A stretch of 50,254 nt of DNA. Source: Candidatus Magasanikiibacteriota bacterium. GTDB lineage: Bacteria > Patescibacteriota > Patescibacteriia > Magasanikbacterales > GWA2-37-8. The stretch lies in the NCBI GenBank assembly GCA_023246715.1, contig JAHFHZ010000005.1, forward strand, positions 1 through 50,254. The letters run 5' to 3'. This document shows, piece by piece, positions 1 to 50,254 of the stretch; position 1 is the first letter of the stretch, and each line of letters begins with the position of its first letter. The notes beneath the pieces were generated by a model, which saw only the letters and a program-made list of their open reading frames with translations, had not been told where the DNA came from and did not search any database. Both the position numbers and the translations under genes were made by a program.

Positions 1-122
1 TAGGATAGTGGTTTATTTAGTAAACTCGCCATCCTACCAGAAAATTACCAAAAATACGATGTGTTCGGTTTTATCTTTTAAATCTGTAAAAAGTGTTCGC
101 TTTTATCTTTTTGGTAACAGTA

Positions 123-194
123 GTGGAGAAATCGCTTGACTTAGTTGGTCAAGGGATTCCTCGACTCGGCTAAGGCCTCGCTCGGAATGACAGT
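123..194. repeat. Partial copy of dispersed palindromic repeat (gagaaatc...aagggattcctcgactcgg...ctcggaatgacag)
   Basis: Shares 'aagggattcct(c)cactcg...cggaatgaca' with the copy at 9731-9830; left arm truncated. Confidence 0.6.
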
Positions 195-230
195 AAAGCG
201 AGTTTCGTAATTCAAAGCTATTTAGGCCTA

Positions 231-962
231 CTATTTTCCAAATAAACTCCCCCAAAATGAATTTAAACCGCGGTAAAGTGTGCTGCCAATATTTTGTCCG
301 ACTGCATAGACTACACTGGAAACCGTAGTGCCAACTTTAAAAACTACTGACTTAACGGCGGTGCTTCCTCTGGAAACCCTCGTTTTTACTAGGATACCTG
401 TTTTTTGTAAGCTCCTAATCAAATTTTCTACAGCAGTGCTGGGGGCAACAGGTAACTGTGGTAGATTAACTATATTGGTAACCGCTGCTGCTGGCGGTCT
501 GACTATAACCAACGATGCTGGTGCGGTGGTTCGATCAATTGCTGTTTTTGGTAGAATCTTGGATAAACTAACCGGTGCAGTAATCGGAGCTGGCAGCGCG
601 GACTCAAAGTTAGGTAAATTGACTACCAGTGGCGCCGGGGGAGGCTCTGGTGGTAAAATTACAACGATTGGCACTGGTGTTGAAATCTGGTCGATTGCTG
701 GTAGTGGGGCTGGTACTAAACCGGTGCTAACAGATGGTGTATAATGATTGGTCGTGGGAGCTTTGCAGTCCGTAGGACAAGATGTTCGGTCTTCAAAAGA
801 ATCACAGAAACCATCGTTATTACATTGAATGATAGCCACCGACATTCGAGCGGTATCGGCCAAAACTTGATTGGGGAAATATGTTATGGCTATGGTTATC
901 ACTAGGACCACAGACCACTGTCTTTTATACTCTTTACTCATAAACTTAAAACACTTTACCAA
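231..962 (-). CDS. Hypothetical secreted proline-rich protein
   Basis: ORF 243 aa; N-terminal hydrophobic segment, CNNDGFCDSFEDRTSCPTDC motif, Pro-rich middle; upstream lepB overlaps slightly. Confidence 0.6.
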   Translation of the reverse strand: MVKCFKFMSKEYKRQWSVVLVITIAITYFPNQVLADTARMSVAIIQCNNDGFCDSFEDRTSCPTDCKAPTTNHYTPSVSTGLVPAPLPAIDQISTPVPIVVILPPEPPPAPLVVNLPNFESALPAPITAPVSLSKILPKTAIDRTTAPASLVIVRPPAAAVTNIVNLPQLPVAPSTAVENLIRSLQKTGILVKTRVSRGSTAVKSVVFKVGTTVSSVVYAVGQNIGSTLYRGLNSFWGSLFGK

Positions 963-1512
963 CTAGACGCGCCCGGCCAATCGGACCATAGGTCCGCGAA
1001 TCAGTGCTGTGCGGGCGATTATCGCCTAATACGAAATACTGTTCGGCCTCAAGTATAAAAGCCACGCTGGAAGTGGCTCCGAGCACATAGGTACGCACGT
1101 CATCGGCGAGGTAGGCCCGCTCATTAATCCGCCTATCTTGGCCGGTCGCATCACGCTCGTAAACCAATCCGCCTTTAACCACGATAGTTTGACCAGGGAC
1201 GCCCAGCACACGTTTGATAATTAGTTTACCGCGTTCAGGGTCCACTAGTTGTATTTTTTCAAAACGACGCGGTGGACGAAAAAGATAGATAAATTTATTG
1301 ACAAAAAATAGTTGCTCATCTTTGTAGGTTGGCTCCATAGATCGCCCATTGACGCGAGCCGGACTAACTACAAAAAAATTAATCAAAGTAATACCTATAA
1401 AAAATAAGGCCAACGTACCGCCTACTTTGACTATCAGTCGACGTAAAATAATGAGTCGATTAGGTATAGCTCTGGTTAGGATAGACTTCGGATGATGACG
1501 AGTGGGATGCAC
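946..1512 (-). CDS. lepB: Signal peptidase I
   Basis: GRSMEPTY (Ser), IIKRVLGVPGQ (Lys), YFVLGDNRPHSTDSR motifs; N-terminal TM. Confidence 0.93.
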   Translation of the reverse strand: MHPTRHHPKSILTRAIPNRLIILRRLIVKVGGTLALFFIGITLINFFVVSPARVNGRSMEPTYKDEQLFFVNKFIYLFRPPRRFEKIQLVDPERGKLIIKRVLGVPGQTIVVKGGLVYERDATGQDRRINERAYLADDVRTYVLGATSSVAFILEAEQYFVLGDNRPHSTDSRTYGPIGRARLVGKVF

Positions 1513-1565
1513 AAGAAGTTAAAATATAGTATAATTAATTATACTATAAATACACGTACTATACT

Positions 1566-1913
1566 ATGGACACTAATAATTTCTTTGGTGGTTTGCGGGC
1601 GTTGGTGTCCACAGCGCGGTTATCACTGGACAGCCTCTTGATTAATCAAGGTATGATCGGTTTTTTTGGTGGAATTGTACTAACGATTTTGGTTACTTTG
1701 TTTGTCATCACCAAAGACCCACAACACATCCCTCTCATTCTGCGTTTATCTACGGCGGAAAGTTTTCAGCGCATCACTACCCAAAATAAAAAAGGAAGCT
1801 ATGAACTGGCTTTTGTGAATTTTATTAAAATATATTCCCGCGTACGCTGGCTGTCTCTGCTGGCTTTTACTGCTTTCTGTGTCATGATTACGGCCATTGC
1901 TCTGAGTAAATAA
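1566..1913 (+). CDS. Hypothetical membrane protein with two TM segments
   Basis: ORF 115 aa, two hydrophobic helices. Confidence 0.6.
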   Translation: MDTNNFFGGLRALVSTARLSLDSLLINQGMIGFFGGIVLTILVTLFVITKDPQHIPLILRLSTAESFQRITTQNKKGSYELAFVNFIKIYSRVRWLSLLAFTAFCVMITAIALSK

Positions 1914-2004
1914 TTTAGTTACTATGTACAGACCTCCCTTGAATTGTTAGGCTAACAGGTGGGGCACCCACCTAAGTTTATTTAATAAATTTTATATAGT
2001 TAAT

Positions 2005-2388
2005 ATGATTACAAATAATCCAACTATACTGTATGTTGAAGATGATCCCTTGCTGTCCGAAGCTCTAACTGACAAATTTACGCGGGATGGTTTTACTATC
2101 CTGACTGCTAAAAATGGAGAGGAGGGTCTAGCCACAGCAGTGGCCCAACATCCAGCTTTAATACTGTCCGATATTATCATGCCAAAAATGCATGGCTTGG
2201 AAATGTTAAAACAATTACGTGCCGATCCTTGGGGGGCGAGCGTGCCGGTATTTATACTTTCTAATTTAAGTGCTTCACCAGATATTGCCGAAGCAAAAAA
2301 ATATGGTGTCGTAGAGTTCATTATTAAAGCCGATTTTACGTTAAATGAAATCGTCGCTAAAGTTTCCAGGTTACTTGTTGCCTCCTAG
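2005..2388 (+). CDS. Response regulator receiver protein
   Basis: ILYVEDDP, LILSDIIMPKMHGLE phospho-acceptor region, receiver-only length. Confidence 0.92.
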   Translation: MITNNPTILYVEDDPLLSEALTDKFTRDGFTILTAKNGEEGLATAVAQHPALILSDIIMPKMHGLEMLKQLRADPWGASVPVFILSNLSASPDIAEAKKYGVVEFIIKADFTLNEIVAKVSRLLVAS

Positions 2389-2389
2389 C

Positions 2390-3514
2390 ATGTCGATTCA
2401 AACTAAAAAAATAAAGTTCAGACCGCCAGAAAAGGCAAATATAGAAGTTAAAATTGAAGATTTGATCCAATGCTTTCCCGAAGGGGTCGTAGTATTTAAC
2501 GCTGCTCGCCAGGTTAGTTTTGTGAATACAACCATTACTGCCATGACCGGACTTTCCAGTGCCGGCTTCGATTTATCCGCATTCCGGCGTTTGTTCCATC
2601 ATGAAAATTTAACTAATCTGGCAATTCGCCAGGTATTTTCTGGTAAAAAGTTTTTGCATATTCTGGAAATAAAATTAACCAGATTCTGGTATGAACTTTT
2701 TTTGCTACCACTACACCACGATACAACTACCAGCGGAGCCATACTCATGCTACGCGATATAACTAGAGAAAAAGAAATTGACAAAACAAAAACAGAATTT
2801 GTCTCGTTGGCTTCGCACCAACTACGCACGCCTCTTTCTATCATGAAGTGGTATGGAGATATGCTGCTCTCCGATGACGTCGGCCGACTGAACGCTAAAC
2901 AACAGCGCTATCTACGCGCCGTATATGAGAGTAATCAGCATATGGTGGATTTAGTCAATGCACTCCTTAATGTTTCACGCATTGAAATGGGGACTTTTAC
3001 GGTAGAAGCAACCATGACAAATGTCCCAGCACTGGCGCGGGACGTCATCAACGGCCTAACGCCACAAATTAGCAGTAAAAAATTAAAAATCAAAACATAC
3101 TTTAATCCGGCCCAGCTTGCGCTGAGTGTCGATCAACAATTACTCAGGATTATTTTTCAAAATATTATTTCTAATAGTATCAAGTATTCCTCTGCCGGAA
3201 CAAGTATCCACATCACACTCCAAAAAAATAGCAGTGATCTGCTTTTTACGGTAACGGATCAGGGTTGCGGTATTCCCCCTGAGCAGCAAGAGAAGGTATT
3301 TACAAAATTGTTTCGTGCTGACAACGCCCCATCGGCCTCTCCTGAAGGCACGGGCCTCGGCCTTTATATTGTTAAATCCATTCTCGATACCGTCGCTGGA
3401 AAGATTCGGTTTGAATCAAAATTCAATTCTGGTACAACTTTTTTTGTGACGTTGCCCCTCACCGGAATGAAAAGTAGTCCTGGACTACAGACTTTGATTC
3501 CGACTAAAATTTAA
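2390..3514 (+). CDS. PAS-containing sensor histidine kinase
   Basis: SLASHQLRTPLSIMKWY H-box, N box (NIISNSIKYSS), G boxes (DQGCGIP, GTGLGLYIV); ATG at 2390 fits better than the ORF start at 2345. Confidence 0.92.
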   Translation: MSIQTKKIKFRPPEKANIEVKIEDLIQCFPEGVVVFNAARQVSFVNTTITAMTGLSSAGFDLSAFRRLFHHENLTNLAIRQVFSGKKFLHILEIKLTRFWYELFLLPLHHDTTTSGAILMLRDITREKEIDKTKTEFVSLASHQLRTPLSIMKWYGDMLLSDDVGRLNAKQQRYLRAVYESNQHMVDLVNALLNVSRIEMGTFTVEATMTNVPALARDVINGLTPQISSKKLKIKTYFNPAQLALSVDQQLLRIIFQNIISNSIKYSSAGTSIHITLQKNSSDLLFTVTDQGCGIPPEQQEKVFTKLFRADNAPSASPEGTGLGLYIVKSILDTVAGKIRFESKFNSGTTFFVTLPLTGMKSSPGLQTLIPTKI

Positions 3515-4282
3515 TTGTCGACCAGTTAATTTTTCATAACGCGCCACCAGTAGAGCCATAATTTTCGCCGGATCTTGTTTGATATTGATAATCCGACCGG
3601 TTTTGGCATCTATATCTAAATCAGGAATATTGAGCGCTAGCGCTAGTGCTTCATCCCCGCTATGCAAGCGCATCTGCGCAATAATATTGCTTAACATTTC
3701 ATAATAAATTGTCTCCGGCTGTGGCTTGTCGCTATAGTCAAATACCGCTTGGTGGCGTGAATTCCTTCGCATCAACAGATACAACAGGCTCCAGATCACG
3801 ACCAGAGTCAGGACAAAAATCAGGGCATAAAAAAGTAAGTCGCTCCTAAAAACCCCCCCAATTTTTGGTTCCACTTGAAAGGGAAATTTTGAGACGGCCG
3901 GCTGTTTTTGATCAGGATAGCGCAGACTGGTTACAGCTGTATATACTCCGGGTTTGAGAACAAAAGGCAGTTGAATTCTTTTTACAAAGCTAGCGGTCGT
4001 ATCGACGGCAAGCGTCTCTCTTTCTGAATGAACTCTGGTATTGGTGTTATCGAAAATACTATAGTCCATAGCTACATCTACCCGCTGGAGTGAGCCAAAA
4101 TTAACTAATTTTATCGACAACGGCAAAAATTCTCCCGGGGCGAATTTACTGCCACTGCTTTCGGAGGCACTACTAAACTCAGTCGCAATATCGGTTTGGG
4201 CAAATACTACTGACACCGCGCCGACGGTGAGGAGTAGCAGCAGACAGCCAAATATTATAATTTGGTGAGCAACGTACTTCAT
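3485..4282 (-). CDS. Hypothetical membrane protein with signal peptide, extracellular beta-domain and C-terminal TM
   Basis: ORF 265 aa; N-terminal signal and internal TM 'LLFYALIFVLTLVVIWSLLYLLM'. Confidence 0.65.
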   Translation of the reverse strand: MKYVAHQIIIFGCLLLLLTVGAVSVVFAQTDIATEFSSASESSGSKFAPGEFLPLSIKLVNFGSLQRVDVAMDYSIFDNTNTRVHSERETLAVDTTASFVKRIQLPFVLKPGVYTAVTSLRYPDQKQPAVSKFPFQVEPKIGGVFRSDLLFYALIFVLTLVVIWSLLYLLMRRNSRHQAVFDYSDKPQPETIYYEMLSNIIAQMRLHSGDEALALALNIPDLDIDAKTGRIINIKQDPAKIMALLVARYEKLTGRQLNFSRNQSL

Positions 4283-5604
4283 AGTAATTTTTTAGGCTCC
4301 CCTTCTGGCGACTTCTTAGCTGATGGTATGTTTTGTGGTTCCGAGCTTATATTTTCAAACTGATTAATTTTGGCGATCTTGACTCGTCGTCGGTAACGAT
4401 ACAACTTATAAAATAACCCGGCCAGCAACCCCGCTATAAATACTAACAATAACAGTAGTCGTATATTTTTTGACTGGGCCTGGGCACCAAAAATTTGACT
4501 GGAGACATCAAAGAGTGCTAACGCACGAGTAGGTGTGTCTGGCTCGGTCGTCGTTATCGAACTAAGGGTAGGGTTGCTATTGCGGGCAGACACCGTGGTG
4601 TTTGATCCGGTAGGTGTGATTAAAGCTGCCGGTGGTACGGGCACGCTAAAAATAGCGAATTTAGTCAGGTGATTCACCGTAAAAATAACTTTGTTACTGG
4701 CAAATGTCGCTCCTGGTATTGGTATCCACTGTTGGGTAGTTTCGTCCAGCCAATAGACTCCCAAATTAGTCAGACCAGCGAGATTGGCGGGCAAGGGCAA
4801 GGTGATCGTTAGTGGAAAATTAAACGAATGTACAGTCTGACCATTACTGTCGACAGCAGTGATATTAAAAAATGCGCCATTAATCAAGGTGCTTCCGAAC
4901 AAAATAGCTGGGGAGTCGACACTCGTTACTGGTTGTTCATCAATATTAAAAGTAGTCTGACTCACTAGTGTGTTTGGTGGTATTTCCAAGACAATCGTAC
5001 CTACAGTCGTCTGCTCAGATAAAATACCCGGTTCGTTGGGCGCGATGGTGAACGGTACCTTGAAACTATCGACATGTTGTCCTGCCGGAGCAGTCGGAAG
5101 GGATATGCTACCGCCGCTGCCCACCGTAGCACCAGTATTTGCCGCAGGCGTCGTTACCACCGTGCGCGCCGCTACCGGACGCCAATCTGTATGAACAGCG
5201 CAGTTAGCGCAATCAAATTTTATCCGTCCGGCCGTGCTACTGGTGATTCCAGTCGTGCCGACAAATCTACCCGAAGCATCAATCGTTACACCCGCCAGCG
5301 GTAGCCATCCTTTGTGGCTTGACCAGGCATAGCCGCCCAGTTGCCCCGAACTATTATTCGTCACACCGCCCCCGGCAGGCGAAAAATTAATCCATCCCCA
5401 ACCTTGACTCCAGACATAACCAGTGACCACCGTGTCCGTGATAGTTAATCCGCCAGTATCGGGTTTAAAATTTATCCAACCAAGATTTTCACCCCAAGCA
5501 TATCTGAAGGGTGCCTTAATAGTGCCATTGGTTTCAGAAGCAAAAACGGGGCGAACAAAGCAGGCGAGCGCGGAAAAAAATAAAATTGTTGCCAGCTTTT
5601 TCAT
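4279..5604 (-). CDS. Surface protein with repeated [Y]AW..N.GWINF motifs and C-terminal TM
   Basis: YAWGENLGWINF / YVWSQGWGWINF / YAWSSHKGWLPL repeats; signal peptide; TM followed by basic tail. Confidence 0.75.
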   Translation of the reverse strand: MKKLATILFFSALACFVRPVFASETNGTIKAPFRYAWGENLGWINFKPDTGGLTITDTVVTGYVWSQGWGWINFSPAGGGVTNNSSGQLGGYAWSSHKGWLPLAGVTIDASGRFVGTTGITSSTAGRIKFDCANCAVHTDWRPVAARTVVTTPAANTGATVGSGGSISLPTAPAGQHVDSFKVPFTIAPNEPGILSEQTTVGTIVLEIPPNTLVSQTTFNIDEQPVTSVDSPAILFGSTLINGAFFNITAVDSNGQTVHSFNFPLTITLPLPANLAGLTNLGVYWLDETTQQWIPIPGATFASNKVIFTVNHLTKFAIFSVPVPPAALITPTGSNTTVSARNSNPTLSSITTTEPDTPTRALALFDVSSQIFGAQAQSKNIRLLLLLVFIAGLLAGLFYKLYRYRRRVKIAKINQFENISSEPQNIPSAKKSPEGEPKKLL

Positions 5605-5610
5605 ACAAAC

Positions 5611-6099
5611 CTATGGTTGAGGGGTGAGCGCGCTGGGGGATTGGGGTTGTTCCACGGGGCCGACATTAACGATGATATCGCGTGACGGGCTGTAGAGTAC
5701 CGCTTGGACACTGCCGCGAAAAATTAATAACTTATCGCCATTGACAGCATGTTGAAAAAATAACTGCTCTTTGGCCAACGCTGGCGCATCGAGCACCGTG
5801 GCGACCACGGGAGCGGCGCCCTCCGGAATCAGGAAATGCCGACCAACGCGCTTAAGCAGCGTGGTCATTTCGTCATTCTTCACTTGGTTTGCGACCGATT
5901 CAGGCGCAGGTTTTTGTGGTTGGGGAGAGTCAAGCTTCCAGCCTATGAATAGCAAGATCACGATACTCAGCGTGGCAATGGCACTGATCGGAAGCCAGCG
6001 TCGGCGCAGGTATAAAAATGCCGACATATGGGGCAAAGCAGGTGGCTGAGTAGGAGTCGGGGTCTTTTCGGTGGCCCCTAATCTTTTTTGAATCGGCAT
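5611..6099 (-). CDS. Hypothetical single-TM protein
   Basis: ORF 162 aa with central TM, between two surface-protein genes in the same orientation. Confidence 0.6.
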   Translation of the reverse strand: MPIQKRLGATEKTPTPTQPPALPHMSAFLYLRRRWLPISAIATLSIVILLFIGWKLDSPQPQKPAPESVANQVKNDEMTTLLKRVGRHFLIPEGAAPVVATVLDAPALAKEQLFFQHAVNGDKLLIFRGSVQAVLYSPSRDIIVNVGPVEQPQSPSALTPQP

Positions 6100-6117
6100 A
6101 GATGCTACAAATCAAAA

Positions 6118-8877
6118 TTAACTCTCCGGTTCAGCAACGGTGCTGCTGGGGGCGATGACTGTTGACTCCCCATCAGCGCTCGCGCTACTAACCGGCTCGG
6201 TGGCTTCGGCGGCCACGGCAGGCTCAGCAGAAATAACCGGTGGAGGCGCGCTAGCAGTTGTTCCGCACTGGCCTTTGGTTTTCTGCCAGTCGCCGTTGAC
6301 TATTTGTAAGCAATAGATTTCTCCGGTCGCCGCATCTTTCATCTCGAGATTATTGGTTTGTACTCGTTCAAATACTCCCAAAACGGCAGTAATTTTTTGG
6401 GCAAAAAATTCTTTAACTACGTTCAGACCCTGGTTGATTTTAGTGGTGAGATAGTCGATAGCGCTGCTTGAGGGTTCGGCGAAAACGTCAGTAAGCGCCT
6501 GAGCCGTTTCCGAAACAGGTGGTTGGTCGGACGGTGAATAATAATTATTTTTTACAAATACCAGTACTGTTCCCACTTCAGACCCGCTATAACCAGCCAA
6601 TGCCTGGCCGATCACTGGCCCGGGGGCAGTGGCTTTCATGGCCACGCCCGGGATAGCCGAACTGGTGAGAAAATCCCCGGCCGTAATCGAGCCATTGCTA
6701 GTAGAAACATTAACCGGCACGCGGCCAGCCAAAGCGACTGGTACCGCTCCGACGCCCTCCTTGGGAACGTTGCCCACTAACAAGGCAGGTTTGGTGGAAA
6801 TGATTCCCAAGACTTTGGGGTCATAGGCTTGGTCAGATTTTTTAACGCCAGCCGTGAGCGCGGGGTCGAAAGTTACCACATCGCCCACGGTGAGCGTGGT
6901 GTCGTTGGTCGTGTATAGCTCAGCCACGTCCGCGCCAGTATCAATAACGAGCAGATCGAGTGACGAAACGCGGATATCATGACTCTGGGTAACGGCGCTG
7001 CCGCACAGGGCATAGGTTTGTGCCGATGTTCCCGGGTCAATATCTGTTCCGTTAAATTGCAACGACCCAACCAACGTGTTGTTACTAACAGTCACTTGTA
7101 CTTTGCTTTGCGCAATAACAGTTCCGGTGCAGTTTGTTTTCCGGATAGCAAAAATAAGTGTGCCGTCGGTATTGCTACCACTGACAATGAAGGTCTGGGC
7201 AGAAATATAGACATCTCCTTGCGCTGTGGTGGGGGTGATAGCCAGCGAAAGGATAGTGGTAGTGGCGGCCGTGCTAAGCGAGGTGTTTGAATCATTACCG
7301 GAATCAGTGTGCGCTCTGTCAATATCAGAGCCACGAATGCAGGTACCGTTCATGGCAATACAGCCGCCCGTGACATTAATGCCGCCGGCAAATGTTGACG
7401 TGGCCGTGGTGGAGGTGGCGGTAATATAGTTGACCGTGGGGGAAGTGGAGGCAGTGATCGCGGCGCCGTCGCCAGGCGACGACAACCAGCCTTGGTTAAA
7501 GCTAGTGACACCCGTCCCACCATTGCCCACCGTGAGCGCTGAAGCCAAAGTCAGTACCCCAGCGCTGGAAAACGACGACGTGGCCGTTGCTCCAAAGTAG
7601 GCCTTGTTAAAAACAGACAATTGGGTTGACGAAGCATTGGTAAAGGCCAAGAGCGACGGTAACGACAACGTAAGCGCCCCAGTTGAACCCGAAGCAGTAA
7701 TTTGATTGGCAGTACCAGACAGCGAGGTAACCCCAGTATTGGTGATGACTCCAGTGGCCGAATTGTAGGAAATACCGGTGCCTGCCGATAGGGACGATGA
7801 TGAAATTTTATTGTTAAACACCCCCCAGTTCGCCGCGGAAAGAAATCCGCTCAAACTGGCACTGGCCTGCGCCACTTGGATCGTCGTGCCACTACCCAGT
7901 ACCGCGTTACTTCCGCCAGTAATGGTAAGCACCGTAGAACCAGTTTCAGTCAGGTTAGAACGTGTCGTGGTAGCGAGCGAACTGCCGCCGTTGCCGAGGA
8001 GTACACTGCCTGCCGCCAGGTTTGACCAGCCGGTGCCGCCGCGCGCTATGGATAATTGACCCGAGGTTATCTGCCCGGCATCAATCGACAGACTGCTGGT
8101 AGAAATATTGGTGAGCCGGCCATCAGCGTCAACGGTGAGAGTCACTGCCTGGGCAGCACTCCCATATGAACCGGCGCTGACGGCAGTAGCAGCCAACTCA
8201 CTTGATCCAACTGAATCTACTGGCAAAGAAATAGCGCCATTCACTGTCAGGTTAGTGGCGGTGGCATTCGTAGTAATTAAATTAGTCGTAGTAGCCGTCG
8301 TAAATACCGCGGTGCTGGGAGTAGTTGCCCCGATAGGCGTGTTATTAATAGTGCCTCCGTCAATTGCCAGCGCGTCGCTGACAAAAGGATTAGTCAGTGC
8401 CGTGCCATTCCATACCCCGGTAGTAATGGTACCAACGCTCGCGAGCGCCGGAGCAGCCAAGAGCGTGCTGAGGCTAGAGGTGGCATTCAGGCGGGCGTCG
8501 GCACGAGCATTGGTGAAATACAAGTTTCCGTATTCACCGACGGCGCTCGTGAGCAGAGCTAAGCTAGAAGTAGTAAAAAAATAATAATTTCCCGCCCCAT
8601 CGCCGCCGAGCAACTGGCCAAAGGCCGGAATGGTTGAGTTTCCCGTACCGCCTCGGCTGATGCCAAGTACACCAGTAATACCGGTGCTTGGGGTGGTGGT
8701 AGCCACGGCACAAGTTGGATCGGTGGGCAGACAATCGGGATCAAGCGTTTCGCCTGGGCTGAATATTTTTGCGTCCACTATTCTTGGGAAAAACAAAAGA
8801 ACTGCTACTATAATAAGGCAGTATCTAACGTGAGGTGGCCTAATACGTGCAATACATTTTTTCATCGTACGCTCCAT
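6118..8877 (-). CDS. Large Ser/Thr-rich repetitive secreted surface protein
   Basis: 919 aa, signal peptide, repeated 'GTGNS/GGTGWSNL/GNGGTGVTSFNQGW' and 'TATSTFAGGINVTGGCIAMNGTCI' segments. Confidence 0.8.
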   Translation of the reverse strand: MERTMKKCIARIRPPHVRYCLIIVAVLLFFPRIVDAKIFSPGETLDPDCLPTDPTCAVATTTPSTGITGVLGISRGGTGNSTIPAFGQLLGGDGAGNYYFFTTSSLALLTSAVGEYGNLYFTNARADARLNATSSLSTLLAAPALASVGTITTGVWNGTALTNPFVSDALAIDGGTINNTPIGATTPSTAVFTTATTTNLITTNATATNLTVNGAISLPVDSVGSSELAATAVSAGSYGSAAQAVTLTVDADGRLTNISTSSLSIDAGQITSGQLSIARGGTGWSNLAAGSVLLGNGGSSLATTTRSNLTETGSTVLTITGGSNAVLGSGTTIQVAQASASLSGFLSAANWGVFNNKISSSSLSAGTGISYNSATGVITNTGVTSLSGTANQITASGSTGALTLSLPSLLAFTNASSTQLSVFNKAYFGATATSSFSSAGVLTLASALTVGNGGTGVTSFNQGWLSSPGDGAAITASTSPTVNYITATSTTATSTFAGGINVTGGCIAMNGTCIRGSDIDRAHTDSGNDSNTSLSTAATTTILSLAITPTTAQGDVYISAQTFIVSGSNTDGTLIFAIRKTNCTGTVIAQSKVQVTVSNNTLVGSLQFNGTDIDPGTSAQTYALCGSAVTQSHDIRVSSLDLLVIDTGADVAELYTTNDTTLTVGDVVTFDPALTAGVKKSDQAYDPKVLGIISTKPALLVGNVPKEGVGAVPVALAGRVPVNVSTSNGSITAGDFLTSSAIPGVAMKATAPGPVIGQALAGYSGSEVGTVLVFVKNNYYSPSDQPPVSETAQALTDVFAEPSSSAIDYLTTKINQGLNVVKEFFAQKITAVLGVFERVQTNNLEMKDAATGEIYCLQIVNGDWQKTKGQCGTTASAPPPVISAEPAVAAEATEPVSSASADGESTVIAPSSTVAEPES

Positions 8878-8957
8878 TTCCTTCCTTTTTCAACAAACCT
8901 GTCTACCAGAGGTAGCTTCAAAATAGTATATCACAAATTACGTTATGGGGGTATTGG

Positions 8958-8986
8958 ACCCATTAGATAGTACAACCCATTAGATA
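8958..8986. repeat. Short tandem direct repeat ACCCATTAGATA x2, 17-bp period
   Basis: acccattagata at 8958-8969 and 8975-8986. Confidence 0.6.
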
Positions 8987-8998
8987 AATAAATCCGGG

Positions 8999-9238
8999 AC
9001 TCTCACCAGGGAAGACATCAAACGCCATTTTAAAAGGAATTTTGTCAAGTAGCATGGCTATACTTAATATTGTTTTTAATTATATGGAAAACGCCATTCT
9101 GTCCAAATGGACCGGTTCAGTGAATACCGCCGAGCTTGTCCGCAAGCAGTTTTTGAGTGTTACGGCCAAGATGAAGCGAACAATTACGACCCTAAACGTA
9201 TCTTGCGTTTCCTTTCTGCTTTGTTTGAGAGTGAATGA
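8999..9238 (+). pseudogene. Possible decayed coding region (two same-frame blocks separated by TAG/TAA/TAA)
   Basis: TLTREDIKRHFKRNFVK* ... LYGKRHSVQMDRFSEYRRACPQAVFECYGQDEANNYDPKRILRFLSALFESE*, both in the same frame. Confidence 0.35.
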
Positions 9239-9240
9239 GA

Positions 9241-9639
9241 TTACTTGAACCGCACCGCAAAATTATACATGCCCATCGCACAGAGTCCCCGAATGGTCGT
9301 GCCTGGCTTTTGAGGAGGCACCTTTATAACGGTTTCCCCTGAAGTAGGAAGATTTTCACGATAACCGAGACCAGGAATGGTCAAGGCCGACGAACAGTCA
9401 AACGTTCCATTCGTTTTAACCTTTAGGACAGTCGGCATATTCGCCTTGGCTTCGGTGCTGCGCGGGGAATAGCCGCCCTTCGCCGTAATGTCTATTAGTT
9501 GTGTGCCAGCTGCTATGGTCACGTTAGTTGAGGCTCCTGCGGTTGTTATTTTATTTCCGTCCCCCTTAAAAAGTAATATGCCGCCCCCAATAAATACGAT
9601 CGTCAGGCCAATGGAAAGAATAAGAGTTTTGGTTTTCAT
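9241..9639 (-). CDS. Cupredoxin-like small secreted protein
   Basis: N-terminal TM; 'ITAKGGYSPRSTEAKANMPTVLKVKTNGTFDCSSALTIPGLGYRENLPTSGETVIKVPPQKPGTTIRGLCAMGMY' resembles heavy-metal-associated cupredoxin domains; beside copper genes. Confidence 0.65.
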   Translation of the reverse strand: MKTKTLILSIGLTIVFIGGGILLFKGDGNKITTAGASTNVTIAAGTQLIDITAKGGYSPRSTEAKANMPTVLKVKTNGTFDCSSALTIPGLGYRENLPTSGETVIKVPPQKPGTTIRGLCAMGMYNFAVRFK

Positions 9640-9730
9640 ATGCGAATGAGTATATATCGTAGATATAAAATTTAGTATTTCTGCTAATTTTTATTTATAA
9701 TTAGCCAAAACAATACTATCAATGTGTACC

Positions 9731-9830
9731 TGTCATTTCGAGCGAAGCGTAGTCGAGAAATCCCTTAGCGTTGGTTTACCAACTAACACCAAGGGATTCC
9801 TCCACTCGTGCGAACTCGGTCGGAATGACA
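9731..9830. repeat. Dispersed palindromic repeat, intergenic copy
   Basis: tgtcatttcgagcgaagcgtagtcgagaaatccctt...aagggattcctccactcgtgcgaactcggtcggaatgaca, arms imperfectly complementary. Confidence 0.85.
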
Positions 9831-9877
9831 ATGAGGAGAAACCCTAAATGAATTCTATGTATGATTAGTATAGCACA

Positions 9878-10903
9878 TTAAAAGTTAAACACCGGCGGAA
9901 TCAAGCCAATCGCTACCAAGCTATTGATGATATTAAAAATCGCAAACAAAATCACGATCAGCCCGGCGCTTTTGAAGAATATTCCGGCTTTCGCGCTATT
10001 CTGAATGCTGAACGAACTAAAACTAATCAAGGCCAAAACCGGCAAAGTGCCGAGCGCAAAGATAAACATGGTCAACGCGCCTTTCAAAAAACTGCCGGTC
10101 GATAAGGTATAAATCTGCATGGATTGGGTAAAGCCGCAGGGAAAAAAGAAGGTGGCAATGCCGATCAATGCGGGGGTCAGCGTGTGGTTAAGTTTGGTGA
10201 CCGTAAACGCTTGGCGCGAAATGAATTTCGGCATGGCTGGTTGCAGGTGTTTGGTGAAGTTAAAAATATCTAAGAGGTTAATCCCGAGGAGTAGCATGGA
10301 GAGGCCAATAATAATGCCGAGCACAAACGTACCGACTGCTCCGAGTTGAAACGCAGCTCCGAGCGTGCCGATCACGCCCCCCAGAATAAAAAACGATGCT
10401 AAACGCCCGCCGTGAAACAAAAGTTGCGGACGGACTTTGTCGCCCTCTTTGGCAAACGTGGCGGACATAGAAAGCACGATCCCACCCACCACGGCCATGC
10501 ACGTTGACAACGAAGCGATAACGCCAATCACAAAGGCCGTACCATAGGTAACGCTTCCGGCATTCACCAAGTTCACAATCCCCAGCTTTTGGAGCAAGAT
10601 AAACAAAAAAGCAAAACCAAGAGCAACTGGAATGGCAATGGTAAATTCTTTCCAGTTAATCTGTTTCTTTTCCGGCTCCGTAGAAAGGGAATGCTCCGAC
10701 AGCAAACCGCTTAATTCTGCGGCAATTTCTGCTAATGGTTTATCACCAAAATCCCCGCATATTTCTACCGTTCGAGCGTGCAAGCTCGACTTAGCGGATG
10801 CTACGCCGGGGTGGTCAACCAATTCAGTTTCGGTCAGGATGACGCACGAGTTGCAATGCATGCCGTGAACGTGAAGGGTGTATATTTTTTGATTTGTATT
10901 CAT
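9878..10903 (-). CDS. HMA domain fused to TauE/SafE-DsbD-like transmembrane protein
   Basis: HVHGMHCNSCVILTE HMA motif followed by about six TM helices; overlaps copA. Confidence 0.85.
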   Translation of the reverse strand: MNTNQKIYTLHVHGMHCNSCVILTETELVDHPGVASAKSSLHARTVEICGDFGDKPLAEIAAELSGLLSEHSLSTEPEKKQINWKEFTIAIPVALGFAFLFILLQKLGIVNLVNAGSVTYGTAFVIGVIASLSTCMAVVGGIVLSMSATFAKEGDKVRPQLLFHGGRLASFFILGGVIGTLGAAFQLGAVGTFVLGIIIGLSMLLLGINLLDIFNFTKHLQPAMPKFISRQAFTVTKLNHTLTPALIGIATFFFPCGFTQSMQIYTLSTGSFLKGALTMFIFALGTLPVLALISFSSFSIQNSAKAGIFFKSAGLIVILFAIFNIINSLVAIGLIPPVFNF

Positions 10904-13194
10904 AATTTTTTGGTTTTAAGCCGTAGGGAATTAGACACAACCGAGACGCTCGAAAACGCCATCGCTAGCCCAGCGAACACGGGATTCAACAGCCAGCCAA
11001 AGATTGGATAAAATACTCCGGCCGCCAGGGGAATGCCGACAATATTATAGATAAAGGCCCAGAATAAATTCTGTTTGATTCCTCGCATGGTCATCTTGGA
11101 GAGCTTGATCGCTTTAATGAGTTTAGAAATATCCCCGCGCAGGAGCGTAATACCAGCGGATTCGATCGCCACATCCGTACCGGTCGCCATCGCAATCCCA
11201 ACATCAGCCTGGGCCAACGCCGGTGCGTCATTCACGCCGTCACCCGCCATCGCGACAATTTTGCCTTGTTTTTGTAGTTCTTTAATCTTTTTCAGTTTAT
11301 CTGCCGGTAGTACCTCGGCCACTACTTCGTCAATACCCACTTGATCGGCAATGGCGCGGGCGGTAGTTCTGTTATCCCCGGTGAGCATGACTACGCTGAT
11401 GCCAAGCCGGTGCAGCTCGGCCACAGCTTCTTTAGCTTCCGGCTTTATCGCGTCCGCGACAAACACCAGGCCCAGTATTTTTTCTTTCGTGGCCAAAATA
11501 ACTGGAGTTGCACCGGCCTGAGCTTCTTCGGCAATCACCTCAGGCGCTACTGACAGACCCAAGTCTTGAATCAAGGCGGTATTACCAGCGTAATATTCGA
11601 CATCATTAATAATTCCGGTAAGCCCTTTGCCTTTGATCGCCTCGAATTTTTCGACGGATACGAATGACAATTTTTTTTCGGACGCATAGGTCACGATGGC
11701 GTGAGCTATGGGGTGCTCGGATTTTTTCTCGAGCGAAGCCAGTATCGTCATGAGTTCGTCGTCTTTTTTATCGGAAAGATTTTTTATACCGATCAGTTCT
11801 GGCTTGCCTCTCGTGATGGTGCCGGTTTTATCCATTACGACGACAGTGGCTTTATGCAGTTTTTCAAGTGTTGCCGCATCTTTAATAAGAATTCCTTCTT
11901 TGGCACCTTTGCCCACGCCGACGATTATGGCGGTGGGTGTGGCGAGGCCGAGCGCACAGGGACAAGCGATAACGAGAATTCCCACAAAGGAAACCAAGCC
12001 GTATGATAGTGCTTGCGAAAATCCTAAGTAGCCCGTACCGATACTTAGCCAGGCAGCTAAAGCAACAACTGCTAGGATAAGTACTATCGGCACAAAGACG
12101 GCAGAAATTTTATCGGCGAGGGCTTGGATGGGGGCTTTACTTCCTTGTGCTTCTTGCACCATGGTAATAATTTGGGCAAGCATCGTTTCTGACCCGATTT
12201 TCGTAGCCCTGAATGTAAATGATCCGCTGGTATTGATGGTTCCGGCGACAACTGTATCGTCGGTATTCTTTTGTACCGGCATGGGTTCGCCGCTCACCAT
12301 TGATTCATCGACATAGGACGACCCTTCGGTAACAATTCCGTCCACGGGAATTTTTCCAGCCGGTTTAACAATTATTAGATCATCGTGTAACACTTGAGTA
12401 ACTGGGATTTCAATTTCCTGGCCACCCCGAATAACTAAGGCAGTCTTAGCTTGCAGGTTGAGGAGTTTTTCAATCGCGTCACCGGTTTTTAATTTTGACC
12501 GGGCTTCTAAATATTTGCCCAGAGTGATAAAAGTCACCACCACAATCGTCACATCATAATAGGTATGTTCGACATTAATAAACGGGCGCAGTGTTTCTTC
12601 AAACGCCGTAATAACGAAGCTGTAGATAAAAGCGGCCAGCGTGCCGATTCCGATCAGCGTATCCATATTGGCCTTGCCATAGCGGATAAACCGATAGACG
12701 CCGACGAGATATGGTTGGCCGACGACAAAGAGGGTGTAGGTCGCAAAAATGGGGAGGAGGTGATGGAAAAATTCTTTCCAAATGTAGGGAGTCGCTGGGA
12801 CTAGGTTAAATTGCGCCAAAATATCTGAGGTCATGACAAAAATACTGAAAATAGTCAACGGGATGACGGACAGCACTTTGCGTCTGAAAGCAGCGAGTTC
12901 GGCTAATTTTTCTTCTTTGGATTGCTGCAATCCCAGATGGGTCGCGTGTTCATCTGGGGACATGCCCATTTCTTTCGTTGCGGGGATAGCTAAAGAATAG
13001 CCAAACGGTTCGATCTTTTTGGAAAGCTCATGCGGATTAGTTTTAGTCTCATCCCAATTCACCTTGGCGGTTTCCGTGCCATAGTTCACTTCGGCCGAAG
13101 CAACACCCGGCACTTTTTTAAAGGTTTTTTCAATCGTACCGGCGCACGAGGCGCAATGCATGCCTTTGATTCTGAAAATTTGATGAGCGTTCAT
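10900..13194 (-). CDS. copA: Copper-translocating P1B-type ATPase
   Basis: GMHCASCAG HMA; VIACPCALGLATPTA; DKTGTIT; GDGVNDAPAL. Confidence 0.95.
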   Translation of the reverse strand: MNAHQIFRIKGMHCASCAGTIEKTFKKVPGVASAEVNYGTETAKVNWDETKTNPHELSKKIEPFGYSLAIPATKEMGMSPDEHATHLGLQQSKEEKLAELAAFRRKVLSVIPLTIFSIFVMTSDILAQFNLVPATPYIWKEFFHHLLPIFATYTLFVVGQPYLVGVYRFIRYGKANMDTLIGIGTLAAFIYSFVITAFEETLRPFINVEHTYYDVTIVVVTFITLGKYLEARSKLKTGDAIEKLLNLQAKTALVIRGGQEIEIPVTQVLHDDLIIVKPAGKIPVDGIVTEGSSYVDESMVSGEPMPVQKNTDDTVVAGTINTSGSFTFRATKIGSETMLAQIITMVQEAQGSKAPIQALADKISAVFVPIVLILAVVALAAWLSIGTGYLGFSQALSYGLVSFVGILVIACPCALGLATPTAIIVGVGKGAKEGILIKDAATLEKLHKATVVVMDKTGTITRGKPELIGIKNLSDKKDDELMTILASLEKKSEHPIAHAIVTYASEKKLSFVSVEKFEAIKGKGLTGIINDVEYYAGNTALIQDLGLSVAPEVIAEEAQAGATPVILATKEKILGLVFVADAIKPEAKEAVAELHRLGISVVMLTGDNRTTARAIADQVGIDEVVAEVLPADKLKKIKELQKQGKIVAMAGDGVNDAPALAQADVGIAMATGTDVAIESAGITLLRGDISKLIKAIKLSKMTMRGIKQNLFWAFIYNIVGIPLAAGVFYPIFGWLLNPVFAGLAMAFSSVSVVSNSLRLKTKKL

Positions 13195-13196
13195 AC

Positions 13197-13466
13197 TTAA
13201 TTGGAGAGATTATAAATTTTGAGCAGTTCGTCAATCGCTTTCTTTTTATTATCGATGAGCTGGTGAGCTACGCAGGTGTCGAGATGCCCAGCCAGGAGCT
13301 CGCGTTTGGCGGTTTTAAGGAGGCCAATCACGCTATCCACCTGTTGGATGATTTCGGGGCAGTAACGATCCGCTTCGACCATCTCCACGACTTTGCCAAG
13401 CGTGCCCCGCGCCTGTTTGGCGCATTTGAGGGATTTTTGTTTATTAGATTTTAATAGTTTTACCAT
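13197..13466 (-). CDS. csoR: CsoR-family metal-sensitive transcriptional repressor
   Basis: DUF156-type helical protein: 'ARGTLGKVVEMVEADRYCPEIIQQVDSVIGLLKTAKRELLAGHLDTCV', Cys and H..TC metal-site pattern. Confidence 0.9.
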   Translation of the reverse strand: MVKLLKSNKQKSLKCAKQARGTLGKVVEMVEADRYCPEIIQQVDSVIGLLKTAKRELLAGHLDTCVAHQLIDNKKKAIDELLKIYNLSN

Positions 13467-13491
13467 AGAATTATAGGATTAAGTAACCTAT

Positions 13492-13508
13492 AACCTATAG
13501 TATAGGTT
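13492..13508. promoter_or_regulatory. Perfect dyad AACCTATA-G-TATAGGTT, candidate CsoR operator overlapping the csoR -10
   Basis: Perfect palindrome with an extra AACCTATA half-site at 13485-13492; minus-strand promoter TTGCAT (13522-13527) -N17- TATACT (13499-13504). Confidence 0.6.
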
Positions 13509-13660
13509 ATTTCAATTTTTGATGCAAATTCTGTAATGAGCCAGAAAAAGATTTTGGAAGAAGAAGTTATCCGTTCTGAACAAAAGCAGTATGATCGGCT
13601 CGAACCTTGTTCTCGAAACGAAAAAAGCCCACGGGTTAGCCACGGGTGCATGGTCGTTGT

Positions 13661-13735
13661 TGGTAGCCCCAACGGGAATCGAACCCGTGTTACCACATTG
13701 AAAGCGTGGTGTCCTAGCCACTAGACGATGGGGCC
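13661..13735 (-). tRNA. tRNA-Glu (UUC), 3' CCA encoded
   Basis: ggccccatcgtctagtggctaggacaccacgctttcaatgtggtaacacgggttcgattcccgttggggctacca on the minus strand; full cloverleaf, anticodon TTC. Confidence 0.95.
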
Positions 13736-13984
13736 ATTATTTGGTACTAAGCGTTCAATCGCCGCCCTACTTTTTCATTTTTTAGTTGTTGTAAATCATC
13801 AGTGCTGCCGACGTAATTCGATCAAAACCGAAATCGGTATGGGGCCGCTTAAATTGAACGGTGCTATAGTATATTTTTTTGCAAAAGAAGTCAATAGTTT
13901 GTTTAAAATAAAAAAAGACCTTTGTAAGTCTGTGTTACGTGAGGAAAGGGGGGTGGCGGAGCCGCGCGCCACGGGGTGAGGGGG

Positions 13985-14002
13985 GCTGCCTGCGGTGGCA
14001 GC
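13985..14002 (-). terminator. Hairpin GCTGCC-TGCGGT-GGCAGC directly after the 14003 stop codon
   Basis: Perfect 6-bp GC stem immediately downstream of the minus-strand stop; no U-run. Confidence 0.4.
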
Positions 14003-14356
14003 TTAGTATAGATCGGGGTCGGTCGAGCTCCCGCCCCCAATTGGGCGGAAATTTTCCCTCAGGATCTTGATTAGCATGGCAATTTTGAACCCTTCAAAAT
14101 GCACAAACTTCTCCGCCCGGAGCGGAGCGAGGAAGTGGACCGGAGTTTGATACCCCGGTCCGCGCGCCTCGAGGAAAGCTGCGCGATCCTCGGCGTTGAG
14201 CACCACCGGGATCTGCCCGGCGGTTAAACGGACCGTGATCGCGGCTGGTGTGTCCGCGCTCGGGGGCAGCGAGATCAGGTGCTGCGCTGGGGCGGTCCTG
14301 GCGGTCGGCACGGCCGGCGGTGCAACCCCTTTGCGAGCATGTGGTCGACGCGACAT
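14003..14356 (-). CDS. Hypothetical basic/Pro-rich protein, GC-rich cassette
   Basis: Start MSRRPHARKGVAPP at 14356 with RBS aaggagg; own TTGACA-N17-TAGCCT promoter. Confidence 0.6.
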   Translation of the reverse strand: MSRRPHARKGVAPPAVPTARTAPAQHLISLPPSADTPAAITVRLTAGQIPVVLNAEDRAAFLEARGPGYQTPVHFLAPLRAEKFVHFEGFKIAMLIKILRENFRPIGGGSSTDPDLY

Positions 14357-14456
14357 GGCGCCCTCCTTTTCAACTCTGTGATGTTGAGCGTGATGTCTGA
14401 AAAATAGCGTTATTTTCCAAACATCACACCCAACAATCGTTAAAGAACGACACTGA

Positions 14457-14485
14457 AGGCTAGCACATTTTCGGGGTTTTGTCAA
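14457..14485 (-). promoter_or_regulatory. Sigma70-type promoter TTGACA-N17-TAGCCT
   Basis: -35 at 14480-14485, -10 at 14457-14462 (minus strand). Confidence 0.7.
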
Positions 14486-14590
14486 GATACCCCGGTGCTC
14501 GCCAAAAATATATAATGGTCTTACTGTAGCACATTTTTGCTTGGTCAACAACGCTTTGGCTTGCTCAAAAATTGAGCTTGTTTAGATAAC

Positions 14591-14620
14591 AAAAAGCCTG
14601 AATCGGTAATATTCAGGCTT
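14591..14620 (-). terminator. Intrinsic terminator downstream of rnj
   Basis: AAGCCTGAAT-N7-ATTCAGGCTT stem followed by U-run on the minus strand. Confidence 0.85.
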
Positions 14621-14648
14621 GTTGGTTGTGTGTATGTGGGTAGGGCGA

Positions 14649-16670
14649 TTAGACTTCGATTACCACCGGCAGGATCATGGGGCGTTTTTCGGTTTTGGTG
14701 AACAGGAACTGGCCCACGTAATCGCGGATTTTATTGCGGATGTTGTTCGTATCTGTCCACGACAGGGGGTCGGATTCCACCACCATCTTTTTCACCCGGT
14801 GCCGGAGGTCTTCGATGAGTTCTTTATGATCTTTTAGAAAGACAAAGCCGCGGGAAATAATATCTGGATTCTGGACGAGTTTGCCGCTCTTGCTGTCAAC
14901 AGTGGCGATAATAACGACCATGCCGTCTTCGGCGAGTACTTGCCGGTCGCGCAGCACGACATGCTGCGAGTCCGAAATGCCAAGGCCATCCACGAACACA
15001 TATTCGCTGGGGGCTTTTTTGTTGGTCATTTTCAGGCTACCTTGGGAGAGTTCGATGATTGATCCGTTATCTGGCACCAGGATTTTTTCGAGCGGGAAGC
15101 CGTTTTTGACAGCCAAGTTGCGCGCTTCTTTGAGGAAGAAGTGGTTGGCATACACCGGGATGTAATAATCCGGTTTAACTTGGCTGAGCATGTCCACGAT
15201 ATCGCGCCGGGTACCGTGGCCCGACACATGCACGTCCATGAGGTCGCCGTGAATAACATAATCGACCTGGCGGTAAATATTGTCTTTGAGGCGCTGCACG
15301 CTGCGTTCGTTGCCGGGGATAACCGAAGAGGAGAAAATAACCGTGTCATTTTTACGGAAGCGCAGATACTTATGTTCGCGCCGCACAATGCGATTAAGCG
15401 CCGCGTTTTCTTCGCCTTGCGCCCCGGTACAAACGACTACTATTTTATTCTCGGGGTATTTATCGGCTTCGCGTACGTCAATTTGCACGCCTTTGCCGAC
15501 TTTTATATAACCAAGTTCACGGGCGATTTCGATATTCATCTTCATGCTGTAGCCTTCAAGCACTACAAATTTACCAAGTTTTTGCGCCGCTTCAAGCACC
15601 CACTTCACCCGTTCCACCATAGAAGAGAAGGTGGCCAAAATCACGCGCCCCGGAGCATTTTGTAGAATTTCTGTCAGGTTTTTATAGAGTTCTTCGTGCG
15701 TGGCATGGCGGCCTTCGCGAATGGCCCCCAGGCTTTCGAGCATGAGAACGCTCGGACGCTTCACTTTTTGGAGTTGATCGTAGTAAATATGGGTTGAACC
15801 ATCGTCTTCGCGTTCCATGGTCCAATCGCCGGCATGTATGACGCTGCCCGCTGGGGTTTCGAGGATCGTTCCCATGGAATCCATGATGGAGTGTTCTACC
15901 TGGAAAAATTTTACGCGGAAAATACCAAGCTGAATGACATCGTGGATGCTCTTAACCGCAATGGTTCTGAGTCGATTGCCAGTATCTTTTTTATAATCTT
16001 CCTGGCGGTGTTTAATCATGGCGAGCGTCAGCGGCATGCCAACAATCGGAGGATTGCCCAGTTTTTCCAGCAGGATAGGAGCCGCGCCGATATGATCCAG
16101 GTGGCCGTGGCTAAAAATAACGCCGCGGATATTTTTTTCCTTGCCGATTAAGTACTTGGTGTTCGGGATCACATAATCAATACCCGGCATATCTTCTTCG
16201 GGGAACTGCACGCCCATGTCGAGGATAATAATATCGTCGCCATATTCGTAAATGGTCATGTTGCGCCCGACTTCTTCGCAACCGCCGATCGGAATAATGC
16301 GCAGGATGCCTTTGTCGTCAGTCGGCATTTCGCCGGAAGCATGTGTCGGAACAAAACGATTTGGCCGCGGCCCGCGGGCTGGAAAGCGGTTAGTGTCGGG
16401 AAAGGGTCGACGGCCTGTGCTTGGTTTGCCGGAGGCAGGCCGCGGGCTCAATTGGTGGGGGCTCTTGGGAGCTACTTTGAATTGTGGAATGGGGCTGGCG
16501 GCAACAGGGGCGGGGATTGTGCTTGGGGCAGAGGAGGGGGCGGCGCGGCGCACAAAGGGTCGGCTGGTGCCAGCGGCAGCGACCGGGCGGGGCCGACGTT
16601 CAAATGGTGTCGGGGCAGCGCGAAAACGTTTCGCTCCGCCAGGGGGAGGGGAGAAAGTTGGGGAGTTCAT
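14649..16670 (-). CDS. rnj: Ribonuclease J
   Basis: IIPIGGCEEVGRNMT, FSHGHLDHIGAAP, beta-CASP and C-terminal regions; Pro/Arg-rich N-terminal extension. Confidence 0.93.
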   Translation of the reverse strand: MNSPTFSPPPGGAKRFRAAPTPFERRPRPVAAAGTSRPFVRRAAPSSAPSTIPAPVAASPIPQFKVAPKSPHQLSPRPASGKPSTGRRPFPDTNRFPARGPRPNRFVPTHASGEMPTDDKGILRIIPIGGCEEVGRNMTIYEYGDDIIILDMGVQFPEEDMPGIDYVIPNTKYLIGKEKNIRGVIFSHGHLDHIGAAPILLEKLGNPPIVGMPLTLAMIKHRQEDYKKDTGNRLRTIAVKSIHDVIQLGIFRVKFFQVEHSIMDSMGTILETPAGSVIHAGDWTMEREDDGSTHIYYDQLQKVKRPSVLMLESLGAIREGRHATHEELYKNLTEILQNAPGRVILATFSSMVERVKWVLEAAQKLGKFVVLEGYSMKMNIEIARELGYIKVGKGVQIDVREADKYPENKIVVVCTGAQGEENAALNRIVRREHKYLRFRKNDTVIFSSSVIPGNERSVQRLKDNIYRQVDYVIHGDLMDVHVSGHGTRRDIVDMLSQVKPDYYIPVYANHFFLKEARNLAVKNGFPLEKILVPDNGSIIELSQGSLKMTNKKAPSEYVFVDGLGISDSQHVVLRDRQVLAEDGMVVIIATVDSKSGKLVQNPDIISRGFVFLKDHKELIEDLRHRVKKMVVESDPLSWTDTNNIRNKIRDYVGQFLFTKTEKRPMILPVVIEV

Positions 16671-16821
16671 AATTTTAGAGTAACGAGTAGTTCAAATTAA
16701 ATTAAGTTTTAAATTAAATCAGAAGTTTTAACTAGTGGTGATAAGATTAAGAATAAGAGGAAAGAAACGCGTGAGGCGTTTTAAATGGGGTGAGTTTACA
16801 AAATGGTATGGACCGATTATG

Positions 16822-16905
16822 TGCCGAAGAGAGGACTCGAACCTCCAAGGGGTTGCCCCCACTAGCTCCTGAAGCTAGCGTGTCTACCAGTTTCACCACT
16901 TCGGC
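16822..16905 (-). tRNA. tRNA-Leu (CAG), CCA not encoded
   Basis: gccgaagtggtgaaactggtagacacgctagcttcaggagctagtgggggcaacccc...ggttcgagtcctctcttcggca on the minus strand; long variable arm, anticodon CAG. Confidence 0.93.
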
Positions 16906-16950
16906 CTAGTTTGCGCCTTAGAGTGTAGGGTAAAGCGTTGAAAAAGTCAA

Positions 16951-18705
16951 TTATTGCCAGTGCCGTTTAGTTTTTACATACCAGTTGGTGAGTTTGCTGT
17001 AACGTTCAGAGGGCTCCGAGAGGAGTTTATCGAACGCTACCCCCTTGATTGTTTTACGACTGGCCAGGGAATAGGTTGGCTCATACAGGAAAATTGCCGG
17101 AAGTTCGTCGGCCAATAGATTCTGGAATTTAATTAATAATTGATTGCGTTCACTATCACTGCCACTGGACCGGGCTTGTTCGAGCAGTTTATCGCCAACT
17201 CGATCCGAAAATTGAGCCAGGTTTAATCCGGGGTAATTGCCTTGGGAAGAGTGCCAAAAGGCGAACAGATCAGGGTCGCCGCCCAAAATTTCACTATAGA
17301 GCAACACATCATACCGCCGGTTGCGTACTGCGTCTTTGGCCAGCTGATCGCTATCCACTTCTTCGATGGTGGTTTTGACGCCAATGGCTTCCCAGGCTTT
17401 GGCTACCAATTCGGCAATCGCTTGGTATTCCGGTGCGGCAGTAGTGGTGAGGGTTAAACTCAAAATGCGATTTTGACTGTCTTTGCGGTAAAACGCTTGA
17501 GTGGGGCTCATTTCCGCGCGCACGGCGGCAGTGATTTCGTCTTCAATTCCCTGCAGCGTGCTGGAAACTGTGCCGGGGTCGGTACTCGTGCTGCTTTTGA
17601 GTGCCGCGATTTCTTCGTCGTAGTTTTTGAGCAGTATGTTGTGCCGCAATTGGAAGTATTCTTCGGGTTCAACGCGGTTCCAGTTTTTGTCGAGTAGTTC
17701 GTTGGCGGCGGTTACATCTAAGGGGTATCTTTTTACTTCCGGGGCAAACGCGGGGCTGCCAGGCGCGATTGGGCCATCGAGGATTACGGTGGGGTTTTTA
17801 AGGGCGGTTTTGACTAGCTGGGCTTTATCAAAGCTTTTGGCCAGCGCTTGGCGCAGCGCCAAATCTTTTAAAACGGGTTGTGATTCTTGATTAAAAAAGA
17901 GGGCGACGTATTGCGAGAGCCGTAAGGAGTAAAAGTTGAATTCTCGGTTGGATAATTTTTCGGTCGCGGAGAGGGGAATAAAACTCAGTACGTCGACGTT
18001 GCCACTTTGTAATTCCGGCACCGGTTCTTCGTAGTTATCAAAAAAATTGAAGGTTAATTCGTTTAGGAACGGTTTTTTTTGATAGTAGTTGGTATTTTGC
18101 GCTAACGTATAATTTTGAATTCGCCCCGAATCATCTTTGGATAATTTCAGGAATTTCCACGGGCCGCTGCCGATGGGCTGTAAATTATATTTTGCCAAGC
18201 GTAATTGGCTGGGGGCAATGTCGCCCCAAATGTGTTCGGGAATAATGCCGAGCGTAAGCGACGCGATAAACGGCGCGAAAGGCTCTTTAAGGGTGAAACC
18301 AACGGTCAGGTCGCTGAGTTGATTCACCGTAATGCCTTGCCAAGCGCTGATCAGAGGGCTGTTGGTTTCGGGGTTTTGAACACTTTGAACGGTGAATACA
18401 ACATCGCGCGCGGTCAAAGGTTCGCCGTCGCTCCAGCGTAAATCGGGCTTAAGAGTCACTTCGTACGTGAGGTGATCAGCGCTGGAAGTGACTGATTGAG
18501 CCAAATTCGACACCGGGTTGCCGGCTCCGTCGTAACGCAACAGGCCGGAATAAATCAGCGAGGTAAGATCGGTGTCAACATCGCTGCCGCCCGCAAATAA
18601 CGGGTTGATATATTTGGGCTGCCCGATGAGTGCTTCTTTATATGTGCCACCGGCGGCAGGTTGTTTGACGTAGTGTTTATTGATGGCTACCGCTCCCCAC
18701 AACAC
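16951..18705 (-). CDS. Peptide ABC transporter substrate-binding protein (SBP_bac_5), N-terminus interrupted by in-frame TGA at 18793-18795
   Basis: 'GTYKEALIGQPKYINPLFAGGSDVDTDLTSLIYSGLLRYDGAGNPVSNLAQSV' SBP family 5 pattern; same frame continues upstream past TGA to a GTG at 18898-18900. Confidence 0.88.
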   Translation of the reverse strand: MLWGAVAINKHYVKQPAAGGTYKEALIGQPKYINPLFAGGSDVDTDLTSLIYSGLLRYDGAGNPVSNLAQSVTSSADHLTYEVTLKPDLRWSDGEPLTARDVVFTVQSVQNPETNSPLISAWQGITVNQLSDLTVGFTLKEPFAPFIASLTLGIIPEHIWGDIAPSQLRLAKYNLQPIGSGPWKFLKLSKDDSGRIQNYTLAQNTNYYQKKPFLNELTFNFFDNYEEPVPELQSGNVDVLSFIPLSATEKLSNREFNFYSLRLSQYVALFFNQESQPVLKDLALRQALAKSFDKAQLVKTALKNPTVILDGPIAPGSPAFAPEVKRYPLDVTAANELLDKNWNRVEPEEYFQLRHNILLKNYDEEIAALKSSTSTDPGTVSSTLQGIEDEITAAVRAEMSPTQAFYRKDSQNRILSLTLTTTAAPEYQAIAELVAKAWEAIGVKTTIEEVDSDQLAKDAVRNRRYDVLLYSEILGGDPDLFAFWHSSQGNYPGLNLAQFSDRVGDKLLEQARSSGSDSERNQLLIKFQNLLADELPAIFLYEPTYSLASRKTIKGVAFDKLLSEPSERYSKLTNWYVKTKRHWQ

Positions 18706-19010
18706 CGTGGTCAGGGCAATGATTCCGTTGAGCGCGACAACAATTCGGCGTTCCGGTACGCTTAAAAATTGCCAAATATACTTAATTTGCGATCAACCGG
18801 GTAGCGAGCGAGCTGAGAGTTTGGTCAGCCATTTTTTGTCCAAATCCGCGGAAGTCGGCGCCGGTTTTTTGGAACGGTTGAACAGATTGATTAACTTCAC
18901 AAACAGACACGTTATTAAGAGAGTGCCATTTGAAGGCGAGAATTCGGAAGCAATATTCTAATTTGAAGCAAGTCTGCGATTGCCAACGAGTGCGGGAAGG
19001 CGCCGATGTT

Positions 19011-19229
19011 TTAGAACACCAAGCGAATCAAGGCGATGGCAAAAAAAGCAACGGAGAGGCCAATGGTGAAATAATGAAGTATTTTATCTACGCCGCGTTT
19101 GGTGCTATAGATGTTGCTGGAGCCACCAAAAACACCGCTTAACCCGGAGCCTTTTTGCTGAAGCAAAATGCTGATCACCAATAGCGCGGAGAGGCCGATT
19201 TCAATACTGTTGTAGATCGTTTCTTTCAT
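19011..19229 (-). CDS. secG: Preprotein translocase subunit SecG
   Basis: Two TM helices, 'ILLQQKGSGLSGVFGGSSNIYSTKRGVDKIL'. Confidence 0.92.
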   Translation of the reverse strand: MKETIYNSIEIGLSALLVISILLQQKGSGLSGVFGGSSNIYSTKRGVDKILHYFTIGLSVAFFAIALIRLVF

Positions 19230-19268
19230 AGATGGATCAAACCTTCAAAGGGTAAGAATGTAGCGTTT

Positions 19269-19297
19269 AGTGTACTATACTAGCCCGATATTGTCAA
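19269..19297 (-). promoter_or_regulatory. secG promoter TTGACA-N17-TACACT
   Basis: -35 at 19292-19297, -10 at 19269-19274 (minus strand). Confidence 0.7.
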
Positions 19298-19302
19298 TGC
19301 AT

Positions 19303-19339
19303 AAAAAAATCTCTCCTGTATTTTCAAGAGAGATTTTTT
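19303..19339 (-). terminator. Intrinsic terminator downstream of HU gene
   Basis: AAAAAATCTCTC...GAGAGATTTTTT hairpin with U-run. Confidence 0.85.
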
Positions 19340-19352
19340 GTTTTTTAGAGTC

Positions 19353-19628
19353 TTATTTGAGCGCGTCTTTGAGCGCTTTACCAGCTTTGAATTTGGGAAC
19401 TTTTACGGCCGGGATCTGGATTTTTTGAGTCGGATTTTGTGGGTTGACGCCGGTGCGCGCCGCGCGCATTTTAACGCTGAAAGCGCCGAAACCGGTGAGG
19501 ACCACTTCTTCGCCTTTTTGTAATTGCATGGTGATGACCTCAACGATGGTATTGATCATGTCTTCGCCTTCGCGTTTGGAGACATTCAATTTTTCCGCTA
19601 AAACCTGGGCTAATTCTGCTTTGTTCAT
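19353..19628 (-). CDS. hup: HU family DNA-binding protein
   Basis: MNKAELAQVLAEKLNVSKREGEDMINTIVEVIT...GFGAFSVKMRAARTGVNPQNPTQKIQIPA. Confidence 0.95.
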   Translation of the reverse strand: MNKAELAQVLAEKLNVSKREGEDMINTIVEVITMQLQKGEEVVLTGFGAFSVKMRAARTGVNPQNPTQKIQIPAVKVPKFKAGKALKDALK

Positions 19629-19796
19629 AGTGTCACCCCCTTTCGAGTCGGTAGGTAGTACGACATAGGATTGATCAAGCTTAACAACAAAATTACTTGG
19701 CGGCCAGTAAAGGGAATGGAGACGGAAACTGCCTAGCGTTTAGCCAGCATAGCATTTTTTGGCTAGCTGTAGCAAAACAGTTTTCCACACCCGCGT

Positions 19797-21329
19797 TTAG
19801 CGGGCGTATTCTACGACGCGCGTTTCGCGGATTAACGACACGCGGATTTCACCGGGATATTTTAGTTCTTGTTCGATTTTGTGAGCGATGTCTTTGGCTA
19901 GTTGGTAAGCGGCGTAATCGTCGATTTCGTTGGGGCGGACAAAGACGCGTACTTCGCGACCAGCCTGAATGGCGTAGACTTTTTCGATGCCCGGGAAAGC
20001 GCCAGCAGTTTTTTCGAGGTCTTCGAGGCGGGTAATATATTGTTCGTAGGTGTCGCGCCGCGCGCCCACACGCGCGCCAGAAATAGCGTCGGCGGCTTTG
20101 GCGATAGACGAAAAGATGTTGTATGGTTTGTCGTCGTGGTGGGTGAGGGCCGCCTGGCAGACATCTTCATCCATGTTGAATTTTTTGAGGATCATGTAAC
20201 CGATCTGCGGGTGCGAGCCTTGGGTTTCCTGATCGACGGATTTGCCAATGTCGTGGAAGAAGCCGCATTTTTTGGCTTTCGCTTGGTCTACGCCGAGTTC
20301 GGCGGCGATAAGCGCGGCCAAATAACCGACTTCGGTGGAGTGGTTCATGATGTTTTGACCGTAGCTGGTGCGGTATTTGAGACGGCCAACAATATTTACC
20401 AGCTTGGGATCGATGCCCGTGATGCCCATTTTATACAATCCTTCTTCACCGGCTTTTTTGATGTCGAGTGCCAGATCTTGTTTGGCTTTTTCCACGAATT
20501 CTTCGATGCGCGCGGGCTGAATGCGGCCATCGGCGATGAGTTTTTCCAGAGCAATTTTAGCCACCTGGCGGCGGATAGGCGAGAAACCCGAAACAATGAG
20601 CGATTCCGGAGTGTCGTCGATAATAATCTCGCAGCCGGTGAGTTTTTCGATGGTTTTAATATTACGCCCTTCTTTACCAATAATCCGGCCCTTCATTTCT
20701 TCGCTCGGCAGCGTGATAATGGTGGCCGTGGTTTCGGCCGCATGGCTGCTGGCGCAGCGCTGAATGGCGTCGGTAAGGATTTGACGGCCTTTTTCTTCAA
20801 ATACTTCCAGAGATTCTTTTTCTAATTTAAGCACGCGGATCATCAGATCGTTTTTGCTGTCTTCTTCGATTTTTTGCAGCAGGATGCCTTTAGCGGCTTC
20901 GCGATCCAGGCCGGCGACTTCTTGCAGTTTCAAGGTTTGCTGCTCTTTGACCTGTTCTACTTCCTGTTTAATTTGTTTGACTCGTTCGATTTTTTCTTGC
21001 AGCTTGTTTTCTTTGTCTTGGAATTCCAGGATTTTTTGATCGAACATTACTTCGCGGCGTTCCAGGCGTTCTTGGATGGCGTGCACTTCTTGGCGCAGTT
21101 GTTTTTCTTCGCGTTTGGCTTCGTCAAGGAGTTTGACGGATTTTTCTTTGGCTTCAAGGAGCAATTCCTGTTGTTTGTTTTTGGCTTCAATCAGGATTTT
21201 TTCGGCCTTGGCTTCGATGGAGTTGGCCTCGGCCTGGGCAAGTTTTTTGCGCAGGAAGTAGCCGAGCAAGAGCCCGAGCCCACTGCCAAGCGCCACCAGC
21301 ACGGCGGCGATGATGTATTTGATGGCCAT
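19797..21329 (-). CDS. rny: Ribonuclease Y
   Basis: N-terminal TM, coiled coil, KH 'KGRIIGKEGRNIKTIEKLTG', HD 'FFHDIGKSVDQETQGSHPQIG'. Confidence 0.95.
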   Translation of the reverse strand: MAIKYIIAAVLVALGSGLGLLLGYFLRKKLAQAEANSIEAKAEKILIEAKNKQQELLLEAKEKSVKLLDEAKREEKQLRQEVHAIQERLERREVMFDQKILEFQDKENKLQEKIERVKQIKQEVEQVKEQQTLKLQEVAGLDREAAKGILLQKIEEDSKNDLMIRVLKLEKESLEVFEEKGRQILTDAIQRCASSHAAETTATIITLPSEEMKGRIIGKEGRNIKTIEKLTGCEIIIDDTPESLIVSGFSPIRRQVAKIALEKLIADGRIQPARIEEFVEKAKQDLALDIKKAGEEGLYKMGITGIDPKLVNIVGRLKYRTSYGQNIMNHSTEVGYLAALIAAELGVDQAKAKKCGFFHDIGKSVDQETQGSHPQIGYMILKKFNMDEDVCQAALTHHDDKPYNIFSSIAKAADAISGARVGARRDTYEQYITRLEDLEKTAGAFPGIEKVYAIQAGREVRVFVRPNEIDDYAAYQLAKDIAHKIEQELKYPGEIRVSLIRETRVVEYAR

Positions 21330-21627
21330 ACAAAATTAAAAACCACAATCGCGTTTAGAGCGAGTGCGGAACGTGTTCCTTAGATAGCCGGTTTGGAGAG
21401 GGTAACCCCCGGCAGGGTTAGCCAGAAATCAGTAACAGAAGACAACGGCGGTTAGGCCGTTTTATAGCACGTACGTTTGGGTAGGAGTGACGAAGACATT
21501 TTGAAGACGATTGAGGTGCATAACTTCTTTGGGAACGGGCCATTCTGGGCTAGGTCGGAATTGGGAATAAGGATGTTCCGCGATTCGCTACACGATTTTA
21601 ATTAAAGTACGCGTAAGCGTTGAGTAT

Positions 21628-21656
21628 AGTCTAGCATTCATCGAAAGTGGTGTCAA
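21628..21656 (-). promoter_or_regulatory. rny promoter TTGACA-N17-TAGACT
   Basis: -35 at 21651-21656, -10 at 21628-21633 (minus strand). Confidence 0.7.
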
Positions 21657-21723
21657 TTTAGCGGTTTTTCAACGCTTTATCAGAATCTTGTTGATAACAG
21701 TGCTCTGATAAGGGGTTGAAGCG

Positions 21724-21765
21724 GGCGGCGGGCTCTACCGAACCGAAGTCCGGGAGCCCGCCGCC
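21724..21765 (-). terminator. Very stable GC hairpin GGCGGCGGGCTC...GAGCCCGCCGCC
   Basis: 12-bp perfect stem downstream of the Cys-rich gene. Confidence 0.6.
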
Positions 21766-21819
21766 GCAGGGGAGTTGAGAAGAGAGGGGGGGTGCTCGGC
21801 GCCCTGGCCCGCGCCCGGG

Positions 21820-23076
21820 TTAGAAGCCGTAGTGCTTCTCGCCTGCGCCGGCCGCGGCGCCGCAGACCGAGTGGGTCTCGTTGTTGGAACGGTGACCCTC
21901 GCACGCCCGGTCGGCGTATGTGGCGCAGTTCGTGCCCTCTACGGTCGTCCAGATGTAGTCTGACCCGACCGGGCATGCATAGAACAGCGACGCCATGGCC
22001 TCGATGCACGAGACCATCGACCCGTCGGCCTTGGAGCAGCGGATGCCGCCGGGAGCATCCAACCGAGCGGACTTGACCGCCGGGGTGGGGGCGTCAATGC
22101 AGGCAAGGGGCGACGGTGGGGCGAAGTCGGTGCCGATCGCCGCGCTCGGCAGGGGGACGGCGTGCAGGCTGAGGCAGTTTTTTGGTGTCGTGACCTCCTC
22201 GCCTTTCTTGCAGGCGCTCTTGCAGGGCTCGGGCGGTTTTTCGACGCAGCTGTTATTCACGCTGCATACGAAGCCGTCCAGACACTGTGTCGAGTTGGCG
22301 CACTTCCCGCCCTTGCTAGACTTGCAAATCATGCCGAAGCAGGTTGAGGGTTTGGCGCAGTCGGCCGTGCTCATGCACGCGCCGCCGACGGCCTGTTTGC
22401 AGGCGTTGACCTCCCCGATGTCACAGATGAGGCCGTTTGCGCAGTCCTTGTCGGACGCGCAGATGCTGTTCTGTGGCGCGCGGCAGACCCGCGCCCCCGC
22501 CGTGCCCTCGCATTTGGGCTTGCTGGCGGGGCAGTCGCGGTCCTGGGTGCACTCTTCGTTCGGGTGCGTGTTGCGGGTGCACGCGCCCTTAATGCCGCTC
22601 ATCTTACTTGGCGTGCCGGCGTTCTGCAGCGTGGTGCAGACATCGATGTCGAGGCAATCGCTGTCCACGTAGCAGGGCCCCCCGGTGATGGAGTGCCAGA
22701 GGCCGTTTTGGCATGTCACGTTCTTGTGGGCGGGGGATTCGGCCGTCGTGCACGCCACGCCCTGCACGGGCTGGCAGTACGAACGGTTGTCGTCTGCGTA
22801 GCAGCCGGCCTCGCAGTTCTCGGCCCGGTTTGGCGGGGCGCAGCGGCTCAGGGTGTTGAGGCACTCCAGCCTCCCGTTCCACCGATCTGTCGGGCACTCT
22901 CCGCAGCCGACCTGCGGCAGGGTGGTGGCCGCCACGGTGGCGGTGGCCGCGATGCCAGCGGCGCCGGGGGTGATGCCGGTGGGCGCGAGCGCCAGGAGCG
23001 CCGCGCCGATCAGGCCGATGATGCCCCGGCGCCCGGTGTGGGCGAGCGGCGGGGTCGTAGACAGTCGTTTCTTCAT
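21820..23076 (-). CDS. Secreted Cys-rich protein with five Dickkopf-like C..x.DC......C repeats (GC-rich cassette)
   Basis: Signal/TM-like N-terminus; CYVDSDCLDIDVC, CTQDRDCPASKPKC, CASDKDCANGLIC, CMSTADCAKPSTC, CANSTQCLDGFVC. Confidence 0.75.
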   Translation of the reverse strand: MKKRLSTTPPLAHTGRRGIIGLIGAALLALAPTGITPGAAGIAATATVAATTLPQVGCGECPTDRWNGRLECLNTLSRCAPPNRAENCEAGCYADDNRSYCQPVQGVACTTAESPAHKNVTCQNGLWHSITGGPCYVDSDCLDIDVCTTLQNAGTPSKMSGIKGACTRNTHPNEECTQDRDCPASKPKCEGTAGARVCRAPQNSICASDKDCANGLICDIGEVNACKQAVGGACMSTADCAKPSTCFGMICKSSKGGKCANSTQCLDGFVCSVNNSCVEKPPEPCKSACKKGEEVTTPKNCLSLHAVPLPSAAIGTDFAPPSPLACIDAPTPAVKSARLDAPGGIRCSKADGSMVSCIEAMASLFYACPVGSDYIWTTVEGTNCATYADRACEGHRSNNETHSVCGAAAGAGEKHYGF

Positions 23077-23088
23077 GGTCGTTCTCTC

Positions 23089-23622
23089 CTATTTGGGGTG
23101 GTTGGTCCGCCAGGTCTTGAAGCCCTCCGGGGGCATGTTCGGTTCCGCGCAGATGTCGCTCAGGCGGCTGGCCTTCTCCTGGCCCTGATTGACCTTCTTG
23201 ACGAGCCCGGGGCAGCTCTCCTGGATGAGCACGAATGCGTCCTTGCACCGCGGGTGCATACCGTTTAGCTCGGGGTCCGTGTTCTGTACACTCATGACCC
23301 AGTCGGTGCAGTGCTCAACTAGCTGGGCGAACCACTCATCGGTCTGGCCCTCCTGCTCGAGATCGTATTTGAACCAGTCGAGCTCGGGGACGGCTCTCAG
23401 GTTTCCGCCCTGGAGTATCCATCCGATCCTGGTCGGCGATGGCTCGCCACGGGCATTTTTGTTTTTCACGTACTCGTCGACCGCCCCCGTCTGGTTGGTG
23501 TCCGACGACGGGTGGGGGTCTGGCACGGTGGTGGCGGTTGGCGGGCAGCCCAGCAGACTGAGCAGGATCAGACTGGCCGCCAGGGGGCGGCGGCGCAAGG
23601 GACGGGTCGTGGTCGTGTTCAT
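23089..23622 (-). CDS. Putative lipoprotein (GC-rich cassette)
   Basis: Start MNTTTTRPLRRRPLAASLILLSLLGC with lipobox LSLLGC; RBS gaggagg; 12 bp upstream of the Cys-rich gene. Confidence 0.7.
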   Translation of the reverse strand: MNTTTTRPLRRRPLAASLILLSLLGCPPTATTVPDPHPSSDTNQTGAVDEYVKNKNARGEPSPTRIGWILQGGNLRAVPELDWFKYDLEQEGQTDEWFAQLVEHCTDWVMSVQNTDPELNGMHPRCKDAFVLIQESCPGLVKKVNQGQEKASRLSDICAEPNMPPEGFKTWRTNHPK

Positions 23623-23801
23623 GGACGTCCTCCTCTTCGAGTTTGCCGTGCCGGTTGGTGGTCCCGGCATCGGAGCAAGGCGTTTGGCGCCGCATTACTC
23701 TGATGCCGGGATTTGGCTTATTTTTGCTAAAATTTTGGTTTCTCTTCTCAACTTGTCAAAGAGCATTCCGATGGCCACTCTCGGCTCTCGAAATACAAGG
23801 A

Positions 23802-23830
23802 ACGCTAGCACTTTTTGGCTAAGCTGTCAA
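23802..23830 (-). promoter_or_regulatory. Promoter TTGACA-N17-TAGCGT of the lipoprotein/Cys-rich cassette
   Basis: -35 at 23825-23830, -10 at 23802-23807 (minus strand). Confidence 0.65.
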
Positions 23831-23943
23831 GGGGGGTGAGGGGTACTGTACATCCTGGCGACCTGCATTTATAACGTTGACGCGCCGTTGGTAGTAGGAT
23901 ATAGTGATGTGAAGTTTAACCCACAATTTAACTAAGTTTTCCA

Positions 23944-25962
23944 ATGAACGTCTCTGAACTGGCCCGCCAATTACGCATTCATCCACAGAAGCTGCTGCAA
24001 GTACTGCCCGAGTTTGGTTTTGATATTGGCGCGCGCGCCGTAAAAATAGATGATCGTGTGGCCACGCAGATTCAGCGCGAATGGCGGCGGATTAAATTTG
24101 TGTTGGAAGATCGCGAACGCAAGGAAAAAGAAAAACAGAAAGAACTAGAAAAAGAACAACGGCGCGAAAGCGGCGCGACCGTTTCGATTCCGGGCGTGGT
24201 GAGCGTGCGCGACTTTGCCGATAAATTACAAATGCCCGTGAATAAAGTGATTATTGAACTGATGAAAAACGGCGTATTGGCCACGCAGAACGAAAATATT
24301 GATCATGATACGGCGGTGTTGTTGGCCGAAGAAATGGGGTTTAAAGTTTTAGCCGAAGACAAAACGAACGAAGTTGCCGAAGAAGTAAATGCCCACGTAG
24401 AACATTTGGCAGCAGCGCTCGGAGCCGAAGCAACCACTCCCCGCGCGCCCGTAATTGTGGTCATGGGTCATGTTGACCACGGTAAAACTACTTTGTTGGA
24501 TTCAGTGCGCAGCGCCAACGTGGCGGCCAAAGAAGCCGGTGGTATCACCCAACATATTGGGGCCTACCAAGTAGAATGGACCGACCCTAAAACTAAAGTG
24601 GTGCGGCCAATTACGTTTATCGATACCCCGGGCCACGAAGCGTTTACGGTAATGCGCAGCCGTGGCGCCAAAGTGGCCGACATCGCTATTTTGGTGGTGG
24701 CCGCCGACGACGGCATTAAGCCCCAGACGGTGGAAGCGATTAACATTATTAAAGCGGCCAAGCTGCCCTTTGTGGTGGCGATTAATAAAATAGATAAACC
24801 TGGTGCCGACCCTGAACGCGTGCGTAGTTCGCTTTCGCAATATAATATTATTTCCGAAGCGTGGGGCGGTGACACGGTGATGGTGGAAATTTCGGCCAAA
24901 CAAAATTTACATATTGACGTGCTGCTGGATTCGCTTTTGTTGGTGGCCGACGTGCAGCAAGATTCGATCAAGGCTAATCCTAAGCGCGCCGCGGCGGGCA
25001 CGGTGATTGAAGCGCGTGTAGATAAGAACGAAGGCGCGGTGGTGACAATTTTGGTGCAAACTGGCACGCTCCGGCTGAATGATCCGTTGGTGGTGAACGG
25101 CGAACTGTATGGCAGGGCGCGCGCCCTGCGTAATTACCGGGGTGAACAATTAACCGAAGCCGGCCCCAGTACTCCCGTGCGTATTTTGGGTTTTAAGATT
25201 GCCCCGAAAGTCGGCGATATTTTGGATGTTGGCCAGGCGGGTAACGCCACGCCGGTGAATTTGAAAAACAAACGTTCACAACAGACCGGCGCTGAACAGC
25301 AATTGGTTGCCCCAGCAGGTGAATCCGAAGAAGACGCCAAGAAAATTTTGAACGTGATTATTAAAGCCGACACGCTTGGGTCGCTGGAAGCGGTGATCGG
25401 GTCGCTGGAAAAAATTAAAAATGATCTGGCGGCGGTGAAGGTAGTGGGCAAGGGGCTCGGCAACATTATGGCCGACGATGTGACGCTGGCTCACACAACC
25501 GGCGCGATTATTTTTGGTTTTAGCGTTACCACTACGCCGATTGCCCAAGACATGTTGCAAAGTACAGGCGCCGTCTTTCGCCCGCATAAAATTATTTACG
25601 ACTTACTCGATGAAGTGAAAGATGATTTGGAAAAAATGCTCAATCCAGAGCTGATCACCACCGAGCTGGGCACGCTAAAAATCCTTGCTGTTTTCCGCAC
25701 CGAGAAAAATTTTATGGTGGTCGGCGGCCGGGTGGAATCGGGCAAGTTACAAAAAGAGTGCAAAGTTCGGGTGCGCCGAGGCGGTGAAATTATTGGCCTG
25801 GGCAAGCTGCCGCAACTGCAAAGCGGCAAACAAAGCATGAATGAAATTCCGTCGGGCAGCGAATGCGGTGTGCAATTTGACGGTAAATTAAAACTAGAAG
25901 TGAATGACGTGCTGGAGGCATACAAAGAAGAAAAGAAAGTGCGTAAATTAGTTTTGGCATAA
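23944..25962 (+). CDS. infB: Translation initiation factor IF-2
   Basis: [29 protein letters not shown]-domain motifs; domain II-IV. Confidence 0.97.
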
Positions 25963-25971
25963 TTTTTATCT

Positions 25972-26295
25972 ATGATGGAACATATTTTTACCGACGCTAA
26001 TTTTGATCAAGAGGTTTTACAATCCGACAAGCCGGTGTTTGTTGATTTTTGGGCGCCGTGGTGCGGCCCCTGCCAGCAGATGGGGCCGATCGTGGCAACG
26101 CTGGCCCAGGAATACGAGGGCAAAAATATCAAAATTGGAAAATGTAACGTGGACGATAATCCTAACACCGCCGGACAGTACGGTGTGTTGAGCATACCTA
26201 CGTTTATGGTCTTCAAGGGGGGCCAGCAGGTTGGCCAAGCTGTTGGTGGAATGCAGAAAGAAAAATTGCAAGCCCTTATCGATGCACATCTTTAA
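25972..26295 (+). CDS. trxA: Thioredoxin
   Basis: FWAPWCGPCQQMGP active site, SIPTFMVFKGG. Confidence 0.95.
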   Translation: MMEHIFTDANFDQEVLQSDKPVFVDFWAPWCGPCQQMGPIVATLAQEYEGKNIKIGKCNVDDNPNTAGQYGVLSIPTFMVFKGGQQVGQAVGGMQKEKLQALIDAHL

Positions 26296-26308
26296 AAAAA
26301 ATTAATCG

Positions 26309-27283
26309 TTGCCGCGTATGACTAAGCCGCTTAAAATTTTTTTGTCGGTGCTTTTGATGGCCGTGCTGGGTGTTGTTGGATATTTTGCCTGGCAAGCCCG
26401 CTACCAGCTCTTGGCTGGTAATTATGGCGTGGCCAATTCTTCGGGTTCGACCGGCGAAATGGCTGGCGCCTCGGGAATGGCCTATGGTCGCGCAACTGGC
26501 TTGGTCGCGAAAGATATGGCTCTTGGTTACGCCAGAAGCGAAGAACCACGGAGCGCGCCGCAACCAACGCCGCCGGGTGGTGGTGGCGCCGACGAGTCGG
26601 TTGAGCGACTGGTTATTCAAACGGCCCAGGTTTCGATTTTAGTGAAAGATGTGCGCGCGGCGGCCAAAGCCGTGGCGGATTTTGCTATCGCGGCGGGTGG
26701 TTTTGTGGTGGAAAGTAATTTGTATAAAAATGATATTGCTCCCAGGGGAACCGTAGTGGTGCGCGTTCCGGCCGCTAAATTCACTTCTGGGCTTTTGGAG
26801 ATGAAAGCGCTTGGCGAAGTGCAAAGTGAAAATACGAATGGCACCGATGTTACCGAAGAGTATGTTGATTTGAATGCCCGTTTGCGGAATTTGCAGGCAA
26901 CCGAAAAGCAATTTTTGGCGATTTTAACCAAAGCAGAAAAAATTACGGATATCTTGGCGGTACAGCAAGAGTTAAGCCGGGTCCGCGGCGAGATTGAATC
27001 GTTCCAAGGGCGAATTAAATATTTAAAGCAAAGCGCTGATTTGTCTAGTATTACGGTCAATCTTACGACCGATCCGACTTTTCAACCGGTGGTGGAGCCG
27101 GAGCGCCCGGTTTGGAAGCCGTTGGCGACTTTGAAAGACGCGGCCCGCAGCCTGGTGGAAGCTGGAAAAATAATCGGAACGCTTTTGATCTGGGTGGTGG
27201 TGTTTATCCCGGTATGGCTGGTGGTGGCACTTGTCTTGTGGCTCGTGTACCGGTTCTTGTTTAAGCGCCGCGCTACGCCGTAA
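26309..27283 (+). CDS. DUF4349-domain membrane protein
   Basis: 'VQTAQVSILVKDVRAAAKAVADFAIAAGGFVVES...VRVPAAKFTSGL...LNARLRNLQATEKQFLAIL' and C-terminal TM. Confidence 0.8.
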   Translation: MPRMTKPLKIFLSVLLMAVLGVVGYFAWQARYQLLAGNYGVANSSGSTGEMAGASGMAYGRATGLVAKDMALGYARSEEPRSAPQPTPPGGGGADESVERLVIQTAQVSILVKDVRAAAKAVADFAIAAGGFVVESNLYKNDIAPRGTVVVRVPAAKFTSGLLEMKALGEVQSENTNGTDVTEEYVDLNARLRNLQATEKQFLAILTKAEKITDILAVQQELSRVRGEIESFQGRIKYLKQSADLSSITVNLTTDPTFQPVVEPERPVWKPLATLKDAARSLVEAGKIIGTLLIWVVVFIPVWLVVALVLWLVYRFLFKRRATP

Positions 27284-27316
27284 TTGATTATATTTAACCT
27301 TTTCTTTAGTTGATGT

Positions 27317-28552
27317 ATGTCCACCGCGTTTGAAAATGCCCGGCAACAGTTGGCCGCTGCCGCTCGTGTATTGAAACTTGATTCGCAATTGCATTCACAG
27401 TTGGAATATCCCGATCGGGTGATTAAAGTGGCGATCCCGCTTCGTCGTGATGATGGGCGGATTGAAGTATTTGAAGGCTTTCGCAGTCAATATAACAATG
27501 CTCGTGGCCCATACAAGGGTGGTATTCGGTATCATCCGGCGGTGAACGAAGATGAAGTTAAAGCGTTGTCGTTTTGGATGGCGATGAAATGCGCGGTAGT
27601 AGGGCTGCCACTTGGCGGTGGCAAGGGCGGTATTATTGTTGATCCGAAAAAATTATCCGTTGCGGAATTGGAACGTTTGTCGCGCGGGTATATTCGTTCG
27701 TTATATAAATATTTGGGGCCTGACCAGGATATTCCGGCGCCGGATGTGTATACGACGCCACAGGTCATGGCCTGGATGCTCGATGAATACGAAACCATAA
27801 CCGGGCATCATGCGCCGGGGATGATTACCGGTAAGCCGTTGTCCCTCGGCGGTTCGGCGGGGCGCAGTTTTTCTACCGCCCAAGGGGGTGTTTATGTATT
27901 AACGGAAGCGGCCAAAAAATTGGGATTTGAACCGGCCAAAACCACGGTCGCCATTCAGGGTTTCGGTAACGCAGGAGCGCATATGGCCAAATTGCTGGCT
28001 CACTTAGGGTACATCATCGTGGCCCTCAGCGATTCGCAGGGTGGTATTTATATTCCGGCTGGTATTGATCCGTTGGAAGCGGAACGTTTGAAAAATAGCG
28101 AACAAGGGTTGGCTGGATATGCCGGATCTAAAAAAATTACTAACGAAGAATTACTGGCTTTACCGGTTGATATTTTGGTTCCGGCCGCGTTGGAAAATCA
28201 AATTACGGCGGCAAACGCAGACGCTGTTAAAGCTAAATTAATCGTGGAGTTGGCTAACGGCCCCACCACGCCCGAGGCGGACGCGGTGTTGTTTAAAAAG
28301 GGGATTGTGGTCGCTCCGGATATTTTGGCTAACGCCGGAGGCGTCACGGTATCGTATTTCGAGCAGGCGCAGAATGCCAGCAATTATTATTGGAGCGAAG
28401 CGGAAGTATTGGAGAAATTAAAAAAGATCATGGTGGAAGCGTTTGATTCGGTCTGGGAGAAAAAAGAAAAATACGCGGTTGATCTGCGGACAGCCGCGTT
28501 TGTTTTGGCGGTGGAGCGTGTGGCCGAGGCGATGAAAGCGCGAGGGAATTAA
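27317..28552 (+). CDS. gdhA: Glu/Leu/Phe/Val dehydrogenase
   Basis: YKGGIRYHPAVNEDEVKALSFWMAMKCAVVGLPLGGGKGGI; Rossmann IQGFGNAGAH. Confidence 0.93.
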   Translation: MSTAFENARQQLAAAARVLKLDSQLHSQLEYPDRVIKVAIPLRRDDGRIEVFEGFRSQYNNARGPYKGGIRYHPAVNEDEVKALSFWMAMKCAVVGLPLGGGKGGIIVDPKKLSVAELERLSRGYIRSLYKYLGPDQDIPAPDVYTTPQVMAWMLDEYETITGHHAPGMITGKPLSLGGSAGRSFSTAQGGVYVLTEAAKKLGFEPAKTTVAIQGFGNAGAHMAKLLAHLGYIIVALSDSQGGIYIPAGIDPLEAERLKNSEQGLAGYAGSKKITNEELLALPVDILVPAALENQITAANADAVKAKLIVELANGPTTPEADAVLFKKGIVVAPDILANAGGVTVSYFEQAQNASNYYWSEAEVLEKLKKIMVEAFDSVWEKKEKYAVDLRTAAFVLAVERVAEAMKARGN

Positions 28553-28558
28553 AATATT

Positions 28559-29422
28559 ATGCCCGAACTTCCCGAAGTCGAAACCATTCGCCAAGACTTG
28601 CGTAAAAAAATAATCGGCAAAAAAATTAAGGCCGTGGAAATTATTTCTTCGACCGTGGCCCGCGGGTGCGGGCCGGCCACGGCTAGTTTTTTAAGGGGAA
28701 AATGTATTCAAGAGGTTGACCGTATCGGCAAGCTCTTGATTTTTTTATTCGCCAAAAATAATCATAGCTTGACACTGCACCTCAAAATGACCGGCCAGTT
28801 GATTTATGTTTTTAAGCAGACAATTATTGGCGGGGGACACAGCTTTGCAACTTTGAACGCCAAACTACCCGACCGACACACGCGAGTTATTTTTACCTTC
28901 CACGATGGCTCAAAATTATTTTTTAACGACCTTCGAAAATTTGGCTACATCAAACTCGTTGATCCAGCCGAAAAAGCCAAAATTATTGCTGGCTTTGGCA
29001 TTGAGCCGCTTACCCCAGTGTTTACTTTAAAAGCTTTTGCTCAAGTTTTTAAAAATAAAAAGACGAATTTAAAAGCCTTGTTATTAAATCAGAAATTAAT
29101 TGCCGGCGTTGGTAATATTTACGCCGATGAAATTTGCCATGCTGCCCGAATATTGCCATTCCGCCGGGCGGATTCTTTAAAGACCGCCGAAGTTAAGCGG
29201 CTGTTTCTGGCCACGCAGGCTATTCTTAAAAAAGCGATTACATATCGCGGCACTACCTTTAATAATTATGTTGATAGCGAAGGGAATGTCGGTAATTTTT
29301 CCAAACACCTTAAAGTATACGGCGCACAGAATGCCCGTTGCAAAACTTGTCGCAGCGGCCGGATTCAAAAGACTGTCGTTGCCGGGCGAGGAACGCATTT
29401 TTGCGTCGAGTGCCAAAGATGA
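28559..29422 (+). CDS. mutM: Formamidopyrimidine-DNA glycosylase
   Basis: MPELPEVETIRQDL; C-terminal zinc finger CKTC...CVEC. Confidence 0.95.
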   Translation: MPELPEVETIRQDLRKKIIGKKIKAVEIISSTVARGCGPATASFLRGKCIQEVDRIGKLLIFLFAKNNHSLTLHLKMTGQLIYVFKQTIIGGGHSFATLNAKLPDRHTRVIFTFHDGSKLFFNDLRKFGYIKLVDPAEKAKIIAGFGIEPLTPVFTLKAFAQVFKNKKTNLKALLLNQKLIAGVGNIYADEICHAARILPFRRADSLKTAEVKRLFLATQAILKKAITYRGTTFNNYVDSEGNVGNFSKHLKVYGAQNARCKTCRSGRIQKTVVAGRGTHFCVECQR

Positions 29423-29458
29423 TTTTTTTAAAATTAGCCAAAAAGCACCCTGCTCCCC

Positions 29459-29487
29459 TTGACAGCCGGGTGTTTTTGTGCTAGAGC
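29459..29487 (+). promoter_or_regulatory. Promoter TTGACA-N17-TAGAGC
   Basis: -35 at 29459-29464, -10 at 29482-29487. Confidence 0.65.
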
Positions 29488-29512
29488 ATGTACAAGTCAA
29501 TCAGGAGGTCCC

Positions 29513-30049
29513 ATGCGTAACCGTACTTTGATCCCCGGCCTTGCTCTCTTGGCCGCCTGCGCGCACACCCCGGTCGGTCCGGTGCCGCCGCCTGCTCTGC
29601 CCCAGCAGCCCGCGTTCCCAGCAGTGATGGCGTCTGCCCCTCTGGCGCCTGTGCCGGAGGACGCTACTCTCGCGGCTGATCTGGCGGAGATATCTGCCTC
29701 CGAGGCCGAGCCGTACAAGGCGCGGTGGGAGAAGTCAAAGGATGCCAGCGTTCGGCCCCTCGCGCCCGGCAAGTCCGTGAGTTGCCCTATTGAGGGTGGA
29801 GTGCTGGTGCTCGAAGCGGCTACGCAGTTCGCGGCCTATTGCGGCACTGGCCTGATCTACCGTTTCGGGCGGCGCTACGAGGTGGTCACTGTGGCGCTCA
29901 ACCGCGGCCGCGAGGTCTACCCGTACGACATCAGGCTGCCCGCGGCGGGGATCACGATGCCCCCCAGGGCCTTCCGTTTCGGCCAGTGGCGGCACCCAGG
30001 CACAGATCAGCCGGGCGATAAGTGGACGCTGGTCGTGAATCGGCCGTAA
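29513..30049 (+). CDS. Putative lipoprotein (GC-rich cassette)
   Basis: MRNRTLIPGLALLAAC lipobox; RBS aggagg at 29503-29508. Confidence 0.7.
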   Translation: MRNRTLIPGLALLAACAHTPVGPVPPPALPQQPAFPAVMASAPLAPVPEDATLAADLAEISASEAEPYKARWEKSKDASVRPLAPGKSVSCPIEGGVLVLEAATQFAAYCGTGLIYRFGRRYEVVTVALNRGREVYPYDIRLPAAGITMPPRAFRFGQWRHPGTDQPGDKWTLVVNRP

Positions 30050-30072
30050 CCCGGTTTTCAACCCTCCGTTCC

Positions 30073-30106
30073 GGGCAGAGCGTGGCATGCTAGCCGCCCT
30101 CTGCCC
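30073..30106 (+). terminator. Hairpin GGGCAGAG...CTCTGCCC after the lipoprotein
   Basis: Perfect 8-bp stem; no strong U-run. Confidence 0.45.
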
Positions 30107-30217
30107 GCCCAACTTCCTTAGTGTTGTATCAAGTCTGAGTATAACCCACCGGCTATTTTTTTGTTTACTTGCCAGCTCAGTTTTTTTAACCTATGCTACG
30201 GGCACTTATTATTTTGT

Positions 30218-30976
30218 ATGGATGAATTTTTAAAAATCACTATTCGCTCCGCAGGCGAGATCGCTAAGGAATATTTTACTCAGGGGGTCAGCGCGACCAC
30301 CAAGGCCAATTTGGGTGATTTGCTCACTGTCGCGGATAAAGCGGTAGAAAATTTTTTAGTCCAGAAAATTTTGGCAGAATACCCCGATCATCATATCCAC
30401 AGTGAAGAGCTGGCCGAAGATATTAACCCCGGCGGAGAGTATGAATGGGTGATTGATCCGATCGACGGTACGCGCAATTTTGCGGGGGCTATTCCGTTTT
30501 GGTGCCATTTGATAGCCATTCTTAAAAATGGAGAGCCCTATCTGGCTGCCGCGTATAATCCAATTGCCGATGAATTATTTTTTGCCGAAGCAGGTAAGGG
30601 CGCATATTTAAATGGTCGCCAGATTAAGGTAAATTCCGTTGATACATTGGATTTTTCTTTTGGCCACATTGTGCGCAACACCGCCCAAGATGTCGCTGGT
30701 TTTAAACAATTGGCGCTCCGGGTTATCAACGAGACAACTGCGTGGGCTCATAATTTTGGCACCATGCTTTCGGCTTGCTATGTGGCCGCGGGGGGTGCGG
30801 ATTTTTTTGCTATTAATTGCGGTTATGATCATGATTACCTTGCTCCGGCCTTGATTTGCGCCGAAGCTGGGGCACAAGTTACTGATAGCGAGGGCAACCC
30901 CTGGGTTCGTGGACGTCGCGATTTGGTAATTGCTAATCCGTTGCTTCACGCCAAGCTCTTACAATTTTTTAAATAA
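30218..30976 (+). CDS. Inositol monophosphatase family protein
   Basis: HSEELAED, WVIDPIDGTRNFAGAIPFW, DHDYLAPALICAEAGA motifs; ATG at 30218 preferred. Confidence 0.92.
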   Translation: MDEFLKITIRSAGEIAKEYFTQGVSATTKANLGDLLTVADKAVENFLVQKILAEYPDHHIHSEELAEDINPGGEYEWVIDPIDGTRNFAGAIPFWCHLIAILKNGEPYLAAAYNPIADELFFAEAGKGAYLNGRQIKVNSVDTLDFSFGHIVRNTAQDVAGFKQLALRVINETTAWAHNFGTMLSACYVAAGGADFFAINCGYDHDYLAPALICAEAGAQVTDSEGNPWVRGRRDLVIANPLLHAKLLQFFK

Positions 30977-30979
30977 AAA

Positions 30980-31026
30980 AATTCCCCTCTGATTTGTATC
31001 TTTAAGTATATACAAACCACAGGGGA
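30980..31026. terminator. Imperfect hairpin, possible bidirectional terminator between convergent genes
   Basis: ttcccctctgatttgtat...atacaaaccacaggggaa. Confidence 0.6.
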
Positions 31027-31044
31027 ACGAAGGGTCAGAGAAGA

Positions 31045-31362
31045 CTAGCTTTTTTGACGCCTTTGGTGGGTGGATCGGCGCGCTCGATCCTGTTCATGGC
31101 GACGGCGCTTTTTTGTGGTATCGGGAGGCGCGCGACGATTGGCGCGAGCTGAATTTTTTCGGAAGTCTATTTTTTCCGCTCTGGCAGCGTCATGCATGGC
31201 TTCTTGGCCAGCGATGGCGCCAGCCAAGAAGATAAGTGGCAGGACAAGCGGGGCCATGAGCAGGGCTGGGTGCGCAGGAAAGAGCGAAGGGTCGACGAAA
31301 CTACAATACAGCAGCAGCCAGAACTCGTAGAGCACGAGCCAGGCAAAAATTAGATTGGTCAT
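31045..31362 (-). CDS. Small protein with two TM helices and a highly basic tail
   Basis: MTNLIFAWLVLYEFWLLLYC...KKRRRHEQDRARRSTHQRRQKS; own promoter. Confidence 0.6.
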   Translation of the reverse strand: MTNLIFAWLVLYEFWLLLYCSFVDPSLFPAHPALLMAPLVLPLIFLAGAIAGQEAMHDAARAEKIDFRKNSARANRRAPPDTTKKRRRHEQDRARRSTHQRRQKS

Positions 31363-31390
31363 GAATTCCTCGAGTGGTTGTCTGCTTTTC

Positions 31391-31419
31391 TTTGTAGTCC
31401 TAAAAATGCTGATTGTCAA
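31391..31419 (-). promoter_or_regulatory. Promoter TTGACA-N17-TACAAA
   Basis: -35 at 31414-31419, -10 at 31391-31396 (minus strand). Confidence 0.6.
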
Positions 31420-31471
31420 GATAAAAAAGACGTAGTAAGATAAGCCGGTCTGCTAGAAACCTTGTTTATAT

Positions 31472-34400
31472 ATGAAAAAATACAATCCGAAAGAAATCGA
31501 GCCTAAGCGCCAGAAGGCCTGGGAAGAAGACAAGACATTTTTGACCACGGAAAAAATGAATCAAGAGAAGTTTTTTGCTCTGGTTGAATTCCCGTATCCG
31601 TCTGGCGCTGGGCTGCACGTTGGGCACGCCCGGCCCTACACGGCCATGGATGTAATAGCGCGCAAAAAACGAATGGAAGGAAGAAATGTGTTGTTTCCGA
31701 TCGGGTTTGACGCGTTTGGTTTGCCGACTGAAAATTACGCCATTAAAACCGGGCGGCCGCCCGCCGAAGTAACGGCCGAAAATATCGTCACGTTTACGCG
31801 TCAACTCAAGGCGCTTGGATTTAGTTTTGATTGGTCGCGAGCGGTGGATACGACTGATCCTAAATATTATAAATGGACACAGTGGCTTTTTTTGCAATTT
31901 TTTAAACAAGGACTGGCCTATAAAAAAAACCAGCCCATCAATTGGTGCCCGAAAGATAAAATTGGCTTGGCAAATGAAGAAGTGGTTGCCGGATGTTGCG
32001 AGCGGTGCGGTACGGCGGTGGAGAAACGCAACAAGGAACAGTGGATGTTGGCGATTACCAAATACGCTGACTCGCTTTTGGCCGGGCTCAACGAAGTAGA
32101 CTATATTCCGCAGGCGCGGGCGCAACAGGAAAATTGGATTGGCCGGAGCGAAGGGGCGCTCATTCGTTTTGTCATTGCGAGGAGGGCCGGTAGCCACCGG
32201 CCCGACGAAGCAATCCCCCCGTTAACAGAATTACCCCCTACCGAACTCCAAGGGATTGCTTCACCTCGTTCCTCGGCTCGCAATGACATGAGGGAAATCG
32301 AAGTCTTCACTACCCGCCCGGATACTATTTTCGGAGCGACTTTCTTGGCCATCTCGGCCGAGCTGGCTAACAAATGGCTTGGTATTGGCTGGCAGACCAG
32401 CGCCGAGGTGCAAAAATATATCACCGATACACTGGTTGAACAAGCCGTGAATACGACGCGTGAAGAAAAAGAAAAAACTGGTATCGCGACTGGCGTTAAG
32501 GCCATTAACCCGGCGAACGGCGAAGAGATTCCGGTGTGGATTACTAATTATGTACTTGGTACTGTTGGCACTGGTGCCATCATGGCGGTACCAGCGCATG
32601 ATGAACGGGATTGGGAGTTTGCCAAGAAATATAATTTGCCACTTAAAGAAGTGGTATTAAAAATAATAGGGCGGCCACTTCCTAATGCTATTCGGCGCGA
32701 TGGAGCCTGCGCTGTGATAATGAAAGGTAACAAAGTCCTGGTTCTGTATACCAAAAAATTTGATTTTTTCTCTTTGCCCTCAGGGGGTTATAACCCCGGA
32801 GAAACACCCACAGAAACTATTCGTAGAGAAATTAGGGAAGAAACGGGCTATATCAATTTTAAAATTACTGATTATTTAGGAGAACTCGAAAAGAATGTAT
32901 TTGCCGTGGGGCGGAATGAAAATCGATATAGACTGCATAAGGGGTACTTAGTACAGCTTCTTGATGAAGAGAAAGTCCCACTCCAACTTGATGGTTATGA
33001 AGATTATGTAAGTGAATGGGTTACGCCGGAAGAGGCTATAAAGAAGTTATCAGAGAATCCCTATAAATATGGCGATGAGGAGTTTGTAAGGCGCGCTTTG
33101 AACGAGAGCGATCGTTGTTTTACCGGGGATGGGACGGCGGTAAATTCTGATTTTTTAGATGGCCTTTCCACTCCAGAAGCCAAAGCAAAAATAATTGCCT
33201 GGCTGGAAGAAAAAGGTGTTGGCAAACGCCAGGTAAATTACAAACTGCGTGATTGGGTGTTTTCTCGGCAGCGCTACTGGGGCGAGCCGATACCGCTGGT
33301 ATTCTGCGAAAACTGCCGCAATCATAAGTACAACTACGTCATTATCCACGGCTTTGGTTCCGATTCCACGCAAGGGTTTAAACCATGGCTCAAAAAAGAA
33401 TTGGAAGAGGCGGGGCATAGCGTTTTTCTACCTAATTTACCGAATACTAATAACCCGAGTGTAGATGAACAAGTTGACTATATTTTAAAAAATACCCAAC
33501 TGAACGAAGACACGATACTTATCGGCCATAGTTTAGGTGGTACGGTGCTGCTTAAATTATTGGAAAAAATTTCTACTCCGGTTGCCAAAGCCGTGATTGT
33601 GGATGCACCAATTGCCCCTCGATACAGCGATGGTGATCGGCCCGACGTAAACAAAAGTTGTGACTGGAATTTTGATTTCGCCAAGATTAAAAAAAATAGC
33701 CGCGAGTTTGTGGTTTTGGGCGATAAAAATTTTAGCGTGATTCCCGAAAATCAGTTGCGTGAGCTTGGCCAATTGGTAGGTTCGCCAACGCGTTTGGTGC
33801 AGCCAGAAGGGGCACATTTTAGCAGGGGTAGCACGCGTGAACCCGAAGTTTTACAAGCGGCTCTTTTTGCCGGTTGGATTCCGCTTCCCGCGGAACAGCT
33901 TCCGTTGGAGTTGCCCCAAGTTCAAAAATACGAACCAACCGACACTGGTGAATCACCGCTTGCCACAATGTCAGAGTGGGTAAAAACCACTTGCCCCAAG
34001 TGTGGCGGCGCAGCTCGGCGCGAAACCGACACCATGCCCAATTGGGCCGGGTCAAGCTGGTATTGGTTGCGTTATTGCGATCCAAAAAATGATCAAGAAT
34101 TTGCCAGCCAGGGAAAACTTGTCTACTGGCTCAAGAATAAATCTGTCATTCTGAACGAAGCAGAGCGCAGTGAAGAATCCCTTAAGGCAAAACAAGGAAA
34201 CGACCTTAGTGTTAAGGGATCATTCGCTAACGCTAAGGATGACAGGTGTGGGGGCGGCGTGGATTGGTACAACGGCGGCATGGAACATACGGTGCTCCAC
34301 TTGTTGTATTCTCGTTTTTGGAACCAATTCTTATTCGATTGCGGATTAGTGCCGACGCGCGAGCCCTATAAAAAACGCACTTCGCACGGCATAGTCCTGG

Positions 34401-35161
34401 CCGAAGATGGAGAAAAAATGAGTAAAAGCCGGGGCAACGTGATTAACCCGGATGATATGGTGGACAAATACGGCGCCGATGCGCTGCGCACTTATATCAT
34501 GTTCATGGGGCCGTTCGATCAGGCCGTAGCCTGGAGTACTAATGGCCTGGTGGGCGTGCGCCGGTTTTTGGATCGCGTCTGGAATTTAAAGGAACATGTC
34601 ATTGCGAGGAGCTACAGCGACGAAGCAACCCCTTCGTTTAAAGAATTAATTCCTTCTGAACACGAGGGGATTGCTTCGCCTCGTTCCTCGGCTCGCAATG
34701 ACAAGTTGACTACATTACTTCACCAAACCATCAAAAAAGTCACGGAAGATATTGATGGAATGAGATTTAATACGGCGATCTCGGCGCTGATGCAACTCAC
34801 CAACGAAATGACTAAACAGGAGGCGGTGACTTCTGGAGACTATAAGATTTTAATTCAACTTTTGTATCCTTTCGCCCCTCATCTGGGCGAAGAAGTCTGG
34901 TCCGCATTGGGTGCGAATGTAACTATCGCCTACGAACCGTGGCCGCAATACGACCCGGCACTAGCCAAAGCAGAGGAATTCAGTTTGGTCGTACAAATAA
35001 ATGGCAAAGTCCGCGATACCTTTTCCGTGTCTTCTGATACCAGCGAAGACGAAGCCAAACGCCTGGCGCTCGGGAGTGAAAAAATCCAAAAATGGCTGGA
35101 AGGCAAGGAGCCAAAAAAGATAATTTACGTGAAGAACAAACTGGTAAGCATTGTAATTTAA
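31472..35161 (+). CDS. leuS: Leucyl-tRNA synthetase with inserted Nudix and alpha/beta-hydrolase domains and three in-frame palindromic repeats
   Basis: GAGLHVGHARPYTAMD (HIGH), GTGAIMAVPAHDERDWEFA (CP1), RDWVFSRQRYWGEPIPLVFCENC, GEKMSKSRGNV; 1229 aa. Confidence 0.95.
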   Translation: MKKYNPKEIEPKRQKAWEEDKTFLTTEKMNQEKFFALVEFPYPSGAGLHVGHARPYTAMDVIARKKRMEGRNVLFPIGFDAFGLPTENYAIKTGRPPAEVTAENIVTFTRQLKALGFSFDWSRAVDTTDPKYYKWTQWLFLQFFKQGLAYKKNQPINWCPKDKIGLANEEVVAGCCERCGTAVEKRNKEQWMLAITKYADSLLAGLNEVDYIPQARAQQENWIGRSEGALIRFVIARRAGSHRPDEAIPPLTELPPTELQGIASPRSSARNDMREIEVFTTRPDTIFGATFLAISAELANKWLGIGWQTSAEVQKYITDTLVEQAVNTTREEKEKTGIATGVKAINPANGEEIPVWITNYVLGTVGTGAIMAVPAHDERDWEFAKKYNLPLKEVVLKIIGRPLPNAIRRDGACAVIMKGNKVLVLYTKKFDFFSLPSGGYNPGETPTETIRREIREETGYINFKITDYLGELEKNVFAVGRNENRYRLHKGYLVQLLDEEKVPLQLDGYEDYVSEWVTPEEAIKKLSENPYKYGDEEFVRRALNESDRCFTGDGTAVNSDFLDGLSTPEAKAKIIAWLEEKGVGKRQVNYKLRDWVFSRQRYWGEPIPLVFCENCRNHKYNYVIIHGFGSDSTQGFKPWLKKELEEAGHSVFLPNLPNTNNPSVDEQVDYILKNTQLNEDTILIGHSLGGTVLLKLLEKISTPVAKAVIVDAPIAPRYSDGDRPDVNKSCDWNFDFAKIKKNSREFVVLGDKNFSVIPENQLRELGQLVGSPTRLVQPEGAHFSRGSTREPEVLQAALFAGWIPLPAEQLPLELPQVQKYEPTDTGESPLATMSEWVKTTCPKCGGAARRETDTMPNWAGSSWYWLRYCDPKNDQEFASQGKLVYWLKNKSVILNEAERSEESLKAKQGNDLSVKGSFANAKDDRCGGGVDWYNGGMEHTVLHLLYSRFWNQFLFDCGLVPTREPYKKRTSHGIVLAEDGEKMSKSRGNVINPDDMVDKYGADALRTYIMFMGPFDQAVAWSTNGLVGVRRFLDRVWNLKEHVIARSYSDEATPSFKELIPSEHEGIASPRSSARNDKLTTLLHQTIKKVTEDIDGMRFNTAISALMQLTNEMTKQEAVTSGDYKILIQLLYPFAPHLGEEVWSALGANVTIAYEPWPQYDPALAKAEEFSLVVQINGKVRDTFSVSSDTSEDEAKRLALGSEKIQKWLEGKEPKKIIYVKNKLVSIVI
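32171..32287. repeat. In-frame palindromic repeat in leuS (copy 1)
   Basis: gtcattgcgaggagggccggtagccaccggcccgacgaagcaatcc...gggattgcttcacctcgttcctcggctcgcaatgac; 117 bp = 39 codons. Confidence 0.9.
34144..34244. repeat. In-frame palindromic repeat in leuS (copy 2, variant)
   Basis: tgtcattctgaacgaagcagagcgcagtgaagaatcccttaa...ttaagggatcattcgctaacgctaaggatgaca. Confidence 0.8.
34598..34702. repeat. In-frame palindromic repeat in leuS (copy 3)
   Basis: gtcattgcgaggagctacagcgacgaagcaacccc...ggggattgcttcgcctcgttcctcggctcgcaatgac. Confidence 0.9.
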
Positions 35162-35802
35162 TGCGTATGAGAATAACTAAATTTGGCCACTCGTGTCTTT
35201 TGGTTGAAGAGGTTGGAGTGCGGATTTTGATTGATCCGGGGATCTGGTCAACTTTGCCGGAGGATTTAGCCAACCTCAATGCCATTCTAATCACCCACGA
35301 ACACCCCGATCACCTAGGGATTGAGCATCTGCAAAAAATTCTGCCTCAAAATCAGCAGGTCGTGATTTATACCAACAAAGGAGTGGGAAAAAAGTTAGCA
35401 GAAGCCGGGCTGCCGTTTCAGGCGCTGGAAGATTCTCAAGGCGTGGTGGTGGCGGGGGTAACGATTCATGGCTATGGTACAGACCACGGGATTATTTATC
35501 CTGGACTCCCGCATTGGGATAATACTGGGTACCTTATTGGTAACAGGCTATTCCACCCTGGAGACGCTTTTACAGTTCCGCCCGCGCCAGTAGAAGTTTT
35601 GGCATTACCAGTGTGCGCGCCGTGGAGTAAGATTGCCGAGGCGATTGATTACGCCAAAGCAGTAAAGCCAAAAATGGCTTTTCCCATCCATGACGCCATG
35701 CTCAAAATTTCTACGGGTTTTCATAAATGGCCCGAAAGTTTTTTACCGGCTGCGGGAATTGAATGGAAGGTGGTTGAGGAGGGTTCTAGTATCGAGGTTT
35801 AA
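35161..35802 (+). CDS. MBL-fold metal-dependent hydrolase (UlaG-like)
   Basis: TKFGHSCLLVEE, ITHEHPDHLGIEHL; overlaps leuS stop by 1 nt. Confidence 0.88.
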   Translation: MRMRITKFGHSCLLVEEVGVRILIDPGIWSTLPEDLANLNAILITHEHPDHLGIEHLQKILPQNQQVVIYTNKGVGKKLAEAGLPFQALEDSQGVVVAGVTIHGYGTDHGIIYPGLPHWDNTGYLIGNRLFHPGDAFTVPPAPVEVLALPVCAPWSKIAEAIDYAKAVKPKMAFPIHDAMLKISTGFHKWPESFLPAAGIEWKVVEEGSSIEV

Positions 35803-35806
35803 AAAT

Positions 35807-37474
35807 ATGGCAGGGGAGGGGGTGTGCACAAAAATTATTCAATCGAAAAACAAAACCTTTCTGGCGTTTTGTTTTTTGTTTATGCTTGGTGCTGGTTTGG
35901 CGTCGGTGGTGTTTGATAGTTATGATTTTTCTGTTATCCAGACGGGGAAACTGGCGCTCGGCATAACTTTGGTTGTTTTATTTTTTCTGGGAACCCTTTT
36001 TTGGAACCAACCGCCCCGCCGATTTATTTTTATCACTTTGATTGGATTCCTTTTGGGAATTAGCCGGTTTTTAATTACCATTGCTGATCCGGCAGCCCCT
36101 AATGTGGTGGCGGAACATGGCAGGTTGGCTGAATACTCCGGTTGGGTACGGGCCGAACCAGACCGCCGCTTAGATAAAGCGAATTATGTGGTCCAGATTG
36201 AAAGCGTTAAGGATGCATCGGGAGAACGCCCGCTACTCGGCCGTTTATTACTTACCAACCGATTGTATCCAGAATATTTTTATGGCCAGCGTTTGCTAAT
36301 TTCTTGTAAGATTGATGCTCCCTACGTGGCCCCGGACAGTAGATTTCGTTACGATATGTACCTGGCACGCCAAGGGATTTGGTCGGTGTGCAATCAGCCT
36401 CGGGTGATAACAATTTTAAACACTGATTTTGCGGGAAATTTTTTGTTTAAATACCTGTTTGCTATTAAGAGCGCCGTGCGTGGGATGATTGATCGTTTGT
36501 GGGCCGAGCCGCTGGCTAGTTTTATGGCCGGACTGTTATATGGCGATAAAAACGGATTGCCGGCCGCTGTCGCCGAAAATTTTAGCCGTACTGGCGTAAC
36601 GCATATTATCGCTGTGTCGGGTTTTAATATCACCATTATCGCTACAGTTCTATTCCGATTGTTGATCACGGTTGGTTTCTACCGTCGCCAGGCATTTTGG
36701 GCGATGCTCGCCGGGATTGGGCTCTTTGTGTTATTTACCGGTGCCTCGGCTTCGGTAGTGCGGGCTGGTATTATGGGCGTGCTGGTCCTGATTGCCCAAC
36801 AACTCGGCCGACCGTCGGCCATTGCCACCACCCTGGTTTTTACGGCTGCTTCCATGACCGCAGTTAACCCCTATGTGTTGGTATGGGATGCCGGTTTTCA
36901 ATTATCTTTTTTGGCCACTCTGGGGCTGGTATATATTTCTCCGGTCCTTGAGATTGTCATTGCGAGGAGTCTCGATCGGCATCAAGACGACGGAGCAAAC
37001 CCCTTGAGTACAGGCTCCTTTTTTAAAAAAATAAAAACCTCAATTTTTAAGGGATTGCTTCGCTACGCTCGCAATGACAGTAATAAAATAGCCCATGTAC
37101 TGTATGAGAATTTTATTGCTACCCTCTCGGCTATTATTGCCACCTTGCCGCTTATTTTGTATCAGTTCGGACGATTATCGATTGTGGCCCCGTTGGTGAA
37201 TGTTTTGATTTTATGGATTATTCCTTGGCTGATGTTGGCTGGTTTTATAGCTGTTTTGGCCAGCGCGATTTGGTTTCCGTTTGGCCAGATTCTGGCCGTG
37301 TTCGGCGCGGCGGGGCTCCAGTATGTTATACTAATCGTTGAGTTTTTTGGCACTCAGAGCTGGGCCGCCGTTGAGCGACAGTTGAGTGTGTGGGCGATGT
37401 TAATTTTGTATGGAATAATGATCTGGTATGTCCAAAGGAAAAATAAAAATTTTAAATTCAGAACAGGGGTATAA
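35807..37474 (+). CDS. comEC: ComEC/Rec2 competence membrane domain protein
   Basis: 'FSRTGVTHIIAVSGFNITIIA' competence domain, multiple TMs; ATG at 35807. Confidence 0.9.
   Translation: MAGEGVCTKIIQSKNKTFLAFCFLFMLGAGLASVVFDSYDFSVIQTGKLALGITLVVLFFLGTLFWNQPPRRFIFITLIGFLLGISRFLITIADPAAPNVVAEHGRLAEYSGWVRAEPDRRLDKANYVVQIESVKDASGERPLLGRLLLTNRLYPEYFYGQRLLISCKIDAPYVAPDSRFRYDMYLARQGIWSVCNQPRVITILNTDFAGNFLFKYLFAIKSAVRGMIDRLWAEPLASFMAGLLYGDKNGLPAAVAENFSRTGVTHIIAVSGFNITIIATVLFRLLITVGFYRRQAFWAMLAGIGLFVLFTGASASVVRAGIMGVLVLIAQQLGRPSAIATTLVFTAASMTAVNPYVLVWDAGFQLSFLATLGLVYISPVLEIVIARSLDRHQDDGANPLSTGSFFKKIKTSIFKGLLRYARNDSNKIAHVLYENFIATLSAIIATLPLILYQFGRLSIVAPLVNVLILWIIPWLMLAGFIAVLASAIWFPFGQILAVFGAAGLQYVILIVEFFGTQSWAAVERQLSVWAMLILYGIMIWYVQRKNKNFKFRTGV
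36956..37078. repeat. In-frame palindromic repeat in comEC
   Basis: gtcattgcgaggagtctcgatcgg...aagggattgcttcgctacgctcgcaatgac; 123 bp = 41 codons. Confidence 0.85.
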
Positions 37475-38042
37475 TTTAGCCGCTAGCCGGTACGATCTTC
37501 GCGCAGGCTATTTAAATAGTTTTGAAAAGAGCCGTCTACTGCCCCTGTTAAAGGGTGTGGCTGGAAAAAAAGTGCTGGATGTTGGCGCTGGAACCGGGCG
37601 ATTAAGCGGTGAGCTGTTGAAAGCCGGCGCGTGGGTAACCGCGGTAGATGTGTCGGAGCGAATGCTGTTGATTTTGAAAAATAAATTTAAAAAATCTATC
37701 GCAACTGTGATTGGCGACGCGGAACGACTGCCGTTTGCGGATGCGCAATTCGACTTCGTGGTAGCGGTCTTTTTGATTGTTCATTTGAAAGATCCGATTA
37801 GATTTTTTAATGAAGCCTACCGGGTGCTGAAGCCCGGGGGGAAATTAATCATTACTAATATTCATCAAAAAGAAGCGCCGGAAGTGCCGACTGATCAAGG
37901 GATTATTAAAATAGAATCATATTATCATCGGCCGGATAAGATTCGAGAAACGCTCGAAGAACTGGCTTTCCAGGTTAAAGAGGAAATTTTTATTATGGAA
38001 GGTGAAATACGGGTTAATCAAATTATTTTGGCTAAAAAATAA
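37428..38042 (+). CDS. Class I SAM-dependent methyltransferase
   Basis: VLDVGAGTGRLSGELLKAGAWVTAVDVSERML; LKPGGKLIITN. Confidence 0.9.
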   Translation: MSKGKIKILNSEQGYNLAASRYDLRAGYLNSFEKSRLLPLLKGVAGKKVLDVGAGTGRLSGELLKAGAWVTAVDVSERMLLILKNKFKKSIATVIGDAERLPFADAQFDFVVAVFLIVHLKDPIRFFNEAYRVLKPGGKLIITNIHQKEAPEVPTDQGIIKIESYYHRPDKIRETLEELAFQVKEEIFIMEGEIRVNQIILAKK

Positions 38043-38045
38043 CTT

Positions 38046-38984
38046 ATGAGCCTCGAGGGAGTGCCGTCGGCCCCGCACCGGACATTTTTTACCAAATCGC
38101 GAATGATTTTGTGCGCGGTGTTATTAGTGCTGGTTGGAGGGGCTGGTTTTGTTTACTGGCACTATTGGCAAGTGAGCAGTCGCCAGTTTCGAGTTACTTT
38201 TTTAGACGTGGGCCAGGGCGACGCGAGCTTGATTCAATTTGGCAACGGCGAAAAAATGTTGGTTGATTGTGGGGCGAATAAAGTTATTCTGGCCCGACTG
38301 GGCCAAGCGCTGCCATTTTATGATCGCACGATTGATTATTTGTTGGTCACACATCCCGATTTGGATCATTATGGAGGTTGCTTGGATGTGCTTAAACGTT
38401 ACCGGGTAAAAAAAATCATTACCAATGGCAAATCAAAAGAAGGGGATTCGTATTGGCAGGCCTGGGATGGCTTGCTGCGAACTGTTGTTGACGGCGGCGC
38501 GCGGCAGACAATTATTACCGGGCACGATACAGAGCGTATCGGCCAGGTAACTTTAGAATTTTTTTCACCAGATCCACGCTTAAAACTACAGGTAGCCGAT
38601 GACGACAGCAATAACTATTCCATCGTGTTTCGATTGATTGATCCGACGGGAAAAAGTTATTTGTTTACTGGCGATATGGAATTGCCGCTCGAACACGCGC
38701 TCCTCGCGGCCTATTGCCCGGATTTAGTCACCTCAACGTTATTTGCGCAGAGCCGCGGTTGCATGCGTTTGGCCGCGAATGTTCTCAAAGTCGGCCACCA
38801 TGGCAGTAAGAGTTCAACTGGTTGGGAGTTTATCGAAGCGGTGCGCCCGGTTACGGCGGTGGTGCAGTCGGGCAAAAATAATCGTTATGGCCACCCTTCG
38901 CCACGCGTGCTTAAAAACTTGGAGCGATCAGGGGCGCGAATTTTACGCACCGATGAGTTGGGTGATATACTATTGCCATACTAA
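38046..38984 (+). CDS. ComEC-type MBL-fold hydrolase (stand-alone C-terminal domain)
   Basis: TFLDVGQGDASLIQF, THPDLDHYGG, VLKVGHHGSKSSTGWEFI. Confidence 0.92.
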   Translation: MSLEGVPSAPHRTFFTKSRMILCAVLLVLVGGAGFVYWHYWQVSSRQFRVTFLDVGQGDASLIQFGNGEKMLVDCGANKVILARLGQALPFYDRTIDYLLVTHPDLDHYGGCLDVLKRYRVKKIITNGKSKEGDSYWQAWDGLLRTVVDGGARQTIITGHDTERIGQVTLEFFSPDPRLKLQVADDDSNNYSIVFRLIDPTGKSYLFTGDMELPLEHALLAAYCPDLVTSTLFAQSRGCMRLAANVLKVGHHGSKSSTGWEFIEAVRPVTAVVQSGKNNRYGHPSPRVLKNLERSGARILRTDELGDILLPY

Positions 38985-38995
38985 GGCAGTTATTT

Positions 38996-39769
38996 GTGAA
39001 ATACATTTCTATTCTTTTGAGTTTTTTTGCTTTGCTGGCGCTGCCAGTTTCGTTTGTTCGCGCTGTTGAAAATGCTGACACGGATGGTGATGGGTTATTT
39101 GATGGCCAAGAAACGCAACTGTATCATTCTGATCCCAAGAATCACGACACCGATGGCGATGGTTTTGGCGACGGGGAAGAAGTGCATAATGGCTACTCGC
39201 CACTGGTTTCCGAAAAAAAGAAGCTGGCTAAACTCGATACCGACAAAGATGGTTTGAACGACGCGGTGGAAATCGCCCTGACGACAGATTTGACCAAGTC
39301 CGATACAGATAATGACGGTTACGCGGATGGGACCGAAGTTTTTCAGGGTTATAATCCGCTGAGCGGCGACCGTGATCGAGCGGTGAAGCGCGTGGCAAAA
39401 GTTGATTTAACCACACAACAGCTACGGTATTATTTGAACGACGTGGAGGTTGGGTCGATGCCGATTTCAAGCGGCGTTCTGGCCACGCCCACCCCGACGG
39501 GTGAATTTGCGATTATGAGAAAATTGCCCGTACATCGCTATGTTGGCCCGGGGTATGATTTGCCTAATACGAAGTGGAATTTGGAATTTAAACGAAGCTT
39601 TTATTTGCATGGCGCTTATTGGCACAACCAGTTTGGCATTCGCCCAATGAGCCATGGTTGCGTGAATATTGCCACAAAAAATGCTGAAAAATTATATGCT
39701 TTTTTGGATGTTGGCGACATGGTGAGTATAGCAGGAAAAGCGCCGCGACGGGTGGCGCAGATTAAGTAG
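38996..39769 (+). CDS. L,D-transpeptidase with thrombospondin type 3-like repeats
   Basis: DTDGDGLFDGQE / DTDGDGFGDGEE / DTDKDGLNDAVE / DTDNDGYADGTE; YkuD motif MSHGCVNI. Confidence 0.93.
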   Translation: MKYISILLSFFALLALPVSFVRAVENADTDGDGLFDGQETQLYHSDPKNHDTDGDGFGDGEEVHNGYSPLVSEKKKLAKLDTDKDGLNDAVEIALTTDLTKSDTDNDGYADGTEVFQGYNPLSGDRDRAVKRVAKVDLTTQQLRYYLNDVEVGSMPISSGVLATPTPTGEFAIMRKLPVHRYVGPGYDLPNTKWNLEFKRSFYLHGAYWHNQFGIRPMSHGCVNIATKNAEKLYAFLDVGDMVSIAGKAPRRVAQIK

Positions 39770-39778
39770 CATGCAGGA

Positions 39779-39807
39779 TTGACAAAGGGGGGCTTTTATA
39801 GTAGAAC
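39779..39807 (+). promoter_or_regulatory. Promoter TTGACA-N17-TAGAAC
   Basis: -35 at 39779-39784, -10 at 39802-39807. Confidence 0.65.
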
Positions 39808-39846
39808 GATCAAGCGACTCCCAGTAAGAATCGTTTGGAGACTGTC

Positions 39847-39977
39847 ATGAAGTCTGGAAATACTCTGTCCTTGCTTGGTCCGTGGCCCTGATTCTGACTG
39901 GCTGCCTGAGCGCGGTACAGCGGGGAGAAGAGCGGCCCGTGTTGCCGCCGCTGCCCGGACATTTTCTTTCTTCATGA
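39847..39977 (+). pseudogene. Frameshifted small lipoprotein (GC-rich cassette remnant)
   Basis: ATG with GGAG RBS gives only MKSGNTLSLLGPWP*; shifted frame reads WKYSVLAWSVALILTGCLSAVQRGEERPVLPPLPGHFLSS* with lipobox LTGC. Confidence 0.55.
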
Positions 39978-40029
39978 CCCACTCCTTATTATTTGTTTAT
40001 ACAGCTGCCGAATACTGGGAAAATTGTAG

Positions 40030-40058
40030 TTGACACATTTTAGCTTTACTGGTATTCT
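40030..40058 (+). promoter_or_regulatory. nusA promoter TTGACA-N17-TATTCT
   Basis: -35 at 40030-40035, -10 at 40053-40058. Confidence 0.75.
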
Positions 40059-40141
40059 GTGGGAAAGAGCATTAACAAATGCTCTTTCTTTTATCGCTAA
40101 ACTCATTTATACTTAACTCGTATTTAAACTCACCTCATTGT

Positions 40142-41371
40142 ATGTCGGAAATCACTAAAGCTATCCAGTCACTGTGCGATGAAAAAAATTTGTCATATCA
40201 GGCCGTCATGGACACGATCGAAATCGCTTTGGCCGCGGCCTACCGCAAAGATTTTGGTAATAAACAACAAAATATCAAGGTTAAATTTGACCCCGAAACC
40301 GGTGACATGCAGGCTTGGGACGTAAAAACCGTGGTAGAGGATATTGCGGAAGAAGCGTTAGAAAAAGCCCAGGAGGAATTGGCTGGCCGACGCCAAAAAG
40401 CCAAAGATGAGAGCCGGGAATTGACCGATGAAGATACGGCTGATTTGCCGCGTTTTAATCCTAAGACGGAATTGATGATGACGCCGGCTAAGGAATTTAA
40501 GAAAAAAGCTACCGTTGGCGAAGTGCTGGAAATACCTCTGGAGATACCGAGTGCGTTTGGCCGTATGGCCGCCCAAACGGCTAAGCAAGTAATTATCCAA
40601 AAAATTCGCGAAGCGGAACGGACGATCGTGTTTGATGATTTTAAAAATCAGGAAGGCCATATAATTACCGGCACGATTCAGCGCGCGGAGGCGCACCGAG
40701 TATTGATTGATTTGGGCAAGATTACCGGTACCATGCCGAGCGAGGAACAAATTCAAAACGAACATTACCGCCCGGGCACTCGGTTTAAATTGTACGTGGT
40801 CGCCGTGGCGATGAGCGTGCGCGGGCCGGAAATTATTTTATCCCGCGCGCACCCGGGAATGGTGCGTGAAGTTTTTCGCCAGGAAATCCCCGAGGTGAAT
40901 AGTGGCGTGATTGAAATAAAGGGCGTGGCCCGCGAAGCCGGGTTCCGTTCTAAAGTAGCCGTGTTTACCACCGATCAATCGATTGATCCGATCGGCTCGT
41001 GTATTGGCCAGCGCGGTAGCCGGATTACCACGGTTATCGAAGAATTGGGTGGCGAGAAAATAGACGTGATTCAGTACAATGAAGAAGCCCGCCAGTATAT
41101 TACGCATGCCTTATCACCGGCCAAAGTCTTGAAAGTGGAGCTTCGCGAAGCCGAACATATTGCCGACGTGACGGTAGCCAGCGAACAATTTTCGCTTGCC
41201 ATTGGTCGGAGCGGACAGAATGTGCGGTTGGCTTCGGAGTTAACCGGTTGGAAGATTAATGTGCGCGAGAATGAAGCACCGGTGGAGGTGTCGGCCGAAG
41301 CGGCAAGTGAAACTCCGGCCGAAACTCCAATAGTGGAACCAGCCCCCGAGCCAGAAGCGGCCAGCGTTTAG
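40142..41371 (+). CDS. nusA: Transcription termination/antitermination protein NusA
   Basis: S1 and KH domains, 'SCIGQRGSRITTVIEELGGEKIDVIQY'; ATG at 40142. Confidence 0.95.
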   Translation: MSEITKAIQSLCDEKNLSYQAVMDTIEIALAAAYRKDFGNKQQNIKVKFDPETGDMQAWDVKTVVEDIAEEALEKAQEELAGRRQKAKDESRELTDEDTADLPRFNPKTELMMTPAKEFKKKATVGEVLEIPLEIPSAFGRMAAQTAKQVIIQKIREAERTIVFDDFKNQEGHIITGTIQRAEAHRVLIDLGKITGTMPSEEQIQNEHYRPGTRFKLYVVAVAMSVRGPEIILSRAHPGMVREVFRQEIPEVNSGVIEIKGVAREAGFRSKVAVFTTDQSIDPIGSCIGQRGSRITTVIEELGGEKIDVIQYNEEARQYITHALSPAKVLKVELREAEHIADVTVASEQFSLAIGRSGQNVRLASELTGWKINVRENEAPVEVSAEAASETPAETPIVEPAPEPEAASV

Positions 41372-41413
41372 CAATAATCGTCGTTACTTTCGTTTGTTTA
41401 TTACCTCGTACTT

Positions 41414-42187
41414 ATGGTGGGTCAAATCTTCCACGTTATTTTGTACCAGCCGCTCTTTAATCTGTTCATTTTTTTGTACAATATCATTCCCGGACACGAT
41501 TTGGGATTGGTGATTGTGGCGGTGACCATTCTGGTGCGTTTGGCTTTGTACCCGTTGACGTCTTCGGGCATTAAAGCGCAACGGGCCTTACAGGATTTGC
41601 AGCCTAAGCTGGCGGCAATAAAGAAACAATACGCGACCGATACCCAGGCGCAGGCTCAGGCAACTTTGGAAATGTATAAGAACAACAAAGTGAGCCCATT
41701 TTCTTCCTGCCTGCCGCTTTTATTGCAGCTCCCGATTTTGATTGCTTTGTATCAGGTGTTAGCCAACGGCATTGTATCTACCGATTTGAGCGCAATTGTG
41801 TATCCGTTCATTCATAATCCCGGCACGTTGAATCCCCTGTCTTTTGGTTTGGTAAATTTAGCAAAGCCACAAATTATTTTGGCGGTATTGGCCGGAGCAG
41901 CGCAATACTTCCAGGCTAAAACGTTGATCCGCAAGAGCCCTCCGGCCACGGCCGGGATGGCTGGCAAGGATGAGAACATGATGGCGATGATGAACAAACA
42001 GATGCTGTACTTCATGCCGGTTTTAACCGTGATCATTGGCGCCAGGCTTCCGGCCGGTTTAACACTATATTGGTTTTTCAGTACCGCTTTGATGGTGTTG
42101 CAACAGCACTTGCTCGGTCTTGATTCAAAAACTTCTGGTACCACAACTCCCCCAAACGGCGTGATTGAAGGTACGATCGTGAAGTAA
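41414..42187 (+). CDS. yidC: YidC/Oxa1 family membrane insertase
   Basis: 'VTILVRLALYPLTSSGIKAQRALQDLQPKLAAIKKQY', 'LPAGLTLYWFFSTALMVLQQ'. Confidence 0.93.
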   Translation: MVGQIFHVILYQPLFNLFIFLYNIIPGHDLGLVIVAVTILVRLALYPLTSSGIKAQRALQDLQPKLAAIKKQYATDTQAQAQATLEMYKNNKVSPFSSCLPLLLQLPILIALYQVLANGIVSTDLSAIVYPFIHNPGTLNPLSFGLVNLAKPQIILAVLAGAAQYFQAKTLIRKSPPATAGMAGKDENMMAMMNKQMLYFMPVLTVIIGARLPAGLTLYWFFSTALMVLQQHLLGLDSKTSGTTTPPNGVIEGTIVK

Positions 42188-42208
42188 TCTTCTTAATTTG
42201 CGGGCGAT

Positions 42209-43174
42209 ATGCTTGAGCGTGAACTCGCGACTAGCGTACGCCAGACCTTGGCGTATTTCGATTTATTTTCGATGCCACTGACCGTCGAGGAATGTTTTCG
42301 GTTTTTGTGGCAGCCCCCAGCCGTTGGTTTTGAGGCATTTCGGAATTTTTTGGTTCAACAGACAGAGCGGGGTGATACCCAGTTGTGCGAAGAACAAAGT
42401 GGCTATTATTTTTTGCCCGGACGTGCCGAGTTGGTAGAATCGCGTCGGCGTTCCACTGTGCCCAGTGAACGATTGTTTGCTGTGGGGCGACGGGCAGCCA
42501 GATTGATCGCTTGGGTTCCTTTTTTGCGAGCGATTTTTGTCTGTAATTCGGTAGGCGCCGAAACCGCCACCTCCCAAAGTGATATCGATTTTTTAATTAT
42601 TGCTTCACCCCGCCGTTTATGGCTGGTGCGATTTTTTTGTAACGTAATCTTGCGTTTAGCGGGCCTGCGGACTTATGGGGCAAAAACAGCTGGCCGTGTG
42701 TGCCTGTCATTTTTTTTAGATTCAGAAAATCTAGATCTCTCCGCGTGGCGCGTGGCGTCTGACGATGTTCATTTTGCCTATTGGCTGCTACAGATGCTGC
42801 CGTTGTATGATCCAGAGGTAAACTACGGCCGATTTTTGACTGCTAACCAGTGGGCGCGAGCATTTACCCCCTATGCCGGGGGCCACCACCGCGTGCCACC
42901 AATCGCCGCTCGGAGCACTGAACCCGGAATACTTGGCCGTATTGTTAAAAAAATCGGTGAGGCTTTTTGGCGGGGCGCGTACGGCACGATGCTCGAAAAT
43001 CAATTTAAGCAGGCTCAGCTATTAAAGATTCCTTTTTCGGTGCGCGAAGCGGCTCGGCGCGGTGATTGGGGAGTGGTGATCGCGTCGGGTATTCTTAAAC
43101 TACACGAACGCGATACCCGCCGAGAAGTTCGCCGCCAATGGCTGAAGAAAGTAAAAAGTTTATGCGTAACGTGA
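42209..43174 (+). CDS. Nucleotidyltransferase-fold protein
   Basis: FVCNSVGAETATSQSDIDFLIIASPRRLWLVRFF. Confidence 0.7.
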   Translation: MLERELATSVRQTLAYFDLFSMPLTVEECFRFLWQPPAVGFEAFRNFLVQQTERGDTQLCEEQSGYYFLPGRAELVESRRRSTVPSERLFAVGRRAARLIAWVPFLRAIFVCNSVGAETATSQSDIDFLIIASPRRLWLVRFFCNVILRLAGLRTYGAKTAGRVCLSFFLDSENLDLSAWRVASDDVHFAYWLLQMLPLYDPEVNYGRFLTANQWARAFTPYAGGHHRVPPIAARSTEPGILGRIVKKIGEAFWRGAYGTMLENQFKQAQLLKIPFSVREAARRGDWGVVIASGILKLHERDTRREVRRQWLKKVKSLCVT

Positions 43175-44562
43175 CCCTTGAAAGCATCACTAATTATTTA
43201 ATTATCGCACTGCTTTTTTTGTTACCCTGGCAGACTCGATTGATTTATGGCCCACGTTTTTTGAACGGCGGTTTTTGGGAATATGGTACGGCCAGCTTGT
43301 ATGGCACCGAAATTTTGGCGTGGATGGTTCTTGTTTTATCTTTGGCGGGGTGGTGGCATAATCGCCCTACCCGGCAATTCAGTCCTCCACGCGGTATCCA
43401 GCGGGCGGTTAGTTTGGTGTTAGTGTTTTTTTTGTACGGTAGCTTATTTTGGAGTCTGGATTCGACGAGCACCTACCAATATATTTGTCGTTTGTTGCTT
43501 GGTTTTGGCTTGCTCGTCATTATTCGTTATCAACGCATCGATACGTTCCTTTTGTACGTCGCCTTTTGGTTGGGCGGGGTGGGCCAAGGAATATTAGCGT
43601 TGGTTCAATTTTTTACGCAAATTATTCCAGCCAACAAGTGGCTCGGTTGGGCCGCGCACTCGGCGGCCGATTTGGGCGCAACGGTTATTGAAACCGGTAG
43701 CGAGCGCTGGCTGCGCGCGTACGGCAGTTTTGGTTCGCCAAATTCGCTTGGGATTTATTTGGCGATAATTTTTGTCGTCGGATTATTTTTACTGTTTCAA
43801 TTTCAGAATAAAAAATATTACCCGGCGCTTTTGGCGGGGCAGTTGGTGATAGCGGCCGGGCTGCTGGTTTCTTTCTCGCGCGGGGCGTGGCTGGCGGCAG
43901 TGGTTGGTGTTTTGGGGTACGCGTGGTACGCGCGGCGGGATGCGATAAGGCAACTCGTGCCGATTGGCGCGGTGCTGCTGATTTTATGTGGTTTACTCCA
44001 GCCGTTATTTGCGGCGCGTTTTGATTTGCAAAATCGGCTCGAGGCTCGCTCGGTGGGAGAGCGGGGGGCGCAAGTTACTACCGCCTTGGTGCTGCTTAAG
44101 GATCATTTTGTTTTGGGTGTCGGCCCGGGTGCGTATACCAAGGCGTTGTTCAAACTTGATCCGCACAAGCAGGTATTTGCCTACCAGCCGGTACATAATG
44201 TGTTTTTACTTACGCTGGTAGAATTTGGGTTTTTTGGTTCCTTCCTTTTATTTGGCATGCTTGTGGTGTTGGTGCGAACGGCAGGGGGAAATAGGATTTT
44301 TTTTATATGTATCGTCACGATTGCCGTGGCCGGATTATTTGATCATTGGTTGATGAGTATGTTTACTGGCCAATTGTTGTGGCTAGTTACATTCGCTCTG
44401 GCACTGCGGCCCATAGAATTTGTTCCACATGTACGTAGTTCACGCCTAATCACACCCTGTCATTCCCGCGCCAGCGGGAATCCAGGCCATAGCACAGTAC
44501 TGGATCCCCGTTTTCACGGGGATGGCAGACTAGGTATGCGCCAAGTGGGTACATGTGGATAA
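43138..44562 (+). CDS. O-antigen ligase/polymerase family protein
   Basis: Multi-TM; 'GSFGSPNSLGIYLAI', 'LLVSFSRGAWLAAVVG', 'VGPGAYTKALF...PVHNVFLLTLVEFG'; C-terminus derived from repeat element. Confidence 0.85.
   Translation: MAEESKKFMRNVTLESITNYLIIALLFLLPWQTRLIYGPRFLNGGFWEYGTASLYGTEILAWMVLVLSLAGWWHNRPTRQFSPPRGIQRAVSLVLVFFLYGSLFWSLDSTSTYQYICRLLLGFGLLVIIRYQRIDTFLLYVAFWLGGVGQGILALVQFFTQIIPANKWLGWAAHSAADLGATVIETGSERWLRAYGSFGSPNSLGIYLAIIFVVGLFLLFQFQNKKYYPALLAGQLVIAAGLLVSFSRGAWLAAVVGVLGYAWYARRDAIRQLVPIGAVLLILCGLLQPLFAARFDLQNRLEARSVGERGAQVTTALVLLKDHFVLGVGPGAYTKALFKLDPHKQVFAYQPVHNVFLLTLVEFGFFGSFLLFGMLVVLVRTAGGNRIFFICIVTIAVAGLFDHWLMSMFTGQLLWLVTFALALRPIEFVPHVRSSRLITPCHSRASGNPGHSTVLDPRFHGDGRLGMRQVGTCG
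44425..44558. repeat. MITE-like repeat with CCACATGTAC/GTACATGTGG termini enclosing GTCATTCCCGCGCCAGCGGGAATCC
   Basis: Terminal inverted repeats 44425-44434 and 44549-44558; internal arms and a second 'ccccgttttcacggggat' stem. Confidence 0.8.
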
Positions 44563-44595
44563 AGGTTGTTGAGATAGGTTGTTGAGAGGGGGTAC

Positions 44596-44623
44596 TTGAC
44601 AGGGATTTTTAATTCGTTAGAAT
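44596..44623 (+). promoter_or_regulatory. groES promoter TTGACA-N16-TAGAAT
   Basis: -35 at 44596-44601, -10 at 44618-44623. Confidence 0.75.
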
Positions 44624-44632
44624 GCCTTCATA

Positions 44633-44659
44633 TTATCACTCAAAATAATAGAGTGATAA
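44633..44659. promoter_or_regulatory. CIRCE-like element TTATCACTC-N9-GAGTGATAA
   Basis: Perfect 9-bp inverted repeat with 9-nt spacer, just downstream of the groES promoter; consensus CIRCE is TTAGCACTC-N9-GAGTGCTAA. Confidence 0.88.
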
Positions 44660-44696
44660 TCTAACCTTTATTAATAAGCTTAATATATTAGGCCAT

Positions 44697-45005
44697 ATGT
44701 CTGCTATTAGACCGCTCGGCGACCGTGTATTGGTACTACCGCATAAAGAGGAGGAAGTTACCTCTTTTGGCATTGTGTTGCCCGAAACTGTAGAGAAAGA
44801 GAAACGCGCCCAAGGCACCATCGTCGCCGTTGGCAACGGTGAATGGATCGCCAAATTGGGGTTGAAAGTAGGGGATAAGATTTTATACAAGAAATGGGGT
44901 GGCGAAGATATTAAGATTGGCACCGGCAAAGACGAAGTGGAATACAAAATTTTGTACGTGGGTAAAGACGACGACAAGAGCGACGCGGTCGCCCTGATCG
45001 ACTAA
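44697..45005 (+). CDS. groES: Co-chaperonin GroES
   Basis: IRPLGDRVLVLPHKEEEVTSFGIVLPETVEKEKRAQGTIVAVGNG. Confidence 0.97.
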   Translation: MSAIRPLGDRVLVLPHKEEEVTSFGIVLPETVEKEKRAQGTIVAVGNGEWIAKLGLKVGDKILYKKWGGEDIKIGTGKDEVEYKILYVGKDDDKSDAVALID

Positions 45006-45031
45006 GCCCAGCAAATTATTTATTAAATTGA

Positions 45032-46675
<1,644 letters not shown>

Positions 46676-46698
46676 ACAAGAGCACTAGTCAGTTACAT

Positions 46699-46730
46699 AA
46701 AACCCACCGGCGTTAACGCCGGTGGTTTTT
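46699..46730. terminator. Perfect 22-bp palindromic terminator CCACCGGCGTTAACGCCGGTGG with T/A flanks
   Basis: Palindrome at 46704-46725, TTTTT downstream and AAAA upstream: potentially bidirectional. Confidence 0.9.
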
Positions 46731-46776
46731 ATTATACTTACGGATAGTTGGTTTGCCTGGCAGAACGGCCCGCTGA

Positions 46777-46884
46777 TCAGGCATGGGTGAGCAAGACGGG
46801 CAGAGGCAAATATTTTTGCTTCAGCCCGCTTTGCTCATAATCGAGCGCAAAACCGACCAGCCAGGCTAGCACAAAATTGGCCAT
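46777..46884 (-). pseudogene. Possible remnant of hypoxanthine phosphoribosyltransferase C-terminus
   Basis: MANFVLAWLVGFALDYEQSGLKQKYLPLPVLLTHA*; 'LVGFALDYEQ' resembles the HPRT C-terminal 'VVGYALDYNE' motif. Confidence 0.4.
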
Positions 46885-46949
46885 TTGTCAAGGCTGCCGC
46901 GGTAGGTTAAACTATGGGCAAGTTAGGCTTACTTTAGGTTAATTTTGCT

Positions 46950-48026
46950 ATGTCCGCCGAAAAGATCGAAAAGCTGCGTTCGGCCATCGCCGCGGCCACC
47001 CAGCTGTTAAAATTAGAAGACTTGGAGCAAAAAATGTCGCAATTAAGCGAAGAAATGAATCGGTCGGATTTTTGGAACCATCGTGAAACGGCTCAGGCGG
47101 TGACAGAGGACTATCAGGATATTAAATCCGAGGTAGAAAAATGGCGGAGGTTACAACAAAAAGCCGCCGCTTTGGCGGATCTGCAATCTTCGGCGGACGC
47201 TTCATTACAAGGGGAAATTGACGCTGAAACTGAGCAGCTGCAAACAGCTTTCACCCAATACGAATTATTTTTGTTGCTCAACGGCGCGCATGATCAAAAC
47301 AATGCCATTGTCAGTTTGCACGCTGGCAGTGGTGGTACCGAAGCGCAGGACTGGACGGCAATGCTTTTGCGAATGCTGCTGCGTTTTTGTGAAAACCAAG
47401 GATGGAAAACACGAATTGTTGACGAATCCGCCGGAGCGGAAGCGGGTTATAAATCGGTGACGTTTGAAGTCAAAGGCCGTTACGCGTTTGGCTATCTTAA
47501 ATCTGAACATGGGGTACATCGCCTTGTTCGTATTTCGCCGTTCGATGCCGAAAAAATGCGCCATACATCGTTTGCGTTGGTAGAAGTATTGCCGGAATTA
47601 CCGGCCGAAGCTGCCATTACACTTGATCCCAAAGATTTGCGGATTGATACTTTTATGTCGGGCGGGAAGGGCGGGCAAAGCGTGAATACCACCTATTCGG
47701 CGGTGCGCATTGTGCATATTCCTACCGGGATCAGCGTGTCGTGCCAGAATGAACGCAGTCAGGCGCAGAACAAAGAAACGGCTTTGAAAATTTTGCAGGG
47801 CAAATTACATCGTTTGGAACAAGAACGCTTGGCCAAAGAACGCCAAGAATTGCGCGGAGAATATAAATCGGCGGAGTGGGGGAACCAAATCCGTTCGTAC
47901 GTGTTGCATCCGTATCATTTGGTAAAAGATCATCGCAGCGATTATGAATCAACGGATCCCGAGAGTGTTTTAGAAGGCGATTTATTGGCGCTATCGGAAG
48001 CATATTTAAAATGGATTAAGGCCTAG
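46950..48026 (+). CDS. prfB: Peptide chain release factor 2
   Basis: SPF motif (RISPFDAEKMRHTSF), SGGKGGQSVNTTYSAVRI (GGQ); no programmed-frameshift TGA visible in the N-terminal region. Confidence 0.95.
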   Translation: MSAEKIEKLRSAIAAATQLLKLEDLEQKMSQLSEEMNRSDFWNHRETAQAVTEDYQDIKSEVEKWRRLQQKAAALADLQSSADASLQGEIDAETEQLQTAFTQYELFLLLNGAHDQNNAIVSLHAGSGGTEAQDWTAMLLRMLLRFCENQGWKTRIVDESAGAEAGYKSVTFEVKGRYAFGYLKSEHGVHRLVRISPFDAEKMRHTSFALVEVLPELPAEAAITLDPKDLRIDTFMSGGKGGQSVNTTYSAVRIVHIPTGISVSCQNERSQAQNKETALKILQGKLHRLEQERLAKERQELRGEYKSAEWGNQIRSYVLHPYHLVKDHRSDYESTDPESVLEGDLLALSEAYLKWIKA

Positions 48027-48027
48027 T

Positions 48028-48639
48028 ATGCAGCTGCTATCAGTAAACGACGTGTCGGTTTTCGTAGCCAGCCTGCGTTCAGGCCAGAGCGCTATTTTTC
48101 CCACCGAAACCAGCTATGGCCTTGGTTGCGATGCCACGAACCAAGCGGCGGTGGACGTAATTTTTAAAATTAAAGACCGTTCCGACACCAAGCCTCTGTT
48201 GATTGTGGTGCCAACTGTGGCGATGGCGGAGCGATATTTGGTTTGGAATCGCGCTTTAGAACAGCTGGCCAGAAAATATTGGCCAGGCCCGCTAACGATT
48301 GTGGGAGAATATAATACGAGTGCGGTGCCAGCGCTGGCCAAAGGCGTGGTGGGTGCCGACGGCACCGTGGCCGTGCGGGTGAGTGCCGACCACTGGCTGC
48401 AACGGGTTACCTCCGAGCTCAGCCGCCCGCTGGTGGCCACCTCGGCAAATATCAGCGGGCAGGAAGCTCTGTATGATTCAGCTCAAGCCGGGCACATTTT
48501 TAAGGGCCACGCGATTGGGCCAGATGTGTTAGCTGACGGTGGGGTTTTGCTGAAAGTTCCAGCTACCACACTGGTGCGAATAGTGGGTGGCGCGCTAGAG
48601 GTGTTGCGCCAGGGCGGGTTAAAGATTGTATTGGAGTAG
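48028..48639 (+). CDS. tsaC: L-threonylcarbamoyladenylate synthase (Sua5/YciO/YrdC)
   Basis: FPTETSYGLGCDATNQAAVDVIFKIKDRSDTKPLLIVV; RPLVATSANISGQ. Confidence 0.93.
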   Translation: MQLLSVNDVSVFVASLRSGQSAIFPTETSYGLGCDATNQAAVDVIFKIKDRSDTKPLLIVVPTVAMAERYLVWNRALEQLARKYWPGPLTIVGEYNTSAVPALAKGVVGADGTVAVRVSADHWLQRVTSELSRPLVATSANISGQEALYDSAQAGHIFKGHAIGPDVLADGGVLLKVPATTLVRIVGGALEVLRQGGLKIVLE

Positions 48640-48641
48640 GT

Positions 48642-49769
48642 ATGGTTCAGTTTGCAAAAATTAATTTTGTGGCCCTGATTGCGCTATTCGCTAGTTTTTT
48701 ATTCATAGATTTGACCCACGCAGCGCAGACAACGTCAACATACATCGCGCCCGCGACAGTAAAAGGAATTTATCTTACGGCTAATTCGGCCAGTTCGCCT
48801 AAAAAAATGACGGAAGTTATTACATTGTTAGACGCTACGGAATTAAACGCGGTGGTAATTGATATTAAAGATTATTCTGGGAAAGTTTTGTATGACAGCC
48901 AATTGCCATTGGTGCTGCAGTTCAAAACAAAACGCCCCGTGATCACGGATTTGCCAGGCCTGGTTAACAAACTACATGCGCGTAATATTTACGTGATTGC
49001 CCGGCAAGCCGTGTTTGAAGATCCGGCTTTGGCGGAACGCAAGAGCGATTGGGCAATTCACCGCTCGGGCGGGGGAGTGTGGCGCAATAATGCTGGGCAA
49101 GCCTGGGTAGATCCCACCCGGCGTGAGGTCTGGGAATATAACGCCGCGATCGCCAAAGAAGTTTTAGTGGCTGGGGTTGATGAAATTAATTTTGATTACA
49201 TACGGTTCCCATCGGACGGCAATTTGCGTTCAGCAGTGTACGCTCAATTAGACGGGCGGAAAAAATATCAAGTAATGGCGGATTTTTATGAATTTTTAGA
49301 CCTGGAGCTGCATCCTGGCGGAGCGGTTATCTCGGCTGATTTATTCGGGCTCACCATGGAGGCGGCAACGAGCACCGATTTGGGCGTTGGGCAGCGTTTG
49401 GTTGACGCAGTGAATCGGTTCGATTATATTTCGCCGATGATGTATCCGTCGCATTATGCTGCTGGACATCTGGGTTTCAGCAATCCAGCCGCGCACCCGG
49501 GCGAGGTGATTGCTTTTGGCTTAAAAAAGGCCGTGCCTCTTTTTGCCGAATCCCGCGCGCGGGTGCGCCCGTGGCTGCAGGCGTTTAATTTGGGCGCGGT
49601 GTATGACGGCGCGAAAATCCGGGCGCAAATTGCGGCCACCGAACGGTATAATACCAGCGGCTGGCTTTTGTGGAACGCGCGGAATTATTATACTGCCGCT
49701 GGCCTCAAACCCGATGAACGTTTAGCTAAAAAAGTTTTGCCTGCGGCATTGAACTTTAAAGCTGAATAG
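48642..49769 (+). CDS. Putative glycoside hydrolase-like protein (DUF4015-type)
   Basis: VKGIYLTANSAS, VVIDIKDYSGKV, VDEINFDYIRFPSDG, DYISPMMYPSHY. Confidence 0.85.
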   Translation: MVQFAKINFVALIALFASFLFIDLTHAAQTTSTYIAPATVKGIYLTANSASSPKKMTEVITLLDATELNAVVIDIKDYSGKVLYDSQLPLVLQFKTKRPVITDLPGLVNKLHARNIYVIARQAVFEDPALAERKSDWAIHRSGGGVWRNNAGQAWVDPTRREVWEYNAAIAKEVLVAGVDEINFDYIRFPSDGNLRSAVYAQLDGRKKYQVMADFYEFLDLELHPGGAVISADLFGLTMEAATSTDLGVGQRLVDAVNRFDYISPMMYPSHYAAGHLGFSNPAAHPGEVIAFGLKKAVPLFAESRARVRPWLQAFNLGAVYDGAKIRAQIAATERYNTSGWLLWNARNYYTAAGLKPDERLAKKVLPAALNFKAE

Positions 49770-49774
49770 TTTGT

Positions 49775-50254
49775 ATGCCCGATTTATTCGATCGCAACTA
49801 TCTTTCTTCTTTGGCCGAGCGTTATGGCGTGCACCCGTCGCGGTCGTATGGCCAGAATTTTTTAATAGAGCGCCGCCCAGTTGAACAAGCAATAGCGGCG
49901 GCTGAATTAAAAACAAGCGATACGGTAGTGGAAATTGGTCCCGGGTTTGGCGCGTTGACGCTCGCGATCGCGCCTGCCGTGCGCGAGGTACAGGCGTATG
50001 AAATCGAACAGCAATTAAAGCCGTATTGGGAAAATGTTTTGAATCAGTACCGCAACATTAAGCTGATTTGGGGGAACGCCTTACAGAAATTCAGCGCGGA
50101 GCAGGCGGGGTACAAGGTAGTGGCGAATTTGCCATATCAGATTACCTCGCCAATTTTGCGGTTGTTTTTGGAGCAGGCGCAGCCACCGGATTTATTGGTG
50201 TGTATGGTGCAAAAAGAAGTTGCCGAGCGAATTTGCGTGGAGCCTGGGCAATTA
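49775..50254 (+). CDS. rsmA: 16S rRNA (adenine(1518)-N(6)/adenine(1519)-N(6)) dimethyltransferase, partial at window edge
   Basis: YGQNFLIERR, VVEIGPGFGALTLAIAP, VVANLPYQITSPIL; runs off the 3' end. Confidence 0.92.
   Translation, partial: MPDLFDRNYLSSLAERYGVHPSRSYGQNFLIERRPVEQAIAAAELKTSDTVVEIGPGFGALTLAIAPAVREVQAYEIEQQLKPYWENVLNQYRNIKLIWGNALQKFSAEQAGYKVVANLPYQITSPILRLFLEQAQPPDLLVCMVQKEVAERICVEPGQL

Follow-up and report, generated by a model that had tools for sequence, protein, structure and literature searches.

Why should a leucyl-tRNA synthetase (LeuRS) carry a complete Nudix hydrolase inside its own editing domain? Aminoacyl-tRNA synthetases are textbook conserved enzymes. The window, a 50,254-nucleotide stretch of a Candidatus Magasanikiibacteriota genome, nevertheless encodes a LeuRS of 1229 residues, compared with about 810 in an ordinary bacterial LeuRS. 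It is the only LeuRS copy in this genome (G000), and the Nudix insert sits in that single copy.

An enzyme domain within the LeuRS editing domain

The LeuRS gene and the features recognized within it are the following:

31472..35161, + strand: leucyl-tRNA synthetase ORF (TIGR00396, 909.2 bits, cut-off 548.4, in four stretches over the whole length)
32203..32288, + strand: interspersed repeat, copy 1, in frame (repeat search; 12 matches in the whole genome)
32285..32662, + strand: CP1 editing domain (PF13603), N-terminal part up to the insertion point (Pfam 3.3e-51, aa 272-397)
32660..33112, + strand: predicted Nudix hydrolase cassette in a CP1 loop (Pfam NUDIX 3.8e-15, predicted fold, GC3)
32783..32851, + strand: Nudix box GGYNPGETPTETIRREIREETGY (read directly; in 111 LeuRS-embedded domains its catalytic positions are 91-100% conserved)
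33311..33865, + strand: RBBP9/YdeN-like alpha/beta serine hydrolase (GHSLG) in the LeuRS zinc-knuckle region (Pfam Ser_hydrolase 3.1e-7; phmmer YdeN 1uxo 8.1e-14)
34136..34237, + strand: in-frame stretch (NKSVILNEAERSEES...), probable further repeat copy (LeuRS alignment gap, aa 876-930)
34618..34703, + strand: interspersed repeat copy, in frame, 84% identical to copy 1 (repeat search)

The protein aligns with bacterial LeuRS (TIGR00396; T. thermophilus 1h3n) in the catalytic, CP1 editing, zinc and anticodon-binding regions, and differs from it by two inserted enzyme domains and the in-frame repeats. The editing-domain motifs VFTTRPDT and AVPAHDERD, invariant or nearly so in the LeuRS alignment, are both present. 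The insert itself is the in-frame translation KIIGRPLP...RRALNESD, residues 397 to 547 of LeuRS (151 aa), and the Pfam NUDIX match covers residues 408 to 530 (56.5 bits, cut-off 21.1). CP1 resumes 3' of it from about 33113. Alignment with T. thermophilus LeuRS covers residues 242 to 375 before the insert and 374 to 442 after it, with LeuRS on both flanks; since the match breaks at 375 and resumes at 374, the domain is cleanly placed in a loop of the CP1 editing domain. An earlier sequence-only reading of this DNA had proposed a complete Nudix domain at exactly this place, with boundaries to be checked against other LeuRS. The profile match, the open frame and the two flanks bear it out. Its estimate of ~785 residues for the protein without inserts also holds, as about 788 are left once the Nudix domain, the second hydrolase (about 185 aa) and three repeats (about 105 aa) are removed.

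An intein or other self-removing insert is ruled out: Pfam finds no splicing (HINT) domain in the window LeuRS, and the Nudix domain accounts for the whole insert.

CP1 is a classic inserted domain, an enzyme lodged in a synthetase (PMC13114784). Whereas CP1 is the standing editing domain of LeuRS, the window Nudix is nested inside CP1, occurs patchily and can be replaced. NCBIfam NF040702 (isoleucine--tRNA ligase with N-acetyltransferase domain), compared here as a library entry only, likewise combines a class I synthetase with an extra enzyme domain, but its partners are IleRS and a GNAT domain. Annotation by TIGR00396 labels proteins of the present type simply leucine--tRNA ligase, despite the several enzymes aboard.

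Conservation, predicted fold and nearest Nudix enzymes

The box GGYNPGETPTETIRREIREETGY matches every defining residue of GX5EX7REUXEEXGU except the final hydrophobic position, which is Tyr, as the sequence-only reading had reported. This Tyr is the family norm, occurring in 94% of the 111 LeuRS-embedded Nudix domains. The remaining box residues are strongly conserved in the same set (profile numbering: G41 100%, E47 91%, R55 94%, E56 100%, E59 98%, E60 99%, G62 100%); loss of the catalytic glutamates, named beforehand as an observation that would count against an enzyme, is not what the homologs display. Furthermore, the positions 16-17 residues past the box are aromatic (F/Y) in about 90% of the embedded domains, and pairwise dN/dS of the Nudix domain is 0.01-0.28 wherever estimable, a sign of purifying selection. 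Conserved catalytic residues and low dN/dS together point to a working enzyme and not to neutral filler.

Structurally, the insert fits the Nudix alpha-beta-alpha fold. An AlphaFold2 model of the CP1 and Nudix stretch has a mean pLDDT of 87.7 (91-96 across most of the insert), and Foldseek with this model recovers LeuRS editing domains (3pz5, 3o0a, 4k47) and, separately, the Nudix protein 2azw. The insert modeled alone reaches a pLDDT of 93.8 and a pTM of 0.88, with 2azw (MutT/nudix of E. faecalis) as its first structural match (3.5e-11, TM 0.75/0.77) and 3i7u, the Aquifex Ap4A hydrolase aq_158, as the second (7.5e-11); 3i7u is 29% identical to the window Nudix and ranks first by phmmer and only sixth by profile. 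The confident model, a check suggested along with the original claim, gives a Nudix fold. Ap4A hydrolase and RppH are among the structural neighbors (1e-11 to 1e-9), and the diadenosine polyphosphatase Rv2985 is also among the nearest folds of named function. MutT1, CTP and UDP-X enzymes follow closely after the top folds, 8-oxo-dGTP and RNA-decapping enzymes are near neighbors as well, and ADP-ribose pyrophosphatases lie lower by TM-score. None of the NCBIfam equivalogs, Ap4A hydrolase included, scores above its own cut-off for the window Nudix. This neighborhood favors a small-nucleotide or dinucleotide substrate and would fit several candidates within that range.

The insert thus resembles the Nudix superfamily (PF00293) in its box, fold and metal-binding glutamates. 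Unlike the free-standing 2azw and 3i7u, the window domain lies inside LeuRS, as do almost all members of the main lineage described below. Sequence and model together give good support to a tethered, active NDP-X hydrolase in LeuRS, whose hydrolytic activity we infer.

Distribution and exchange of the inserted domains

The search within the window's order covered 86 genomes, and LeuRS was read in 80 of them. Inserts longer than 60 aa occur in 49/80 and a Nudix domain in 28/80; around model position 447, 32/80 carry an insert (as a rule an alpha/beta-hydrolase), and 12/80 have both this insert and Nudix. Long ORFs, by open-frame length, amount to about 6/83 for ValRS and 3-4/83 for IleRS in the same order. 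Across the phylum, LeuRS-embedded Nudix is present in 51 of 380 sampled genomes, a count tallied by hand from profile-search rows with LeuRS identity checked. A scan of named genomes with a six-row Nudix alignment as query finds carriers among Magasanik-, Buchanan-, Uhr-, Taylor-, Nomura- and Saccharibacteria. Nudix-LeuRS also occurs, with the insert at the same site, in nine Bacilli/Erysipelotrichaceae MAGs (L158, L192, L195, L202-L205, L221, L223) and is the sole LeuRS in 4/4 Bacilli genomes examined; transfer between phyla, in either direction, is possible. The insertion site is narrowly confined: of 119 LeuRS-embedded Nudix domains counted, 110 lie at model positions 370-390. In over half of the relatives, LeuRS lacks Nudix altogether.

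Nudix presence at this main site is unstable, with at least 41 changes on a 190-row LeuRS backbone tree. Nudix identity is weakly correlated with LeuRS identity (Spearman 0.11, compared with 0.25-0.62 for equal-sized LeuRS segments), a difference to which faster Nudix evolution may contribute and which is not proof alone. Individual pairs are more telling: two members of one genus (G126 and G263) have LeuRS 82% identical and Nudix only 39% identical, whereas G126 and L164 share 69% identity in Nudix and only 50% in LeuRS. Within genus g16, one genome has Nudix and HAD (G027), another only Nudix (G028) and a third only HAD (G029); among species of genus g53, three lack Nudix and two have Nudix domains that differ from each other. 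A truncated Nudix remnant is present in G009. These sequence comparisons show the insert to behave as an exchangeable cassette, a property beyond the reach of the sequence-only reading and visible only when relatives are compared.

On the Nudix tree, which is built on few columns and uncertain in its deep forks, the main lineage comprises 100 rows, nearly all LeuRS. The window domain falls instead in a MutT-like group with 13 other LeuRS domains and free-standing enzymes. By this placement, it belongs to a minor lineage; the usual occupant of the site is another lineage, found almost exclusively in LeuRS. Because of this MutT-like affiliation and its foreign GC3 (0.364, compared with 0.53 in the flanking LeuRS), the window Nudix is probably a replacement, or a recent acquisition, of a different Nudix at a favored site. 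The window genome holds five further Nudix genes outside LeuRS. Two free-standing Nudix proteins (L146 and L160; 171 and 174 aa) nest inside the LeuRS Nudix lineage and look like escapees rather than donors. That of L146 lies directly upstream of a ValRS-like gene. A third candidate, L162, begins with LeuRS sequence and was rejected as a broken LeuRS. At the DNA level, comparison of the breakpoints in two congeners shows indistinct edges and no target-site duplication, and we therefore propose no mechanism of insertion.

Nudix is one of several enzymes in these proteins. According to Pfam, the Nudix site holds a methyltransferase (G005) or a HAD domain (G029, G027) in some relatives, and a Ham1p domain occupies another loop of LeuRS in G004. 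A 1795-aa LeuRS (G088, L243:1677-7061) combines HAD, Ham1p, Nudix and nucleotidyltransferase domains, with HAD and Ham1p outside the Nudix site; visual inspection of the same protein suggests a second Ham1-like stretch. In a Taylorbacteria LeuRS of 1717 aa (L157:3209-8359), three Nudix domains are joined by HAD and an alpha/beta-hydrolase. A 179-aa insert near model position 530 in another LeuRS (L111, G043) has no Pfam match at 0.001. The alpha/beta-hydrolase of the window likewise belongs to a LeuRS-resident lineage, which sits at position ~447 in the window's order and at ~244 in other orders of the phylum. Its members score above nearly all free-standing relatives, and the best 30 matches are all LeuRS save one free-standing copy (86 bits). 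Other synthetases are affected too, namely a ValRS with Nudix (L238), an IleRS with Ser_hydrolase, Nudix and His_Phos (histidine phosphatase) (L241), and a ValRS-like ORF with HAD, alpha/beta-hydrolase and Nudix together (L299, G093); L238 and L241 are additional top hits of the phylum-wide Nudix search. Thus, a few enzyme families recur in the class I Leu, Val and Ile synthetases.

Possible roles of the tethered enzymes

Aminoacyl-tRNA synthetases adenylylate many acceptors, yielding NpnX compounds (PMC7705103); they are a main source of Ap4A, which Nudix enzymes degrade (PMC10148737). Against this background, the reading we prefer, and regard as about evenly balanced between right and wrong, takes the Nudix domain as an exchangeable CP1 cassette that hydrolyses an NDP-linked compound. 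The substrate would be an NpnX, for instance Ap4A or some other adenylylated side product of the synthetase, or else a harmful nucleotide of a related kind. The domain would stay tethered to LeuRS in order to act on compounds that the synthetase makes or meets, and its place in an essential gene would give it matched expression and protection from gene loss. A point against this reading is that the window Nudix, being MutT-like, and the main lineage differ, so their substrates may differ. A wider proposal, tentative and in our view doubtful, is that the LeuRS of Patescibacteria, and at times ValRS and IleRS, serves as a chassis for circulating Nudix, HAD, Ham1 and alpha/beta-hydrolase cassettes, swapped at fixed loops, that jointly guard the synthetase or clean up after it.

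A narrower alternative, that the domain removes specifically the Ap4A made by LeuRS itself, was suggested by the sequence-only reading. The chemistry of this suggestion is plausible, given the source of Ap4A, the presence of aq_158, RppH and Rv2985 among the nearest folds of named function, and the conserved aromatic residues past the box. Ap4A is not singled out as the substrate, however: the closest structure, 2azw, is without assigned function, the Ap4A-hydrolase equivalogs all fall below cut-off, and CTP, 8-oxo-dGTP and RNA-decapping enzymes are also near in fold. Nor does such clean-up hold as a general need of these LeuRS, as the loop in close relatives contains HAD, methyltransferase or nothing, and the other cassettes stay unexplained. 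We consider removal of Ap4A alone rather unlikely. More generally, one by-product alone does not account for the site, since HAD, methyltransferase and Ham1 occupy this loop or ones nearby and over half of the relatives lack Nudix. Antibiotics are known to target LeuRS and IleRS (agrocin 84, mupirocin), and the cassettes might instead protect LeuRS, ValRS and IleRS by detoxifying nucleotide-like inhibitors or reversing modifications, their type turning over as threats change. Variation in cassette presence and type inside genera (g16, g53), near-identical LeuRS with very different Nudix domains, and the multi-enzyme ValRS-like ORF and IleRS all agree with such a role, which we nevertheless judge unlikely.

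It is also conceivable that small enzymes merely hitchhike in permissive surface loops: a long essential gene would shelter them from loss as genomes shrink, and they would have no link to aminoacylation. The many unrelated enzyme types in several loops, the truncated remnant in G009 and the patchy distribution with its numerous state changes fit this explanation. However, hitchhiking accounts poorly for the strong preference for LeuRS over ValRS and IleRS, for the recurrence of the same few families at different LeuRS sites, and for LeuRS-resident Nudix and alpha/beta-hydrolase lineages that are closer to one another than to free-standing enzymes; on balance, it seems somewhat improbable. An assembly error, a pseudogene or a dead structural insert is extremely improbable: the frame is open, the catalytic residues are conserved and dN/dS is well below 1. 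The artefact that the sequence-only reading had named as its possible undoing is excluded by relatives with Nudix-LeuRS in many independent assemblies.

A search of the open-access literature for Nudix with LeuRS, or for inserts in candidate-phyla synthetases, returned nothing on point, which is weak evidence that neither Nudix-in-LeuRS nor a swappable-cassette architecture has been described. A conserved synthetase that time and again gains, loses and swaps entire catalytic domains at set loops, within otherwise minimal genomes, would suggest a threat or by-product at the synthetase that is not yet recognized. A natural Nudix-LeuRS fusion would also allow a direct test of an old question, the fate of Ap4A and related nucleotides made by synthetases.
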